Assembly (NCBI GenBank): GCA_025059075.1
Contig: JANXDZ010000002.1
Location: forward strand, 248,001 to 312,000
Length of the DNA stretch: 64,000 bases
From: Sulfolobales archaeon
GTDB taxonomy: Archaea > Thermoproteota > Thermoprotei_A > Sulfolobales > Desulfurococcaceae
Reading direction: 5' to 3'
This document shows, piece after piece, positions 1 through 64,000 of the stretch (within the stretch, counting starts at the first letter, position 1; every line of letters starts with the position of its first letter). The position numbers and the translations under genes are program-made. The notes under the pieces were generated by a model. That model worked only from the letters and a program-made list of their open reading frames with translations. It ran no database searches and was not told where the DNA came from.

Positions 1-1
1 A

Positions 2-211
2 TGGAACGACTTCTTGTTCGGCGTAGTATTAACTAAAGGCAGCAATCAGCCTGCCAGCGTTGTACTAGCCAACCTCCTTGGAACAACAGCTGCTGAATGG
101 AATGTACAGATGGCCGGTACATTCATTTACGCCCTACCAGTAGTAGCAGTATACCTCCTCCTCGGTAAATACTTAATTAGAGGATACCTCACTGGGGCTA
201 TCAAAGGGTGA
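2..211 (+). CDS. Sugar ABC transporter permease, C-terminal end (5' partial)
   Basis: The reading frame is already open at base 2 and stops at TGA 209-211, so only about 69 C-terminal residues are present. It begins W-N-D-F-L-F-G, which resembles the W-N-E/D-F-L-F stretch near the EAA loop of MalG-type permeases; the complete permease at 14446-15294 has the equivalent W-N-E-F-L-F. One hydrophobic helix follows, ending in a short basic tail (YLIRGYLTGAIKG). This matches the last membrane segment of a CUT1 sugar importer permease. The next gene, an ATPase, starts seven bases later, so both belong to one operon whose other genes lie upstream of the window. Family assignment is secure; substrate is unknown. 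Confidence 0.85.
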   Translation, partial: WNDFLFGVVLTKGSNQPASVVLANLLGTTAAEWNVQMAGTFIYALPVVAVYLLLGKYLIRGYLTGAIKG

Positions 212-217
212 TGCAGT

Positions 218-1321
218 GTGGTGAACGTATGCATTAAGGACCTATGCAAGAAGTTTGGAAAAACAGAAGCCGTAAAGGACTTTAATTTAGAGATAAAAAG
301 TGGAGAGTTCTTTGTCTTACTGGGTCCAAGTGGAAGCGGGAAATCAACTGTATTAAATTGCATAGCTGGAGTCATTAAGCCAACTAAGGGAGAGATATGG
401 ATTGGCGATAAACTTGTTGTCTCAGCAGAAAAAGGAGTATTCATACCTCCACAGGAGAGGAACTTAGGCATGGTATTTCAGGACTTCGCTCTTTACCCTC
501 ATATGAGTGTGTTTGACAACATAACCTTTCCACTAAAGGTTAGAAAATTCCCTGAGAATGAAGTGAGAATGAGGGCTGAGCAAATAGCTGAAATTCTCGG
601 CATAAAGCACTTATTGAATAGAAAGCCTGGGCAGCTAAGTGGTGGTGAAAAACAGAGGGTTGGTCTTGCAAGAGCTTTAATTAGGAATCCCCCGCTGCTT
701 CTAATGGATGAACCATTGTCAAACCTGGATGCTAAGCTAAGAGTCATGATGAGAGTTGAGCTAAAGAGAATACAACGTGAGTTTAAGACTACAGTCGTTT
801 ACGTAACACACGACCAAGTTGAGGCACTTAGCATGGGTGATAGAATAGGAATTATGTCTGCTGGAACACTACAGCAAGTAGGTGAACCAATAGAGATCTA
901 TGAGAAGCCCATTAATACTTTTGTAGCAGGCTTCATAGGCAGCCCACCGATGAACATGTTTAATTGTACTCTAACCGATTTAGAGCGTGGAGTGCTTAAA
1001 TGCGATTTTGGAGAATACATATTACCCAAATCAGTGGCTGAAGTAATTTTTATGAAAGCTGTTAAAGAACTCATATTAGGAGTGAGGCCAGAACACGTGA
1101 AAATAGTGAGTAAGCATATGCCTGGAGCTCTGGAGGCAAAGTTTATTTATGTAGAAAAGCTCGGTAGAGAACTAATAGCTCACCTAAAGATCGGGGAATC
1201 AAAAATTACATCAATAATATCGCCAGAAGTCCATAGCAGTCTTAAAGAAACTGTATGGATACTCTTTGATGAAAATAAAATCCATGTATTCGATAAAAGC
1301 AGTGGACAGACAATAGTCTGA
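218..1321 (+). CDS. Sugar ABC transporter ATP-binding protein (MalK/UgpC type)
   Basis: A 367-residue ATPase that should power the importer whose permease end precedes it. All ATPase motifs are canonical: Walker A GPSGSGKST at 36-44, Q-loop Gln88, signature LSGGE at 140-144, Walker B ending in Asp164-Glu165, switch His198 in V-T-H-D-Q. Residues from about 235 form the MalK-like C-terminal regulatory/OB domain. Start is GTG at 218 or the adjacent GTG at 221; an ATG at 211 is out of frame. It is useful as the normal reference for the odd ATPase pair at 15300-17522. MalK-type subunits normally act as homodimers on the inner membrane face. Substrate cannot be told from the ATPase. Confidence 0.93.
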   Translation: MVNVCIKDLCKKFGKTEAVKDFNLEIKSGEFFVLLGPSGSGKSTVLNCIAGVIKPTKGEIWIGDKLVVSAEKGVFIPPQERNLGMVFQDFALYPHMSVFDNITFPLKVRKFPENEVRMRAEQIAEILGIKHLLNRKPGQLSGGEKQRVGLARALIRNPPLLLMDEPLSNLDAKLRVMMRVELKRIQREFKTTVVYVTHDQVEALSMGDRIGIMSAGTLQQVGEPIEIYEKPINTFVAGFIGSPPMNMFNCTLTDLERGVLKCDFGEYILPKSVAEVIFMKAVKELILGVRPEHVKIVSKHMPGALEAKFIYVEKLGRELIAHLKIGESKITSIISPEVHSSLKETVWILFDENKIHVFDKSSGQTIV

Positions 1322-1419
1322 CCTTTAGTTCAGGCCTTCATTTTATTTGGATCTTTATCACTTCTTTTGTACAAAACCAGTCTTAAGAAGATATGAATGA
1401 GTTATTGGCATGTAGTATT

Positions 1420-1524
1420 TTATGGATCCTTGGATCTCCCACGAGGATCTCCAGTTATTCCTTTCATTGCATTCATAAGTCCCCTAAGGCTTGAAGCCAT
1501 TGATATTACTTCCTCTGGGTTCAT
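1420..1524 (-). CDS. Possible small protein, 34 residues
   Basis: An ATG-started minus-strand frame of 34 codons sits in the 255-base gap between the ATPase and the DppA gene. It starts MNPEEVISMASSLRGLMNAM and ends with a charged Gly-Asp-Pro-Arg-Gly tail. The first 20 residues could form an amphipathic helix. There is no clear Shine-Dalgarno site (the bases before the ATG read AAATTAG) and no recognised homologue. It may be chance. The rest of the gap shows no other feature. Confidence 0.22.
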   Translation of the reverse strand: MNPEEVISMASSLRGLMNAMKGITGDPRGRSKDP

Positions 1525-1576
1525 CTAATTTAGACTTACGTTCTCGGGCCTATTTAGAGTCCGCATAGAGATGGCG

Positions 1577-2428
1577 TTATTGCATCAATTGCTTGAGGTA
1601 CTGCAACCCTGATCCTGCTAAAGCCAGTAGCTCTATTAACTTAAGTACTTCACTGGGAGTGTTTAAGTAATAGTCTACAGTATAGGCATCAATTCTGCTG
1701 GCTCCTGGAGTAGTCTCAGCTATATCAGCTACCTCACTTTCCCTAAACTCTATACGTAATCTATATTTATCGTAGTTGAATTTAAGAGGTTTAGCAACTC
1801 CTTCTTCAACTAGTCTTACGGCTTCACCAACCTTAGTTTTAATTTCATCAATTACTTCCTCTATGGATTTGTATATAGCTGCATATCTACTCATCCCTTG
1901 TTTAAGCTCAATGAATATAGTCCAAGGAGAATACTTCTCCACTTCACTCCTTAGACAACAGTCTCCTGCAACCATAACTACCGGTACGTCATGTTCTCCA
2001 ACTACGAGTGAATTCAGTAAGAACTCACTTACAGGAACTCCATTTAGCCAAACTCTATAGAAAGTTCTTCCACTATACGTATGATCAAGGATCCCTCTAA
2101 TTGTCCCAGCTCCACAGTGGTAGCCAACGAAGAACGCTGCCTTATACTCACTGCATATACCAGCTACCATTGATATAGGCCTTGGATATCCTTGTATAAG
2201 CCTAACTCCACGTGGAAACGCTAAGTAATTTAAGTTAGTCATATAGCCATGGCTGTCAGCTACAGCAACCTCCTTGAAGCCCCTGTTTAAAAGCTCTCTG
2301 GCAATAGCTACACTCAATTTAGTCATAATTCTTGAGGCAATGCTGTATTGAGGATTCTTTGGAGAAAGCATAGTCAGTGACGCTACACCAGGTAAACCCT
2401 CTAAGTCAACACTTACATAAGCCTTCAA
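1577..2428 (-). CDS. dppA: M55 family D-aminopeptidase, DppA-like
   Basis: A 283-residue protein resembling the zinc-dependent, self-compartmentalising D-aminopeptidase family M55. The N-terminal S-V-D-L-E-G motif supplies Asp8 and Glu10; His60 (V-A-D-S-H-G) and His104 (V-G-Y-H-C-G) fall at the zinc-ligand positions described for Bacillus subtilis DppA. Glu135 lies close to the fifth ligand position. Length is normal for the family. Start is a TTG at 2428, preceded by GGTGATTTA. The family releases N-terminal D-residues from small peptides in the cytoplasm and is often found near peptide transporters; here it stands alone on the minus strand with sugar-transport genes converging on it. Peptide use or D-amino-acid detoxification is inference. 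Confidence 0.88.
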   Translation of the reverse strand: MKAYVSVDLEGLPGVASLTMLSPKNPQYSIASRIMTKLSVAIARELLNRGFKEVAVADSHGYMTNLNYLAFPRGVRLIQGYPRPISMVAGICSEYKAAFFVGYHCGAGTIRGILDHTYSGRTFYRVWLNGVPVSEFLLNSLVVGEHDVPVVMVAGDCCLRSEVEKYSPWTIFIELKQGMSRYAAIYKSIEEVIDEIKTKVGEAVRLVEEGVAKPLKFNYDKYRLRIEFRESEVADIAETTPGASRIDAYTVDYYLNTPSEVLKLIELLALAGSGLQYLKQLMQ

Positions 2429-2579
2429 TAAATCACCAAACTAACTAAAGTCAACCTCTCTATATAAATTATGAGGTAGTGAGGTAACGTTGTTTGCTTA
2501 AAAATACAGCTTCAGTATAAGCCATACAGTGATCTTCTGGAAAAGATTTTAGAGAAGGGAGGAGTCACTGGGAAAAAAG

Positions 2580-3275
2580 TTACTTTTCCCACGCCTCTAG
2601 GGCTTTTAATGCCATATCCTTCATTACTTGATATGGATCTTTTGCTTTCACTATTGCTGATGCAACTAGCACTCCCTGTGTTCCAAGCTTTATTGCAATA
2701 TAGACATCTTCGCCAGCACTTATCCCTGCACCAGTTAGTATAGTTAATTCCTTAGATATCTTTCTGACTAAGTCAACTGTAGACGTTATTACTTCAGGCT
2801 TTGCTTTAGAAACAGGTATTCCTGTACCTATTAACTCAGGAGGCTCTACAGCAACTATATCTGGGTTAAGAGCAGCAGCTGCTGCAGTAGTCTCAGGCTC
2901 ATCGGCGCACACAAGAGTCTTTAATCCAAGCTTCTTAGCTCTTTTAATAAGCCAACCTATATCAGCTAGCTTCAACCTATGCTCACTATGGTTTAGAATT
3001 ACTCCAACTGCGCCAGCATCCCTAATTCCTTCAAGAGGTATAAAGCCCGTCTGAGCTCCTGGCTCAATGGGATCAGCGTGTTGAGCATAGACTTCGACCT
3101 CGCTTCCCTCCAAGTACTTAGCAATACCCCTGATCTCAGTATATGGAGGAGCTAAGATTATTTTAACATTTGTTTCCTCCCACACTCGTTTAGCTGATTC
3201 AGCTAGTTTAAGTGCCTTTTCACCAAAGCTATGTGGATAGTATGCCTTAAAGTTTACAGCAACTATAGGCTTCAT
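2580..3275 (-). CDS. tpiA: Triosephosphate isomerase, archaeal type
   Basis: A 231-residue enzyme interconverting glyceraldehyde-3-phosphate and dihydroxyacetone phosphate. Catalytic residues are visible: Asn8 and Lys10 in V-N-F-K-A-Y, His96 in N-H-S-E-H, Glu144 in V-A-V-E-P-P-E. Length fits the shortened archaeal, usually tetrameric, class (bacterial enzymes are about 250). The ATG at 3275 follows a strong GGAGGT site. It lies just downstream of the FBP aldolase/phosphatase on the same strand (69-base gap), so the pair covers the triose-to-hexose segment of gluconeogenesis and may be co-transcribed. Confidence 0.97.
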   Translation of the reverse strand: MKPIVAVNFKAYYPHSFGEKALKLAESAKRVWEETNVKIILAPPYTEIRGIAKYLEGSEVEVYAQHADPIEPGAQTGFIPLEGIRDAGAVGVILNHSEHRLKLADIGWLIKRAKKLGLKTLVCADEPETTAAAAALNPDIVAVEPPELIGTGIPVSKAKPEVITSTVDLVRKISKELTILTGAGISAGEDVYIAIKLGTQGVLVASAIVKAKDPYQVMKDMALKALEAWEK

Positions 3276-3344
3276 AAATCATACCTCCAGGATATGGATA
3301 CGTGAATTTAAAATAAAAATTTTTTTACAAAAGCCTTTAGAGAC

Positions 3345-4481
3345 TCATGCCTCACGCTTATGGACTCCGACTGGTGGAGGAGATATCTTTACAAACCTAT
3401 CCTCAAGCTTCTTCAGTACTTGCGGTAACGTAGTGTACTCCATTTCCTCTGGCCCAAGCCTATGAGGCATGAAGGGTCCATGCCTCCTCATGTATTCAGC
3501 AATTGTTTGAGCAATCCTCCTAGTTTCATCAAACGCAACGTCGTCAAATAAATCAGCTGGTCCAATAAGCTTTCCTTCCTTGACCTGCCATCCAAGAGCA
3601 ATTATTCTTGGAGGGCCATCAAATCTCGTTACTTTAGCATACCTTTGTGGAACAGGCATTAGTGGCCCAAAGTGGCTTCCCCTCATCCATCCAGCAACTA
3701 GGTGTGGGAAAGCGAATGCTTCTAAAACTTCTCCAACAGCTGGCAATCCATGTTGAGTCCTTACAATAGCTACAGGATCGTCCTTACCAACGTATCTACC
3801 AGCAATGAGGTTTAGCCTCTCAGTACTCACTACAGCAGTTATGAGGCCGTCGGCTTTCCTAAAGACTCTCCTAATTATATATCGACCCTGAGTCCCTATG
3901 AGGGCAAGTATGTCGTACATTTCATCGGGAGCGCTTAGTTTAACAGACTTTCCTTCATAGACATCGAATACTTCAAAGATAAATCCCTCATGCATCTTAG
4001 GATCAATTACTAAGCCAGCTGTATTAAATGGATCGGCAAACACTCTAAATAACGGTAAGTTAAATGCTCCAGGCTCAGTTTTATCAGCGTGAAAAGTTAT
4101 TATTGGTTCACTAGGCCTCTCTTCAAACTCTACTTCAGCTACACCTGGCCCCATCCCCCTGAGGTTCCCTGAAAATGCTTCTGAAAGCAAGTCCTGGCCA
4201 GCTGCGTAAAGGCCTAGTTCTTTAGATACTTTAGTAGCTTCCTTAAAAGCCTCCCACGCAAGTCCATGTATCTCAGAGCTATCAACGCCCTTAGTATGAG
4301 TCATTAGTAACTGTATGTCGTCACCTACATGTGTAACGTAGAAATCTATTATCACGCCCCTTCTTTTAGCTTCAGCTAATACCTTTGTACATACAGCCAA
4401 TTGATCTGGGTGAGGCATGTGGTGTCCAGCAATAGATCCTACATCAGCCTTTATTACTGATAGAGTAGTTCTTTGACCCAC
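3345..4481 (-). CDS. fbp: Bifunctional fructose-1,6-bisphosphate aldolase/phosphatase
   Basis: A 378-residue archaeal-type enzyme that condenses triose phosphates to fructose-1,6-bisphosphate and removes the 1-phosphate, making gluconeogenesis unidirectional. Magnesium-site residues include Asp13, His20 and the pair Asp54-Asp55 (H-V-G-D-D). Tyr230 and the Schiff-base candidate Lys233 (G-R-Y-V-G-K-D-D) line up with Tyr229/Lys232 of the Sulfolobus enzyme with a one-residue offset. The start is GTG at 4481 after a GAGGTG ribosome site. It precedes tpiA on the same strand. The enzyme is considered ancestral and is common in thermophilic and deep-branching prokaryotes. Confidence 0.97.
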   Translation of the reverse strand: MGQRTTLSVIKADVGSIAGHHMPHPDQLAVCTKVLAEAKRRGVIIDFYVTHVGDDIQLLMTHTKGVDSSEIHGLAWEAFKEATKVSKELGLYAAGQDLLSEAFSGNLRGMGPGVAEVEFEERPSEPIITFHADKTEPGAFNLPLFRVFADPFNTAGLVIDPKMHEGFIFEVFDVYEGKSVKLSAPDEMYDILALIGTQGRYIIRRVFRKADGLITAVVSTERLNLIAGRYVGKDDPVAIVRTQHGLPAVGEVLEAFAFPHLVAGWMRGSHFGPLMPVPQRYAKVTRFDGPPRIIALGWQVKEGKLIGPADLFDDVAFDETRRIAQTIAEYMRRHGPFMPHRLGPEEMEYTTLPQVLKKLEDRFVKISPPPVGVHKREA

Positions 4482-4556
4482 TTAATACACCTCTCTTCCT
4501 TAGCTTACAAGAATCCCCCACTCATTAATATACATTGCGTCTTCATGTTCTACAAG

Positions 4557-6392
4557 CTACTCCTCATTAAGCTCAGCGGCTTCTGGAACAAAGTATTCTC
4601 CACGAGCTTTCTGAAGTCTATCTAAGTATGAGCCAGGCTTATTGACTCTAGGCCTTCCAGTAACAGGATCTCTTCTCACTGTTACCTCTAGTTCACTAAG
4701 CAATTTATTTAAACCACTAGAAATTGACACTGGTTTAGATGCACGGCCTCTCACCCCTGGCTCGCCGTAGAAGACCATGACTCTATCGGCTGCGAACGCT
4801 TGAAGCATTAGGTCGTGTTCTACGACGAATGCCACAGCACCTCTATCCTCAACTACTCTCCTGATCACTTTAGAGACATTTATCCTCTCTTCAACGTCTA
4901 AGTAAGCTGAAGGCTCATCGAGTAGATATAGCTTAGCTTCTTTAGCTAGCGATACAGCTATAGCTAGTTTCTGTAGCTCTCCTCCACTGAGCTCATCAAC
5001 TCTCCTATCAAAAAGCTTCCTTAACCCAAGCTTTAACACAAGTTCTACATAGAGCCACGATGATGGCTCAACAGCGCTTGAATTAGCCTTCTTAATGTTA
5101 TCCACTACAGTTTCTTCACTGAATATCTTTGGGGAAAGCTCTTGAGGCTTAATGCTAATGGATTCAACTGATATTATTACTCCACCTTCACTGGGCTCAA
5201 CTTCTCCTCCAAGCATTTTAATGAAAGTTGTCTTGCCTATTCCATTGGGGCCGATTATTCCTACTACTTCACCAGGCATAGCTTCTCCTTCATCAACTAC
5301 TAAACTAAAGCTTGATCCATATTGCTTAACTACCCTTGACCACTTGACTGCTGGATAAACTAGGTCTTTTCTCACCTGCTGATCCACGCCTATCGGCAGT
5401 TTAAATACTATGGCCTCCTCCCTAATCCTCATGTTCTCTGATGGAAGGTATCCCTGCAGATAGTGGTTTATCCCTGCTCTAACTCCATATGGATTAGAGA
5501 CTACTCCATATACCCCTGGCTCACCGAATATTACAATAACGCTATCTGAGATATAGTCAAGAACTGTTAAGTCATGCTCAACTACTACTACGTAGCTTCT
5601 ATTGAGATCTATGAACTCCCTTATGGCTCTAGAGACCCTTAGTCTTTCCCTTATATCTAAGTAACTACATGGTTCGTCAAAGAAGTATGCATCAGCATCC
5701 TTCATTACGACTGCAGAGATCAGTACTTTCTGCAACTCTCCTCCACTGAGTTCATCAATTCTCCTATCAACAATATTACTTAGACTCATAGCATTTATTA
5801 AATCCCTTAAAATACCTCTTTCATCTGCCTTAGAAAGTAATTCCTTAACTCTTCCCTTGAGAAGCCTTCTAGCAGCCTCAATGTATTGAGGTTTGACGAC
5901 AGCTCTAATTCTCCCCTCACTTAAGTCCTTTAAGTAGTTCTGTAGCTCTGTGCCACGGAATGCCCTCACTATTTCATTCCAGTCAGGGGGTTCGCGGTAT
6001 CTCCCAAGATTGGGCTTCAATTGCCCACTCAAGATCTTTATTGATGTAGTCTTGCCGCTGCCGTTTCTACCGATAATTCCTAAAACCTTCCCCCTTCTAA
6101 TGATTGGTAGATTGTATAGCTTAAACATGTTCTCTCCATAGCGATGCACAGAGCTTTTTTCAAGTTCTTCAGGTAAGTTGACGATGGATATCGCTGAGTA
6201 AGGACACTTCCTTATGCATATTCCGCAACCTATGCATACTTCCTCGTGAATTATGGCAAACTTGCTGTCTTCAGATAGCTCAATTGCTTTAACGGGCCTC
6301 TTACGCTTATTCACTGGGCAAAACCTTATGCACTCTAAGCTGCACTTACTGGGCTTACAGTAGTCTCTATCAATTACTGCTACTCTAGCCAA
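4557..6392 (-). CDS. abce1: ABCE1/Rli1 ribosome recycling ATPase
   Basis: A 611-residue protein with the ABCE1 order: an N-terminal iron-sulfur domain with two cysteine sets (C-K-P-S-K-C-S-L-E-C-I-R-F-C-P, then C-I-G-C-G-I-C-I-R-K-C-P) and two ABC domains. The first Walker A is GRNGSGKTTS, the second GPNGIGKTTF; both domains carry L-S-G-G-E-L-Q-K. There are no membrane segments, as expected. The family splits post-termination ribosomes together with aPelota or aRF1. The start is a TTG at 6392. It is a core archaeal/eukaryotic gene, usually single-copy. Nothing is odd in the motifs. Confidence 0.97.
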   Translation of the reverse strand: MARVAVIDRDYCKPSKCSLECIRFCPVNKRKRPVKAIELSEDSKFAIIHEEVCIGCGICIRKCPYSAISIVNLPEELEKSSVHRYGENMFKLYNLPIIRRGKVLGIIGRNGSGKTTSIKILSGQLKPNLGRYREPPDWNEIVRAFRGTELQNYLKDLSEGRIRAVVKPQYIEAARRLLKGRVKELLSKADERGILRDLINAMSLSNIVDRRIDELSGGELQKVLISAVVMKDADAYFFDEPCSYLDIRERLRVSRAIREFIDLNRSYVVVVEHDLTVLDYISDSVIVIFGEPGVYGVVSNPYGVRAGINHYLQGYLPSENMRIREEAIVFKLPIGVDQQVRKDLVYPAVKWSRVVKQYGSSFSLVVDEGEAMPGEVVGIIGPNGIGKTTFIKMLGGEVEPSEGGVIISVESISIKPQELSPKIFSEETVVDNIKKANSSAVEPSSWLYVELVLKLGLRKLFDRRVDELSGGELQKLAIAVSLAKEAKLYLLDEPSAYLDVEERINVSKVIRRVVEDRGAVAFVVEHDLMLQAFAADRVMVFYGEPGVRGRASKPVSISSGLNKLLSELEVTVRRDPVTGRPRVNKPGSYLDRLQKARGEYFVPEAAELNEE

Positions 6393-6446
6393 CTCACTGC
6401 ACCTACTGCGCCTTCTTTATTAGCGGTAGTTAGGTTACTGCAAACA

Positions 6447-6458
6447 CTTATTAAATTC
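6447..6458 (+). promoter_or_regulatory. TATA box for the C/D box RNA
   Basis: The AT-rich element CTTATTAAATTC lies about 25 bases before the inferred 5' end of the guide RNA at 6476, the usual archaeal spacing. It supports independent plus-strand transcription between two minus-strand genes. Confidence 0.5.
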
Positions 6459-6475
6459 GTAGAGGAGTAGAGAGA

Positions 6476-6533
6476 AGCAGATGATGAATGGCGACAGCGC
6501 GGAGTACATGAAGAGCCAGAACCACCTGATGCT
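6476..6533 (+). ncRNA. C/D box guide sRNA
   Basis: All expected elements occur in order: box C ATGATGA (6481-6487), a 12-base guide (6488-6499), D' box CGGA (6500-6503, a one-base variant of CTGA), a 4-base spacer, box C' ATGAAGA (6508-6514), an 11-base guide (6515-6525) and box D CTGA (6526-6529). AGCA (6476-6479) and TGCT (6530-6533) can form a short terminal stem with one bulged G. These spacings match archaeal dual-guide C/D RNAs, which direct 2'-O-methylation with L7Ae, Nop5 and fibrillarin. The D guide GCCAGAACCAC predicts target GUGGUUCUGGC; the D' guide ATGGCGACAGCG predicts CGCUGUCGCCAU. I could not assign the target rRNA or tRNA sites. Confidence 0.7.
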
Positions 6534-6551
6534 TAAGTCTCATTAGTTAAG

Positions 6552-7919
6552 TTAAGCTATGTAGTCTTCGAATGGAAATCTTACCCCAAATCTATTCCTA
6601 GCTCTATCAACGATTCTCTCCAATGTTTTTCCAACCCGGCTTCTTAAAGCTTCTTCATCTATGTTTACATGTCTTCCACCATCTACAACTACTTCACCAT
6701 TCAATATTACAGTTTCTACATCGCTGGCATTAGCGCTGTAAACTAGAGCTCCAAGAGGATCGTTTACTGGATATACATGGGGCTCATCAAGCTTTACAAT
6801 AACTACATCAGCTTTCTTACCTGGCTCTAAGGAGCCAATTAAATCCTCTAAGCCAAGGGCTCTAGCTCCATTTATTGTAGCCATTTCAAGCGCATCCCAA
6901 GCAGTCACAATAGTTGGATCTCTTCTAAAACCTCTTTGAGTAAGGACAGTGAACCTCATTGCTTCAATAATATCGTTGTTGTTATTGCTAGCAGCGCCAT
7001 CAGTTCCTAAAGCTACATTAACTCCACGCTTTAAGTACTCTCCTACAGGAGCTATTCCTGAGCCTATTATCAAGTTGCTCTCAGGGTTATGTATTACATG
7101 TGCTCTAGAGCTAGCAACCATATCTATTTCCACTGGAGTTACGTTAACAGCATGAACAGCGTGATACCTTGATGAAAGTATCTTTAATTCATATAGGAGT
7201 TCAACATCTGTTTTACCATGGAGTTTCTTAGCAAACTCCAGATCTTTAGTTGACTCAGCTGTATGGGTATGATACAGGAGGCCATATCTATCGCTTAACT
7301 CCTTTGCTTTAAGCAATAGATCCCTGCTAGCATTGTATGGATGCATGGGGGCGATAGCTATCCAAAGCGCGTTATTGAATCCATGGTATTTCTTTACTAA
7401 GCTCTCAACGTGGCTTAAAGCTTGATCAGGTTCCTCCCTCAACTCATCTAATAAGACATTTAATTCATATATTCCTCTAGCAAGAAAAGCTCTTATTCTT
7501 AACTCAATTAACGCCTTTACAACTGCTTCATAGCCTCTTGGCCCATAGTGATTTTCCACAATCGTTGTAATACCGCTCTTTAAGTTCTCTACTAAACCCC
7601 ATTTAGCAGCTACATAGAAGTCTTCGTCATTATAGCTAGCTAGAGCTGGGTGAATGCTTCTCCTCAGCCACTCAACAAGATCCATGTCTACACCTAAGTT
7701 CTTTAAAATACTCTGGAATAAGTGGCAGTGTGAGTTAACAAAACCCGGCACTATGACGTGATGGGGGGCTTTGATAACTACATCAGAGCTATACTTAGAT
7801 CTAGCTTCATCCCTTTTTCCTACAAACACTATTTCATCTTCTTCAATTACTAAAGCACCATCCCTTATTATCCTCCCACGGGGCTTAACAGGGATCAAGT
7901 ATCCTCCTTCAATTATCAT
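6552..7919 (-). CDS. Amidohydrolase, MTA/SAH deaminase or chlorohydrolase-like
   Basis: A metal-dependent amidohydrolase of about 455 residues. Metal-binding motifs are V-N-S-H-C-H-L-F-Q, the H-T-H-T-A-E-S loop, H-A-V-N and G-T-D-G-A-A-S-N-N-N, followed by the C-terminal beta-sandwich motif G-S-L-E-P-G-K-K-A-D. This pattern fits the SsnA/AtzA/MtaD group, which deaminates adenosine derivatives, guanine or other aminated heterocycles. I prefer the ATG at 7919 (M-I-I-E-G-G-Y) because the first beta strand of the family starts there; a GTG at 7946 would add nine residues. S-adenosylhomocysteine or methylthioadenosine deamination is plausible, but the substrate cannot be set from motifs alone. Confidence 0.85.
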   Translation of the reverse strand: MIIEGGYLIPVKPRGRIIRDGALVIEEDEIVFVGKRDEARSKYSSDVVIKAPHHVIVPGFVNSHCHLFQSILKNLGVDMDLVEWLRRSIHPALASYNDEDFYVAAKWGLVENLKSGITTIVENHYGPRGYEAVVKALIELRIRAFLARGIYELNVLLDELREEPDQALSHVESLVKKYHGFNNALWIAIAPMHPYNASRDLLLKAKELSDRYGLLYHTHTAESTKDLEFAKKLHGKTDVELLYELKILSSRYHAVHAVNVTPVEIDMVASSRAHVIHNPESNLIIGSGIAPVGEYLKRGVNVALGTDGAASNNNNDIIEAMRFTVLTQRGFRRDPTIVTAWDALEMATINGARALGLEDLIGSLEPGKKADVVIVKLDEPHVYPVNDPLGALVYSANASDVETVILNGEVVVDGGRHVNIDEEALRSRVGKTLERIVDRARNRFGVRFPFEDYIA

Positions 7920-7985
7920 TAATATACCCCAGGCTGCTTTAAGCACTACTAACTATATATTCATTAGGAAGAGTTTATTTCCTCA

Positions 7986-9551
7986 CTACTTCATCCTAAG
8001 CTTTATTGGCACATTGTATTTTGCCTCAAGGATCCTTATTCTACGCAGCTTCTTAGTTACAGATCTTGACACATCCTTAGGTAAGACGACTATTACAGTT
8101 GAATCTTCAACGTATACTTCTGCTTCAGGAAGGATCTTTTGAACGTACTTAACAACTCTATCTACAATTGATGAAGCATGTAGAGGGATCTTCTTAACTG
8201 GAATAACAATTGTTTGTTCCCCAAATGTATACATTTCATACTCAAGTTCGCCAGTAATGAAGTCCCTTACTTCAACTACTGGCCTAGCTAGCTCAGCTTC
8301 CTTAAGGCCTGTTGGCAGTTTAACAGTGATCTTCACTTCATACACTTTTTCCACAAACCCCTTGTCAATGAATATTACTGTATCTACGAGGCTCGGTATC
8401 ATGCCTAGCTCTACTCGCCCGACAAATCTCTGTATTGCATCTATAGGTGAAGTAGCGTGTACAACTCCTATCATGCCTATGCCGGCTAGCCTAAGATCTG
8501 CATATAGCTTAAAGTCCTCATCACTCCTCATTTCATCAAACACTGTGTAGTCAGGTCTACTGAGTAGGAGTATGTCGTGTAACTCACCCATATCAGCATA
8601 GTTCTTGCTGTACTGAGTAATTATTGGAGGCAGTATCATGTCCCTAGGGGATTCAACTGTCTTCACTATCTTCCCCCTATTAACATAGAACTCTGCTAGT
8701 GCTTGAGCAAAAGTTGTTTTCCCCATACCAGGTGCTCCAGCTATTAGTATTCCCTCAGCTCTCTCCTCAAGTCTCTTGACTAACTTAATCGGCAGATTGT
8801 AGTCCTCAAGCTTAAGCTTTCTTAAAGGCCTAACGGCCGTCACTTCCCATCCATCGCTTAGCGGAGGCCTAGTGATCACTATTCTATATGATCCTAGTTG
8901 CACTATAGTTGATCCACGTCTATCTATCTCTATGAATGCGTCACTTCTCCCTTTAGCTTCTTCAACGATTTCCTTAGCTATTGCCTCAACCTCCTCCCTA
9001 GTCATAGGATCCCTTTCAATAATTGAGAAAATCCATTCCCCAGGCCTACCTTTCTTTGCAACTGGCTTCACTCCCTCCTTTAAGTGAATGCTCATAGTTT
9101 CTTCATCGAAGAACTCCTCTAACTTTAGCTTACTGCGTTTAGATGTCTCAATAAATATGACTTTCATCCCTATAGCTGAAGCAACTGTTGCTTGAACTCT
9201 ATCACCTGTAATCAACGTTGCATCTATGCTGAAAGCATAATCCCTTATTAAAGCATCTATTGCACCATAATCAGCGTGCCCTATGTCTACTGACTTAGGC
9301 CTCTCTCCCCCAACTTCAAACTCTATGTAGCCCTCTTCACTAAGCTTCTTAAGTCTCTTTACTTCCTCTAGTCCAGAGTAGCCAATGGCCTTCCCAAGGT
9401 TAGCTTGATGCTCAAGTTCAGTTAAAACAGCTCTATGAATGATTACCTTGCCTCTAATACCTCTCTCTACTATAAGCCTAGAGATAGCTCCCTCTACAAC
9501 AGCACTAGTGTCTGGTACGTAGATTTCTTCACCAGCTAACACTAAGACCAC
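7986..9551 (-). CDS. PIN domain, VirB11-like ATPase and KH-like domain protein
   Basis: A 521-residue three-part protein. Residues 1 to about 150 form a PIN-type nuclease domain (V-P-D-T-S-A-V-V-E-G near the start, then I-T-G-D-R, both with acidic residues of the active site). The middle is a VirB11/PilT-like ATPase with Walker A G-A-P-G-M-G-K-T-T-F and the acidic F-D-E-M-R-S-D-E-D motif. The C-terminus looks like a KH-type nucleic-acid fold. This combination is a conserved but poorly understood archaeal family, probably a soluble ATP-driven RNA-processing enzyme rather than a secretion ATPase, since no secretion or pilus genes are near. Start is GTG at 9551. Confidence 0.9.
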   Translation of the reverse strand: MVLVLAGEEIYVPDTSAVVEGAISRLIVERGIRGKVIIHRAVLTELEHQANLGKAIGYSGLEEVKRLKKLSEEGYIEFEVGGERPKSVDIGHADYGAIDALIRDYAFSIDATLITGDRVQATVASAIGMKVIFIETSKRSKLKLEEFFDEETMSIHLKEGVKPVAKKGRPGEWIFSIIERDPMTREEVEAIAKEIVEEAKGRSDAFIEIDRRGSTIVQLGSYRIVITRPPLSDGWEVTAVRPLRKLKLEDYNLPIKLVKRLEERAEGILIAGAPGMGKTTFAQALAEFYVNRGKIVKTVESPRDMILPPIITQYSKNYADMGELHDILLLSRPDYTVFDEMRSDEDFKLYADLRLAGIGMIGVVHATSPIDAIQRFVGRVELGMIPSLVDTVIFIDKGFVEKVYEVKITVKLPTGLKEAELARPVVEVRDFITGELEYEMYTFGEQTIVIPVKKIPLHASSIVDRVVKYVQKILPEAEVYVEDSTVIVVLPKDVSRSVTKKLRRIRILEAKYNVPIKLRMK

Positions 9552-9665
9552 TATCCTCTTTATAGCACTAACTTCTATTAACGTAGCAAAGTCTTTTTAA
9601 ACACTACTAAATAATTAACAGCATCTAAAGCCTGTCTTAATGTAGAATGTCTTAATTCAAACAAC

Positions 9666-11240
9666 CTAGATCACTATAATGTAGTATGCTATAGATAGAT
9701 ATATGCCTATACCCACTATGTCAGCTATAGTAGTTATTAATGGACCTGAAAGAACCGCTGGATCTATTCTAAGTCTTGTAGCAATTATTGGTAGAAGTGA
9801 ACCAACAATGTTGATTAATGAGATAACTATGAAAAGCGATGAGGAAACAGCTACTGCAACTTCCACCTCAAACCAAGTGATCAATAGGGAGAATGCAAAG
9901 CCCACTGCAGCCATCGGAATTCCCATTATAATAGATGTGAGGACTTCTCTACGAATAACTCTAATTAAATCAGCTGTAGTTACTTCTCCAGTAGCTAGAG
10001 CTCTAGTCAAAACTGTTGATGATTGTGTACCAACGTTTCCCGCAGTATCAAGTATTAACGGTATAAATGCTGCAATAATTGCAGCTCTCTCTATCAAGCT
10101 CTCATAGCTACTTATAATGTTTGCAGTAATGCTTTGAATGACATATATGAGTAAAAGCCACTTAAGCCTACTGAAAGCAAGATCATTTACCCTTGATGAA
10201 ATGTACATAAATCTGCGGCCAGCCTTAAGACCCCCAAGCTTAAGTATGTCCTCTGAGTACTCAGCTTGAATTACATCTACAATGTCTTGAATTGTTATAA
10301 CTCCAAGGAGCCCCCCATCATGATCTATTACTGGAACAATGTCGAGATCCCTCTCAATCATGATCTTCGCTACTTCCTCTTGATCTGTAAATGGATGAAC
10401 GGCGACGAAATCTCTCCTCATAATGCTTGATACACTAGCTGTAGGTTTTTCCCTAAATATGTCGCTTAGCTTAACGTAGCCCTTCAATAGCCCGCTTTGA
10501 TCAACTATAAATACTACGTCCTCAATATCGTAGCGCTTAGACTTAAGGTCATTCATTACTTCAACTAAGCTCTTCCTCTCATTAGCTATTGGTATATTAA
10601 CTGTCATTATTCCTCCAGCTGAATCAGGGGGATATTTAAACAGCGGCTTAGCTTTATCAATTACTTCCTCAGGCAGTGCTTTAACAACAGTTTTTCTAAC
10701 ATGTCCAGGCATTAACTGTATGAAGTCAACTAATTCATCTATAGAGAGATGTAAGCATGTCTTTACTAGTGTTTGTGAGGGAACTGTTGAAGCAATCTCC
10801 TCAATTATCTCTCTTGAAGCATCTCTTACTACACTAGCTAAGTGCTCTGGTGGAAGCAAGTTGTAGATCCTTGCTCTATCCTCACTAGGCAGCCTGTGTA
10901 ATATGTAGATCAAGTCAGTTGAACTTGCTACACCGATCAACGTATTTGCAAAGGCTGCGTGAGCATCTAGAGCTTCAACGTAAACCTCCCTGACTCCTCC
11001 ATTAGAGCCTGAGCTTACTCTAGTTAACCCAGTCATGGAGCCAACGTGCTCCTCAATACAGCTTGAGTCAGTGGGGCACTCAATTAATGAGAGTATTAAG
11101 GCCTTCTCACCAACTTTATCAGCTACATTAAAATTAATGTTACAGCTGCATCCAATAACTAATTCAGCAAATTCTTTAAGTAACCCTGGTCTATCTATAG
11201 CTTCAATGAATACTGCTACAAACAAGCTATCACCAATCAC
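9666..11240 (-). CDS. mgtE: MgtE-type magnesium transporter with N-terminal ACT domain
   Basis: A 524-residue membrane protein. Residues 1 to about 75 look like an ACT domain (FVAVFIEAIDRPGLLKEFAE, the usual beta-alpha start with D-R-P-G). About 90-230 is the MgtE N superhelical domain. A CBS pair follows, including V-I-D-H-D-G-G-L-L-G-V-I-T. From about 385 to the end are hydrophobic helices with the MgtE motif L-D-T-A-G-N-V-G-T-Q-S-S. MgtE is a homodimeric Mg2+ channel gated by Mg2+ binding to the N and CBS domains. The ACT addition suggests a second small-molecule input, perhaps an amino acid. Start is GTG at 11240. A 331-base divergent region separates it from the ferredoxin gene. Confidence 0.92.
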   Translation of the reverse strand: MIGDSLFVAVFIEAIDRPGLLKEFAELVIGCSCNINFNVADKVGEKALILSLIECPTDSSCIEEHVGSMTGLTRVSSGSNGGVREVYVEALDAHAAFANTLIGVASSTDLIYILHRLPSEDRARIYNLLPPEHLASVVRDASREIIEEIASTVPSQTLVKTCLHLSIDELVDFIQLMPGHVRKTVVKALPEEVIDKAKPLFKYPPDSAGGIMTVNIPIANERKSLVEVMNDLKSKRYDIEDVVFIVDQSGLLKGYVKLSDIFREKPTASVSSIMRRDFVAVHPFTDQEEVAKIMIERDLDIVPVIDHDGGLLGVITIQDIVDVIQAEYSEDILKLGGLKAGRRFMYISSRVNDLAFSRLKWLLLIYVIQSITANIISSYESLIERAAIIAAFIPLILDTAGNVGTQSSTVLTRALATGEVTTADLIRVIRREVLTSIIMGIPMAAVGFAFSLLITWFEVEVAVAVSSSLFIVISLINIVGSLLPIIATRLRIDPAVLSGPLITTIADIVGIGIYLSIAYYIIVI

Positions 11241-11571
11241 TACTTCATGAGCAGTAATACCTCAAGGGTTTAAAAACATGCCTTTAGAGTTTAGAGCAGA
11301 GACTAGTTAAAAGCACTTGAATTAAGGAGCATGGGGCTTTGAGTTGTTAAAAAGCTTTAAACAAGCTGTTGAGTATTCATAAGTGCTTGCAAGCATAAGC
11401 AAATAACGTTAAGCAAAGCTTAATGAATACTGAAGTGATGAGAGTCTCAACTACGTTGATTCAAAACAAAGAGGCTGTAGCTAGTTGAGCAGGGATTTAG
11501 GAGTTTTATTGAAAAGTATTTATCCTATGCCTACTTTACCTCTTATATAGAATCCACCTAGGTGTAAATCT
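11241..11571. other. Divergent intergenic region with two stem-loops
   Basis: The gap lies between the starts of mgtE (minus) and ferredoxin (plus). It contains AGTATTCAT (11372-11380) paired with ATGAATACT (11423-11431), and CTCAACTA (11446-11453) paired with TAGTTGAG (11482-11489). A T-rich stretch (TTTTATTGAAAAGTATTTAT) and CTTATATAG lie before the ferredoxin, whose ribosome site is AGGTG. I see no open frame of note. Confidence 0.5.
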
Positions 11572-11817
11572 ATGGCTAAGTATAGAGTTAGAATAAATCC
11601 TAGGGAAAACTGTATTTCAGATATGGTCTGCGTCAGCATATGCCCCGACGTATTTGAGATGAACCCAGATGATAACAAGACTCAAATAGTTGAGAAATTC
11701 AGATCTCCTCCAGAGAACATAGCTGAAGGAATTATATCAGAGGATCTTAGGGAATGCGCTGAACAAGCTGCTGCAGCATGCCCAGTGCAGATAATTTTCG
11801 TAGAACCTGCTGAATAA
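11572..11817 (+). CDS. Single-cluster ferredoxin with an aspartate ligand position
   Basis: An 81-residue cytoplasmic electron carrier. The cluster motif is Cys14-x2-Asp17-x2-Cys20-x3-Cys24-Pro with Cys62 and Cys70 near the C-terminus. This matches Pyrococcus furiosus ferredoxin, where Asp replaces the second cysteine ligand and the extra cysteine pair forms a disulfide; the Cys62-Cys70 spacing of eight also equals that of the Pyrococcus protein. So C14, D17, C20 and C70 are the likely ligands of a [4Fe-4S] (or interconvertible [3Fe-4S]) cluster, with C24-C62 the likely disulfide. The ATG follows AGGTG. It could serve the KorAB oxidoreductase at 57840-60504; that link is inference. Confidence 0.93.
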   Translation: MAKYRVRINPRENCISDMVCVSICPDVFEMNPDDNKTQIVEKFRSPPENIAEGIISEDLRECAEQAAAACPVQIIFVEPAE

Positions 11818-11938
11818 AGAACTCAAGGATCAATTTATTTTTTAGCTCGATGCCTAAGCCCGCTATACTTTAATTAATTTCAGCCAAGTTAAATTAAATA
11901 AGTTTAAAAAAGTTATTTACTATCTATCTCCTTCTTCA

Positions 11939-13345
11939 CTACTTTTTCTCCATTTCTTGAACTATCTTCCATTGCTCAGCTGCAATAATGTCTAAGGCAT
12001 CATCTGGGTTTATTTCCTTGGCTACAGCTTTATTGAGGTATAGTTGCTGGACTTCAAGCATTCTGCCATAGTAAGGTATGTTCCAGAAGTCCTTAGCGTA
12101 TATAATAGCCTCTTTATACGCCCTAGCCCATGGCTTAGAGTTTAGGAATTCAGGGCTTTCAGCTACCGATATTCTCCCCGTAAACCCTACTCTTATGGAA
12201 TAGTCTTTATATGCAACTGTGTAGAACCACTTTAGGAAGAGCTTTGCTTCATCCTTATACCTAGAGTAAGCACTTATTACTAGTGGCTGGCCGCCTAGCA
12301 TTGTATATCTTACACCATTATGATGCGGTTGTACAGCTGATTCAGTCACATTCCAAACCTTTGAAGTAGCTGGATCATAGAGTGCTCCAGACATAGAGGC
12401 CCACATAGCTGTCATAGCTACCCTGCCCTCAGCATAGAGGGAGATTACTTTATCGTAATCAAATGTTGGTGCACCAGGAGGCATGTAGTTAGTTAACTCT
12501 ACGAAGAACCTCAAAGACTCCTTGGCTTGAGTACTATTGATATACCCTATTGGGTTACGCGTAACGGGATCCCACAGCTCAGCTCCCCAGCTCCAAAATA
12601 CGCTAAGGTAGAAGCAAGAGATAAAGTCGTAATCCCTTGATAGGACTAGTGCTAGGCCATAGAAGTCTTCATCCAAGGTCTTGCCTGCTAGAGTCTCGCC
12701 CTTCTTTCTAGTGAAGAACTCAGCTATATCCTTTAATTGAACCCAATCAATATTCATCCACTCTTCAAGAGTTGTAGGTAAGTCATATCCATACTTCTGC
12801 TTAAATGCAGCTCTCTCATCCGGGTGACTGAAGAGGTCTTTTCTAAAGTGGAGGAGTGGCGTTGCATCAGCAGTTCCAGGTATGCCTACGTAGTTATCGC
12901 TTCCCTGTGGATAGGCTGTGTAGAAGTATATTAAGTTCGGGAAAGTGTCTTCAAGAACCGCGTACCTCATCTCAGCGTCATTTAGGATGAAGTCCTTTAA
13001 CGATATGATGTGCCCACCTTCCCAGAGCTCTCCTAGCCACTGACTGTCTGCAAATATTATATCTGCCTCAGGGCTCCTAGCTGCAACTACGCTAGTAACT
13101 CTCGTATAGTAAGTCCCCCATGGAGTGACATCGAGTTTAACGTATACTTTATACCCCAACTTCTCCTCAGCATATGAAGTAAAGTTCTTAGACATTTCTT
13201 CAAGGATAACTGCAGGTTCCCACTCAGGGCTCAGTATGACTAATGTAACTTCCTTAACAGGAGGTCTATACATGACGAAGTACACTGCAATAGCTGCTAC
13301 TACAATTATTACTAAAACTATGGCTAAAAGAGTTGCAGTCTTCAA
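11939..13345 (-). CDS. Sugar ABC transporter extracellular binding protein
   Basis: A 468-residue protein with an N-terminal hydrophobic anchor (about residues 4-26, then M-Y-R-P-P) and a periplasmic-binding-protein body of the MalE-like family 1 type. No lipobox cysteine follows the helix, so it is probably held by the uncleaved N-terminal helix or by an archaeal signal. Start is TTG at 13345 after GAGGTG; the minus-strand TATA GTTTAAAAACT lies at 13380-13391. It is divergent from the permease-permease-ATPase-ATPase operon starting at 13532, a common arrangement for one importer. Aromatic and acidic content suits a sugar ligand, but the ligand is unknown. Confidence 0.92.
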   Translation of the reverse strand: MKTATLLAIVLVIIVVAAIAVYFVMYRPPVKEVTLVILSPEWEPAVILEEMSKNFTSYAEEKLGYKVYVKLDVTPWGTYYTRVTSVVAARSPEADIIFADSQWLGELWEGGHIISLKDFILNDAEMRYAVLEDTFPNLIYFYTAYPQGSDNYVGIPGTADATPLLHFRKDLFSHPDERAAFKQKYGYDLPTTLEEWMNIDWVQLKDIAEFFTRKKGETLAGKTLDEDFYGLALVLSRDYDFISCFYLSVFWSWGAELWDPVTRNPIGYINSTQAKESLRFFVELTNYMPPGAPTFDYDKVISLYAEGRVAMTAMWASMSGALYDPATSKVWNVTESAVQPHHNGVRYTMLGGQPLVISAYSRYKDEAKLFLKWFYTVAYKDYSIRVGFTGRISVAESPEFLNSKPWARAYKEAIIYAKDFWNIPYYGRMLEVQQLYLNKAVAKEINPDDALDIIAAEQWKIVQEMEKK

Positions 13346-13531
13346 CCTTTATACACCTCACTAATATTTTAACAAGGCAAAGTTTTTAAACATTATTGTA
13401 GAGTATTTACTTAGTCATATTCTATATTTTCTATATTCATATACTAACGCTACGGTTAATCAATAGCTATAAATGAAATAAAAATTTAAGTAACGATAAT
13501 AAATGTCATAGTGGATATAGGGTGTTTAGCT

Positions 13532-14449
13532 ATGCATAAGCTGCTCAGTAAAGGAGTTTTAAACAAAGGAAGAACGCTGAATCCTTGGCTAATGATACTA
13601 CCAGCCTTCCTTATACTCCTAGTATTCAATATATTCCCCCTCCTATGGAGCCTAGGGATATCGTTTCACAGATTCTCAGTAATAATTAGGGAAATACCTA
13701 GGTACGTGGGGGGGTTAAATTACATTAATGTTATCACTAGTGCTGAAGCTTGGGATAGGATCATTAGAACAGGCATTTACTTAGCGTACTCACTATCATT
13801 TCAATTCGGACTGGGGTTGCTGCTTTCACTCCTGTTATTTGAGGATTTTAAGGGCAAGAGAATACTGATAACATTATTTACGATACCTTTAATGATAGCT
13901 CCTGTAGCCTCCTCACTGTTCTTCAGGTATTTATTTGACGAGAACCTTGGACCTGTTAACAACTTCTTAAAGCATGTAGTAGGATATGGGCCTCTATGGT
14001 TTAGTTCAGATATAAGCCCCCTTGGAATACCTTATGCTCTCTTCACTGTAATATTAGTTGAGACTTGGATATGGACTCCCTTCGTAATGTTTCTCTTAAC
14101 AGCAGGCATGAGCTCCATCCCCCAAGACTTAATAGAGCAAAGCAGAGTAGACTCCTTGAAGTTTAGACACAAGTTTAGATACGTAATTCTACCGTATATT
14201 AAACCAATGATAGCTTTAGCATTGATCTTTAGGTTCATGGATTCCCTTAAGACATTTGACTCCATTTACATATTAACTGCAGGAGGCCCTGGAGCTACAA
14301 CTGAACTCATATCAGTTTATATATATAGAGTTGCTTTTGAAAGATGGGACTTTGGATCAGCTACAGCGCTTAGCTACTTAGTATTAGTCATAGTTATATT
14401 CATGACTAATGTATTCATGAGATATATACTCGGTGGTGAAAGATCGTGA
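13532..14449 (+). CDS. Sugar ABC transporter permease, MalF type
   Basis: About 305 residues with six predicted membrane helices, beginning with a long hydrophobic segment (L-M-I-L-P-A-F-L-I-L-L-V-F) and carrying the EAA-like loop around Q-D-L-I-E-Q-S-R-V-D-S, which contacts the ATPase. I choose the ATG at 13532 because GGGTG lies just before it; an in-frame GTG at 13511 adds seven residues. A TATA-like AAAAATTTAAG at 13480-13490 fits a transcript start near 13511. Its last codon overlaps the GTG of the second permease (GTGA), so the two are translationally coupled. Confidence 0.92.
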   Translation: MHKLLSKGVLNKGRTLNPWLMILPAFLILLVFNIFPLLWSLGISFHRFSVIIREIPRYVGGLNYINVITSAEAWDRIIRTGIYLAYSLSFQFGLGLLLSLLLFEDFKGKRILITLFTIPLMIAPVASSLFFRYLFDENLGPVNNFLKHVVGYGPLWFSSDISPLGIPYALFTVILVETWIWTPFVMFLLTAGMSSIPQDLIEQSRVDSLKFRHKFRYVILPYIKPMIALALIFRFMDSLKTFDSIYILTAGGPGATTELISVYIYRVAFERWDFGSATALSYLVLVIVIFMTNVFMRYILGGERS

Positions 14450-15294
14450 GGAAGCGCAACCAATACACCACGCCTTTAATACTATATAGAGTTAGGAAAT
14501 CTCTAAAGTTTGCATTACTAATAGCTCTACTAATGATATACCTCATACCTATATATGGGATGTTTTCACTAGCCTTTAAACCTAGGGCAGAGATCTATTC
14601 TGGGCTCTTTGAGTTAACTAGAATAACTCTTGAGAACTTTGAAGAAGCATATAGATATGGTGCATATAGTGCTATAACGAATTCCATAATAGTAACTGTT
14701 GGAGGTGTATCAATAGCTTTAATACTAGCTGTTCTAGCATCTTATGCTTTCTCTAGGTTCGCTATTAAAGGAAAGAACATATTGATGTTTTACATACTTT
14801 CAACAAGGATGATGCCCCCCATAACGCTCATAATACCCATATTCATAATGTTCTTCAACATAGGCCTTAAGGGAACTTACCTAGGGCTCATACTAGTTTA
14901 CGCAATGATGTCCATTCCTTTATCCATTTGGATGATAAAGAGCTTCATAGACGACATACCTAAGGACATAGATCAAGCTGCATTAGTAGATGGGCATTCA
15001 ACTATGTTCATACTCTTCAAAATAATAATACCCATGGTTATTCCAGGAATAGCTGCCTCAGCAGCTTTCGCAGCCATAATGTTGTGGAATGAATTCCTCT
15101 TCGCACTGCTCTTAAGCGGCGTTGATACAAAGCCTACATCCGTTTTACTCAGCAGCATTAGGGGAGAGAGGGGCTTTAATTGGGGTAGAGTAGCTGCAAT
15201 TGAAGTAGTATACATACTACCAATAATAGTCCTAGTATTCTGGCTTCAGAAATACATGCTAAGGGGACTCACGTTCGGTACTGTAAGGAGGTGA
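14446..15294 (+). CDS. Sugar ABC transporter permease, MalG type
   Basis: A 282-residue partner permease with about six helices. The EAA loop D-I-D-Q-A-A-L-V-D-G-H and the later W-N-E-F-L-F-A-L-L-L motif are typical of MalG/UgpE subunits. Start is GTG at 14446, overlapping the preceding stop; the end overlaps the first possible start of the following ATPase. It resembles the partial permease at the left edge of the window, so the genome has at least two related CUT1 importers close together. Confidence 0.93.
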   Translation: MRKRNQYTTPLILYRVRKSLKFALLIALLMIYLIPIYGMFSLAFKPRAEIYSGLFELTRITLENFEEAYRYGAYSAITNSIIVTVGGVSIALILAVLASYAFSRFAIKGKNILMFYILSTRMMPPITLIIPIFIMFFNIGLKGTYLGLILVYAMMSIPLSIWMIKSFIDDIPKDIDQAALVDGHSTMFILFKIIIPMVIPGIAASAAFAAIMLWNEFLFALLLSGVDTKPTSVLLSSIRGERGFNWGRVAAIEVVYILPIIVLVFWLQKYMLRGLTFGTVRR

Positions 15295-15299
15295 GTGAT

Positions 15300-16406
15300 G
15301 TGAGTAAAAGTGAGTACGTTATTCAAGTTAAAAATATTGTGAAAACATACAATGGTAAAATAGTCTTAAACAACATATCGTTTGCTTTAAAAAGAGGAGA
15401 GCTACTAGCCATTCTAGGACCACCTGGATCTGGGAAAACTACATTGCTTAAAATAATCGCTGGACTTGTTAAACAGGATGCAGGCGATGTCATAATTAAT
15501 GGAAGGATAGTCAATGATTTACCGCCATATGAGAGAGGAGTTTCCCTAGTATTCGAAACACTTGCCCTTTATCCAAATATGAGCGTTTATGAAAACATAG
15601 CATCTCCATTGATTGCTGAGAAAAAGGATAAAGAATATATTGACAAGAGAATTGGAGAAATAACAAGGCTCCTCAAGATCGAGCACATACTCGATAGAAA
15701 GGCCGATAAGTTAAGTGGTGGAGAAAGGCAGAGAGTAGCTATAGCTAGGGCTTTAGCTAAAGAAGCAGAAATATATTTATTAGATGAGCCTCTCTCAAAC
15801 TTAGATGCTAAGATACGTTATGCGCTTAGGACGGAGTTTAAGAAGCTGAAGTCACTCTTAGGTAAGACGATAATCCTCGCCACATCTGATCCTAGCGATG
15901 CCTTAGCGTTAGGTGACAACGTAGTACTCTTATTCAATGGCGCAATAATTCAAGAAGGGCGGCCCAGCGACATATATTATGCTCCAAGAAACATATCTAT
16001 AGCAAGGTACTTGACTGGAAACATACTTAATGAAGTCTCAATATCCATCGATACACATGGGGATGATGTAAGCACAGACATTGGACGTGAATTCTCAATA
16101 GATCCTTATTTCCTTAAAGTATTGAGGGAAGTCAATGAAACCTCCATTATTCTAACAAGCTATGCTGATGTATGCATAATAGATAAATTCATAGAGAACT
16201 GCTCTGGTATTAAAGTAATAGGGGAATTCATAGGATATGAATATAGAGGCAGTGAATACTTGCTATACGCAAGGAAGGAGCGGAGGATATTTAGATCTTT
16301 AAGGACTAACTTACCTAACGTAACTTTTGGAGAAAAAGTAGAAGTGTGTATCCCACATAGGAATGCTCTTTTGTTCAGCAGTAAGACTGGGGATTTAATT
16401 AGGTGA
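15300..16406 (+). CDS. Sugar ABC ATPase A with altered Q-loop and switch residue
   Basis: About 368 residues, MalK-like. Start is set at GTG 15300 because GGAGGTGA lies at 15287-15294 with proper spacing; the GTG at 15291 is inside that site. Walker A GPPGSGKTT, signature LSGGE (138-142) and Walker B Asp162-Glu163 are intact. The Q-loop glutamine is Glu86 (V-F-E-T-L-A-L-Y-P), and the switch histidine is Ser196 (L-A-T-S-D-P-S-D). Its neighbour has the reverse defect, a lost signature motif, so the two probably form a heterodimer with one good and one poor ATP site. The C-terminal regulatory domain is present but divergent. Confidence 0.9.
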   Translation: MSKSEYVIQVKNIVKTYNGKIVLNNISFALKRGELLAILGPPGSGKTTLLKIIAGLVKQDAGDVIINGRIVNDLPPYERGVSLVFETLALYPNMSVYENIASPLIAEKKDKEYIDKRIGEITRLLKIEHILDRKADKLSGGERQRVAIARALAKEAEIYLLDEPLSNLDAKIRYALRTEFKKLKSLLGKTIILATSDPSDALALGDNVVLLFNGAIIQEGRPSDIYYAPRNISIARYLTGNILNEVSISIDTHGDDVSTDIGREFSIDPYFLKVLREVNETSIILTSYADVCIIDKFIENCSGIKVIGEFIGYEYRGSEYLLYARKERRIFRSLRTNLPNVTFGEKVEVCIPHRNALLFSSKTGDLIR

Positions 16407-16412
16407 TATAGC

Positions 16413-17522
16413 TTGGTTAGCATAAAGCTAGTCGATATTTCAAAAACTTTTGGAAGCATTGAAGCACTTAAAAACGTAAACCTCGAGATCCATGACGGCG
16501 AGCTATTTGCAATACTTGGGCCCAGCGGTTGTGGAAAGACAACTCTACTAAGAATAATTGCAGGACTAGAGAAGCCTACAAAGGGGAGAGTGTACTTTGA
16601 CGATATTGATGTAACTAATATACCTGCAGAAATTAGAGATGTATCAATGGTTTTCCAATTCTATGCTCTATATCCTACAACAGTCTTTAACAACATAGCC
16701 CTACCCCTAAAGTCTAAGGGATATTCAAAAATAGATATTGAGAAGAGAGTTAAAGAAATAGCTGAACTAGTGGGCATAGATAAAGCATTAAAGCTGCACG
16801 TTGATAAACTCAATGTAGCTGATAAGCAGAAAGTTGCCTTAGCTAGAGCTATGGCTAAGGAACCACGAGTGTACTTATTTGATGAACCTCTTACAATACT
16901 AGATCCCGTTACAAGAGTCATAATGAGGAGTGAGTTAAAGAAGCTACAGCAGAAATTAAAGCAGACAATAATATACGTAACCCACGACCAAATAGAGGCA
17001 CTAACTCTAGCTGATAGAATAGCTGTAATGAATTTTGGAGTAATTGAACAAGTAGGAACTTCATGGGATGTCTATAATTTACCTGATACAACTTTTGTCG
17101 GATGGTTCCTTGGGGAGCCTGGAATGAACTTCATTGAAGTAGCCGTGGATAGAGATGACTTAAGCATAAAGATAGGTTCTAAAAAGATCTTTAGGGATCC
17201 AAGAGTAGGTAAGAAGCTCCTAGACTTAGGTTTAGATAAAGTTCTCCTTGGTTTTAGAGCTGAAAACGTTGTCTTAGTTAGAGAAGCACTTGATGTAAAT
17301 GCTTTTAATAACATAACTATAGATGGCGTCATTAGAGTAATCGAGTTCTTTGGAACTCACTACGTTGTTAACATAGAGATAGAAGGATTCGAGTTTAAAG
17401 TTAAATTAAATGTAAGTGAATTTAATAAGCTAATGCTTAGTGAAAATAGTAAAATAAATGCTTTAGTAAAAGCAGATAAAGTTTGTTTCTTCAACTTAGA
17501 TAACAATAGGCGCATCTTATGA
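16413..17522 (+). CDS. Sugar ABC ATPase B with degenerate signature motif
   Basis: A 369-residue MalK-like subunit. Walker A GPSGCGKTT (36-44), Gln82, Walker B Asp157-Glu158 and switch His191 (V-T-H-D-Q) are canonical. The signature LSGGQ is replaced by LNVAD (133-137), and the D-loop reads L-T-I-L-D rather than L-S-N-L-D. Its Walker A face combined with the LSGGE of ATPase A would make a complete site; the other composite site would lack the signature, the Gln and the His. Start is TTG 16413, with AGGTGAT six bases before it overlapping the upstream stop. It ends in an ATGA overlap with the next small gene. Confidence 0.9.
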   Translation: MVSIKLVDISKTFGSIEALKNVNLEIHDGELFAILGPSGCGKTTLLRIIAGLEKPTKGRVYFDDIDVTNIPAEIRDVSMVFQFYALYPTTVFNNIALPLKSKGYSKIDIEKRVKEIAELVGIDKALKLHVDKLNVADKQKVALARAMAKEPRVYLFDEPLTILDPVTRVIMRSELKKLQQKLKQTIIYVTHDQIEALTLADRIAVMNFGVIEQVGTSWDVYNLPDTTFVGWFLGEPGMNFIEVAVDRDDLSIKIGSKKIFRDPRVGKKLLDLGLDKVLLGFRAENVVLVREALDVNAFNNITIDGVIRVIEFFGTHYVVNIEIEGFEFKVKLNVSEFNKLMLSENSKINALVKADKVCFFNLDNNRRIL

Positions 17523-17809
17523 GGGTGAATATGGTGGTTAAACGTAAAACCATTGAGGAACTCTTGATCATTGCAGGGATCATTGGCTTAGTGCTAACTT
17601 TCCAGCCGTTTAACATTATAGGCTATACTATTGGCTGGATCATATTGCTTAGCTGTACTTTAACTTACGTAATCTTTACTTTAATTCCACACAGCACTAG
17701 TTCCAAGAGAGGGCTTCTAAAAGTATTCATTAAAACTCTATTGATAGTGCTCGCCATCGTCATATCATTCGTAGTGCTATCCATACTGCTGACGCCTCAC
17801 ATAATGTAA
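17519..17809 (+). CDS. Small membrane protein at the end of the sugar importer operon
   Basis: A 96-residue protein with about three hydrophobic stretches (roughly 14-29, 33-55 and 68-92) and a basic start. It overlaps the ATPase B stop codon by four bases (ATGA), so it is co-translated with the importer. A second ATG at 17531 is possible. I do not recognise a family. Position suggests an accessory subunit or assembly factor of the importer; equally it could be an unrelated passenger. Confidence 0.7.
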   Translation: MRVNMVVKRKTIEELLIIAGIIGLVLTFQPFNIIGYTIGWIILLSCTLTYVIFTLIPHSTSSKRGLLKVFIKTLLIVLAIVISFVVLSILLTPHIM

Positions 17810-17855
17810 ATGTTTTCAAAGATCTTACGAAATATGATGTATACAAGGCATAGCG

Positions 17856-17865
17856 TTTATATAAG
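17856..17865 (+). promoter_or_regulatory. TATA box of the Gfo/Idh gene
   Basis: TTTATATAAG lies about 33-42 bases before the ATG at 17898, with GAGGT at 17886-17890 as ribosome site. The implied leader is very short. Confidence 0.6.
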
Positions 17866-17897
17866 CTCTTTTACACATATATCTTGAGGTAACCTAT

Positions 17898-19136
17898 ATG
17901 TCTAGTGGCTTAAGTAAGCTTAGAGTAGGCTTTATTGGAGCTGGTTTCTCAGCTAAATTCCATGCAAGAGCTTTCGCCATGATTAGAGATGCTGAAATAA
18001 CAGCTGTGTATTCAAGAACAGAGGAATCTGCAAAAAAATTAGCTGCATTAATCGAGAGCTTGGGGTTGAGGAAGCCCAATACTTATACCGATCTATTCGA
18101 CATGCTGAGACGTAAAGACCTGGATGCTGTTTGGATCCTTTTACCCAATAACCTCCACTTAGAGGCTACTAAAGCAGTAGTTGAAGAAGTTACTCAAGGC
18201 AGATCTAGCGTGATTGGAGTAACTGTTGAAAAGCCCTTGGCCAGGAACTCCAGTGAGGCAAATAAAATGGTTGAATTAGTTGAAAAAGCAGGGCTTCTCC
18301 ACGGCTATCTTGAAAACCAAGTATTCATGCCATCAGTATCTAAGGGTAAGGAAGTTATATGGAATATTGGAGCAAAGTACTCTGACAGACCTTATTTAGC
18401 TAGAGCAGCTGAGGAGCATGGGGGTCCTCATAGCGCTTGGTTCTGGAGGCCATCTATTTCCGGGGGAGGAGTTTTATTAGACATGGGGTGTCATAGTATA
18501 GAGGCTTCTAGAGAACTACTACTTAAGCCAGGGGAAGATAAATATCATTTAAAACCTAAACATGTCTACGGTGAAATAGCCTTCCTAAAATGGATAAAGG
18601 AGACTTATGCTGAAGAACTGAGGAGGAAATTTAGCGTAGACTTTCTCAAAGAACCGGCGGAAGACTATTCATTAACCATAGTGACTTACGAAGATACTGA
18701 TGGAGCCCTTGTAGTTACTGAAGCAAGGACTTCGTGGGCATTTATCGGAGCTGGATTAAGGCTTACGTTTGAAGTACTGGGGCCTGAGTATAGTTTAAGC
18801 ATAAACACGCTTCAACCAGAGCTATTCACATTCATAAGCAGAAACATAAGGATACCTCCTACAGAGGAATTTATTGAGAAGCAGAATGCTGAACAAGGAT
18901 TAATGCCCGTAATACCTGATGAAGCTATTACCTATGGCTATCAAGCAGAGGACGCCCACATGGTTAAGTCCTTTATAAATAAGAAAATGCCCTATGAGAC
19001 GTGGCGCGATGGACTCTTAGTAGTTCAATTAATGATGCATTCATATCTATCGGCTGAAAAAGGCGTTAAAGTAAGATTCGACCCCCTTCAAGTAGAGGAC
19101 TATGTTCCTCCAGTAGCTAGATTAATGAAGGATTGA
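17898..19136 (+). CDS. Gfo/Idh/MocA family NAD(P)-dependent dehydrogenase
   Basis: A 412-residue oxidoreductase with an N-terminal Rossmann fold (V-G-F-I-G-A-G-F-S-A-K-F-H) and the family E-K-P motif (V-E-K-P-L-A-R-N). The C-terminal half carries G-G-G-V-L-L-D-M-G-C-H-S-I-E, the usual strand-helix with the conserved Asp and His of the active site. Family members oxidise or reduce sugars and cyclitols. It has its own promoter but directly follows the sugar importer operon, so it may process the imported sugar. The exact substrate is not visible. Confidence 0.9.
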   Translation: MSSGLSKLRVGFIGAGFSAKFHARAFAMIRDAEITAVYSRTEESAKKLAALIESLGLRKPNTYTDLFDMLRRKDLDAVWILLPNNLHLEATKAVVEEVTQGRSSVIGVTVEKPLARNSSEANKMVELVEKAGLLHGYLENQVFMPSVSKGKEVIWNIGAKYSDRPYLARAAEEHGGPHSAWFWRPSISGGGVLLDMGCHSIEASRELLLKPGEDKYHLKPKHVYGEIAFLKWIKETYAEELRRKFSVDFLKEPAEDYSLTIVTYEDTDGALVVTEARTSWAFIGAGLRLTFEVLGPEYSLSINTLQPELFTFISRNIRIPPTEEFIEKQNAEQGLMPVIPDEAITYGYQAEDAHMVKSFINKKMPYETWRDGLLVVQLMMHSYLSAEKGVKVRFDPLQVEDYVPPVARLMKD

Positions 19137-19221
19137 TTTTTTAATCACTCAATGTCTCGTAACGTGGTAAAAGGATTTATTAAACAAGACATTGGCCCTT
19201 ATTCTAAATGCTCATCTACCC

Positions 19222-20496
19222 TTAGGAGCACCTGTAGTTTTTCAGTATAGCTAAAGCCTCCTCTATGTTTGGATTTATTAACGGGGGTTCAGGAAAGATC
19301 TTTAGTAGGAACTCAGGATCCTTTAACCCATGTCCTGTTACTAAAACTACTATTGATTCATCTCTATCTACAATTCTTTCTTCAACAGCCTTCATTAGTC
19401 CAGCTAATCCAGCTGCTCCACTTGGCTCAGCTAAAATGCCTTCATAGCTTGCTAGAAGCTTTACGGCATTAGCTATGAGTTCATCGGGTACTGCTAAGCC
19501 ATATCCATTGGTTTCATACAGTGCTCTTAAGCCAGCGTCTCCATCCCATGGGAATGTATCTTCTAGGCCTGTAGCTATGGTTGCTGGAGGCTTCTCCCAT
19601 GGACGGATATTCATTGGATCCTGTTTCTCAATCCAAGCTCTAATGAATGGAGCATTTCCAGTTGATTGTACGGCGACAAGCATTGGATATCCATTGATCC
19701 ACCCAACTCTATTCAAGTCTCTGAATCCACGATATATTCCTGTGAGTAGTGATGCTGAGCCTGTAGGAATGAATATTTGACTAGGGATTCCCCAGTTCAT
19801 TTGCTCAGCTACTTCAAATGCAATAGTTTTAGATCCCTCGAGTTGATATGGGTTAAAGGGCCCAAAGCTAGGCGATGGATAGTATCCGTATTCTTCAGCC
19901 AGCGTCCTCATCATTAATACCGTTGGATCTTCTGAACTAACCCACTTTACTCTAATGACTCTTGCTCCATACAAGCTTAATTGAGCTAACTTCCCAAGGG
20001 GAGTGAAGTGCGGTACAAATGCCACTACTTCTAACCCAGCTCTAGCTCCATAGGCAGCTAGTGAAGCTGCTGCATTACCACTACTAGCTATAACAGCTTT
20101 CTCAAACCCTAGTTCAATAGCCATACTGACTGAGACACTCATACATCTATCTTTAAAGCTTCCAGTGGGATTCCTCGTCTCATCCTTTAAATACAAGTTC
20201 CTTAAGCCAAGTGCTTCAGCAAGCCTCTTAGCTTTAATTAATGGCGTCCCCCCTTCATTTAAGCTAACTATGCTTCCCTCACTACTCACCGGCATGAATT
20301 CAAAGTACCTCCACACATAGAACTTTCTTTTAAATAGATCTTCCTTGCTTAAAGCCATAGATATAGATTCGTAGTCGTAAAGTATATCTAACCTACCTAA
20401 GTCCTTTCTAGAACACATTACTGGTCTTTCACTTAAATGATACTTGCTCCCGCACTTAGAACACTTAAGGTACTTAACGTATGGCAATGGAAGCAC
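19222..20496 (-). CDS. thrC: Threonine synthase
   Basis: A 424-residue PLP enzyme converting O-phosphohomoserine to threonine. The N-terminus carries cysteines of a small zinc ribbon (C-S-K-C-G near residue 13, another Cys near 28), common in archaeal ThrC. The PLP lysine is in N-P-T-G-S-F-K-D-R; the phosphate loop is S-S-G-N-A-A-A-S. E-G-S-K-T and the C-terminal G-H-G-L-K-D are typical of threonine synthase. A second start (TTG at 20487, after AGGTG) would remove three residues. A misassigned cysteate synthase or threonine dehydratase is less likely given the zinc ribbon and G-H-G-L-K-D. Confidence 0.92.
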   Translation of the reverse strand: MLPLPYVKYLKCSKCGSKYHLSERPVMCSRKDLGRLDILYDYESISMALSKEDLFKRKFYVWRYFEFMPVSSEGSIVSLNEGGTPLIKAKRLAEALGLRNLYLKDETRNPTGSFKDRCMSVSVSMAIELGFEKAVIASSGNAAASLAAYGARAGLEVVAFVPHFTPLGKLAQLSLYGARVIRVKWVSSEDPTVLMMRTLAEEYGYYPSPSFGPFNPYQLEGSKTIAFEVAEQMNWGIPSQIFIPTGSASLLTGIYRGFRDLNRVGWINGYPMLVAVQSTGNAPFIRAWIEKQDPMNIRPWEKPPATIATGLEDTFPWDGDAGLRALYETNGYGLAVPDELIANAVKLLASYEGILAEPSGAAGLAGLMKAVEERIVDRDESIVVLVTGHGLKDPEFLLKIFPEPPLINPNIEEALAILKNYRCS

Positions 20497-20878
20497 CTAG
20501 TTACCTAAGTAATTAACTCTGCTTAAAGAGCTTAAGAATATCTAATAAGCATTATATGCAAATACATCTCAGTAAGCTAATTCTTGAAGTCCATAAGCCT
20601 TAAGCTAGAGGTATTTCCACAAGACTTTTCTTTAAATACATTTAATCACTCCACGAACTTCTATGTAGCTATTACTATAGAATAGCGTTACAATGCTTAA
20701 ACACCTAGTTTAAAAGTCTCATAGTTAAAACACTCTGTGCAATAAAAATACGATGAATGCATCATTTAACTCAATACGATCTACTTTTCGACTATTGAAA
20801 GCATTAAACAACTTTCTAGCTCTAAAATATTAAAAAATGTATAGCCATTGTTTAATATTAGGCTAGGTGGCATTTTAT
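20497..20878. other. Intergenic region with promoter of the DHPS-like gene
   Basis: The 382-base divergent gap is AT-rich and shows no reading frame of note. AAAATATTAAAAAATG at 20824-20839 is a good TATA region; AGGTGG at 20865-20870 is the ribosome site of the downstream gene. The rest shows nothing I can name. Confidence 0.5.
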
Positions 20879-22450
20879 ATGGCCAAAATACTCATTATCA
20901 CTGGCAGAATTGCTGAACCTATTGTAAAGAGAGCTATAGAGGCCAGTAGAACAAGACATGTTGTTGAAGTCTTTGTAGCTCCTATTGATATTGCAGCTTT
21001 TCTTACTGCAGATTATGTAGCAAAGCTATTGAGTACTAGAGGTGTAAAAGCCTCTATATACGACTACATTATGTTACCAGGCCTTGCTCAAGGTTCTGGA
21101 GCAATTGTTGAAGAGGCTATAGGTATAAAGACTATTAAGGGACCTATAAATGCCTACGACCTTGTTGATGTATTGAGGCTTGAGTCTCTAGACATGCTGT
21201 CATCTGAAAAGCCTGCTGATGAAGTTCTCCAGAGCATTTACATTGATAGGTGTAGAAGAATTCTCATAGAGCTTGAGGAGAGAGCTAAGATCCACGGCAT
21301 CTCTGTTGGAGGTCTACATATACCCATAGATCCTCCACCAATAAGAGTAGTGTCAGAAGTTGTCTCTAGCCACACGCTATCTGAAGAAGCGTTAATAGAG
21401 AGAGTGAAATACCTCATTGAAAGTGGTGCAGACATGATAAGCCTAGGCTTTACAGCTCTTGAGCCTCATCCAGATGAAGTATACAGAACTGTTAGAGTTG
21501 TTAAAAAAATATTCGACATACCAATAGCAATAGATTCTTCTATACCGAGTGAAATTGCTAGAGGTGTTGAAGCCGGATGCGATATGGCTATAAACATAGA
21601 TCTTACAAACATTGATAAGGTTCAGTCAATAAGTAGAGATATAGCGTTAGTCGTTATACCTAGGAATCCGCAGGACGGCTCTATACCCACAGACTATAGA
21701 GCTAGAGTAGAGCTCTTAATGAAAACTATTGATGCTGTTAAAGGTTATGGATTTGAGAAAGTTCTTGCAGACGCAGTACTAGATCCTATAGGCAGTGCCT
21801 TTACTTCTATGCTAGCTTTCTACAAGTTTAAGATGCTTAGGAAGGAGGTGCCTATGTTTATGGGTATAGGTAATGTTACAGAGCTTATAGATGCTGATGG
21901 CATCGGCGTAAACGCTCTTCTAATTGGACTTGCGCAGGAAATTGGTGCAAGCATCGTGCTAACAGTTGAACATAGTGTAAAGGCACATGGGTCTACTAGA
22001 GAAGTTAAGATAGCTAGCCAAATGATGGCTGTAGCTACTGCAATGAATAGCCCGCCAAAGGATCTCGGGATATCTCTCCTGGTTTTAAAGGATAAGAGGA
22101 GGTTTGATACCCCTATAGATAGCTATAGTGAGGTTGTTACAGCTTCTGAAGAAGAGAAACCCTATACCATAGATCCTATGGGGATCTTCAAGATTAGAGT
22201 TAACCACTATGAGAAGGTTATAGAAGCTCTATACATAGGTAGAAAGGGGAGGATACTTATAAGAGGACGGACGGCTAAAGCTATAAGGAATGAAATTGTT
22301 ACTAGAGAGTTAGTTACACAGATATCACATGCCCTCTACCTTGGTGTAGAGCTTGGGAAGGCTGAAGAGGCCCTTAGACTCAGTAAAAACTATGTTCAGG
22401 AGCTCCCGCTCTTCACGATACCGAAACCTATAGATGTTAGAAGCCGCTAG
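20879..22450 (+). CDS. Dihydropteroate synthase-like protein (DUF6513 type)
   Basis: About 523 residues. The N-terminal part (M-A-K-I-L-I-I-T-G-R-I-A-E) resembles the DUF6513 domain, and the middle is a pterin-binding TIM barrel (I-P-I-A-I-D-S-S-I-P, then M-G-I-G-N-V-T-E-L). This is the archaeal DHPS-like family found with H4MPT genes; it is the best candidate for joining hydroxymethyldihydropterin diphosphate to the ribofuranosylaminobenzene moiety. I choose the ATG at 20879 because AGGTGG lies eight bases before it; the GTG at 20867 is inside that site. It converges on mptD across a 423-base spacer. The reaction is predicted by family and context, not shown. Confidence 0.85.
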   Translation: MAKILIITGRIAEPIVKRAIEASRTRHVVEVFVAPIDIAAFLTADYVAKLLSTRGVKASIYDYIMLPGLAQGSGAIVEEAIGIKTIKGPINAYDLVDVLRLESLDMLSSEKPADEVLQSIYIDRCRRILIELEERAKIHGISVGGLHIPIDPPPIRVVSEVVSSHTLSEEALIERVKYLIESGADMISLGFTALEPHPDEVYRTVRVVKKIFDIPIAIDSSIPSEIARGVEAGCDMAINIDLTNIDKVQSISRDIALVVIPRNPQDGSIPTDYRARVELLMKTIDAVKGYGFEKVLADAVLDPIGSAFTSMLAFYKFKMLRKEVPMFMGIGNVTELIDADGIGVNALLIGLAQEIGASIVLTVEHSVKAHGSTREVKIASQMMAVATAMNSPPKDLGISLLVLKDKRRFDTPIDSYSEVVTASEEEKPYTIDPMGIFKIRVNHYEKVIEALYIGRKGRILIRGRTAKAIRNEIVTRELVTQISHALYLGVELGKAEEALRLSKNYVQELPLFTIPKPIDVRSR

Positions 22451-22873
22451 AACTTCAGAACGTAGATCTGCTGTAGGTTTACTTTTACTTAAAAACTACA
22501 TGCTTTAGGTCGTAGAAAATCTTTACGCTAAGTTATTGTAATTAAAGTGCTATGAAAGATCTACATCCTCACTTCTTACCTCTAATTAAGGTTCCTATAG
22601 GTTTCCCAACAGCTTTACTCCTTTAGAGTCTCTTCCACATGCTATCGGCTTTTATCTATGGCTTATGCATCTTCCAACACTACTCCTAGGAGAATCTGAA
22701 GCGCCACCTCCTCATCTTAGAATTGAAAGCTTTGTAATTTTGTTAGAGAATACGTTTCTAGCAACTTCTACACCATCATTTACACATATGTAAAGGCTTT
22801 GGAGGAGTCTTTGTAGAAGTTGCTCCAGCGTCATATACTTGTTGTTTTAAAGAAGTCTAGAGTTAAGGGGCTT
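22451..22873. other. Convergent spacer with a 13-base inverted repeat
   Basis: Genes on both sides end here. AGCAACTTCTACA (22760-22772) and TGTAGAAGTTGCT (22812-22824) are perfect inverse copies 39 bases apart, with a smaller TTTAC/GTAAA stem in the loop. No open frame stands out. It could be a two-way transcription end, a small RNA or a relic of a mobile element. Confidence 0.55.
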
Positions 22874-23257
22874 TTATTTCTCAGAAATGTCCTCTATATA
22901 AGCTAGAGTATAGTCTAGTTCAGGTATATACCTCAGTCTAGCCTTCACTACAGCCCTTCCATATTCTACAGTCACTCTAGCATCTAGATGTCTACTCCTT
23001 AGAGTAATGTATTTATAGGGGTTTGAAGAATCTCCATTAATGTCTATGTCTACATAGATCTTGGCATCAACCTTGAAAGGCTGGGACTTTACAGCATATT
23101 CTATTACCTTTCTTAAATACTCTACCTCCTCCCTAAACTTTATTGGAATTCCAGAGAACTGGTGTACAACCATGCCGAGAGCTATGCCGGCTTCAAAAGC
23201 TGCTCTCTCCTTATCTGAAACTTTAGAAGAGAAGTACTTCTTTGCTGGATCCTCCAA
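22874..23257 (-). CDS. mptD: 7,8-dihydroneopterin aldolase, archaeal MptD type
   Basis: A 127-residue protein of the archaeal aldolase family (former DUF372), unrelated in sequence to bacterial FolB. The helix F-E-A-G-I-A-L-G-M-V-V-H-Q-F-S-G-I-P carries the conserved acidic residue and His-Gln pair. It cleaves 7,8-dihydroneopterin to 6-hydroxymethyl-7,8-dihydropterin and glycolaldehyde. Start is TTG 23257, one base beyond the mptE stop, with the ribosome site GGTGAT inside the mptE end, so the two are translated together. Length matches the Methanocaldococcus enzyme. Confidence 0.9.
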   Translation of the reverse strand: MEDPAKKYFSSKVSDKERAAFEAGIALGMVVHQFSGIPIKFREEVEYLRKVIEYAVKSQPFKVDAKIYVDIDINGDSSNPYKYITLRSRHLDARVTVEYGRAVVKARLRYIPELDYTLAYIEDISEK

Positions 23258-23258
23258 C

Positions 23259-24008
23259 TTAAATCACCCTAATGTTAGGGATCCCTGCATATGAAAGGGA
23301 CTCTATCTCCATGCCCCAAGACATTAAGAGCTCTATAAGCTTTACTGCCACAGCCATTTTAACTCTCTTCACATCTTCACTCTTCCTCTTATATAGTAGT
23401 GAATATCTTCCTACAGGACCGTGGAAAGCCATACCGCCTACAATAGCCCTCCTAACACCAAGAGCGTAGGCTATGAAGAGAGCTCTATCACCATCTGTAA
23501 ATCCGCCAAAGTTGTAGACATAAGGCCTTGGTTCAACTTGCGTAGATCCTACTACAGGGCCTTTAAACCTCGGCACCCACGATTTTACTTCCTCTATGTT
23601 ATCTCCATGCCCGTGAACTATAGCTATAGATCCTCGTTTATTTAACTTTAAAATGTGTTGGGGGACTCCATCAAGATCCGTTACTATTAGCGTTGGTGTA
23701 AAGCCTCTTTCAAGAGCGAAGGTAATAGCGCCATCAATAAATATTGTAGGAAGTTCTTTAAGCAATTTGAGTTTTAAAGCTCTTTCAAAATCCTGCTCTA
23801 AGTTTGGTCCAGGAGCAAAGATGAGAATACCCTCACTTTCGTTAAGTACTGAACGCAGCCTCTCAACATCTATAGCATTATCCATTGAGCTAAGAATACT
23901 GCTTAGAATCTCGGTTGCAAGTTGATCTAGATCAAAGTTTAGCTTCAATTTAGATATTATTTCACCATATATCCTCATCCATAGTTCTCGATCTATGAGC
24001 CACGCCAT
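23259..24008 (-). CDS. mptE: 6-hydroxymethyl-7,8-dihydropterin pyrophosphokinase, MptE type
   Basis: A 249-residue archaeal pyrophosphokinase (DUF115-related), different from bacterial FolK. Motifs include I-F-A-P-G-P-N-L-E near residue 75, I-D-G-A-I, V-T-D-L-D-G, V-H-G-H-G-D-N and the C-terminal F-T-D-G-D-R-A. It transfers diphosphate from ATP to the pterin made by MptD. Start is ATG 24008 after GAGGT; CATATATTTTAAG upstream is a plausible TATA. It forms an operon with mptD, giving two consecutive pathway steps. Confidence 0.92.
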   Translation of the reverse strand: MAWLIDRELWMRIYGEIISKLKLNFDLDQLATEILSSILSSMDNAIDVERLRSVLNESEGILIFAPGPNLEQDFERALKLKLLKELPTIFIDGAITFALERGFTPTLIVTDLDGVPQHILKLNKRGSIAIVHGHGDNIEEVKSWVPRFKGPVVGSTQVEPRPYVYNFGGFTDGDRALFIAYALGVRRAIVGGMAFHGPVGRYSLLYKRKSEDVKRVKMAVAVKLIELLMSWGMEIESLSYAGIPNIRVI

Positions 24009-24121
24009 TGATTTAACCTCACTGAAACTATGTATTGCTTTTCAACTTAAAATATATGAAGAAAGCTTTATTATATCAGTAACTTAATGTCTATGTTGTA
24101 GTAAGTAGTGATATAACAGAT

Positions 24122-24133
24122 CTTTATAAATAC
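24122..24133 (+). promoter_or_regulatory. TATA box of the DUF447-like gene
   Basis: CTTTATAAATAC lies about 30 bases before the AGGAGGG ribosome site (24147-24153) and the ATG at 24161. It is one of the clearest promoter-RBS pairs in the window. Confidence 0.65.
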
Positions 24134-24160
24134 TATACATACACATAGGAGGGCTATTCA

Positions 24161-24775
24161 ATGAGTGATGAGAAAGCTGTTATCAAATTGTTGAGGAGAA
24201 TGGGCTTTACAAGCAACACGTTTTTGGAGACCATAGCTTTAGTGCTCAATGGCGAAGGCAACGTTGTTAACGTCCTACCCCTAGGCATTAAGTTATCGAG
24301 GGGAAGACTCTACGCTAGAGTATTTAAGGGAAGTAGAACTTATGAAGCGCTAAAGAAGGGCGTCATAAGAAGAGGCGTAATCTGCATTACTCAAGATGCT
24401 AAGCTATTCTACTTATCAATATTTAAAAAGAATGAAGCCATAGAGGCCATTACTGAAGAAAGTGCATGTGATGCTGCAGTAGACTTTAATGTAGACTCTA
24501 TACATATGGGAAAAGAGTATATTGCAATATACTTAAAACCCATAGCTATTAGAATGCTCAGAAAAATCCCTAGAGGTTTTAGTAGAGCTCCAGCATTAAT
24601 CATAGAGGCCCTCGTATGGCTTACGAAACTACCATATGTAGATGAAATTAAGAGGAGAGAGTACATATCCTACATAAGGTATTGTATAGAAGGCATCTAT
24701 AGATCTAGTAAAAGCAGAGTTTATAGAAACATCGCTAAGGAAATATATGAAGCCTTGCATACTAAGGCTACATAG
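24161..24775 (+). CDS. DUF447-like putative flavoprotein of the H4MPT cluster
   Basis: A 204-residue protein. The first half (E-T-I-A-L-V-L-N-G-E-G-N, then V-L-P-L-G-I-K-L-S and a K-G-S-R-T-Y-E-A-L segment) resembles DUF447, a split-barrel family thought to bind FMN; the second half is helical and basic. DUF447 proteins recur beside H4MPT biosynthesis genes in archaea and in methylotrophic bacteria, so a role in the pathway, perhaps a reduction step or side-chain building, is inferred. A strong TATA box and AGGAGGG site give it its own transcript. Family assignment is from pattern memory and needs a profile search. Confidence 0.65.
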   Translation: MSDEKAVIKLLRRMGFTSNTFLETIALVLNGEGNVVNVLPLGIKLSRGRLYARVFKGSRTYEALKKGVIRRGVICITQDAKLFYLSIFKKNEAIEAITEESACDAAVDFNVDSIHMGKEYIAIYLKPIAIRMLRKIPRGFSRAPALIIEALVWLTKLPYVDEIKRREYISYIRYCIEGIYRSSKSRVYRNIAKEIYEALHTKAT

Positions 24776-25407
24776 ATCAATACTTCAACATCTAAATATC
24801 TCTCAGCTAATGTTGTTTAGAAGCGTTGCAATTCGTAGAAACACCATGTGCTAATTGGGAAACAGTCTCGTTAGATTCACTAAGGCATTGATCTGTGGTT
24901 TAACAAGTGCTCCAGAAATCTCATTAGCTCAACTCTTGGAATTTATAATTTATTAAGACTCTTTACACTATGGGTATTTTCTAAGAGCCTTTATAGCATT
25001 CATTAAAGATCAAGTATTCCCCATCCTGGTGCTCTTACGACATATCGTTTACACTTCTAGCACCTCCTCTCCATATTGGAGAAACGGGCTTTCAGTTGTA
25101 AAATCCACAGTCTTTACACGCTAGTCAAAGGCATGCATCTTTATAACGGGTTTGAATGAAGCGATGAGTTACATACTACGTATCTTAGAAGCTTTTAGCA
25201 TAAGCTAAGCTATATGCTCAATAACTGCATGCATTGATCCATGTCTGGGGGATTGAGAGAACTTACATAGCTTTAATTAATGCATGTCCACATGTATTGA
25301 AGTTCACTTACCTTAATGGCTATATGAGATGAAGCGTTCTAAACAACTGCTTATTGATAGAACTCTTATAATAGTCAATACAACTATCAAGTAGATGAGG
25401 TGAGCTA
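24776..25407. other. 632-base spacer without a recognised gene
   Basis: No frame longer than a few tens of codons looks coding. A tight palindrome TCTCCATATTGGAGA lies at 25068-25082. The last bases (GATGAGGTGAG) supply the ribosome site of the next gene. No tRNA or C/D elements were found. It may hold a decayed gene, but I could not reconstruct one. Confidence 0.5.
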
Positions 25408-26124
25408 GTGGCTAATGTAGCGTGGTGTATAACGGGTGGCGGTGCAAACCTCAGGGCGTCTGTAAAGGTTATGGAGAGAGTGAAGGAGGTTTATAAAACT
25501 AATATAACACTATTCCTGACGCGATGGGGCTTTGAAGTCGCTAGAATCTTTGGTGTTTTAAGTACATTAAGGGGCATTGCTCCTGGAGGCTATTATCAAG
25601 AGTTTCTTGTAGGTGATGAAGGTATGTACTATATCGGCCGCATTAACCTCGGTCGTTATAGGATCGTTGTAATAGCACCTGCAACAGCAAATACTGTCGC
25701 CAAGATGGTGTTAGGGATAGCAGACAACATAGCTTCTACACTATACTCTCAAGCTTTAAAGAGCCGTATACCCGTCGTCGTGCTTCCAACAGATATGCCA
25801 AGCAGTGATGGATACATAGAGAGTGAAACTCCCTGCTACGTGGATAAAAACTTATGTAACTATACAACATGCGGAGAGTGTGCATCCTCTAAAGTCTGCC
25901 CTGTAAATGCTATTGTAACTATAGGTCAGTTTATGAGAATAGATCTTTCTAAATGCATTGGCTGTGAAAGATGCGTTTACACATGCCCTACGGGTGCTAT
26001 AAAATGTTGGGAGAAGATAAGGCTTATGCCTAGAGAAATAGATGTCGAGAATATAGACACGTTGAAGAGACAGCCTTATACATATGTAATTAAAGATGCA
26101 TATGAGCTAGAAAAAATGCTGTAA
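25408..26124 (+). CDS. Dihydromethanopterin reductase, DmrX/archaeoflavoprotein type
   Basis: A 238-residue flavoprotein-ferredoxin fusion. The N-terminal domain starts with the W-C-I-T-G-G-G-A-N-L fold of the flavoprotein/decarboxylase superfamily and carries A-P-A-T-A-N-T-V-A-K-M-V, which binds FMN. Residues from about 150 hold two cysteine sets (C-x4-C-x2-C-x5-C-P and C-I-G-C-E-R-C-V-Y-T-C-P) for two [4Fe-4S] clusters. This matches the archaeal DmrX/AfpA family that reduces dihydromethanopterin to tetrahydromethanopterin with electrons from ferredoxin. Start is GTG 25408 after GAGGTGAG. It is the last step of the cofactor pathway in this cluster. Confidence 0.87.
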   Translation: MANVAWCITGGGANLRASVKVMERVKEVYKTNITLFLTRWGFEVARIFGVLSTLRGIAPGGYYQEFLVGDEGMYYIGRINLGRYRIVVIAPATANTVAKMVLGIADNIASTLYSQALKSRIPVVVLPTDMPSSDGYIESETPCYVDKNLCNYTTCGECASSKVCPVNAIVTIGQFMRIDLSKCIGCERCVYTCPTGAIKCWEKIRLMPREIDVENIDTLKRQPYTYVIKDAYELEKML

Positions 26125-26137
26125 ATACATCAAGAGC

Positions 26138-27310
26138 CTATAGACTGCCTTCTTCACAGAGCTTAGGTTTATAGATGCTCTCTATGTAAGCTCCTCTAAC
26201 TCTTTCAACAAAGTTCTTGGCACGGGGATGAATAATGTAATCTACAGCAGTGCCACAAGCATCTTTCACCTTCATATGTTCAGCTAGCTCCTTAAATACT
26301 CCACCAACAATGCCTTCACCAATAGCTGTATAGCCTTGAGCAGCCTCCTTAGCTTTAGAAACACCCTTTAAACCTCTAAGAGTTATGACATCTAAATCCT
26401 TCAAGTACTCTCTAATGTGCTTAGCTACAACTTCATATCTACTATGCCTTCCAGTTAATACAACGATATCACTACGTGGCGTTGATGCTCTAACTCTATT
26501 TACATCTTTCACTATGCTTTCTATGAATACTCTGAACATCGATGTATATGGTTCTTCAGACTTCTCAAAGCCTTTAATAACTGTAGATAAATCAAATGTA
26601 CTAGACTTATAGAATATGCCTCCATGAAAGACGTCCCACCTACTCCATGACTTAGCTCCTACGACAACTTCTAAATCTAGTGCACCAGCAGTTAAAGTGC
26701 CTATAGATGCATATGTGCCTCCAATACCATCAACTATGACTCCTTTTTCAACAGCTATAGTAGCAATGTAGCCGTATCCAAGCTCAACTACAATTAAATT
26801 TACATCACTATAATCTACGTTAAATCTTTCGCTAATTTCAAATACTGCTAGAAATGTTGAAGCTAACTTATCTACAGTACCCATATCAACTTTATTTATC
26901 TTTCTATACCATGGGACTGTTGGGAGGTGTATTACTCCAGGTAGAAATACAGCTCTTTCTCTATATCCATTAACTAAATGGCTTATAGTCTTTGCAATAG
27001 CGTCGTAAACCCATATACCAATTTCACCAGCTTCAACACCGATCTTTATGTCTTCTTCTGAGCTGAGAAGTAGGACTTCAACTGCAAGTCTTCTAGAATT
27101 TCTTACATTATCACCAAATGTTAGGGGGATTCCATAGCCTGAAGGAGCGACAACGTAATCAGGGTTGAGAGAGTCTATTGCTTCCATAAGTTTCTGAGGA
27201 TCTTTAGCAATGGTAATAGTATCTAAGCTCTTCTCAGCTACAATAACACCTTCTTCAAGTGCAACGATGTCGAAAGTTTTTGTACCCGGATCAACACCGA
27301 CGATACGCAT
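26138..27310 (-). CDS. DUF1464 family ASKHA-fold protein
   Basis: A 390-residue protein beginning I-V-G-V-D-P-G-T-K-T-F-D, the phosphate-1 loop of the acetate/sugar kinase-Hsp70-actin superfamily. G-I-G-G-T-Y-A-S-I-G and the later V-V-L-T-G-R-H-S-R segment fit the phosphate-2 and adenosine regions. It is annotated in archaea as DUF1464 or a predicted butyrate-kinase-like protein; no function is proven. It lies between DmrX and MptA in the H4MPT cluster and converges on the reductase gene with a 13-base gap. A kinase step in the pathway is possible, but only context supports it. Confidence 0.78.
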   Translation of the reverse strand: MRIVGVDPGTKTFDIVALEEGVIVAEKSLDTITIAKDPQKLMEAIDSLNPDYVVAPSGYGIPLTFGDNVRNSRRLAVEVLLLSSEEDIKIGVEAGEIGIWVYDAIAKTISHLVNGYRERAVFLPGVIHLPTVPWYRKINKVDMGTVDKLASTFLAVFEISERFNVDYSDVNLIVVELGYGYIATIAVEKGVIVDGIGGTYASIGTLTAGALDLEVVVGAKSWSRWDVFHGGIFYKSSTFDLSTVIKGFEKSEEPYTSMFRVFIESIVKDVNRVRASTPRSDIVVLTGRHSRYEVVAKHIREYLKDLDVITLRGLKGVSKAKEAAQGYTAIGEGIVGGVFKELAEHMKVKDACGTAVDYIIHPRAKNFVERVRGAYIESIYKPKLCEEGSL

Positions 27311-27486
27311 AGACCTCTACCATAGATTCTTCTTCAAACTACTTACCTACTTTCCCCTCTTATTAATTACTACCTAGAGTTTAATCTGAATAAAGATCTA
27401 AACTGCTCTATGAACTCTGTCTCCAAGAATGTAGTGTTTAAACTTCAGGTTTTTAAAGGTCTTTAGGTAGAGACTTACTGAGGTCG

Positions 27487-28386
27487 ATGTTTTTGAGTTT
27501 AACTAGTAAATTGCCAGATACTCAAGCATCTAAACCACTTCACAAAGTTCCTATAGATAAAGTTGGTGTTGAGGATGTATATAGGAGAATATGTCTTAAG
27601 AGTTTTAGAGGCAAAATTTGTCTAGATACAAGTATTTCTGTATCAATAGATCTACCTAAAGAACAGAGGGGAATCCATGTATCTAGAGATATAGAGGCTA
27701 TATTAGATGTCTTCAATGTCATTGAGTATAGCGACTTCAGCGTTCTTGAAGAAGCTGTAGAGAGCCTCTCAAGAGAACTCCTCAAGAGGCATAACTATGC
27801 CAGTAAAGCTGAAGCTTCTATTAAAACTATCTTCATCTATGAGTACAGAGACTCTACACTAAGTCTTGAAGAGCACGTTCCTGTAAAACTCTCTATAAAG
27901 TCCAAGGTTATTGATAAACAAAATAACGTAGTCTATAGAACTGTCTGCATCGAAGTTATAGGCATGACCGTATGTCCATGTGCACAGCAGGTATGTAGCC
28001 ATACCCTAAATATAGACCCTGTTCACGCACCTTCACATACACAGAGAGCTAAGCTAAGTATATGCGTGAAGAGCAGAAGTGATCCTATAGATATTGAGGC
28101 TCTAATAGTTGCATCACTAGAGTCCTTTTCTACCCCAGTCTTTAGCCACTTAAAACGCGATAATGAGTGTAAGCTTATCTTAAAAGGCTTTAAGAATGCG
28201 AAATTCGCTGAAGATGTCGTTAGAGATGCCCTCTATAACTTATACAAAAGGCTAAATAATGCAGTAGGTTTAGACGAAGTCTTCGTTATGGTTAAAAGCT
28301 ATGAGAGTATACACCCATTCAACATGGTTATTAAGGCTAGGTATAAGCTTAGTGAACTAGGTAAATACTTGATGGGCGAAGGTTAA
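27487..28386 (+). CDS. mptA: GTP cyclohydrolase, MptA type
   Basis: A 299-residue metal-dependent GTP cyclohydrolase of the MptA/FolE2 family. The signature G-M-T-V-C-P-C-A-Q-Q followed by C-S-H-T and the distal H-A-P-S-H-T-Q-R is clear and supplies the metal-binding Cys and His residues. MptA opens GTP to 7,8-dihydroneopterin 2',3'-cyclic phosphate, the first step of H4MPT synthesis; the MptB phosphodiesterase that should follow is not in the window. GAGGTC lies before the ATG. The stop overlaps the start of the next gene (TAATG), so the two are coupled. Confidence 0.93.
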   Translation: MFLSLTSKLPDTQASKPLHKVPIDKVGVEDVYRRICLKSFRGKICLDTSISVSIDLPKEQRGIHVSRDIEAILDVFNVIEYSDFSVLEEAVESLSRELLKRHNYASKAEASIKTIFIYEYRDSTLSLEEHVPVKLSIKSKVIDKQNNVVYRTVCIEVIGMTVCPCAQQVCSHTLNIDPVHAPSHTQRAKLSICVKSRSDPIDIEALIVASLESFSTPVFSHLKRDNECKLILKGFKNAKFAEDVVRDALYNLYKRLNNAVGLDEVFVMVKSYESIHPFNMVIKARYKLSELGKYLMGEG

Positions 28387-29357
28387 TGGCCTTATGCGTA
28401 GAGTCTTCAGCTAGGCTACATCTAGGCTTCTACAACTTCTATGAAGATGGAATAGCTTATGGAGGACTTGGAGTAGCTATCGAAAGCCCTATTGTAAGAA
28501 TTAAAGTCAATAAGTGCGAGGACTTCAAGCTCGTAGCTTTAGGCGACGTATATCTTGAGGATGTAGCTAATGCAGTTAAGAGAAAGCTGAAAGTTGAAAA
28601 TGTATGTATAACTGTTGAAAAGGCTATTCCAAGAAACGTTGGGCTAGGATCAACAACGCAAATAGCCTTAGCTATAGCTTACGGCATTACAAAGCTCTTT
28701 AACTTAAACTACAGTATTAGAGAGCTAGCTCTCATCCTTAAGAGAGGTAAAGACTCTGGAGTAGGGATAGCAGCCTTTGAGAATGGAGGATTTATAGTAG
28801 ATGGTGGTAGAAAGATTAACGGCAAAGTTGAAGAGCCTAAGACCCTTAATGACATTCCACCAGTCATCTTCCAGAGTCCTCTTCCACAGAACTGGTACTT
28901 CATAATTCTAATCCCAAGAGGTATTAAAGGTCTCGATGAGCTGAGGGAGAGATACGCAATGGACTACCCACGATCTTTGCCAAGAGATCTTCAATATGAG
29001 CTATACAAACTCCTCTTACTCCACATAATACCCTCAGTCATTAGAGGAGACATCAAGACGTTTGGAATGGCTGTAACAAAGCTTCAAATGATTGTAGGCA
29101 CGTACTTCTCTAAATATCAGGGCGGCGTATATTGTTGTAGAGAAGTAGAAGAACTCGTTAAGACTTTACTTGAAGCTGGAGCTTATGGAGCTGGCCAAAG
29201 TAGCTGGGGTCCTACAACATATGGCATTGTAGAGGAGCTTGAGAAAGCTTACGTAGTTTTGAAAAAAGTTTTAGAACGCGCCTATAAACTAAATATAGAT
29301 CTTGAATATCTCATTGTAAAGGCTAGAAACAGAGGTGTGCAAATAGAATACTGTTAA
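28386..29357 (+). CDS. Beta-ribofuranosylaminobenzene 5'-phosphate synthase
   Basis: A 323-residue GHMP-superfamily protein. S-S-A-R-L-H-L-G-F-Y-N-F opens the family; G-L-G-S-T-T-Q-I-A-L-A is the phosphate loop; G-A-Y-G-A-G-Q-S-S-W-G-P is the C-terminal family motif. It couples an aromatic acid (p-aminobenzoate or p-hydroxybenzoate, depending on lineage) with PRPP with loss of CO2, the committed step to the arylamine half of H4MPT. It is diagnostic for H4MPT as opposed to folate. It starts inside the mptA stop codon. Confidence 0.93.
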   Translation: MALCVESSARLHLGFYNFYEDGIAYGGLGVAIESPIVRIKVNKCEDFKLVALGDVYLEDVANAVKRKLKVENVCITVEKAIPRNVGLGSTTQIALAIAYGITKLFNLNYSIRELALILKRGKDSGVGIAAFENGGFIVDGGRKINGKVEEPKTLNDIPPVIFQSPLPQNWYFIILIPRGIKGLDELRERYAMDYPRSLPRDLQYELYKLLLLHIIPSVIRGDIKTFGMAVTKLQMIVGTYFSKYQGGVYCCREVEELVKTLLEAGAYGAGQSSWGPTTYGIVEELEKAYVVLKKVLERAYKLNIDLEYLIVKARNRGVQIEYC

Positions 29358-29806
29358 TGACATAGGCAGTCTATCCCTTTATGGGATTAGTACGCTTAGC
29401 TATCTTCAAGCCATTATTAGAGAGCATGCTATAACTCGCTAAGCGGAGTTAAACACTATACTAGCGATCTTTAAAGCAGCTACTAAATGATATAGTCATT
29501 GCATAAAGCGATGCACTTAGTCATTATATGAAAAAGTGTATGTAAAAAGAGTTTTTAGAACCAAAGCGTGAATATGCTTGCTCCAAGGTTTTTAAATGAA
29601 GTCCTCCACATGCTTAAATAGTTTAAGGCCACATAAGTTAGTAGCTTGAGACATATTGTGTGGAACTAAGCAGCGCTTCTCCATATGGCTTATGGAGGCT
29701 CATGAACATTCTGTGAAGGTAAACCATGGTCGTAGCGAACTGCTTTCGAGATCCAATGAATTATAGCGATGTGAATGGGAGATAGCTGCATATAGTTAAG
29801 TTAACT
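29358..29806. other. Convergent 449-base spacer
   Basis: Lies between the ends of the beta-RFAP synthase and cysteine synthase genes. A direct repeat TAGTCATT (29493 and 29518) brackets a TGCAT/ATGCA hairpin (29500-29515). There are T-rich stretches near 29550-29600. No coding frame or known RNA was recognised. Confidence 0.45.
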
Positions 29807-30817
29807 CTAACTTCCCTCTATTTCTTCAAGTATCTTGTCCCTCGGAGTCATGGTCTTCTTTTTCCTAAAGAGACGTGTACTAAAGTATCTTGCTGCATAA
29901 TCTGGGAGTACAGTCACTATTCTAGCTCCATAGCCTAAGTCATACTCTTTAGCTACTTTTATTGCTGCAGCTACATTTGCTCCACTAGATATGCCTACAG
30001 GCAGCCCCTCTTCTCTCGCTATTCTCTTAGCCATGCTTATTGCTTCATCACTTGTAACAGTTACAAAGCCATCTATGAGCTCCTTGTACTTAGAGATTAT
30101 TTCAGGTATGAAGCCGTCTCCAACTCCTTCTATCTCATGCCTACCCCTTGGGCCTGGAGTACCTGTTTTAAACCACTCAGTTATTGTCGGGCATTCAGTT
30201 GGCTCAGCTCCAACAACTATAGTCCTTGGATTCGCTTCCTTAAGCCTCTTAGCTACTCCTATTAATGTGCCTCCAGTCCCTACTTCAGCAACCCAAGCAT
30301 CTACTCTACCTAGTTGCTCAAGTATCTCTCTTCCAGTTGTAGCGTAGTGAGCCCAAACATTTGCTTCATCACTCCATTGATCGAATAGATAGTACTTATC
30401 GGGGTTTTCTTCAACAATTTTCTTCGCGTACTCCATGGCTTTAAGGGCATCAATTCCCCCTCCTGGAGTAGTAATGAAGTCTGCGCCAAGCAGCTTCATT
30501 AATAGGAACCTTTCTTCACTCATTTCCTCAGGTATTACTATTAAAACTCTATAACCTAAGTAGCTCCCTATAGCTGAGAAGGCTATTCCAGTATTGCCAG
30601 TTGTAGGGACTACTAGAGTCATGCCTGGCCTAAGCCTTCCACTGGATTCAGCTGCTTTAATCATGTAGTAGGCTATTCTATCCTTAACGGATCCCGTGGG
30701 ATTCATAAACTCTGCCTTAGCCCATACCTCAGCCCTAATTTCCATGGAAGATATTTTACTAAGCTTTATCATTGGAGTATGACCTATGCAGTCAAGTATA
30801 TTGTAGCACAACTTCAC
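29807..30817 (-). CDS. cysK: Cysteine synthase (O-acetyl- or O-phosphoserine sulfhydrylase)
   Basis: A 336-residue fold-type II PLP enzyme. The PLP lysine is in N-P-T-G-S-V-K-D-R, the phosphate region is T-T-G-N-T-G-I-A, G-T-G-G-T is the second loop, and G-I-S-S-G-A-N precedes the C-terminus. It forms cysteine from an activated serine and sulfide. Because the window also carries SerA and a SerK-like serine kinase, O-phosphoserine is the likely substrate, as in Thermococcus. Cystathionine beta-synthase without a CBS domain is an alternative. Start is GTG 30817 after GAGGGGG. Confidence 0.88.
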   Translation of the reverse strand: MKLCYNILDCIGHTPMIKLSKISSMEIRAEVWAKAEFMNPTGSVKDRIAYYMIKAAESSGRLRPGMTLVVPTTGNTGIAFSAIGSYLGYRVLIVIPEEMSEERFLLMKLLGADFITTPGGGIDALKAMEYAKKIVEENPDKYYLFDQWSDEANVWAHYATTGREILEQLGRVDAWVAEVGTGGTLIGVAKRLKEANPRTIVVGAEPTECPTITEWFKTGTPGPRGRHEIEGVGDGFIPEIISKYKELIDGFVTVTSDEAISMAKRIAREEGLPVGISSGANVAAAIKVAKEYDLGYGARIVTVLPDYAARYFSTRLFRKKKTMTPRDKILEEIEGS

Positions 30818-30957
30818 GCTTAAACCCCCTCGTTATAGAGGCTTCCTCAAAATATATGTTTTTCACCTAAGGCTACTGCATAGATCTTGGGAAAGAGCTT
30901 AGCGTTTATTTAGCTGTTAGAGCTAGAGTATCGTTAATAAGTAATAGGGTGTTTGCA

Positions 30958-31953
30958 TTGAGTGAATTAACTAAGCTAGGCTTCAGCCCCGGCCTCACTA
31001 GCACTGAGTACTCCCTTAAGCTATTAAGTGAAGTAAGTGAGTCCTTCAGTAAGATAAGTGAGTTAAGAGCTTTAACTAAGGCTTATTCATCAATAGTAAG
31101 TAGAGTTAAGGCTGAGAGACCTACTTCAGCTCAAGCAATCAATTTATTGAAGGATCTTGGCGTAGAGATCGTTAAGTCCATGGAAGAGAAAGCTGACTTA
31201 AGCTATGTAAAGAAAAACGTCCTTGAATTTGTAGAGAAATGGAGGAATAGGATACAGAGAGAGTTAAGTGAAGTAAGTAGAATAGCTTCTAGAAGAATAA
31301 GCAGTGGGGAAAGTATCTTAACTCACAGTAGGAGCATGTGTGTAGTTAGGACAGCTGAATACATAGTGAGTGAGGACAAAAAGCCCATATTCTACGTTAC
31401 AGAGTCTAGGCCAGGCATGGAGGGCCTCGTCTTAGCTGAAGAGCTGTGGAGGATGGGTCATAGAGTTAAGCTCATAGTTGATTCAGCAGCAAGATTCTTC
31501 ATGAAGGACATAGATCTCGTACTGCTTGGTGCTGAAGCAGTAGCCGCTAATGGAGCTATAGTAAGCAAAGTCGGGTCAAGCCTAATATCGCTAGCAGCCA
31601 ATGAAGCTAGAGTAAGGGTATTCGTACTAGCTCCAACTTCAAAGCTAAGCATAGAGACTCTCTTCGGGGAACTAGTTCAATTACCGGAGGGGGATTGGAG
31701 GAGGCTAATGCCTCCTGGAGTACTCTATACACTACCTGAGAACTATAGAGCTCGAGTACCGCTATACGACGTAATTCCACCTGATTACATAGATGGAATA
31801 GTGAGTGAGAAAGGCCTCTTCGCTCCTCAAGCAATATCTTACTTAATTAAGGAAGTCCACGGAGGCTGGCCTCTTAAAACAATTAGCTTAGAGAGCTTAG
31901 AGAAAGAGTTAAGCAAGTTAGTTGGAGGCGAAGTCTATGGAGATACCGATTAG
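30958..31953 (+). CDS. eIF2B/R15P isomerase-like paralogue lacking catalytic residues
   Basis: About 331 residues of the eIF2B-alpha/MtnA/ribose-1,5-bisphosphate isomerase family. The N-terminal helical domain is followed by a Rossmann-like part. The active-site Cys and Asp of the isomerases are replaced: L-T-H-S-R-S (Ser124) and L-L-G-A-E-A (Glu193). The next gene keeps both. So this copy is probably not an isomerase; it may be a regulatory partner or an aIF2B-like protein. I prefer TTG 30958 because GGGTG lies six bases before it; GTG 30949 is inside that site. It overlaps the next gene by 17 bases. Confidence 0.8.
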   Translation: MSELTKLGFSPGLTSTEYSLKLLSEVSESFSKISELRALTKAYSSIVSRVKAERPTSAQAINLLKDLGVEIVKSMEEKADLSYVKKNVLEFVEKWRNRIQRELSEVSRIASRRISSGESILTHSRSMCVVRTAEYIVSEDKKPIFYVTESRPGMEGLVLAEELWRMGHRVKLIVDSAARFFMKDIDLVLLGAEAVAANGAIVSKVGSSLISLAANEARVRVFVLAPTSKLSIETLFGELVQLPEGDWRRLMPPGVLYTLPENYRARVPLYDVIPPDYIDGIVSEKGLFAPQAISYLIKEVHGGWPLKTISLESLEKELSKLVGGEVYGDTD

Positions 31954-32917
31954 AGTAGTACAAATAGCCGATGATATAAAGGCTATGAGGATACGTGGAG
32001 CAGGTAAAATAGCTAGAGCTGCTGCTGAAGCACTTAAAATAGCTGCAATAGAGTATAGAGGCCCCCTTGATGAAAGCTCTTTCAAGAAATACATGGCTTA
32101 CGTAGCTAACTTAATTACATCAACTAGGCCTACTGCAGTTAGCTTACATAATGCAGTTCTATACATAATGTCTAAGGTAAGAGCCGTTAGTGGAGGAGTT
32201 GACGATATGAGGAATGCAGCGATCAATGCTGCTGATAAATTAATTCAAGAGAGTATTGAAGCTATCAGTAGGATAAGTGAATTTGGAGCTAAGAGAATTA
32301 AGAATGGAGCAGTTGTGCTTACCCACTGCCACAGCACTGCTGCTGTCTCTACAATAATCAATGCCAATAGAATGGGGAAGATAGTTAAAGTATACTCTAC
32401 TGAGACAAGGCCCTTCTTCCAAGGCAGAATAACTGCTAGGCAGCTCCTTGAAAGCAGCGTTCCAGTAATCCAAATACCTGATAGCGCTGTAAGGTACGTA
32501 ATGAATGAAGTAGATCACGTAGTTGTCGGGGCAGATACTGTGACAAGCAATGGAGCAGTAATAAATAAGATAGGGACAAGCCAAGTGGCTTTAGCTGCAC
32601 ATGAAGCTAGAGTAAGAGTATTCGTTACTGCTGAAACATACAAGTTCTCGCCAATGACTGCGATAGGCGAGCTTGTTCCAATAGAGATGAGGGGGGCTGA
32701 GGAAGTTGTACCACTAGATTGGATTAAGAGTCACCCAGGCCTAGAGATCTTGAATCCATCGTTTGACGTAACTCCACCAGAGTACATAGACGCCATAGTT
32801 ACTGAGATTGGAGTAATCCCGCCTCAAGCAGCTATAAACGTTCTAGTAGAAAGACTTGGGTGGGCTCTGGAGGAATTCCTCCAGAGTGAGCATAGGCCGG
32901 TATTTGGTGAGGTGTAA
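31937..32917 (+). CDS. Ribose-1,5-bisphosphate isomerase
   Basis: About 326 residues. The conserved Cys131 (L-T-H-C-H-S) and Asp200 (V-G-A-D-T-V-T-S-N-G) sit within two residues of Cys133 and Asp202 of the Thermococcus enzyme, and I-N-K-I-G-T follows as in the family. It converts ribose-1,5-bisphosphate to ribulose-1,5-bisphosphate in the archaeal AMP-salvage route that feeds type III RuBisCO; neither AMP phosphorylase nor RuBisCO is in the window. I choose ATG 31937 on the strength of GGAGG at 31924-31928. It overlaps the inactive paralogue upstream, so the two are made together. Confidence 0.82.
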   Translation: MEIPIRVVQIADDIKAMRIRGAGKIARAAAEALKIAAIEYRGPLDESSFKKYMAYVANLITSTRPTAVSLHNAVLYIMSKVRAVSGGVDDMRNAAINAADKLIQESIEAISRISEFGAKRIKNGAVVLTHCHSTAAVSTIINANRMGKIVKVYSTETRPFFQGRITARQLLESSVPVIQIPDSAVRYVMNEVDHVVVGADTVTSNGAVINKIGTSQVALAAHEARVRVFVTAETYKFSPMTAIGELVPIEMRGAEEVVPLDWIKSHPGLEILNPSFDVTPPEYIDAIVTEIGVIPPQAAINVLVERLGWALEEFLQSEHRPVFGEV

Positions 32918-32922
32918 TCCTG

Positions 32923-33276
32923 TTGAGTGAAGAGAGCATTAAGGAAGAGATCGTTAGATTGATAGATGAAAACCCTGATCAATGGATAAAAGCAGCTTTC
33001 TACAGCGATGAAAAGGTTAAGCATATAATGACAAGCCTTTACGAGAGGTGGGAGAAGAATGACTCAAGAATGCTCCCAATAGATTACGCAACTCTAGATG
33101 AGTTAAGGCAACTCTATTCATTAGCAAAAAAGTATTCAAGACTTGATACAGGCACAGCCATGAGAATCGCCTTAGGATCAGAGCTGCCTACACCTACGCA
33201 GAGGAGGGAGAGCATTATTGATAAAGTAATTAAGGTACTCAAGAAAGCGTTATTCCCCACTAGGCTTAGCCTATGA
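32923..33276 (+). CDS. Conserved-looking hypothetical protein, 117 residues
   Basis: A small soluble, charged helical protein with no recognised domain. It starts at TTG 32923 with GAGGTG overlapping the end of the isomerase gene, so it belongs to the same operon. W-I-K-A-A-F-Y-S-D-E-K and Y-A-T-L-D-E-L-R are its most distinctive segments. The C-terminal 25 residues are basic, which might allow RNA or membrane contact. No function proposed. Confidence 0.72.
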   Translation: MSEESIKEEIVRLIDENPDQWIKAAFYSDEKVKHIMTSLYERWEKNDSRMLPIDYATLDELRQLYSLAKKYSRLDTGTAMRIALGSELPTPTQRRESIIDKVIKVLKKALFPTRLSL

Positions 33277-33348
33277 ATAGCGTCTTTATAGAGCAGGAGT
33301 AGAGAAATTTATAACCCTGTTTTAGATAAAAGTCTGCCGGGGATTAAA

Positions 33349-33729
33349 ATGAGTACTGCTGAAATAAAGAGGAAAGTAGTGGAAGTACTGGAGAGAGTTG
33401 CTGATCCTGAAATAGGAATTGATCTGTATAACCTCGGAATGATATATGATGTAGAAGTAATTGATGAGAATAGCGTTAAAATAAAAATGAGCTTAACTAC
33501 AGCTCTATGCCCGCTGGCCAACATCATTCCTATAATAGTAGTTGATGAACTGAAGAGGAAGCTGGGGATAGATGCGAGCATAGAAATAGTCTACGATCCT
33601 CCGTGGACTCCGCTTAGAATGACTGAGAGAGGGAGAAGGCTATTCATTGAGAGATACGGATATGACATAGTTGGAGACTACATTAAGCGTCAAAAGAGAA
33701 CTAGGAACGAGAACAGTAATGAGGATTAG
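33349..33729 (+). CDS. DUF59/MIP18-type Fe-S assembly protein (PaaD-like)
   Basis: A 126-residue protein of the DUF59 family. The core is V-A-D-P-E-I-G-I-D-L-Y-N-L-G-M-I-Y-D, with the conserved cysteine in T-T-A-L-C-P-L-A and D-P-P-W-T-P-L-R-M-T later. These proteins help mature iron-sulfur proteins (SufT/Cia2-like). It has its own ATG at 33349 after a short spacer. The genome encodes many Fe-S proteins in this window, which fits such a role. Confidence 0.88.
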   Translation: MSTAEIKRKVVEVLERVADPEIGIDLYNLGMIYDVEVIDENSVKIKMSLTTALCPLANIIPIIVVDELKRKLGIDASIEIVYDPPWTPLRMTERGRRLFIERYGYDIVGDYIKRQKRTRNENSNED

Positions 33730-33894
33730 ACACGTATTTACGCCTTTCCATAAGTTGTTTTGAGTGTTTTACCTAATTCATCGATTACTGCTCTCGCTGG
33801 TTAAAACATAGAAATAAAGACAGCTAACTTACAAGTTTACAGTAGTTATCACTTTCTTCGCTTTAAGGGGAATAGGCTTGAGTTATTGTTACAT

Positions 33895-34419
33895 TTAACT
33901 GCATTCCTCACTACGTATAATACGGATCGTAAAGCTTAGTTCACCGCTTTCTATGGTACTCCAGTAAAGAGTTAGCGTTAAGTTGTATTCTCCTTCCTTA
34001 ATCATTAGCGGCACGTCATAGCCGTAGATTACTTTTGCTATTCTAAAGCACTCTGTTCCTATGCTCACCATACATGGCATTTCAATCTGTATTGTTGAGC
34101 TCTCTTTATCCACTGGCTCAAGGATTAATACTCCACTCATTGTTAAGCCTAGTTCTCCAATAGCTCTCACACTACTTACTTCAGCTTTAATACAGCCATC
34201 GCTGGGCATGTTTAATAAACCTAAGTTAATTGTAGTCTTTCTACAGCAAGCCTTATCTATAGCTAAAGACACTTCTTCTTCAAAGATTATGTTAGGTTTC
34301 ACTAGAGAACCCCTATAATCCATGTAGATTGCTATACAAGCAGAAGCAACAATGATTAATGGTATTAAGCTTAGCGCTATATAGTTCCTTGCAGCTACAG
34401 TACTCATAGGAGCTAACAC
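33895..34419 (-). CDS. Hypothetical membrane-anchored extracytoplasmic protein
   Basis: A 174-residue protein with one N-terminal membrane helix (about residues 13-32) and a beta-rich exterior domain. Six cysteines lie outside (C-C near 58, then singles spaced through the chain), suggesting disulfides or a metal site. An internal ATG five codons in (M-S-T-V-A-A-R) could be the true start. No family recognised. It is a single gene on the minus strand. Confidence 0.6.
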   Translation of the reverse strand: MLAPMSTVAARNYIALSLIPLIIVASACIAIYMDYRGSLVKPNIIFEEEVSLAIDKACCRKTTINLGLLNMPSDGCIKAEVSSVRAIGELGLTMSGVLILEPVDKESSTIQIEMPCMVSIGTECFRIAKVIYGYDVPLMIKEGEYNLTLTLYWSTIESGELSFTIRIIRSEECS

Positions 34420-34498
34420 CTACATTTCACTCTCTAAGTACATTTATAAAGCTGATCTTTTATACTCTATCAATAAGCCATTAGGTAAGAGGTCAGTG

Positions 34499-34951
34499 CT
34501 ATAAACGTAGTGTTAGAAGATTTTGCCTCAGATAATCATTTATTTCCTCAAGCGCTTTACTTCGAATTATTTTTATAAACTCTTCGTTTGTAAACAGCTC
34601 TGTTAACTTAGCGAGGAACTTCACATACCCCTTAGGATCTTTTATAACTAGTAGGAAGACGATGTCAACAGGGATCTCAACTTTTTGTTCATCCATCTTC
34701 CTAAATGTAACTTCGCGATCAGTCTTAACTATGACTAGTGCCTCTTTTTCAACGTGTTCAACGTCGGCATGAGGTATGGCTACATTGAAATCCTCCTTTA
34801 CAACGAGGCCTGTCGGATACTTCTCCTCTCTTTCAAGCAGCGCTTCCCGATAAGTCTTCTTAACATACCCCATTTCATACAACTTCTCAGATAATAGAGT
34901 TAATAGCTCATTGCGTTCACGAGCTTTTAAATTAAACATAAGTATATCCAT
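34499..34951 (-). CDS. PTS EIIA domain protein (fructose/nitrogen type), orphan
   Basis: About 150 residues matching the EIIA type 2 fold: R-E-A-L-L-E-R-E-E-K-Y-P-T-G near 36-48, then N-V-A-I-P-H-A-D with the phospho-acceptor His61. I choose ATG 34951 because AGGTG lies six bases before it; the in-frame GTG 34960 is part of that site. No EI, HPr or EIIBC is in the window. It could be phosphorylated by distant PTS enzymes, act as an EIIANtr-like regulator, or belong to a partial archaeal PTS. Confidence 0.85.
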   Translation of the reverse strand: MDILMFNLKARERNELLTLLSEKLYEMGYVKKTYREALLEREEKYPTGLVVKEDFNVAIPHADVEHVEKEALVIVKTDREVTFRKMDEQKVEIPVDIVFLLVIKDPKGYVKFLAKLTELFTNEEFIKIIRSKALEEINDYLRQNLLTLRL

Positions 34952-35028
34952 GATATACACCTGGTTTCTCTGAAATTACTGCCTTTATTTAAAGTTTGTA
35001 CAAATCCAATTAGGCACACTATCTAGAG

Positions 35029-35100
35029 TGTCCCCCGCCTCTGACACCTGCATTCACAGCATTCCCATTGGATTACTTATGCAGGCTCTTTAAGCGGGGG
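35029..35100 (-). ncRNA. H/ACA box guide sRNA (candidate)
   Basis: Read on the minus strand from 35100: 7-bp lower stem (CCCCCGC with GCGGGGG), an internal pocket of eight bases on each side (TTAAAGAG and TGTCAGAG), 7-bp upper stem (CCTGCAT with ATGCAGG), a 25-base apical part and ACA directly after the lower stem (35031-35029). The distance from the upper stem to ACA is 15 bases, inside the 14-16 rule for H/ACA pseudouridine guides. It begins 20 bases past the stop of the UPF0173 gene on the same strand and may be processed from its 3' end. A kink-turn in the apical part is not obvious. Target is unknown. Confidence 0.65.
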
Positions 35101-35119
35101 CATATAGATGATATGTACA

Positions 35120-35818
35120 TTAGGGGTAAATTAATTCTTCACCTGGCTTAAGTATTATGGTTTCCACTTTAGCCTTTGACTCAACAAGTTCCTTGAACTT
35201 AACGGGGTCTGCTGCTATTACTGGGAAAGTAGCGTAGTGCATTGGGACAACTATCTCAGGCTTAATCAATTCTACTGCTATAGATGCTTCCTCAACTCCC
35301 ATGGTGAAATGCCCTCCTATAGGTAGTAGCGCTATGTTTGGCTTATAGAGCCTTCCAATGAACTCCATTTCACTAAATAACCCTGTGTCTCCTGCGTGAT
35401 AAACTCTTACATCCCTACCTCCAACAACTACTCCAGTAGGTGACCCAATTCGAGAACTATGTAGAGCTGGAGTAAGTACTGCAAATAAGTTGTTTAAGCT
35501 TATTCTACCACCAATGTTTGCGCCAATTGCCTTAAGCCCCCTGGCCTCTAGTTCAATGGCTAAGTCATATACTGCTACTACAGTAGCTCCAGTTTCTCTA
35601 GCTATTGCCTCAGCATCACCAACGTGATCTAAGTGGTCATGCGTGATAAATATGTAGTCAATTCTCCCAGCTCTTCTAACGTAATCCGTAGGAGACACTG
35701 GTGAAAGAGGGTTTGAAATCCATGGATCTATGAGAACTCTTTTCTCAAGTCCATTAAGTCCAACAAGCCTTAATTCAAATGCTGAATGCCCAAAGTATCT
35801 TAATACAGCCACCTTCAC
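35120..35818 (-). CDS. UPF0173 metallo-beta-lactamase-fold hydrolase
   Basis: About 232 residues from GTG 35818 (M-K-V-A-V-L-R-Y-F-G-H-S-A-F), the usual start of this family; the frame could be extended to 35869. Metal motifs are T-H-D-H-L-D-H, H-A-G-D-T-G and P-M-H-Y-A-T. This UlaG-like group includes hydrolases of cyclic or lactone substrates, but most members are uncharacterised. It stands between a candidate H/ACA RNA and methionine aminopeptidase. Confidence 0.88.
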   Translation of the reverse strand: MKVAVLRYFGHSAFELRLVGLNGLEKRVLIDPWISNPLSPVSPTDYVRRAGRIDYIFITHDHLDHVGDAEAIARETGATVVAVYDLAIELEARGLKAIGANIGGRISLNNLFAVLTPALHSSRIGSPTGVVVGGRDVRVYHAGDTGLFSEMEFIGRLYKPNIALLPIGGHFTMGVEEASIAVELIKPEIVVPMHYATFPVIAADPVKFKELVESKAKVETIILKPGEELIYP

Positions 35819-36094
35819 CCACCACAATACCATCACGTAGCACAAGCTTAAAGCTCTACTCTCCAACAACTAGGAGTGATCTAGGTAATGGAGATGTAGC
35901 TTTATGAAGTAGTTACTAAAACCACAATGAATTCACTGAATCTACACCACAAGCCGCAGTGCCTATGAGTAATAGAAAATGGAGGAACCTTTGCTAGCAG
36001 AGGTGAAAGTAAAGTTTTAAACTACTTCCTGGAGTTAGAGGCTTGAGAATATAATATATAGTTTCTAGCTATGTATTAACCACGGGATTTCCTA

Positions 36095-36982
36095 ATGATT
36101 AATGAAGAAGTAGTTGAGAAGTACTTAAAGGCTGGCAGTATAGCTAGTAGAGTCAGGAGGGAGGTTGAATCATTAATAAAGCCTGAAGTAAGCTTAGTTA
36201 AGCTAGCTGAAGTTATTGAGGGGAGAATTAGGGAGCTCGGTGGTCAACCAGCGTTTCCAGTCAACATCTCAATCAATGAAGTTGCTGCTCACTATACTCC
36301 AACGCCCGGAGATCAATTCACGATCCCGGATTCCTCAATAGTTAAAATTGACATAGGAGTCCATGTAGATGGATATGTAGCTGATACAGCTACTACAGTA
36401 ACACTTAACCCTGCTTACGAACCACTACTTGAATCAGCTGAAAAAGCCCTTGAATCAGCGCTGAAAGTAGTTGGCAATGGAGTGCCAGTAAACTATGTTG
36501 GAAAGGTCATAGAGGACTCAATAAGGATGAGGGGGTTTAAACCAATAAGGAACTTAACTGGCCACAGTATGGATAGATTCATGATACATAGTGGTGTAAG
36601 CATACCTAACTACAATGACTATAGAGCTAGGTATAAGTTAGTTGATGGAGTTTACGCAATAGAGCCCTTTGCAACTAATGGAGAGGGATTAGTTAAAGAC
36701 ACTCCAACTGTAGCCATATACTCTCTTAGAGGAGCCCCTAAAGCACGAGATGAATTAATGAAAAAGCTTTGGGAGACTTATAGGACTCTACCATTCTGTT
36801 TAAGGTGGCTTTCAAAGACGTTTGAAAGCATTGATCTAGCTCAGAGGACTTTAAGAGAGTTAACGACTCATGGGAGAATTAATGCATACCCAGTTTTAGT
36901 TGAAGCATCTCGAGGCCTAGTATCACAGTATGAACACACAGTTTTAATAAATGGTAGAGAAGTCATCGTTACAACTATTTAA
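36095..36982 (+). CDS. map: Methionine aminopeptidase, type II
   Basis: A 295-residue archaeal MetAP2. The five metal ligands are visible: two Asp in K-I-D-I-G-V-H-V-D-G-Y-V-A-D, His in N-L-T-G-H-S-M-D, Glu in A-I-E-P-F-A and the last Glu in Y-E-H-T-V-L. The helical insertion that marks type II is present between the His and the last Glu. It removes the initiator methionine from nascent proteins. GAATATAATATATAG at about 36046-36060 is the likely TATA, giving a short leader. Confidence 0.96.
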   Translation: MINEEVVEKYLKAGSIASRVRREVESLIKPEVSLVKLAEVIEGRIRELGGQPAFPVNISINEVAAHYTPTPGDQFTIPDSSIVKIDIGVHVDGYVADTATTVTLNPAYEPLLESAEKALESALKVVGNGVPVNYVGKVIEDSIRMRGFKPIRNLTGHSMDRFMIHSGVSIPNYNDYRARYKLVDGVYAIEPFATNGEGLVKDTPTVAIYSLRGAPKARDELMKKLWETYRTLPFCLRWLSKTFESIDLAQRTLRELTTHGRINAYPVLVEASRGLVSQYEHTVLINGREVIVTTI

Positions 36983-37056
36983 CTACCTCAAATTAGTATT
37001 TAAACAACTATCAGAATTCAAAAATTAGTTACAAGCTATAAATGTAGGGTTAACTC

Positions 37057-38154
37057 ATGGCTGACTCAAGTTGGCTTGACTACGTTTGGCAGCTAATGTT
37101 CATAACTTTCTTCATAATGATAATTACTGGAACTAATCAGAGGATTCAAATGAAGATATGGATCTACGACATTAGGAGCAAGCTAAATGTAATAAGGAGC
37201 TATGCTGAGAGCAGTAGGGCTAAGATAATTGATGCATTAAGAAAGCTTGGAGCAAGAGATCCTGAGTACTCTATTGCTAAGTACATAGACTTCTTTGCAA
37301 TTAGCCCAGTTGAAATAGAGCCTATAGACATCATTAAAAGACTCGATCACATACTTAGAACTGAGGAGAGAGCAATAAAGAACTTCTTTGAGAAGCTGCT
37401 TCCAAATGCAGGTAAGTATGAAAGGAGCCTGCTTGAGTCATCACTTGAAGTAGCCATAGTGCTAAACTACCTGTATAAAGTCATTAGACACTACATACTC
37501 CTAGGGGAGAAGCAGAACAACTGGGTTTTAATAATGCAACTCCAGCTGCAAATGCCTGAGATAATGAAGGTAGCTGCTACATACTACAAGGCTTTAGATG
37601 CATTTATGAGCGCTAAACCAGTTGGAGATAGCGTTGGAGCTATAGTAGCATATAGATTGATTGAGGAATCAAATGTTCTATCAAGGAAGATAGTTGAAGA
37701 CACAGCGATTGTTGAAGCTAGGTTAGCTAGTAGAAGAGTATTCATTATAAAAGCCGAAGGACCTGGGTCTAACGTTGGAAAACCAGGTAAAGTGTTGTCA
37801 GACTTAGTTGAAGAATTCAATGGAAACATAGACTTAGTGATAACAGTTGATGCAGCGCTAAAACTTGAGGGGGAGGAGGATGGAGAAATATCTGAAGGAG
37901 TTGGAGCAGCAATAGGTGATCCAGGTCCTGAGAAAATAGCTATAGAGAGAGCTACAGCTAAGTACAACATACCCCTCAGAGCACTTGTAATAAAGATGGA
38001 TTTAGCATCAGCATTGAAACCCCTTAAAAAAGAGCTTTATGAAGCAGCTGAAAGAGCTGTAGACTACGTGAAGAGACTTATAGTTGAAAACACTCTTGAA
38101 AACGCCACAGTAATAGTTGCCGGCATAGGTAATACAGTTGGTGTAGCGCAATGA
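37057..38154 (+). CDS. DUF1512 family membrane-anchored protein
   Basis: A 365-residue archaeal protein with one N-terminal membrane helix (about 9-25, then N-Q-R-I-Q-M-K), a long helical middle and a C-terminal alpha/beta domain with G-I-G-N-T-V-G near the end and G-P-G-S-N-V-G-K-P-G-K in the middle. This matches DUF1512, which has no known function. Its stop overlaps the start of the next gene (ATGA), so it is translated with a membrane-bound zinc-ribbon protein, suggesting a two-part complex at the membrane. Confidence 0.82.
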   Translation: MADSSWLDYVWQLMFITFFIMIITGTNQRIQMKIWIYDIRSKLNVIRSYAESSRAKIIDALRKLGARDPEYSIAKYIDFFAISPVEIEPIDIIKRLDHILRTEERAIKNFFEKLLPNAGKYERSLLESSLEVAIVLNYLYKVIRHYILLGEKQNNWVLIMQLQLQMPEIMKVAATYYKALDAFMSAKPVGDSVGAIVAYRLIEESNVLSRKIVEDTAIVEARLASRRVFIIKAEGPGSNVGKPGKVLSDLVEEFNGNIDLVITVDAALKLEGEEDGEISEGVGAAIGDPGPEKIAIERATAKYNIPLRALVIKMDLASALKPLKKELYEAAERAVDYVKRLIVENTLENATVIVAGIGNTVGVAQ

Positions 38155-38417
38155 ACTTCGATCAAAACACGTTAATAATGATAGCTATAGTAGCAATGAT
38201 TATAGCCACAATAGTTAAGACGCTTTTAGACGTTTATAGGAGGCCTAAAGAACCTGTAACAGTTGTAAAGACATTGCTAAAGTGCATTGAGTGCGATTAC
38301 ATTCAGGAAGTAGATTACCAACAGGGGGATTTCATAGGCTTACTGAAGGGGAAATGCCCTAAGTGCTCTTCATCACTGAGAGTCAGAGGGATATATGCAA
38401 TCGAGTTAAAGGAATGA
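38151..38417 (+). CDS. Small membrane protein with a zinc ribbon
   Basis: An 88-residue protein with an N-terminal helix (about 8-25) and a zinc-ribbon formed by C-I-E-C and C-P-K-C about 24 residues apart. It shares four bases (ATGA) with the end of the DUF1512 gene, so the two are almost certainly partners. Function unknown; a protein- or nucleic-acid-binding adaptor is possible. Confidence 0.78.
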   Translation: MNFDQNTLIMIAIVAMIIATIVKTLLDVYRRPKEPVTVVKTLLKCIECDYIQEVDYQQGDFIGLLKGKCPKCSSSLRVRGIYAIELKE

Positions 38418-38443
38418 GGAGTTAAAGAGGGATGTAGAAAACA

Positions 38444-38452
38444 TTTATAAAT
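38444..38452 (+). promoter_or_regulatory. TATA box of the 5S rRNA gene
   Basis: TTTATAAAT is centred about 28 bases before the first base of the 5S gene at 38476, so the gene has its own promoter and is not part of an rRNA operon. Confidence 0.75.
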
Positions 38453-38475
38453 GCCCTTTTCTTTAGGTAGTTCTC

Positions 38476-38603
38476 GGCCCGACCCGGCCATAGCGGCTGG
38501 GCAACACCCGGTCCCATATCGAACCCGGAAGTTAAGCCAGCCGCGTTGGAGTTAGCTGTGAGATCCGCGAGGTCTCGCAGCTGCTCCAAGCTGGGATCGG
38601 GCC
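38476..38603 (+). rRNA. rrf: 5S ribosomal RNA
   Basis: The ends pair (GGCCCGA at 38476-38482 with TCGGGCC at 38597-38603) to form helix I. The internal loop sequence CCCATATCGAACCCGGAAG and AAGTTAAGCC are hallmark 5S segments, and the second arm ends with a long GC helix around GAGATCCGCGAGGTCTC. It is GC-rich against an AT-rich background, as in thermophiles. About 128 bases with the extended helix I. No 16S or 23S gene is near, a common archaeal arrangement. Confidence 0.97.
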
Positions 38604-38618
38604 TTTAGAGTTTGGTTT

Positions 38619-38684
38619 CCACATTACTAGGAACACCTCCATAGATATCGTTAGGGGAAATGCTTACTCGTGGAGATAATGTGG
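38619..38684 (+). repeat. Nested inverted repeat between 5S rRNA and ppsA
   Basis: CCACATTA (38619-38626) pairs with TAATGTGG (38677-38684); inside it CTCCA (38637-38641) pairs with TGGAG (38671-38675). The structure ends before the ppsA TATA box, so it is not part of the ppsA leader. It could end the 5S precursor, form a small RNA or be a protein site. Strand is arbitrary. Confidence 0.5.
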
Positions 38685-38697
38685 TATTTTCTAAAAG

Positions 38698-38708
38698 TAT
38701 TTATATTA
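38698..38708 (+). promoter_or_regulatory. TATA box of ppsA
   Basis: TATTTATATTA lies about 26 bases before the inferred start near 38730. GGTGGAG at 38742-38748 is the ribosome site for ATG 38755. Confidence 0.6.
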
Positions 38709-38754
38709 CCTAGAGTGATTTCTAGCTTTCAGTAAACAGACGGTGGAGTATTCA

Positions 38755-41235
38755 ATGAGTAACACACCTATGGGAGAAAGATTCATATTGTGGCTTGAGG
38801 ATGTAACTAAAGATGATACGATTCTTGTTGGAGGAAAGAATGCTAACTTAGGCGAAATGCTTAGAGCCGGCATACCAGTTCCCCCAGGCTTTGCTGTTAC
38901 AGCATATGCATTCAAGTACTTCTTGGAGAAGACGGGTTTAGGGGATAGCATTTACTCAATGCTTAAAAGACTTGATGTAAATGATAAGAAGGCTCTTGAT
39001 GAGACTACTGCTAAGATTAGGGAAATGATTAAGAATACTCCTATGCCTCCTGAAGTAGAGGAAGCTATTAGAAGAGCTTATAGAGAGCTTTCACTAAGGT
39101 TGAACATAGATGCAGCTAAGCTAAAAGTAGCTGTAAGAAGCAGTGCAACAGCTGAAGACATGCCTGAGGCAAGCTTTGCCGGTCAGCAGGAGACTTATCT
39201 CAACGTATATGGTGAAGACAATGTAGTTAGTAGAGTAAAGGACTGCTGGGCAAGCCTATTCACTGCTCGAGCAACGTTCTATAGAGTAGCGCAGGGCATA
39301 GCTCATGAAAAAGCATTAATGAGCGTCACGGTTCAAAAAATGGTTAACAGTAGATCTGCTGGAGTAATGTTCACTATACATCCAGTGACAGGGGATGAAA
39401 ACGTAATAGTTATTGAGAGCTCTTGGGGTCTTGGTGAAGCCGTTGTAGGTGGGAAAGTTACGCCAGATGAGTGGGTTGTAGATAAAAGTACTTTAAGCAT
39501 AATCAGCCAATCAATCAATAAGAAGAACTTAGCTATAGTCTTCAACTCAAAGTTGGGCAGAAACGAAGTCATAAATATACCTAACGAAAATTACCCCACA
39601 TTTGATCCAGATAAGCCAAGCCTTAATGAAGACGAGGTGAGGAGGCTTGCTGAACTAGGTTTACTCATAGAGAAACATTACGGCAAGGCTATGGACATTG
39701 AGTGGGCTATTGATGCAGATCTACCATTTCCACAGAGAGTATTCATAGTTCAAGCTAGACCTGAAACCGTTTGGAGCTCTAGAAAAACTAAAGTTAAGGA
39801 GGAGAAGGCTGTTGAAGCAAGAAGAGTAGTTAAGTTAACTGAAGCAAGGATTATTGCTAGAGGACTACCGGCTAGCCCAGGTATTGGAGCTGGAGTAGCG
39901 AAAGTAATACTTGATCCACATGGAAGGGAGGCCCAGGAGTTTAAGAATGGAGAAATCCTTGTAACTAAGATGACTGATCCAGATTGGGTTCCATTAATGA
40001 AAAAAGCCTCTGCAATAGTGACTAACGAAGGCGGCATGACTAGTCATGCAGCAATAGTGAGCCGTGAATTAGGAATACCATGCATAGTTGGCACAGGTAA
40101 TGCAACTGAAGTCATTAAGAGCGGGCTTGAAGTAACAGTTGATGGCAGTAGAGGAATAGTCTATGAAGGTATAGTTGAAGAACTAGCTAAGCCTAAAGTT
40201 GCGCCAGCACCTACTGCAGTTGTAACAGGTAGCTTAACTGCAAGCATTAGCTCTGAACAACTACTGCCTCTATACCCTGTTACAGCTACGAAAATATACA
40301 TGAACTTAGGCGAGCCAGACGCCATTGGCAAGTACTTAGATCTGCCGTTTGATGGAATAGGGTTAATGAGGATAGAGTTCATAATAAGTGACTGGGTGAA
40401 GTACCACCCACTATACTTAATTGAGCAAGGGAAGCCCCAATTATTTGTAGATAAGCTAGCTGAGGGAATAGCTAAAGTAGCTCAAGCAATATTCCCAAGA
40501 CCTATTGTAGTTAGATTCAGCGACTTTAAGACCAATGAGTATCGTGGATTAAAAGGCGGGGAGAAATATGAGCCTGAGGAGAGAAATCCAATGATCGGCT
40601 GGCGTGGAGTTAGTAGATACATTCATCCAAACTATGAGCAGGGATTTAGACTTGAAGTTAAGGCAATAAAGAAGATTAGAGAGGAAATGGGCTTAATCAA
40701 CGTATGGGTAATGCTGCCATTTGTTAGAACCACTTGGGAAGTTGAGAGAGCGTTAAAGATAATGGAGGAAGAGGGCCTGAGGAGAGGAAAGGACTTCAAG
40801 ATATGGGCTATGGCTGAAGTGCCGAGCATTGTATTCTTAGCAGACAAGTTCTCTGAACTCGTCGATGGCTTCAGCATTGGTAGCAACGACCTCACACAAT
40901 TAATTTTAGGAGCAGATCGTGATAATAATATACTCGCTGAAATGGGGTACTTTGATGAAAGAGATCCGGCTGTAAGGACTGCAATAAAGATGCTTATTGA
41001 AAAAGCTCATAGTAAGGGAGCTACTGTCAGTATATGTGGGCAGGCTCCGAGTGTATACCCAGAGATAGTGGAATTCCTAGTTGAAGCAGGCATAGATAGC
41101 ATAAGCGTTAATCCAGATGCCGTCGTATCTACTAGAAGACTTGTAGCTAGCATAGAGAGAAAAATAATGTTAAAGAAGCTTGAAATGCTTAAAGAAATTA
41201 TTTCAAGGCTAAACATATCTAACCTAAGGATCTAA
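38755..41235 (+). CDS. ppsA: Phosphoenolpyruvate synthase
   Basis: About 826 residues. The N-terminal ATP-grasp part contains [10 protein letters not shown] and [16 protein letters not shown]; the phospho-His is in the [12 protein letters not shown] loop; the C-terminal PEP barrel has G-S-N-D-L-T-Q and S-I-C-G-Q-A-P. It converts pyruvate plus ATP to PEP, AMP and phosphate. In many thermophilic archaea it drives gluconeogenesis. Start is ATG 38755 with GGTGGAG before it; GTG 38743 is inside that site. Cofactor logic fits with FBP aldolase/phosphatase and TpiA in the same window. Confidence 0.97.
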
Positions 41236-41293
41236 CTCCTCTTTTTACTCTTATATTCTTCCACTTACCTTAATACTCGGTGGGGAAGGAGAT

Positions 41294-41629
41294 CTATCTC
41301 CTAATTAAACCACCAAATAATCCACCTAAAGCACAAATAATTGCTACAGTTATTAAAGCTGTAAACGCTACTCCAAAGCCAAGTATCCAGCCTACGATAG
41401 CTCCAATGAGGCCTCTAATAAGTCCTCCCAGTATCGCTAGCGCTAAGCCCAGTATAATTGCTCCAGTGATTCCAGCTAAGAAGCCTGCTGTAAAACCTCT
41501 TAAAGCTCCACGTGCAATTAGTCCAGCAACTATTCCTGCAATAAATGGGCCTATGAAGGGAATCCAGCACAATGTCATTAGTAAGAGGAAGCCTATAAAT
41601 GTCCCAGCTGCTATACTGCCCTGACCCAT
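41294..41629 (-). CDS. Glycine-rich small membrane protein
   Basis: About 111 residues with three or four hydrophobic Gly/Ala/Ile-rich helices (P-F-I-G-P-F-I-A-G-I-V-A-G-L) and a basic end. It resembles small archaeal membrane proteins of the DUF5518 kind, but I am not certain. ATG 41629 follows GGTGGAG; GTG 41641 is within that site. Monocistronic, convergent with ppsA. A plus-strand frame over the same bases is a shadow, being low-complexity Pro/Ala/Lys. Confidence 0.7.
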   Translation of the reverse strand: MGQGSIAAGTFIGFLLLMTLCWIPFIGPFIAGIVAGLIARGALRGFTAGFLAGITGAIILGLALAILGGLIRGLIGAIVGWILGFGVAFTALITVAIICALGGLFGGLIRR

Positions 41630-41809
41630 GGCCTTCTCCACCTATTGTAATTTATGCTAGTTCAATTCTCACTTACTACTAATATTAATTAATAGATGTA
41701 ATAAAAGTTAGGGCAGGAAAACCTCTAAGCTTAGCGTCGAATACTCCATGTTATAATTTAAAGTTTGTATAGTTAGTTATTATTGTTAAAATATGGGGTG
41801 TGTTTCTCT

Positions 41810-42895
41810 ATGGATGTAGCATTAGATGATCTAGTCATTAGAAGTGTTACTGGTTTTTGTAACACTTACTTAGAGTGGAGCAGTAGTGGAGTGAAGAACG
41901 CTGTTTTAGAAGCTATTGAATCTATTGAAAGCGTTACAAAAACACTAGAGACAGCAGGGCTCTCCGTCTGGACTAAGAGAATTTCTCTCCCAATTCCACG
42001 AATAGATTTATATAGAAAGATCCCTGGATTATTGTCTGAAGCTATCACTAAGAAGGATTACTTGCTTAGCGCTGGTTGTTATATGATTGAAGAAATCGAT
42101 TACGACACATTACTCAACTTAGTTGAGCTTGGAGCATACGTATGCCTAGCTTACTCAGATGAAGAAGTAGCTGTAAATAAGTTGACAAAGTACTTAATTA
42201 AACTTAGCAGCATAGACCCTATTTACACTACTCAAGTAGCTTTAAGTTTAAATGGCTTACCAGTAGAAACTCCATACTTCCCAATATCAACAAGCCTCTA
42301 CGGCAAGAGAATTGGAGTAAGCCTACTGTACCCTAATTACTTAGCTAAAGCATACAGTGAGGGAGGCTTAGAGGGCGTTAAAAAAGCACTTCTACGCGTA
42401 GAGAGAGAGCTAAGCAATTTACTAAAAGGAGTAAACATCTTCATAGATTATAGCATAAGCCCATGGAGGGATGAAAGTGTTGCTAGACTCATTGAGCTAG
42501 TCACTAATGCTAAACCATACTTAAATGGATTCCTCTATGGAATCCATGCGTTGAACAAGGCAATAGCAGAGGCTTCATTAATCCTCAGGAAGATGGGGGG
42601 CTTTAATAAAGTTATGCTCCCATACGCTGAGGATAGCTATTTAATAGAGCTTGGAGGCCGCGGCTTAATTAATGCAAGGGACTTCATCAGGTATTCAAGT
42701 GCTTCAGTACCTGGAGTAGACATGGTTGTAGTTCCCTTAGACGAATATGGGGTAAAGGGCTTAATACTTGATGCACTTGCAGTAGCCTACTTAAAGAACT
42801 ATCCAACAGGCCTTAGAGTAATACCCGTAGACAATGAGCCCGGCTCCATAGTTAAATTAGGTCGATTTGGAGAAGTATACGTACTCAATTACTAA
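41810..42895 (+). CDS. DUF711/UPF0210-like protein
   Basis: About 361 residues. The start M-D-V-A-L-D-D-L-V-I-R-S-V-T fits the opening strand of DUF711 proteins, and V-M-L-P-Y-A-E-D near residue 265 resembles their M-L-P-x-x-E-D segment. ATG 41810 follows GGGGTG; a TTG at 41783 lengthens it by nine codons. DUF711 proteins are distantly related to pyruvate-formate-lyase-like folds and have no agreed function. The family call is moderate. Confidence 0.62.
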   Translation: MDVALDDLVIRSVTGFCNTYLEWSSSGVKNAVLEAIESIESVTKTLETAGLSVWTKRISLPIPRIDLYRKIPGLLSEAITKKDYLLSAGCYMIEEIDYDTLLNLVELGAYVCLAYSDEEVAVNKLTKYLIKLSSIDPIYTTQVALSLNGLPVETPYFPISTSLYGKRIGVSLLYPNYLAKAYSEGGLEGVKKALLRVERELSNLLKGVNIFIDYSISPWRDESVARLIELVTNAKPYLNGFLYGIHALNKAIAEASLILRKMGGFNKVMLPYAEDSYLIELGGRGLINARDFIRYSSASVPGVDMVVVPLDEYGVKGLILDALAVAYLKNYPTGLRVIPVDNEPGSIVKLGRFGEVYVLNY

Positions 42896-42904
42896 TGCTT
42901 AAAA

Positions 42905-44017
42905 CTAAGATAGTTCACCGGCTTCTTCATATTCTTCGCTTAGAGTCCTACACCACTTCTCTGGCTCTTCAACTCCACCAATACATCCCTTCCCATGTCT
43001 AACTGTCTCCTCGATTCTACTTAAGAGCACTATTCTACTTGGAATGCTTTCACTGAGAATTCTATAGCCCACTCTATCGGCTAATTTTTTAGCAAATGCT
43101 TTAACCTCCATGTGGCTTGGCATACTGCTTAGAGTTAGCCTAGACCTGCTTCTCCCCATGTACATATAGGCCTTTACTTCAACGTAAGTTGGATTACCTC
43201 TTTCAACAAGCTTTGCAAAGCCTTCGACATCTCTATCACTCATGTTGAATCCCTTAACGAGAGTTATTCTAAAAACTGTTGGATTTTTAAATGACTTTAC
43301 ATAATCTATGGTTTCACTAATTAAATCCCAAGCCCTTGAGACCAGGGGTCTATTGAATCTGTTATACATCTCCTTATTCCATGCCTCAAAGCTTAAATAC
43401 AGTTGCGTAGGTTCTTCACCTAATCCACTAATTACATCAGGCCTTACTCCACGCGTGACTAGAAATGTAGTCAGCCCTCTATCATGATATTCCTTTATTA
43501 GCTCACTAAGCCTTGGATATACAGTGGGTTCACCTGCTAAACTTATGGCTACGTGCTTTGGATTTACAGCTTCTTCAAAAATACCCCTGTCCACTGATGG
43601 ATTTCCCTTAAAGCCACTGATGATGTTTCTATAAGTTATTATGCTTTCCTCAACTAATACCTCAGGATCATCTACTGTGGGTAGCTTAAGTTCATCCCAT
43701 TCAGTGTTTAAGTCATCTGGTTGAAGCCTCCAGCAATGAAGGCACCTATTCCAACACCAAATTATAGCTGGAGTCATCTGTATGCATCTATGGCTCTCAA
43801 TTCCATACCATAGACACTTGTAGCAAAACCTCCTCCTAATGAGGGCTTCCTTAGTCCAGTAGCATCTTTTTACAGCACCAGTAGTGCCTATTAAATGATA
43901 TCCTTGCTTAATCAATACTTCATATATAGCTCTATACGTAGGTCCACTTTTCCAGAAATTCACTCTCCTTTTCCTAACTTCACTCCAGTCTATGCTTAAC
44001 TTAATGGCCTTGACCAC
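42905..44017 (-). CDS. taw1: tRNA-4-demethylwyosine synthase (Taw1)
   Basis: A 370-residue radical SAM enzyme that condenses N1-methylguanosine-37 of tRNA-Phe with pyruvate to make the tricyclic wyosine base. The radical SAM cluster motif is C-W-N-R-C-L-H-C-W-R (C-x3-C-x2-C), preceded by extra cysteines (R-F-C-Y-K-C and H-R-C) for the second [4Fe-4S] cluster that binds pyruvate. S-L-A-G-E-P-T-V-Y-P is the family GEP motif. Start is GTG 44017 after AAGGTGG. Archaea-eukaryote specific. Confidence 0.95.
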   Translation of the reverse strand: MVKAIKLSIDWSEVRKRRVNFWKSGPTYRAIYEVLIKQGYHLIGTTGAVKRCYWTKEALIRRRFCYKCLWYGIESHRCIQMTPAIIWCWNRCLHCWRLQPDDLNTEWDELKLPTVDDPEVLVEESIITYRNIISGFKGNPSVDRGIFEEAVNPKHVAISLAGEPTVYPRLSELIKEYHDRGLTTFLVTRGVRPDVISGLGEEPTQLYLSFEAWNKEMYNRFNRPLVSRAWDLISETIDYVKSFKNPTVFRITLVKGFNMSDRDVEGFAKLVERGNPTYVEVKAYMYMGRSRSRLTLSSMPSHMEVKAFAKKLADRVGYRILSESIPSRIVLLSRIEETVRHGKGCIGGVEEPEKWCRTLSEEYEEAGELS

Positions 44018-44126
44018 AATGGTCCACCTTAAATGTCGCTATTAGAGTTACTTAAAGCACATTAAATATGTTAATAGAGGGCTTCTAGAATATTTAAAAA
44101 GACTCCTATTTTATAAAAGGCTATGC

Positions 44127-44321
44127 CTAAGCATACTCCTTGTAAATCCAGCCTGTCTCTGTCTTAACTACTAATCCCTTCTTCTTAAGATCTTGTAGCC
44201 TCCCTCTCACTGTATTGTAGTTTAAGTTAGTCAACCTTTGTATTTCCTTAGGTGTAAGAGCCTTCTTCTCCCGCATCAATACTTCGAGTATTAGTTCCCT
44301 AGCAGTTTTTAATTCAGACAT
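44127..44321 (-). CDS. Small winged-helix DNA-binding protein
   Basis: About 64 residues: a helix-turn-helix with T-P-K-E-I-Q-R-L-T-N-L-N-Y-N-T-V-R-G-R-L, followed by a hairpin (V-V-K-T-E-T-G-W-I). This is a minimal winged helix of the MarR/ArsR size without extra domains. ATG 44321 follows GAGGGTG; GTG 44330 is inside that site. It is on the same strand as pheS, 129 bases beyond its end. Likely a local regulator or chromosome-associated protein. Confidence 0.82.
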   Translation of the reverse strand: MSELKTARELILEVLMREKKALTPKEIQRLTNLNYNTVRGRLQDLKKKGLVVKTETGWIYKEYA

Positions 44322-44449
44322 AAGGCACACCCTCTTCTATTAAAACTGATCCTGAGGTGGATTATAAAGCTGATCCTAGTTCAGCTCCTTCAGCTCCTTG
44401 ACTCCAAGGCTTCTTCATAAAGTTCAAGGGCTTTGAGTAAAGCCTTAAG

Positions 44450-46006
44450 TTAATAGGGGTATTCAACTACCTTTACTTCTTTAGCACTAGTTCCTCTCTT
44501 AAAGTACTCTAGTTGTGGAGAAGTCAATTTTTCTAAGAACTCTAAGTCTTTGCTGAATAAATTCCTTATGTCATTTATACCTAGGACGGCCATTGCAAGT
44601 CTATCTATCCCTATGCCCCAGGCTATAGCCCTTGACTCTTTTGCTCCAAGGATCTCCATTACTTCAGGTCTTAGTACTCCACCTGGGAAAACCTCCATCC
44701 ACCCTAGTTCAGGGTGTTTAATGAAGCCTTCAACGCTTGGCTCAGTGAAGGGGAAGTATCCTGGCTTAAACCATACTTCCCTTATCCCGAGAGCTGCAGA
44801 GAATTCCTTAAAGAAGGCTAAAAGCTCTTTAAAAGAGACGTTGCGGCCAACTATTATTCCATCCAATTGATGGAACTCCATGGAGTGCTTAGCGTCAAGG
44901 TTCTCTGGTCTAAAAACTCTATCTATTGTGAAAACTCTATACTCTCCACTACTTCTCTCGAAGATAGTTCTAGCAGATACAGCTGTTGTTTGAGTCCTTA
45001 ACACTAGTCTAAGAGCTCTATCAATACTCCACTCATAATTCCACCCCTTCCTATGAACCATTGATGTTCTTTCAATAATGCTATGTTCAGGCGGCTTTAC
45101 TTCTAGAGGAGTAGATACAAAGAAGGTGTCGTGTATTTCTCTAGCAGGATGATCCTGTGGTTGAAATAGGACGTCGAAGTTCCACAACTCCATCTCTACG
45201 TGAGGTCCCTTAACTTCCTCAAAACCCATTGAGACCATAGTCTCTCTAACTAAGTCAAGGAACTCTAAGTAAGCATTAAGCCTAGCTGCCTTCCTCTTAG
45301 GAGGAGTTATAGATAGATCGAAGCGCTTTATGATAGCTTTCTCAAGTCCACCGCTTAAGTAAAGCTGAGGAGTTACAACTGTTACTAATGGAGCAGCCTG
45401 CAGAAATCCACTGCCAAGCAGCATCACTAACTTCTGAGTTGGAGAAACTGTGACTATGTTTCTCTGAACCACTGTAATAAACCTCCTTCTCTTCAATATT
45501 TGTAGTAAATCAACTGGGGGGTTTACACCCTCCTCCACGATCGATTTAAGCCAGGCCCTAAGTTCTCCAGCAGCTTCTATTACTTCATAGCATTTGCTTA
45601 ATGAAGAAACGCCTATTACTCCATTGACTACCCCTAGGCATCCCCCCTTCAATAAGTATTGTAACCCTATTTTTGCTTCATCTTCATCAATGCCTATACT
45701 CTTTATACAATCAATGAATTCCCCAATGCTTCTACCAATGCACTTAAATGCATTAGTGTATAACCTCTCCTCAGGTAAGCCGTCTTTAAGGACTCTTAAG
45801 CCTTCATTAGTTAGCTCAAGCATTTCCACTTGCTTTACTCTTTTATATAGGAGTCCTTTAGCTTCAAGCTCTGCAATATCCCTCATGAGGTCTTCGGGCT
45901 TCATGCTTAAACGTCGTGCTACTTCAATTACATCGACTTCGCCATCGACCTTACGTAGCTCTAGAGCAATCCTATACTGTTTTTCAGTAACTAGCACTGT
46001 CTCCAA
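44450..46006 (-). CDS. pheS: Phenylalanyl-tRNA synthetase alpha subunit
   Basis: A 518-residue archaeal-type PheS. The N-terminal third holds winged-helix segments (V-E-V-ARRLS-type helices; D-V-I-E-V-A-R-R-L-S) that bind tRNA; the catalytic class II domain has motif 2 F-R-P-E-N-L-D-A-K-H-S-M-E-F-H-Q and motif 3 G-I-G-I-D-R-L-A-M. The PheT partner is not in the window. Start TTG 46006; a GTG at 45997 is a possible alternative. It charges tRNA-Phe, the same tRNA modified by the neighbouring Taw1 gene, though the two are not in one operon. Confidence 0.96.
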   Translation of the reverse strand: METVLVTEKQYRIALELRKVDGEVDVIEVARRLSMKPEDLMRDIAELEAKGLLYKRVKQVEMLELTNEGLRVLKDGLPEERLYTNAFKCIGRSIGEFIDCIKSIGIDEDEAKIGLQYLLKGGCLGVVNGVIGVSSLSKCYEVIEAAGELRAWLKSIVEEGVNPPVDLLQILKRRRFITVVQRNIVTVSPTQKLVMLLGSGFLQAAPLVTVVTPQLYLSGGLEKAIIKRFDLSITPPKRKAARLNAYLEFLDLVRETMVSMGFEEVKGPHVEMELWNFDVLFQPQDHPAREIHDTFFVSTPLEVKPPEHSIIERTSMVHRKGWNYEWSIDRALRLVLRTQTTAVSARTIFERSSGEYRVFTIDRVFRPENLDAKHSMEFHQLDGIIVGRNVSFKELLAFFKEFSAALGIREVWFKPGYFPFTEPSVEGFIKHPELGWMEVFPGGVLRPEVMEILGAKESRAIAWGIGIDRLAMAVLGINDIRNLFSKDLEFLEKLTSPQLEYFKRGTSAKEVKVVEYPY

Positions 46007-46068
46007 AGCACGCCGGCCTCCATACAGCTGCTCTCTAGATGTTTAAAGGGAAGGAATTAAGTTTATTA

Positions 46069-46251
46069 CTACTTCAGTAATCCGCGTTTCCTTAAGTAAT
46101 CTATGGCTTTCTCCCTTGACTCAAGTGCCCACATGCTTTCTTCAAGAATCCTCTTAGCTTCATCCCTAAGCCCCGGCGGAAGATCCTTGACTACGTCTTC
46201 AATGACTTCCTTTCTAGCTGAGGGGCTTTTCCTAGGCTTAAAGAGCGACAT
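46069..46251 (-). CDS. Small conserved-looking hypothetical protein
   Basis: A 60-residue basic, helical protein with P-P-G-L-R-D-E-A-K-R-I-L-E-E and K-A-I-D-Y-L-R-K-R-G. ATG 46251 is preceded by GGGGGAT. It lies between SerK and PheS on the same strand, 62 bases from the latter, so it may share a transcript with either. No function is known to me. Confidence 0.68.
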   Translation of the reverse strand: MSLFKPRKSPSARKEVIEDVVKDLPPGLRDEAKRILEESMWALESREKAIDYLRKRGLLK

Positions 46252-46323
46252 TTATCCCCCCTGAACTCTTAGTCTAAGGCCTTAATTAATGAGAATGACC
46301 TTCCCCCACATATTTACGTCTTT

Positions 46324-47079
46324 TCACTGAGTGCAACATAAACTTAGTGGAGTATACGTCTCCTCCGGCGTGAATGGAAGGACATGCCTCGTAGTCTTAG
46401 GTGCAAGTACTTCACCTCTAATGACAACACTCATTACCTCCTCCTTAGTTAACTTCCTCCTAACTAAGACGTGGCTTACTTCACCACTAGCTAAGTCTTC
46501 TAAAGCGTGTTCAAGTAGACCATAGTAGTACAGCTTTATTAAGCCAGTTAGAGATAGCTCATCGAGTACCTTTGAAACAGCTTTTTCTACAGTAATATCT
46601 CCAGAGATCTCAATGCATGCGCCTTCACTATTTAACAATACGAAGGCAGCATTGTTTGCTAAAGTAATTCCACTCGATTTCCTTCTGCACTCACTATATT
46701 TAACTCCAAGTCTATCAAGAGCTTTAAAGAACTCCTCTAGCTCACCTTTAAAAGCTGGGTACCAAGTATATAGCTTAATGCTTTCATCAAAGTAATCTAC
46801 AATTATTGAAGGAGCCTTAGTACACTTAAGCTCCTTTAATGCAGCCCACCTATGGTGTCCATCAACTATTAAATAGAACTTAGCGCTAGGTATTGGTGCA
46901 ACAATTAAAGGCGAGTCAACTGCCTTAATGCTTAAAATAAATTCTTTAACGTCATTAAGCCTTTTACTAATGATCTCCTCGTGGGGGCGCATTAAGTCTA
47001 AGTCTAGTAAAATAGGCTTGACTCTCTTAACTGGTGTAGTTAGCTTCGGAGCTTTTATGACTACTTGTCCATATGACAA
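46324..47079 (-). CDS. serK: ParB-like fold serine kinase (SerK type)
   Basis: A 251-residue protein with the ParB/sulfiredoxin-like fold: R-P-H-E-E at 31-35 near the start and V-D-G-H-H-R-W-A-A-L at about 72-81. This matches the SerK family of archaea, ADP-dependent kinases that phosphorylate free L-serine to O-phosphoserine; the Glu in the HEE motif fits the catalytic residue. It is 63 bases downstream of a SerA gene on the same strand, so serine synthesis and phosphorylation are linked. Alternative: a DNA-binding ParB-like protein, less likely given the context. Confidence 0.8.
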   Translation of the reverse strand: MSYGQVVIKAPKLTTPVKRVKPILLDLDLMRPHEEIISKRLNDVKEFILSIKAVDSPLIVAPIPSAKFYLIVDGHHRWAALKELKCTKAPSIIVDYFDESIKLYTWYPAFKGELEEFFKALDRLGVKYSECRRKSSGITLANNAAFVLLNSEGACIEISGDITVEKAVSKVLDELSLTGLIKLYYYGLLEHALEDLASGEVSHVLVRRKLTKEEVMSVVIRGEVLAPKTTRHVLPFTPEETYTPLSLCCTQ

Positions 47080-47142
47080 TAAGTCTCAGCTCCTATCAAT
47101 TGTAAATAGTCTATGTATAATATACTTTCTTAAACAACCTTC

Positions 47143-48078
47143 TCAAACAAACTCTCTTCTAAAGAAGTCCCTTATTTTCTCAGCTATCATTACTCCAGAT
47201 CTCTCTAGAGCTTCACTAGTACTGGCCCCTATGTGTGGTGTTAATACAACGTTATCTAACTTCGTTAAGGGATGGTCTTTAGGCAAAGGCTCTTCTTCAA
47301 AGACATCTAGTCCAGCGCCAGCTATCCACCCCTCTTTAAGGGCCTTAACTAGTGCTTCTGTATCAATAACTTCTCCTCTAGAAGTATTGATAAGTATAGC
47401 TGTTTTCTTCATTAACTTCAGCCTGCTTTCATTAATTAAGTACCGTGTTTCAGAAGTCAATGGAACGTGTATGGAGACTACGTCTGAAACACTTAATAGT
47501 TCTTCAAGGCTTAAGTACTCTGCTCCATAAGCTTCCTCAACTTCTCTAGGGAGCCTATTCCTCTTATAATACACTATCCTCATATTGAAACCATACTTAG
47601 CTATTTTAGCTAAGGCCTCTCCTATTTTGCCAAACCCTATTATCCCAAGGGTTTTTCCATAGAGCTCCACTCCCTCACAATAGGCTTTAGCCCAATGGCC
47701 CAGCCTAGCCATCCTATCTCCATAGCTTATCCTTCTTGCGACACTTAATATTAGGCCCATAGTTAGTTCAGCTACGCTAATTGTTGATGCTTCAGGAACG
47801 TTTAATACTTCAATGCCTCTCTCTCTAGCAGCTTCAACATCTATATTATCTACTCCAACGCCAGCTCTTCCAATTACTTTAAGTACATCTGCTCTAAGTA
47901 TGACTTCTCTAGGAACTCTAGGCTTGCTTCTAACAATGAGTGCGCTGAAGCCTTTAATTAAATCCATTAATTCACTTACGCTTGGATACTCCCTATAAAC
48001 TACTTCAAAACCCTCTCTACGAAGTATCTCAACGCCTCTTTCATGGATTGGAGCAGCTATAAGTACTTTAACAACCAA
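47143..48078 (-). CDS. serA: D-3-phosphoglycerate dehydrogenase
   Basis: About 311 residues of the D-2-hydroxyacid dehydrogenase family. NAD-binding G-F-G-K-I-G near 150, catalytic Arg in N-T-S-R-G-E, Glu in G-L-D-V-F-E-E-E-P, His in L-T-P-H-I-G-A-S. It lacks the C-terminal ACT domain of longer SerA proteins, as in several archaea. I prefer TTG 48078 (GGGTG six bases before); GTG 48087 is inside that site. It probably oxidises 3-phosphoglycerate for serine synthesis and forms an operon with SerK. Confidence 0.87.
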   Translation of the reverse strand: MVVKVLIAAPIHERGVEILRREGFEVVYREYPSVSELMDLIKGFSALIVRSKPRVPREVILRADVLKVIGRAGVGVDNIDVEAARERGIEVLNVPEASTISVAELTMGLILSVARRISYGDRMARLGHWAKAYCEGVELYGKTLGIIGFGKIGEALAKIAKYGFNMRIVYYKRNRLPREVEEAYGAEYLSLEELLSVSDVVSIHVPLTSETRYLINESRLKLMKKTAILINTSRGEVIDTEALVKALKEGWIAGAGLDVFEEEPLPKDHPLTKLDNVVLTPHIGASTSEALERSGVMIAEKIRDFFRREFV

Positions 48079-48950
48079 CTTAAACACCCGTTATGCAATA
48101 CACATAATCTTATAGCTCTTCGCACTTAAAAAGACGCTTCCTCAAAGTCAGCCCACCGTATTGAAGCCCACTCACTATGTGGATAGAAGTAGAGACTCAA
48201 GTGAGTAGAGTATAGAAGTGGAGCTAAGTGAGTTTTCTTGCAGCTATAGTCTATGCCCAATATCTACAACTGCTACTCTCACTGACTTGCTGCATCCATA
48301 AGCTGCATTAATTGCAATTAATCAAACACTCGTAGCACTAAGTTTCTATTCATCATAGCGCTTAATGTTACGTGAGTGCATAAAATAAAGATCTATTAGA
48401 ATGAGCCTTTACTTCAAGCACTGAGTAACTAACAATGAACTGTCAGTAAGCAATTTCTCTCCAAACAAATGCTAATGTAAGAGTAGCTAGTGTGTATTTG
48501 AAATACTTTACTTAGCTATGCAATAGCGTACTTACTTCAGGGTCTTCACTAGTACGCTATTTGCTTTCAGACATGAAGTACGCTAAGTAATTGAGTAGAG
48601 AGTCATGCTCTCTCCACCAGTCATTAGAATACGCGTTCTACTTGCTACAAGGCTGTAATGCAAGTGTAGGTAGATTAATATCCCCAGCGATTTTCTAACA
48701 CCTAGATAGTTCCCCGTGATCTGCTTTATAGAAGGACTCTAAAGTAAATTATATGGGAGCTTCGTAGATTCAGCAATTCTACGTCTCACGTAGAGCTGTA
48801 ATGGGATTAGAAGCATTCAGAGACTTAGAGAAACTCTTCTCATTAATATGCTGTAATTAATTACATGTTCAAAAGTTTTTTACTCTCTTTAGCTATGAAA
48901 TCGCTTAAATTATTTAATAACACCTACTCTATTACAAATGCAGTGCATCT
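48079..48950. other. Long divergent intergenic region with inverted repeats
   Basis: This is the longest gap in the window. Perfect inverted repeats lie at 48508-48516/48582-48590 (TTACTTAGC/GCTAAGTAA) and, nested, 48522-48532/48551-48561 (AATAGCGTACT/AGTACGCTATT). AGAGAG/CTCTCT make a small hairpin near 48596-48612. CTTAAATTATTTAATAAC near 48904-48921 is the likely TATA of the permease gene. I found no frame, tRNA or C/D motif. Confidence 0.55.
48508..48590. repeat. Nested double inverted repeat
   Basis: Outer arms of 9 bases and inner arms of 11 bases, both perfect, with an 18-base inner loop. AGTACGCTA occurs once more at 48577-48585 as part of the right side. The 83-base layout could be a small RNA, an operator or a MITE-like remnant. 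Confidence 0.5.
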
Positions 48951-49757
48951 ATGGGATTTACGGAGGGCTTTAATGTGGAGTCATCTACATGGCTAACGTT
49001 AGCGGCAAGCATTATGCTAGCCTTAGCTATCTACATTGTTGTAAGCATGTTGTTAAGCATATCAATGGAGGATTTTATGAAAGCTCTATCATCTAGTGAA
49101 ACACTTTTTGCAATTAAACTCAGTTTTGCTACAGCAATACCATCATCTATAGTTGCTCTAACAATTTCAATTCCACTAGCTTATGCTTTAGCTAGATGTA
49201 GATTTAAGTTGAGGACAGCGTTAGACGTACTAGTGGCTTCTCCAATGTCTATGTCCCCAATTGCCTTAGGCACATTGATACTATTCACATTGTTAAAAGT
49301 CCCTCCTGGAAGAGCGTTAAATGATTCACTGAACATAGTTTACGATGTAAAGGGAATAGTCTTAGTTCAAACACTGATAGCTACTTCAGTTATGACAACT
49401 TCACTGAAGGGAGTATTTAGCAGTCTAGACATAGATTACGAAGAGCTATCTATAGCTTTAGGACACAGCTGGTTTAGTACATTAGTTAACGTTGTAATAC
49501 CCATGTCTAAAAGAGGTTTATTAGCATCATACTTAATGGGGTTTCTAAGGGCTTTTACAGACTTTGGGGCAACAGTCATGGTTGCTGGAGCCACGTTGTT
49601 TAAAACATCTACTCTCCCAACAGCAATCTATATAGCCATGGGTTCAGGGGATTTCGCTCTAGCTTTAGCTCTAGTATCTCTATCAATGATTATAGGAGTA
49701 GCAGTAGTAGCTGTAGTCAACTCGCTGTGGAGGGAGCCCATTGATGCTAGTTATTAA
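48951..49757 (+). CDS. Molybdate/tungstate-type ABC permease
   Basis: A 268-residue permease with about six membrane helices. The cytoplasmic loop L-S-I-A-L-G-H-S-W-F-S-T-L-V-N-V-V-I-P fits the EAA motif of ModB/WtpB/CysT permeases. It is followed by its ATPase (14-base overlap) and binding protein, order permease-ATPase-binding protein. It may transport molybdate, tungstate, sulfate or another oxyanion. A TATA-like element about 30 bases upstream suggests a leaderless or very short leader mRNA. Confidence 0.85.
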   Translation: MGFTEGFNVESSTWLTLAASIMLALAIYIVVSMLLSISMEDFMKALSSSETLFAIKLSFATAIPSSIVALTISIPLAYALARCRFKLRTALDVLVASPMSMSPIALGTLILFTLLKVPPGRALNDSLNIVYDVKGIVLVQTLIATSVMTTSLKGVFSSLDIDYEELSIALGHSWFSTLVNVVIPMSKRGLLASYLMGFLRAFTDFGATVMVAGATLFKTSTLPTAIYIAMGSGDFALALALVSLSMIIGVAVVAVVNSLWREPIDASY

Positions 49758-50460
49758 AGATCTAGTGAAGAGCTACCGAGGCTTTAAGCTTACAGTAAAG
49801 TCAATGTATGTTGAAAGAGGAAACTGGATCGCTATACTTGGGCGCAATGGCTCTGGAAAAACTACCTTACTAAAATCCATAGTGGGCATAGTGCTCCCTG
49901 AGGAAGGCTGCATAGAAATTGATGGAGCAACAGTCTTTAAGGCTTCAAAAGGCCATATAGCAGTTAATGTACCTCCTGGGAGAAGAAAGGTAGGCTATGT
50001 ACCTCAAAACTACTTGCTATACCCCCACATGAATGTCTATGAAAATATAGCATATGCCTTAAGGCCGCTGAGGCTCTCAAAGAGTGAATTAATGGAGAGA
50101 GTTACTAAAGTACTTGAGCTAGTTGAAATGAGTGAACTTAAGGACAAGTATCCCAGGGAACTATCAAGTGGCCAAAAGCAGAGAGTTGCACTAGCTAGAG
50201 CTCTAGCTCTACATCCAAAGATCTTAGTGCTGGATGAGCCTTTTAGCAACATAGATCCAGAGTTTAGGGAATCCTTAAGAGCTGAGCTAAAGAAGCTGCT
50301 GTCATCAATGAACGACTTCGCCGTAGTAATGGCTACTAACGACATCAACGACTTATCAATAGTTAATAAAGTTGCTATACTTAGTGAAGGAAGAATGATT
50401 CACTTAAGTGAATCAAGGGAGTACGTAAAGGAGTTTCTATATAAGGGTGTGGTGCTTTAA
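49744..50460 (+). CDS. Oxyanion ABC ATPase with Asn at the switch His position
   Basis: About 238 residues. Walker A G-R-N-G-S-G-K-T-T, Gln88, signature LSSGQ (140-144) and Walker B L-V-L-D-E-P are good. The switch histidine is replaced by Asn199 (V-V-M-A-T-N-D-I-N-D), unusual for a subunit expected to work as a homodimer. It lacks the extra C-terminal MOP domain of long ModC proteins, so it is the short type. GGAGGGAG lies seven bases before ATG 49744, favouring it over TTG 49741. Confidence 0.88.
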   Translation: MLVIKDLVKSYRGFKLTVKSMYVERGNWIAILGRNGSGKTTLLKSIVGIVLPEEGCIEIDGATVFKASKGHIAVNVPPGRRKVGYVPQNYLLYPHMNVYENIAYALRPLRLSKSELMERVTKVLELVEMSELKDKYPRELSSGQKQRVALARALALHPKILVLDEPFSNIDPEFRESLRAELKKLLSSMNDFAVVMATNDINDLSIVNKVAILSEGRMIHLSESREYVKEFLYKGVVL

Positions 50461-51321
50461 TTGAAAAAGCTCCGTCACTTATACGTACTGTTAGCAATAG
50501 TGTTTTCAATCATAGTTCTTGAATTCATCTACCTAAGTCGAATCAATGGGGGGAGTAATGAAGTAATTTATGTTTTAGCGGCACCTGTAAGTAAGCCCAT
50601 TATTGATTTAGCTGTTGAGCGATTTAAAGAGATCTCTAGCATCGAAGTACTCGTAGACTATGCAGCTTCTGGAACTATTCTAGCTAAGTTAGAAGCAGGT
50701 GTACAAGCTGATGTAGTTATATTCGCCTCAAGCGATCTAGGTGAAGTCGCTGCAGCTCACGGACTAGTGATCTCTGAGTCTAAAACAGAGTTAGCATACG
50801 TTCTCCCAGCGCTATTCATTAAAGCTGACCTAAGTCCTATAGTGAAGTGCATTGATGACTTAGCCGCACTTGATGTTAAGATAGGAGTAGCTAACCCTGC
50901 AGTAGCTCCAATAGGAGTAGAAGCTTATTACATAATTAATCAATCAGCTAATAGAGATAGATTATTGAGTAAAGTAGTGGTTCAAGCAAGGGACGCCCAG
51001 GAGCTATTAGCAATTCTTAAGTTCGGGGGAGTTGATGCAGCCTTTCTATGGCATATATATGGAGAAGGCTTAAGAAGTATTGCAAAGCCCATATACCCAT
51101 GGGAGTGCGGATATAAGTTCCACGTATATAGCCAAGTAGCTTATGTAACAGCGAAGTCTAAGAACGAGAAGTTAGCTAGAGAATTCATAGAGTTCCTAAC
51201 TAAAGATAGCTTTATTAAAGATAAGCTTAAGGAATTAGGCTACTTAAATTCAATTAATGAAGTTAATGACTATATAGCTAAGCATTTAAACCAGACATCA
51301 ATGAGCTATTATGGGAAATAG
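50461..51321 (+). CDS. Oxyanion-binding protein, ModA/WtpA-like
   Basis: A 286-residue extracellular protein with an N-terminal hydrophobic segment (about 6-25) acting as signal or anchor. The body begins V-L-A-A-P-V-S-K-P and has Y-A-A-S-G-T-I-L-A-K-L, the Ser-Gly-rich anion-binding region, as in ModA/WtpA. V-A-N-P-A-V-A-P-I-G-V is the hinge region. TTG 50461 begins directly after the ATPase stop. Whether Mo, W or another anion is bound cannot be seen; tungsten enzymes are common in thermophilic archaea. Confidence 0.82.
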   Translation: MKKLRHLYVLLAIVFSIIVLEFIYLSRINGGSNEVIYVLAAPVSKPIIDLAVERFKEISSIEVLVDYAASGTILAKLEAGVQADVVIFASSDLGEVAAAHGLVISESKTELAYVLPALFIKADLSPIVKCIDDLAALDVKIGVANPAVAPIGVEAYYIINQSANRDRLLSKVVVQARDAQELLAILKFGGVDAAFLWHIYGEGLRSIAKPIYPWECGYKFHVYSQVAYVTAKSKNEKLAREFIEFLTKDSFIKDKLKELGYLNSINEVNDYIAKHLNQTSMSYYGK

Positions 51322-51398
51322 AAAATTGCTCTAAAACAAAATCCAAAATGAAATAATATGTATTACTCCACACGTTAAGAATCAGTACTGGTGGTAGC

Positions 51399-52454
51399 TT
51401 GAGTAACACAGTGAACTTAATCTATAGCGATGTATTTAGACAAAACCACAGCCCTCACGTTAAACACCCAGAGAATCCTGGGAGAATGCGGAGGGTATTA
51501 ACAGGGCTAGCTAGACATGGCTTAAAGAGCTTCATCAACTGGCACTTACCCATTGAAGGTGAAATAGATGAAGCTCTTAAAGTACACGTTAGAGGATACG
51601 TTAATTACGTTAAGGACTTATTTAATAAAGCTCCATGTGAAATAGATCCTGATACATATGTATCAATCACTACTTTAAAAGCCTTAAAATATTCAATAGG
51701 GACAGTGATTAATTACTCTCTAAAGGCCTATAATGATCGAAGTACGTACTTTGCCATACTTAGGCCCCCTGGGCACCACGTTGGAAGAGGGGGTAAAGCT
51801 CTAGGAGCTCTTACTCAAGGATTCTGCATATTTAACAACATTGCTTTAGCTGCATCCAGCCTCATTGAACACGGAATTAGTGGCATTCTAATAGTTGATT
51901 TTGATGCACACCACGGCAATGGGACTCAAGAGATATTCTATGAGACAGATCAAGTTATGTTAATTGACATTCATCAAGATCCTAGGACTCTATATCCATT
52001 CACTGGGCACATTAATGAAATAGGGCTTGGCAGAGGAGAGGGCTATAATGTAAACATAGTTTTACCTCCTTTAAGCGGCGACGACGTCCTTGGCCTATGG
52101 TTCAACATCATCACTGACTTAGCTAAGCAATACGATCCTGAGGTAGTGCTAGTATCAGCTGGATTTGATGGATATGTAAACGACGGCCTTACAGAGTTAA
52201 GGTATACATCGAAGGCCTTCTATAGGCTAGGTAAACTGATTAGCTCATTGAATAAGCCTACATTCATAGTGCTTGAAGGCGGATATAGCATTGGGCTTGA
52301 AGAAGGATTACCAGCATTCACTGCAGCATTAGCCTCTATAGAGGAGCCTATGGCTAGCGGAGGCTCAAGAACTCCCCCGGCAATATTTAGTGAAGCCATG
52401 AGCATTTATAGAGAGACCATTACAATGCTCTCTAAGTACTGGAGGGTAAAGTGA
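51399..52454 (+). CDS. Histone deacetylase-fold hydrolase (AcuC/acetylpolyamine type)
   Basis: A 351-residue class II-like amidohydrolase. Motifs R-P-P-G-H-H, V-D-F-D-A-H-H-G-N-G-T, V-S-A-G-F-D-G-Y and L-E-G-G-Y place the zinc ligands (Asp, His, Asp) and catalytic His pair. Archaeal members may deacetylate polyamines or acetyl-lysine on chromatin proteins. TTG 51399 follows GGTGGTAGC. It is one base upstream of the next gene's start, so they are likely co-transcribed. Confidence 0.9.
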   Translation: MSNTVNLIYSDVFRQNHSPHVKHPENPGRMRRVLTGLARHGLKSFINWHLPIEGEIDEALKVHVRGYVNYVKDLFNKAPCEIDPDTYVSITTLKALKYSIGTVINYSLKAYNDRSTYFAILRPPGHHVGRGGKALGALTQGFCIFNNIALAASSLIEHGISGILIVDFDAHHGNGTQEIFYETDQVMLIDIHQDPRTLYPFTGHINEIGLGRGEGYNVNIVLPPLSGDDVLGLWFNIITDLAKQYDPEVVLVSAGFDGYVNDGLTELRYTSKAFYRLGKLISSLNKPTFIVLEGGYSIGLEEGLPAFTAALASIEEPMASGGSRTPPAIFSEAMSIYRETITMLSKYWRVK

Positions 52455-52455
52455 G

Positions 52456-52977
52456 TTGAGGCTTGAGAGAGAAGTAAAGATAAAGCTTATTGATGTTGAG
52501 CGCAGTGAAGCCATCAATGCATTAAAGAGTAGCGGTTGTATAGCACTAGGCGACGTAATTCACAACGACTACTACTTCATGCACCCATGCATAGATATGT
52601 TGAGCCTAGATGAAGCCATTAGAGTTAGGGAAGAAGTCAGTATACATACGGGTGAGACCAAGTACTTCATAACGTATAAGGGAAGAAGGCTTAGCAGAGC
52701 CTTTAAGGAGAGACTTGAAGTAGAAGTTGAAGTCAGTGGGAAAGAAATAATTGAGATACTTAAAGCTCTTGGATTTAAAGTTATAACTATAATACCAAAG
52801 GAGAGAAGCCTATTTAAATGCTCAAATACTTTAGTCACAGTGGATTATTTAAGTAACCTAGGGTTATTCATGGAAGTCGAGGGCGAGAAAGAGCTCATCG
52901 AAGATTTCCTAAAGAACCTAAAGATCAGGTATGAAGTCGTTGAGAAAACGTACTTTGAGCTTCTACAACCTACTTAA
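52456..52977 (+). CDS. CYTH domain protein (class IV cyclase/triphosphatase fold)
   Basis: A 173-residue protein with the E-R-E-V-K-I-K-L start, the E-x-E-x-K tunnel motif of the CYTH family. Later K-E-R-L-E-V-E-V-E-V and F-M-E-V-E-G-E-K-E supply the acidic and basic residues of the barrel. Members hydrolyse inorganic or thiamine triphosphate, or cyclise ATP. The TTG start overlaps the end of the HDAC gene by spacing of one base. Function here is undetermined. Confidence 0.87.
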   Translation: MRLEREVKIKLIDVERSEAINALKSSGCIALGDVIHNDYYFMHPCIDMLSLDEAIRVREEVSIHTGETKYFITYKGRRLSRAFKERLEVEVEVSGKEIIEILKALGFKVITIIPKERSLFKCSNTLVTVDYLSNLGLFMEVEGEKELIEDFLKNLKIRYEVVEKTYFELLQPT

Positions 52978-52984
52978 CCGAAAA

Positions 52985-53045
52985 CCAATGAACCGCCCGA
53001 AGGGAATCCTCGATCCCTAAGGACGGAGGGGGTTGGAGCGTTCAA
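52985..53045 (+). mobile_element. IS605-family right-end-like relic (TnpB 3' end/omega RNA region)
   Basis: The segment ATGAACCGCCCGAAGGGAAT and the following CCTCGATCCCTAAGGACGG then GGAGGGGG resemble, from memory, the 3' ends of archaeal IS605/IS607 tnpB genes (ATGAACCCGCC-GAAGGGAACCCTCG-...-GGGCGGGGAGG). That region doubles as the scaffold of the TnpB guide RNA. No tnpA, tnpB or left end is present, so this is a solitary relic or an independently kept RNA. It fills the 102-base gap between the convergent CYTH and DtdA genes. Confidence 0.45.
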
Positions 53046-53079
53046 CGTATTCAAGTGTTATGGAGGCCATAAAGCGATC

Positions 53080-53904
53080 TCATATGTAATCTATGGGTAA
53101 GTTGTAGTAATGCGAGTATGCCTCTAGCAACTCCCTGTGCTCAATTTTCGTCCCCTTCTTTTCTACAACTATTCTAACTGGCTTTAGTGAAGTTCTCTTA
53201 GAGGCTTTCTCCAAGATCTCCCATGAGAGGTTGCTCAATGAGTACTTAGCTATTATATGGCCATAGCAATAGTCGTCTCTTAAAGCTTTCTCAGTATGTT
53301 TTCTGGGGTAATGCCCTCCTCCTACGCCTAGTGCAGGCATGCAATTACTCACAACTCCTTTCTCAATTAATTCACTTACTGCTAATGCTATTACTTCATG
53401 GTTTACTCCACTGCTCCAATCATCTTCCGCACTCCCTATTTCAATGAAAACTAATGGTTTATTAACCTCCGTTGGGCCGTGATGCGTTGCTTCATAACAT
53501 ACTTCATAGAGTTCAAGCCTTCTAAGTTCTTCAGCTACTTTTCTAAGAGCCTTAAGTAGCCTTAGAGAGGCCTCTGGATACGCTACTCCTAGTGAAAACG
53601 GCTTACCGCCATAGAGTGCTTCAAAACCAACGTTCCCAGTGTGATGTATAGTATAGCTCTTAATCCCATGACTACTGCTATGTCTTGAGAGAACTATGTA
53701 TGAATCTGCTGGAAGCCCCTCTTCCAGGAAGTCGAAGTATATGACTTCCTCACGGAAGCCAGCCATAACTCCATAGTCAGTGCATATGCATTCAACAGCA
53801 CCTCTACAAACTCCACATTCCCTACCGCCCATAAGCTTAAGCAGTGCCTCAGCTATACCTATTCCAGCAGGATCTGTAGTTGAGTAAGCTATTCCAAAGA
53901 CCAT
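53080..53904 (-). CDS. dtdA: D-aminoacyl-tRNA deacylase, archaeal DtdA (DTD2)
   Basis: About 274 residues. Family motifs are V-L-S-R-H-S-S-S-H-G, H-H-T-G-N, E-A-T-H-H-G-P-T and G-G-G-H-Y-P-R-K. It removes D-amino acids wrongly attached to tRNA; in archaea and plants the family also clears aldehyde-modified D-aminoacyl-tRNAs. ATG 53904 or the GTG 53919 in front of it are both possible; AAGGTGA precedes them. It is the only such gene seen and is complete. Confidence 0.93.
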   Translation of the reverse strand: MVFGIAYSTTDPAGIGIAEALLKLMGGRECGVCRGAVECICTDYGVMAGFREEVIYFDFLEEGLPADSYIVLSRHSSSHGIKSYTIHHTGNVGFEALYGGKPFSLGVAYPEASLRLLKALRKVAEELRRLELYEVCYEATHHGPTEVNKPLVFIEIGSAEDDWSSGVNHEVIALAVSELIEKGVVSNCMPALGVGGGHYPRKHTEKALRDDYCYGHIIAKYSLSNLSWEILEKASKRTSLKPVRIVVEKKGTKIEHRELLEAYSHYYNLPIDYI

Positions 53905-53963
53905 GTTGACTCTATTCACCTTATAATCGAAAGCCCCTCTCTAAAGGGCAGATGTAGATAAGG

Positions 53964-53975
53964 TTTATAAATTTT
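53964..53975 (+). promoter_or_regulatory. TATA box of the structured RNA candidate
   Basis: TTTATAAATTTT is centred about 26 bases before the likely start near 53995. It drives plus-strand transcription into a region with strong stem-loops but no convincing gene. Confidence 0.55.
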
Positions 53976-53994
53976 GAGTGTGTTTAACTTATTG

Positions 53995-54238
53995 ATAATG
54001 GAGTTGCAATTACATGGACTTTAGGCCTCGAGAAGGCATGAGTTATGAGCTCTTGGCTAAACACTTGGGGAAGAGGGAATGTAGTTCAAAAACAATGAAT
54101 AGCACTAGGGAATCTCAGCCCATCCATAGACTAATAGGAGATCAGTTAAACTACTTATACCAGGTGGGCTTGCAGAGTGATGAAGCTCACCGCTCACGAG
54201 CTCTCTCGTGATGAAGAGACGAGAACTCCCGTCTGATG
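53995..54238 (+). ncRNA. Candidate structured non-coding RNA
   Basis: After the TATA box comes a transcript-sized stretch ending where the minus-strand kinase gene ends. Its last 72 bases are three back-to-back hairpins: GGTGGGCTT/AAGCTCACC (54163-54191, 9 bp with one G-T pair), TCACGAG/CTCGTGA (54194-54211, 7 bp, four-base loop), AGACG/CGTCT (54217-54234). Two GTGATGA sequences (54177, 54208) and CTGA (54233) also resemble C/D boxes. A 65-codon ATG frame (54014-54211) crosses the region, but it lacks a ribosome site, has atypical Ser/Arg-rich composition and runs through two hairpins. I favour an RNA. It is not RNase P or SRP RNA as I know them. Confidence 0.45.
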
Positions 54239-54240
54239 GA

Positions 54241-54960
54241 TTAAGCTATTTCTTTAATTACTTCTAGAGCGGCAAAGTTAAAAGGCGTTGGAGTAGTTAT
54301 TGAGAGAAAAGCCTTAAGCCTTACATCATCTGCAATGGCTTTTAAAGTGCTTCTACTATACGTACTTACATAGCCTTCTAGAATGGGCTTTATCCTACTC
54401 TTAAACCTCCCTATGTCAAATATATTGTTAACTATGTAACTCAAGGTAGCTAGAAGGACTACGATGTCCCATGCGTAGTGCTCTAAGTTTGTAGTTTCAA
54501 TAGCTTGTTCAGCATCAACGATTACGACATCGCCGCTTGAAGTTGCTATGAAGTTACTGCACTTAGAGTCTCCAAGAGCTCTCTCATGAGAGTGCACCGT
54601 ACCTAAAGCCATACCTAGTTTTCTGAAAATCTCCTCTTCACTACTCATGTATATAGACTCGCCCGCTATATACTCCCTTTCAATGCTCAATTCATTCCAC
54701 GAGACTTCATAAATTTTAGGCATCTTCATAAATTTACTCATGTATTCAAAGAAACTTATCTCTCTCTGCATTCTAACCTTGGGATTAAGAGCTATAGGGT
54801 ATATAGGCACCGGTACTGTAGCTGCCTTAACTATAAACCACTTAATTAACCCTATTCCACCTGAATACTTCTTTAACACTCTTTTCTCATTCGGTGCACG
54901 TTCAATGACTATTACCTGACTTGAAGACGTTTCTATGAAGTCTATCAGACGCTTCATCAT
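54241..54960 (-). CDS. Protein-kinase-fold protein (RIO/Bud32-like or LPS-kinase-like)
   Basis: A 239-residue predicted soluble kinase fold. R-V-L-K-K-Y gives the ATP-binding lysine; I-E-R-E-Y-I-A-G-E is the hinge; H-S-H-E-R-A-L-G-D-S-K-C-S-N-F is the catalytic-loop region with Asp and Asn; I-V-D-A-E is the metal-binding DFG-equivalent. It resembles atypical archaeal kinases such as Bud32/RIO or Kdo kinase, but lacks a clear glycine-rich loop. ATG 54960 or the next Met may start it; the DUF211 gene precedes it on the same strand. Confidence 0.75.
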   Translation of the reverse strand: MMKRLIDFIETSSSQVIVIERAPNEKRVLKKYSGGIGLIKWFIVKAATVPVPIYPIALNPKVRMQREISFFEYMSKFMKMPKIYEVSWNELSIEREYIAGESIYMSSEEEIFRKLGMALGTVHSHERALGDSKCSNFIATSSGDVVIVDAEQAIETTNLEHYAWDIVVLLATLSYIVNNIFDIGRFKSRIKPILEGYVSTYSRSTLKAIADDVRLKAFLSITTPTPFNFAALEVIKEIA

Positions 54961-54972
54961 AGTCTAATCTCT

Positions 54973-55263
54973 TTAAAGCCCTTCTATGACTTCTTGAGGT
55001 AATTGAATTACTTTTCTACCTGCAACCACTTGATCTACACTATGGATCATTCCACCGAGATCCTCTATAACTATCCTCACGCTATTGTAATCAATGCTCT
55101 CTCCTTCCAGTACTACTACTAGAGTCTCAGTCTCCATGTCTATTTCCTTAACTGTAATGTTTACAGCCTCCACTCCACTTACCTTAGTTAATTTTTCAGC
55201 TAAGCTTATTATTGAGCCATCCATTTTTGGGAAAATAACGTCTAGCACAAGTCTCCTTAACAA
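54973..55263 (-). CDS. DUF211 protein
   Basis: A 96-residue protein with R-R-L-V-L-D-V at the start and E-D-L-G-G-M-I-H-S-V-D-Q-V-V-A-G near residue 80, as in the archaeal DUF211 family with a ferredoxin-like fold. Some members bind metal or assemble into rings, but the function is unknown. TTG 55263 is the likely start. It is just upstream of the kinase-like gene (12-base gap) and probably shares its transcript. Confidence 0.87.
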   Translation of the reverse strand: MLRRLVLDVIFPKMDGSIISLAEKLTKVSGVEAVNITVKEIDMETETLVVVLEGESIDYNSVRIVIEDLGGMIHSVDQVVAGRKVIQLPQEVIEGL

Positions 55264-55344
55264 TTTTTATTCCACACTCCAGACAATAGTTTTAACTTCA
55301 GGGTATTAACCTTTATGCAACAAGCAGTTGTTTACAATTACCTT

Positions 55345-55881
55345 TCATCCCTGACTACATGCTTCATCAATTACTCTCTCAAGGGCTTCAAGAGGCTCTA
55401 AACCATCATGGAATACTAAGAAGTGCATTCTTCCATACATATACTTCAATTCCTCATTATACTGTCTGAGAATGCTCCATTCAGGCTCTACCTCTCCCCC
55501 TAGTCCTACGCCTTGGCAATACGTATCTAGATACATTTCACTTGATCTACCGGGGCTTGCTGGAATAAATGGATAGAGGAAACACCTTAAAGGCCTTGCC
55601 TCATATATAATGCATTGAGGCTTACCGCCATCGTACTTTAAGAATGCACAAACACCTTCTTCTAAACCTCTAAGAACTGGAGTAGCATAAGCATCGCTTA
55701 CTACTGCAAGAATATATCTACCTCTAAGCTCCCTCCAGTTAACTCCAAGATGCTTACTCATTCTACAGATATCGTGGGCTGTTAAAGATACGTTTGGCCC
55801 ATTACTACAACACCTTCCACAACGAATACACGTAAACCGCGTTTTTACACTGACTTTAACTACAGCGTATCTCTGAAGCAA
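55345..55881 (-). CDS. YkgJ-type Cys-cluster protein
   Basis: A 178-residue protein with F-T-C-I-R-C-G-R-C-C-S at the start (Cys18, 21, 24, 25) and further cysteines in C-I-I-Y-E-A-R-P-L-R-C-F-L-Y-P-F. This is the YkgJ/UPF0153 family that coordinates zinc or an Fe-S cluster. It may help metal handling, but no role is firm. TTG start at 55881. Single gene, minus strand. Confidence 0.85.
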   Translation of the reverse strand: MLQRYAVVKVSVKTRFTCIRCGRCCSNGPNVSLTAHDICRMSKHLGVNWRELRGRYILAVVSDAYATPVLRGLEEGVCAFLKYDGGKPQCIIYEARPLRCFLYPFIPASPGRSSEMYLDTYCQGVGLGGEVEPEWSILRQYNEELKYMYGRMHFLVFHDGLEPLEALERVIDEACSQG

Positions 55882-56337
55882 TTCATCAACGCCTCATACA
55901 GTAGATCTCTTAGCTACATGAATAAGCCTAATATGTTTGCCTCATTATATGCTTTAATGAATGACTTACATAGCCCTATACTGCAATCATTTAATTAAGG
56001 CTGTTGCCTAAGTGTAGATGACATCAGGTATCTCTACGTTTCTAAAACAATGATCTGCTATGCAGTTAAAATGAAACTCCTATGGAAGCCCTATGGCGTT
56101 GAACTAGGCTAGAACCCACATGTGGAGTTAGCTTAGTTAATGAATTAAAAGTATTGAAAAATCATTAGTGGGGGAATACTTAATGCCAGGATCTCACTAT
56201 GCATAGAGTTGAAGTTCTTGAATAAAATGCAGCCTCCGTAAATATAGCAAGGCACTATGGACTCAGTATTACAAATAATTATATTTAAGGGTATTCTTTA
56301 ATGTTTCTAATAGAGCCTCTGAGAGCACGTGGTAAGA
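55882..56337. other. 456-base divergent spacer
   Basis: Between the YkgJ-type gene (minus) and the CcdA fusion (plus). AATTATATTTAAGG at 56277-56290 is the likely TATA of the plus gene. I saw no coding frame, tRNA or guide RNA. Confidence 0.5.
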
Positions 56338-57459
56338 TTGAAGAAATCTATGGCTTTAGTAGCAATATTGTTATTGACTCTAACGCCCTTAGCTTTTACA
56401 CACAGCGCTAATAAAATAGTAGTTTACGGCTCATACCTATGCCCTACGTGTAAGAACTACGTAGAGTGGCTTAAGGAACTTGGGTTATCCATAGAGTTCA
56501 GGGAGATTGTGGGATATGATGGGAATAGGACTCAATTAGCCTCCTTAATGAACTTGCTGAACTTAACTACTGTTGAAGCGGAGATAGTTGCAGTAGTTCT
56601 TAGTGAAGCAAGTGAGCCTATAGCAGTTGTAATCGGTGAAGTATATGATGAAAACACGTGGATTGAGCTATCTGAAGCTAAATTTAATGGAACTATATTG
56701 ATAGCGCGTTCAGAGGGATCGAAGTTAATTGTAAGCAATGGAGAGCTTGCATCATCTATAAAGAACATAGTCCTCGGAGGCTCAGCATTCATTACACCAC
56801 GTATAGAATCACTTGCATCACTATTAGTTGAATCAGCAGCATTAGGGCTCTTAATGGCTGTAAACCCATGCGCTATATCAACACTCCTACTACTGACGTT
56901 TAGTGCGTCAACAGGTATCGGTGAGTGGAGAGGGAGGGCATTAACATACGTATTCATAGCTGGTGTATTCACTGGTTATACTACCGTGGGACTGGCTTCA
57001 TCATATATCCTTCAATACTTAAAGTCCTCAATTATTGTATACTTCGTATTAGCTTTTGCAGCACTAATAGCCTTAGCGGATCTAGTTAACTTAGTTAAAG
57101 GCTCTAGAGGACTAATTGCATGCTCTGAAAGAGAGTGTATTCCAGGCAAACTATATACTCTACCTAAGCTACTTGTGCCAATAGGCATGTATGTAATTGG
57201 AGCAGCTTCTTCACTAAGCTTTACAGGTTGCGCTATTCCAGCTTTACTCAACTTAGCTGCTAGATTAATGAATATAGAGCCTTATATTGCAGCAATATGC
57301 ATAGCTCTATTCAGTTTAAATGCAACAGCTCCACTACTACTCATACCATTAATGCCTGTAGAGAAGTTCGTTAATTCAAGGAAATTCAAGTACGTAGTTA
57401 TAGCTAGAGACATAGCTTTAATGTCATTCATCGCTTTATTCCTACTTAGAGTAACTTAA
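56338..57459 (+). CDS. Secreted thioredoxin-CcdA fusion protein
   Basis: About 373 residues from TTG 56338 (GTG 56329 is an alternative). A signal or anchor segment (M-K-K-S-M-A-L-V-A-I-L-L) is followed by a thioredoxin-like part with Cys35-Pro-Thr-Cys38. From about residue 155 there are six membrane helices of the CcdA/DsbD type, with the exchange cysteines in V-N-P-C-A-I and F-T-G-C-A-I-P, and a C-E-x2-C (C-S-E-R-E-C) pair in between. The protein could carry reducing power across the membrane to extracytoplasmic disulfides or haem-like targets. Only the fused arrangement is unusual. Confidence 0.88.
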   Translation: MKKSMALVAILLLTLTPLAFTHSANKIVVYGSYLCPTCKNYVEWLKELGLSIEFREIVGYDGNRTQLASLMNLLNLTTVEAEIVAVVLSEASEPIAVVIGEVYDENTWIELSEAKFNGTILIARSEGSKLIVSNGELASSIKNIVLGGSAFITPRIESLASLLVESAALGLLMAVNPCAISTLLLLTFSASTGIGEWRGRALTYVFIAGVFTGYTTVGLASSYILQYLKSSIIVYFVLAFAALIALADLVNLVKGSRGLIACSERECIPGKLYTLPKLLVPIGMYVIGAASSLSFTGCAIPALLNLAARLMNIEPYIAAICIALFSLNATAPLLLIPLMPVEKFVNSRKFKYVVIARDIALMSFIALFLLRVT

Positions 57460-57502
57460 TATACGGCCCATTAATCACTTATCTAGTATATGGGTAAACT
57501 AG

Positions 57503-57778
57503 ATGAGTAAGAATAAGTCTTCTATAGGCATAGCTCAGTTAAAGAATTACGTAAAGCACATGGGGGGCTTTGTAGATGAGGGAAACGTAGTGAGAGCTTA
57601 CATTCCAGTAGCTGTTGAAGACGAGTTGGGTGGAGTAGCATTTATAATTGAAGGAGAGAGAATTAATGAAGAGGTATTCATAGATGAAGCCAAGGTAGTT
57701 ATTAATGAACGCTGCGAAGTACTTAGAGGAGATGAATTAAACGCCTGGCTTAGCTTCATTGACGAAATGTTTCAATAA
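57503..57778 (+). CDS. Hypothetical protein, 91 residues
   Basis: A small acidic protein, alpha/beta, with V-A-V-E-D-E-L-G-G-V-A-F-I-I-E-G and I-N-E-E-V-F-I-D-E. No family recognised. ATG 57503 follows a weak site (GTAAACTAG). It is 43 bases after the CcdA fusion on the same strand, and 61 bases before the KorA gene, so it may belong to either transcript. Confidence 0.68.
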   Translation: MSKNKSSIGIAQLKNYVKHMGGFVDEGNVVRAYIPVAVEDELGGVAFIIEGERINEEVFIDEAKVVINERCEVLRGDELNAWLSFIDEMFQ

Positions 57779-57839
57779 TTGAATTAAGTCGTAAAGTACT
57801 TTTATACGCATGTCCATATAGCTCACTCGCTGTACATCG

Positions 57840-59636
57840 GTGGGAGAAGTGGAGAAAGACGTAGTACAGCTACTTGTCGGAGGCTCAGCTGGTAGTGGAA
57901 GCATTGTGTGTGGAACAATGCTGGCTAGGGCATTAATGGAAATGGGCTACTACATTGTTGGAGATAACGAATATCCATCAATAATTAGAGGGGGACATAC
58001 AGCTTATTGGATTAGAGCTGGCGTTAGAAGAATTAATGAAGTAGACTCATTTAACGACCTAGTTGTTGCAATGGATCATGAGACATTCGTAAGGCACTCT
58101 TTAGAGTTTCATAACAACACAGTGTTCATCCTTGACTCAAGGATAGTTAAGCCGCCTGATAACGTTAAAGTAATTGATGTACCTGTACTCAAGCTGTTGA
58201 GAGAGGAAGGCATGGAGTTAATAGTTGGTAACAGCATTTTCTCTGGTGCAGTAGCTGCTGCAATAGGCATACCTTTGGACTACATGCATAAGGCTATTGA
58301 AGCTCAATTCCGCGGCAGAAAGAGCGTTATAGAAGTAAACTCTAGAGCTGCAGCCATAGGATATGAGTACTTGGCTCAAGTAAGCATAGACTACGACTTA
58401 CCTAGGCTTAAGCCCCCGAGGCCTTGGGGGCCGAGAGTGCTTTTAACAGGTAATGAAGCAATAGCGCTAGGCATGGTTAAGGCAGGCGTAAAGGTGTATG
58501 CCTCATACCCCATGACTCCCGCCTCTCCAATACTACACTACTTAGTGGGCATTAGTAAGGATAAGGATATGGCTGTTCTACAAGTTGAAAATGAAATAGC
58601 GGCTGCTCAAATAATTGCTGGAGCAGCGTGGGCAGGAGTTAGAGCAGCTACTGGAACTAGTGGAGGAGGTTTTTCACTAATGGTTGAGACTTTAAGCATG
58701 GCTGGAATGATGGAGCTCCCTATAGTAATAGTGTTAGCAATGAGGCCTGGGCCAAGTACAGGTATGGCGACTATGAGTGCTCAACAAGATCTTTTATTTG
58801 CAATATTCTCAGGCCACGGAGAATTCCCTAAAGTAGTTGTTGCACCAACAGATCAATATGATGCATACATGAAGGTTATTGAAGTATTTAATTTAGCTGA
58901 GAAATATAGAGTGCCTGCAATAATACTTGAGGACAAGCACTTAGCTGAAGGACATAGAAGTGTTCCAGCGCTACCTGAAGAAATAGTTGTTGATAGAGGA
59001 GCAGTAGTACCTCATGAAGAAGCAGTAAAGCTCCTTAAGGAGGGATTTGAGTATAAGCCATATCAAATAACTAAGACATGTGTATCACTACACATACCTC
59101 CAGGAGTACCAGGGCTTATTGTAAGAACTGAAAGCAGTGAACATGATGAAGAAGGCTTCGTAACTATAGTGCCTCACAAGGCATCGGAAATGTACCTTAA
59201 GAGGCTGAGAAAGATCAAGTATTTAAGAAGGGAGATTGAGGAAAAGTATAGGCCCCTAGAAGTTCATGGAGTAAAGCCTAGTGAAGCAGATCTTGTGATA
59301 TTCACTTGGGGCAGTACTTTGCAGGCAGTAATTGATGCTATGGAGATTATTAGCAAAGAGTTAAGTACTTCAGTTATTAACATCAGCTATCTATGGCCTT
59401 TCCCTAGGCATAAGTTCAGGGAGGCTTTAATGGAGGTAAGGAATGCAATAACTCTTTCAGTAGAGCATAATGCATTAGGGCTCCTTAGGAAGCTCATTAG
59501 AATGGAGACAGGGTTTAAAGTGACTTACCACTTGGGTAAAGTTGATGGAAGGCCTTTTAGGCCATCATCACTCGCTGAAAGAGTAATTAAGTTAACTAAA
59601 GTTGTGAAAGGTGCTAAACATGGTAGTCCCCGTTAA
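57840..59636 (+). CDS. korA: 2-oxoacid:ferredoxin oxidoreductase, fused gamma-alpha subunit
   Basis: A 598-residue fusion. The gamma part (about 1-185) opens L-L-V-G-G-S-A-G-S-G-S and has S-I-I-R-G-G-H-T; the alpha part follows with Y-P-M-T-P-A-S near 225, the usual 2-oxoacid-binding segment. It oxidises a 2-oxoacid (2-oxoglutarate or pyruvate) to acyl-CoA with ferredoxin reduction, in complex with the beta subunit. Start is GTG 57840, or GTG 57849 (M-E-K-D-V-V) after GGTGGGAGAA. It overlaps the beta subunit by 17 bases. No delta ferredoxin subunit follows, so it is the two-subunit type. Confidence 0.93.
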   Translation: MGEVEKDVVQLLVGGSAGSGSIVCGTMLARALMEMGYYIVGDNEYPSIIRGGHTAYWIRAGVRRINEVDSFNDLVVAMDHETFVRHSLEFHNNTVFILDSRIVKPPDNVKVIDVPVLKLLREEGMELIVGNSIFSGAVAAAIGIPLDYMHKAIEAQFRGRKSVIEVNSRAAAIGYEYLAQVSIDYDLPRLKPPRPWGPRVLLTGNEAIALGMVKAGVKVYASYPMTPASPILHYLVGISKDKDMAVLQVENEIAAAQIIAGAAWAGVRAATGTSGGGFSLMVETLSMAGMMELPIVIVLAMRPGPSTGMATMSAQQDLLFAIFSGHGEFPKVVVAPTDQYDAYMKVIEVFNLAEKYRVPAIILEDKHLAEGHRSVPALPEEIVVDRGAVVPHEEAVKLLKEGFEYKPYQITKTCVSLHIPPGVPGLIVRTESSEHDEEGFVTIVPHKASEMYLKRLRKIKYLRREIEEKYRPLEVHGVKPSEADLVIFTWGSTLQAVIDAMEIISKELSTSVINISYLWPFPRHKFREALMEVRNAITLSVEHNALGLLRKLIRMETGFKVTYHLGKVDGRPFRPSSLAERVIKLTKVVKGAKHGSPR

Positions 59637-60504
59637 GCAACCAATGGCAGTAACTAAGAGAACTATCACTTGGTGCCCTGGCTGCGGGAACTTCAGCATA
59701 CTGTCTGCATTTATAGATGCAGTAAACGATCTAGGTCTAGAGCCGTGGAGAGTTGTAGTGATAAGTGGCATAGGTTGTAGTGGAAAGATCACTAACTACA
59801 TGCCCTTCAATGGAGCTCACGTAATACACGGCAGAGTAATACCATTCGCCATGGGCATTAAGCTAGTTAACCCAGAGCTCGTTGTAGCAGGATTTTCAGG
59901 TGATGGAGATGCTTATGCAATAGGCATAGAGCACTTGCCGCACGCCATTAGGAGGAATATAGATGTTAAATTAATTGTCCATAACAACAAGGTCTTTGGA
60001 CTCACTACAGGCCAAGTGTCTCCAACAAGTGATAAGGGGATGATAACTAGAACTACTCCTTGGGGCAATGTAGAGGAGCCTATAAACCCTATAGCTATGG
60101 CCATAAGCCTTGGGGCAAGCTTCGTAGCTAGGGGATTTAGCGGCGATATAGGTCACTTAAAGTACTTATTTAAGGAAGCTCTAAAGCATAAGGGGTTCTC
60201 CCTAATAGACGTCCTTCAACCATGCGTAACCTACGATAGAGTCCATACATATCAGTGGTATAGGGAGAGAATCTATAGACTAGAGGATGTAGGGCATGAT
60301 CCAACAAACTTTAATGAAGCTCTTAAAAAATCCTATGAATGGGGCGATAGCATACCCATAGGACTATTTTATAGAGTTAGAAAGCCAACTTTTGAAGAAA
60401 TGCTGCCGACGACAAGTGAAGGACCTCCATTAGTGATGAGGCCTATTAGCAATAGGACTATAAGAGACCTATTAGTGAAAAACCATGAATTAACGCTGGA
60501 CTAG
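59620..60504 (+). CDS. korB: 2-oxoacid:ferredoxin oxidoreductase, beta subunit
   Basis: About 294 residues. W-C-P-G-C-G-N-F gives the first Fe-S cysteines; G-I-G-C-S-G-K gives another; G-D-G-D-A-Y-A-I-G-I-E-H with a later N-N-K is the thiamine-diphosphate motif. It binds TPP, magnesium and a [4Fe-4S] cluster and completes the enzyme with KorA. ATG 59620 has AAAGGTG six bases in front; GTG 59611 is part of that site. The substrate specificity of archaeal KorAB is broad. Confidence 0.94.
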   Translation: MVVPVKQPMAVTKRTITWCPGCGNFSILSAFIDAVNDLGLEPWRVVVISGIGCSGKITNYMPFNGAHVIHGRVIPFAMGIKLVNPELVVAGFSGDGDAYAIGIEHLPHAIRRNIDVKLIVHNNKVFGLTTGQVSPTSDKGMITRTTPWGNVEEPINPIAMAISLGASFVARGFSGDIGHLKYLFKEALKHKGFSLIDVLQPCVTYDRVHTYQWYRERIYRLEDVGHDPTNFNEALKKSYEWGDSIPIGLFYRVRKPTFEEMLPTTSEGPPLVMRPISNRTIRDLLVKNHELTLD

Positions 60505-60529
60505 AGAACTAATCCTTAAGGAGCAACGT

Positions 60530-62083
60530 TTAGATGACTTCACCTACGGCACTCTTAGACTTATGTCCAGTTACCCTAGCCCTGATTACTTTTCTTAACT
60601 CAAGGTTTCCCTTAATAAAGAAGGCTATTGGATAACTGCCTGGCTGTCTAGCAATAGTATATGAGTCTGAGTGCCTCTCAGTATATAAGTAGTCTACAAT
60701 AGTTCCCTGTGGAACGATCCTCGTAATCATGGGCTTATCTATATCCCTCATGACCTTTAACCTAAAGTATTTATACAAATAGCTATGCTTTCTAAGTACA
60801 TGCATTACTGAGTTCCTCATAGACCAGAGAGGTGTATTTAGTAGTACTGCTACTTTTCTTACATTAATTCTCCTAATGAGTAGGCCTTCATCAAGTACTT
60901 TCTTAAGGTACTCATAATTGATTCTATAAGTCTCCTTGGTTTCTCCTGGAAGACCTAGAACTATGTTAATTCCTGGAAGTAGCTCAGGTAAGCCGTTCCA
61001 GCCTCTGCGCGATCCAATGCTATTAATGATCCTTATTGCTTCAACAGCTTCATCTGGATATACCTTTAAATTATTTGCCCTCACGACCCTTGGGTCAAAT
61101 GACTCTACTCCAAGAGCTGCGACATCGCCTGGCGTGTGATACTTAACTATAGTCTTGAGGGCCTTTACAGACTCCTCTCTATAGTGGAATACTGTGCCTG
61201 GGTTAACGTTATCTATGTGTAAAACTCTTAAATTGCTGGCAGCCGTCCTTACGCCGTGGAAAAGCCTTTCAATGGCTTCCACTTTTGGCTTAGGGAATTC
61301 AAGTATGCCTGTGTCGTGAGACATGTAGGTTAGTATATCTGCTTGCTTGCCAACTCTATAGTGCTTTACTCCAAGCTTACTTAGTACTTCGACTTCTCTA
61401 ACAATGCTCTCAGGTCTTCTATACATGACTGGGCCGTATCTAACGTCTATGCAGAAGGAGCATCCACCGACGATGTACCTCGGGCAACTCCTATACGTCT
61501 CTAACTCAACGATGAGATTCCACTCGTAATTTGGGTGTTGTATAACTATGTTTGCACCAAGTGTGAAGGCCTTGTCAGCCAGTTCATAGTCTTCACGCAA
61601 TCTCCACGGCTCAGCTCTTTCAGGGCCTACTTTAATTAATTGATAGAAGAATATCTCAGGATCACCTGATACTAAGTACTTAAATAAGTTCTTTAATTTA
61701 GCTAGATCTAATGCACTACTTCCTCCACCGGAGCTAAATCCATATCTTGCTGCAGGACCTACAAGTGCTGTATCCTTATCAGCTAGAAATGTAGATATCC
61801 TTACTACTTCACTCAAGGAGATGGGTCTGCCGCCAATGTATTTTCCAGGCACTTCAGCTCCAGCAATTAGAACAACTAAGTCGCTAAGCAAAGCTTCATT
61901 AATGAAGCTCCCTAAGTTCTGTCTAACTAGATTCACAGTGAAGTATCTTACTTCAATGCTGCTATCAGCTAGCCATATGCCGCCAGCAACTAACCTTGGA
62001 TAAACATTGATGAATGGAGGCACTCCCAGCCCCGCTGGTTCATCAGTATATCCATCCAGTATCACTACTCTCCTTATGGGCAA
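60530..62083 (-). CDS. Radical SAM protein with C-terminal TRAM domain
   Basis: A 517-residue protein. The cluster motif is C-P-R-Y-I-V-G-G-C-S-F-C (C-x7-C-x2-C), which differs from the classic C-x3-C-x2-C. The N-terminal 200 residues may be a cobalamin- or nucleotide-like domain; the middle is a radical SAM barrel with G-L-P-G-E-T-K-E-T; the end (I-V-P-Q-G-T-I-V-D-Y-L and later R-K-V-I-R-A-R-V-T-G) looks like a TRAM RNA-binding domain. Together these suggest RNA modification. A conserved archaeal family; the modified site is unknown. Start TTG 62083 after GAGGGAG. Confidence 0.82.
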   Translation of the reverse strand: MPIRRVVILDGYTDEPAGLGVPPFINVYPRLVAGGIWLADSSIEVRYFTVNLVRQNLGSFINEALLSDLVVLIAGAEVPGKYIGGRPISLSEVVRISTFLADKDTALVGPAARYGFSSGGGSSALDLAKLKNLFKYLVSGDPEIFFYQLIKVGPERAEPWRLREDYELADKAFTLGANIVIQHPNYEWNLIVELETYRSCPRYIVGGCSFCIDVRYGPVMYRRPESIVREVEVLSKLGVKHYRVGKQADILTYMSHDTGILEFPKPKVEAIERLFHGVRTAASNLRVLHIDNVNPGTVFHYREESVKALKTIVKYHTPGDVAALGVESFDPRVVRANNLKVYPDEAVEAIRIINSIGSRRGWNGLPELLPGINIVLGLPGETKETYRINYEYLKKVLDEGLLIRRINVRKVAVLLNTPLWSMRNSVMHVLRKHSYLYKYFRLKVMRDIDKPMITRIVPQGTIVDYLYTERHSDSYTIARQPGSYPIAFFIKGNLELRKVIRARVTGHKSKSAVGEVI

Positions 62084-62343
62084 AGAACTCCCTCAAGTAG
62101 CTGCAATCAAGTTCTCCACTACTGTACGTTATTTAAGAAAGAAGCGTTATATAAGCAAGCGTTTCCCTACAATGCTTTCCACCGCACCATGGATCATGGA
62201 AAGTCTTTGTGTAACAGCTTGTTTTCAAAGTAATTAGATGCTATCTATTAGTGATAGCTATAGAGCTACCTTAATTAGAGAACTTCACTGCATTACTCCA
62301 TAGGAATAGGACTTATTTATAAGTGCTCTAGTTGATTACTTCT

Positions 62344-62952
62344 CTAAATCTCTATGTTAGCGTGAGCTTCCCTTAGATCTTCTTCAGTTTTTCCAAGCTT
62401 ACTCATTAATTCAACTATAACTCCATCTAGAAACACCATTAGTGTGTCTTCAAATAAAGTCCCTAGGGGTGCTAAAGGCTCATGTATTCCAAGTATTTGT
62501 CTTGCAAAGTAATCTTCTTCACTAGCGACTTTAGTTCTTCCAGGCACTACGACTAATACGTCAGCTAACTTAGCTAAAGGGCTATCAGAAATACTAGTTA
62601 TTACAATTATTCTTGCTCCAACTGCTTTAGCTGCTTCAGTAGCAGTAACAACTAATCTAGTTCTACCTGAGCCTGAGAGCGATATAACTAAGTCATTGTT
62701 ATCAATTCTAGGCACTATAGTTTCACCAAGCACAGCTACATTATAGCCTAAGTGGAGGAGTCTTTGGGCAAATGCTCTGCCGACAAGGCCTGTTCTCCCA
62801 GCACCAATTATTAATACTTTTGAACCTCTCTTACGTGCTTCAATTAATTCATTGATCAACGCATCAACGTGTTCATCACTTATTAAATCCATAGCTCTTT
62901 CTATGAAGTCCACTATTTCACTTACTGCAGTTCTTATAGCACCTGAAACCAC
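62344..62952 (-). CDS. hxlB: 6-phospho-3-hexuloisomerase
   Basis: A 202-residue SIS-domain isomerase. I-G-A-G-R-T-G near 50, [11 protein letters not shown] and A-P-L-G-T-L-F-E-D match the PHI family. It interconverts fructose-6-phosphate and D-arabino-3-hexulose-6-phosphate in the ribulose monophosphate pathway, which archaea without a pentose phosphate pathway run backwards to make ribulose-5-phosphate and formaldehyde. The HPS partner is not in the window. Start GTG 62952 after GCGGTG. The formaldehyde released links in principle to H4MPT. Confidence 0.9.
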
Positions 62953-63026
62953 TTATTACACCGCAGTGTAGTATCATTCTCTCGTTTAAAAAAGTTAGCA
63001 ATTAAGTGATTTAAAAAATGTTGGAA

Positions 63027-64000
63027 TTACTTAGGCCTCCTAATGAATAGGAAGGCTGTAGCTGCAAGTAGCACTATTACTACTCCAATGAGTCCATACG
63101 TAAGCTCCATTGGAGTAACTGTTTCAACTAACTTAGTTGTTTGAGTAACTGTCCTAGCCTCCGTCTTAGTTACTTCACTAATAGTTGGTACCGTAATGGA
63201 AGTAACTTCAACAGTGGTATGAGTTACTGTTTCAACAGTAGTTGTAGTCACTGTAACTGGCGGTAGTGTAGCTGTTACTGTTATTGTTATTGGAGTAACT
63301 ATTAGTTCTGGCGGATAGACGCTTACTTTAGCTAAAGCCCTGGTATCTACATTGTATGAAGTAAGCATGTTGTACTGTTCTTGAGCTGTTGGAACGAGTA
63401 CATCTATAGCTCTAGGCTCTACTCCAGCAATAATAGCGTATGGATCAGCTCCACCTAAGTTCCACTCAGTGGGATCACCTGGAAGAACTCCTCTAACCTT
63501 CATAGATCCATAGCCATCGTAGCTAGCTAATAGAACAGCATACCTCCATGCACTTACTCTAACACCTGGGAGCAACGCTTTGCTTACAGTCACTACTATA
63601 GCACTCTCATTAAGTGAAGTTGCAACGCTGAAGCCACCGTTTTGCACTACGCGAGTGCCATTAGCGTAATATAGAGCCGCTCTTTCTCCATCAGGCACAG
63701 GATCAGTGCCCCAGCCCGGCGCTACTAGTAGCGCGAAGTGCCATCCTGGAACGATCTCTACGTTTAATCCAAAAGCCGTTTTATTAAGCTCTCCACCGCT
63801 CTCTGTTTTAACAAATATGTGGGGGAATTGGAGGCAGAAGCCGTTGGGCCCATTCCACGGGTTTCCTCCAAGGTCTTTTACATAGACTTTGAATATAACT
63901 GATGTTGCTGTTTCATACACTTCAAACTTCGTTAAATCAAATACTCCAGGCACAAAGACTGCTGCAGTTGGATATCTATAAGTGCCTGGGCCCTTGTCAT
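63027..64000 (-). CDS. Membrane-anchored extracellular protein with glucodextranase C-type domain (5' partial)
   Basis: The frame stays open to the window edge, so only the C-terminal 324 residues are visible. The start holds G-P-G-T-Y-R-Y-P-T then F-V-P-G-V-F-D-L, typical of the glucodextranase C-terminal beta domain found in archaeal amylolytic enzymes and sugar-binding proteins. About residues 245-295 form a Thr/Val-rich linker (T-V-T-T-T-T-V-E-T-V), likely glycosylated. A last helix (about 299-319) with R-R-P-K anchors it. The missing front probably holds a glycoside hydrolase or binding module. With two sugar importers nearby it supports extracellular polysaccharide use. Confidence 0.8.
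   Translation of the reverse strand, partial: DKGPGTYRYPTAAVFVPGVFDLTKFEVYETATSVIFKVYVKDLGGNPWNGPNGFCLQFPHIFVKTESGGELNKTAFGLNVEIVPGWHFALLVAPGWGTDPVPDGERAALYYANGTRVVQNGGFSVATSLNESAIVVTVSKALLPGVRVSAWRYAVLLASYDGYGSMKVRGVLPGDPTEWNLGGADPYAIIAGVEPRAIDVLVPTAQEQYNMLTSYNVDTRALAKVSVYPPELIVTPITITVTATLPPVTVTTTTVETVTHTTVEVTSITVPTISEVTKTEARTVTQTTKLVETVTPMELTYGLIGVVIVLLAATAFLFIRRPK

Follow-up and report, generated by a model that had tools for sequence, protein, structure and literature searches.

Among ABC importers, the maltose transporter is the textbook case of a system whose two ATP sites are equivalent, and it has long been debated whether a transport event requires hydrolysis of both ATPs or of just one. 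It is well known that ATP sites can be asymmetric and that CUT1 importers with two ATPases exist, namely in glycerol uptake. Composite sites that include a degenerate one are described for TAP, MRP1 and Pdr5; in Pdr5, an LNVEQ signature lies opposite a switch His that has become Tyr, and a clamp role has been proposed for the degenerate site in exporters (PMC7756269). The glycerol transporter GlpSTPQUV of Rhizobium leguminosarum and its relatives has two ATPases, as described genetically, and the passages on it that were found there make no mention of motif losses in GlpS or GlpT (PMC7912956).

The importer operon analysed here lies in a 64-kb window (the whole stretch of 64,000 nucleotides that was analysed), taken from a draft genome of ~1.34 Mb in 19 contigs. 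It is compact, comprising a divergent binding protein, two permeases (P1 and P2), two ATPases (A and B), a small membrane protein and an oxidoreductase, at the following positions of the window:

11939..13345, − strand: extracellular solute-binding protein (SBP_bac_1), divergent from the operon; Pfam PF01547, E=4e-23
13511..14449, + strand: permease P1, MalF/UgpA-like; Pfam PF00528, NCBIfam top match MalF
14446..15294, + strand: permease P2, MalG/GlcU-like; Pfam PF00528, NCBIfam top match GlcU
15291..16406 (likely start 15300), + strand: ATPase A, GlpS-like, with the signature kept, Q-loop Gln replaced by Glu and switch His by Ser; Pfam PF00005 and motif reading
16413..17522, + strand: ATPase B, GlpT-like, with Q-loop Gln and switch His kept, LSGGQ replaced by LNVAD and a TILDP D-loop; Pfam PF00005 and motif reading
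17519..17809, + strand: small hydrophobic protein of ~96 aa with 2-3 TM segments, overlapping the stop of B; homologue after B in 7/7 operons
17898..19136, + strand: Gfo/Idh/MocA-type oxidoreductase; Pfam PF01408

The solute-binding protein gene stands beside the permeases in 7/7 operons (this one and the six orthologous operons described below). The closest solved structure to its product is the trehalose/maltose-binding protein 1eu8 (E=1e-18); it is nearest to sugar-binding proteins, but at a distance too great to assign a substrate. The coupling loop of P2 is a canonical EAA loop (DQAALVDG), from which that of P1 (IEQSRVDS) departs, a difference that is consistent with a separate permease partner for each ATPase without amounting to evidence of it. 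A Pfam search placed the small hydrophobic protein in no family. The Gfo/Idh/MocA gene adjoins the cassette in 7/7 operons (on the opposite side in G041), and its retention there in all seven genomes suggests that the oxidoreductase probably acts on the compound imported by the transporter; like the binding protein, it gave no substrate assignment. The window also encodes a further MalK-type ATPase at 221-1318 (C12:248221, L004), all of whose motifs are canonical.

Sequence and predicted fold assign A and B to the MalK/CUT1 ABC ATPases. Profile matches extend through a MalK-like C-terminal regulatory region to residue 368-369 and score below the curated equivalog cut-offs. An AlphaFold2 model was built with A and B fused by reading through the stop of A in frame, using a paired alignment of eight operons; both halves are predicted to fold as MalK (pLDDT 85.5) and match 2it1 and 1v43 at a TM of 0.89-0.92 of target, while the pTM of 0.54 means that the relative placement of the halves is not fixed.

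Reading of the open reading frames gives, for A, Walker A GPPGSGKTT, Q-loop VFETLAL, signature LSGGERQ, Walker B IYLLDEP, D-loop LSNLDA and switch LATSDP, and for B, Walker A GPSGCGKTT, Q-loop VFQFYAL, signature LNVADKQ, Walker B VYLFDEP, D-loop LTILDP and switch YVTHDQ. The motif losses set out in a preliminary description of this DNA are thereby borne out: A keeps LSGGE and has lost the Q-loop Gln and the switch His, and B keeps Gln82 and His191, correctly numbered, with LNVAD in place of LSGGQ. For A, the longest reading frame, from 15291, makes the Q-loop Glu residue 89 and the switch Ser residue 199; the GTG start at 15300 has a AAGGAGGTGA ribosome-binding sequence just upstream, better than that for 15291, and it is this start that the earlier numbering of Glu86 and Ser196 fits. 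Two features of B were absent from that description, the non-canonical D-loop (TILDP) and the loss of one residue right after the Q-loop (YP-TTVF). Both proteins retain the Walker A Lys and the Walker B Asp-Glu and, judged by eye, carry an aromatic residue close to the A-loop position.

In the dimer geometry of ABC proteins, the D-loop of one subunit sits by the Walker A of its partner. The D-loop change in B therefore strikes the site that uses the Walker A of A, and once D-loop, signature, Q-loop and switch changes are placed, all of the losses gather on one composite site of the A-B pair while the other is complete. By the same geometry, an A-A or B-B dimer would have two defective sites; each ATPase has lost a different part of the machinery, so only A and B together could make a working site. 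We consider it probable, from these sequence comparisons, that A and B form an obligate heterodimer serving one CUT1-type importer, with one consensus ATP site and one degenerate, probably non-hydrolysing site. Site 1, in which the Walker A and B motifs, Q-loop and switch of B face LSGGE and the normal D-loop of A, would be complete and hydrolyse ATP. Site 2, in which the Walker A and B motifs of A (with Glu for Gln and Ser for His) face LNVAD and the altered D-loop of B, would still bind ATP and hydrolyse it slowly or not at all, probably serving as a clamp that holds while the cycle is driven by site 1. Binding of ATP at the degenerate site is likely, given the retained Walker A and Walker B of A and the aromatic near the A-loop in both subunits; hydrolysis there is unlikely, though some could be retained, since A still has its catalytic Glu, which many degenerate exporter sites have lost. 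We infer that A and B assemble only with one another, that site 2 binds ATP without hydrolysing it and that one ATP is spent per cycle.

Six orthologous operons from the same family (G154, G089, G071, G077, G041 and G193) keep the whole cassette and every loss, at identities of 51-87% for A and 56-88% for B. The Q-loop Glu is found in 7/7 A proteins and the switch Ser in six, the seventh having Pro. SGG is found in 0/7 B proteins, whose signature varies (NVAD, NIAD, SVAD, SVAE, SIGD).

The distribution of such pairs was surveyed by searching A-type and B-type profiles against Thermoproteota, Pseudomonadota, Bacillota and two further archaeal phyla, and reading the motifs of neighbouring open reading frames. 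Among ~240 MalK-like ATPases read, there were 57 tandem pairs with complementary loss (from Thermoproteota, Pseudomonadota and one Bacillota), made up of 55 unique tallied pairs plus L128 and L224. Throughout the 55, A keeps SGG and has lost Gln and/or His (Gln alone in 11), and B keeps both Gln and His and never has SGG. In 46/46 tallied pairs, both A and B have the Walker A Lys and the Walker B Asp-Glu, as do 75 canonical proteins; replacement of the Walker B catalytic Glu, common at exporter degenerate sites, was seen in none of these 46 A and 46 B proteins. Among the first 169 unique MalK-like proteins, the 48 without the signature all have Gln and His, and the 46 without Gln and/or His all have the signature. 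The chance of zero overlap between the two kinds of loss is ~3e-9 if relatedness is ignored, and the real strength is below this figure, because the proteins are related. No protein with both kinds of loss, and no degenerate ATPase without a partner, occurred among the ~240. A follow-up of 40 stretches around lower-ranked matches, whose motifs were not known beforehand, brought nine further pairs and 31 canonical proteins, without any orphan. Because degenerate profiles guided the sampling, these frequencies are not population estimates. The Bacillota search covered 200 genomes and gave one complementary pair in the 15 loci whose motifs were read; the few Thermoplasmatota and Methanocorpusculaceae-phylum loci that were read held none. 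A single-gene search for distant relatives gave mostly canonical proteins, yet brought in the GlpST loci. The source genome has a second complementary pair in B-A order (G000 contig C16, ~29576-31772; L077: 7575-9771). The B of this pair has LGISEQQ and LTFADA, its A has VFENPPV and retains the switch His, and relatives of the pair occur in several other families. Two loci of Shimia (L118 and L122, G450) encode tandem MalK-type ATPases with all motifs intact and provide a natural comparison set of two-ATPase importers without complementary loss.

In a tree built without the Q-loop, signature, D-loop and switch columns, ATPase B falls into one clade with GlpT and several archaeal B proteins (bootstrap 100 / SH-aLRT 96). 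Mirroring this, ATPase A groups with GlpS and the same archaeal partners (99/91), within an A clade of 24 rows (100/95). When A and B trees were built separately from 37 pairs, 23/34 splits were common to the two, against a shuffled maximum of 3, with a distance correlation of 0.85; this mirroring indicates that the partners have been inherited together for a long time. AU tests did not reject a single origin (p 0.145 for B, 0.452 for A). The pairs of G383 cluster within their own genome, which hints at later independent cases of complementary loss. One of them, L090 (392-1483 and 1417-2586; pair support 100/98), is a half-way case 57% identical between its members: the B-like copy has lost the signature (LTPGEAQ), and its partner keeps Gln and His with a Walker A of APSGSGKTT. 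It is possibly an intermediate of complementary loss.

Co-evolution of A and B, suggested in the preliminary description, gains support from the strict complementarity, the absence of lone or doubly degenerate proteins and the mirrored trees; the constant co-occurrence of the two genes that it proposed to check holds among the ~240 proteins read. The comparison likewise supports its proposal that A and B pair up, leaving one ATP site complete and the other degenerate on both halves. The sugar substrate that it named is putative.

Other explanations of the locus have to be weighed against this proposal. Sequencing or assembly error, which that description named as a possible refutation and which a draft genome in 19 contigs might invite, is refuted: the six orthologous operons keep the losses, with the same residues, and some of those genomes are single contigs. 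The permeases might instead be driven by a shared, MsmX-like canonical MalK-type ATPase from elsewhere, A and B being decaying or regulatory leftovers; the same genome encodes four canonical MalK-like ATPases elsewhere, and MsmX is common to several importers in B. subtilis (PMC11466899). We regard this as very improbable, since A and B are intact, with the same substitutions at 51-88% identity in seven species and always directly behind the permeases, and such persistence argues against decay; none of 46 pairs has lost Walker A or B, and perfectly complementary loss is not what decay is expected to produce.

A slightly smaller chance still is given to A-A and B-B homodimers, each with a transporter or state of its own, in which the altered motifs would simply be tolerated. 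Homodimers are the norm for MalK-type ATPases, but here each homodimer would have two defective sites, the operon has just one permease pair, and every degenerate protein among ~240 has its partner. More serious, though still unlikely, is an A-B heterodimer in which both sites hydrolyse ATP and the substitutions tune rate or coupling to two different permeases. The catalytic Glu and Walker A Lys retained throughout the tallied pairs, the differing coupling loops of P1 and P2 and the 11/55 pairs with the switch His kept all speak for it; against it, a single composite site bears the changes in signature, D-loop, Q-loop and switch alike, and the switch His and the signature Ser/Gly are among the most critical residues of MalK-type ATPases. 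An obligate A-B heterodimer with a single hydrolysing site is the reading we prefer.

What appears to be new is a family of complementary, one-site-degenerate MalK-type pairs common to archaea and bacteria; the open-access papers searched gave no earlier description of it, nor any of a degenerate site in GlpST or another CUT1 importer, and prior notice in subscription papers is possible. Tentatively, and with somewhat less than even confidence, we suggest that GlpST-type heteromeric MalK ATPases define a class of asymmetric carbohydrate importers in archaea and bacteria that is large, ancient and so far undescribed, and that uses one hydrolysing site per cycle. Tandem duplication would have led to complementary loss on more than one occasion, and L090 of G383 would be an intermediate. 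A natural MalK-type family with one site consistently disabled makes the question of one versus two ATPs directly testable, and the complementary pairs give the two-ATPase glycerol importer a mechanistic rationale. They also carry a warning that such ATPases should not be annotated singly.

The Pseudomonadota pairs belong to the glycerol importer. Rhizobium L124 has, in sequence, a DeoR/GlpR-family regulator, glpD, two ATPases, two permeases, DUF2160, binding protein and glpK; glpD adjoins the ATPase pair in L125, and glycerol enzymes apparently lie beside it in L014 (read from open reading frame sequences without a profile search). In GlpS-like proteins, LSGGQ is retained and Thr or Ser replaces the switch His, much as ATPase A keeps its signature and has lost that His, but GlpS keeps the Q-loop Gln where A has Glu. 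GlpT-like proteins resemble B, with Gln and His kept, an LTADQ-type signature and a TVIDP D-loop. Complementary loss is therefore not unique to the A-B operon, since GlpST has the same arrangement. The neighbours differ: glpK, glpD, glpR and DUF2160 are absent from the A-B operon, which has a Gfo/Idh/MocA gene instead, and a glycerol kinase gene is present elsewhere in the source genome. Both cassettes include a small membrane protein, DUF2160 in the glycerol importer and the 96-aa protein without a Pfam match here.

MalFGK2, archaeal GlcV and Thermococcus MalK (CUT1) share fold and family with A and B, by sequence and predicted structure. MalFGK2-type systems have one ATPase gene and a symmetric homodimer with two complete sites, whereas the A-B operon has two ATPases with complementary losses. 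TM287/288, TAP, MRP1 and Pdr5 combine one consensus and one degenerate composite site, as proposed for A-B, and the putative role of site 2 resembles the clamp proposed for exporters (PMC7756269); those exporters, however, have fused membrane domains, and their degenerate site often lacks the Walker B Glu that is kept in A-B. The preliminary description took asymmetric sites to be best known from exporters; the exporters do match, but importers outside CUT1 are also known, as RbsA/NupO have one degenerate site (PMC11466899). RbsA/NupO are type II, CUT2-type systems, with two ATPase domains in one chain and the Walker A Lys lost in the second, and so belong to another importer class than A-B.
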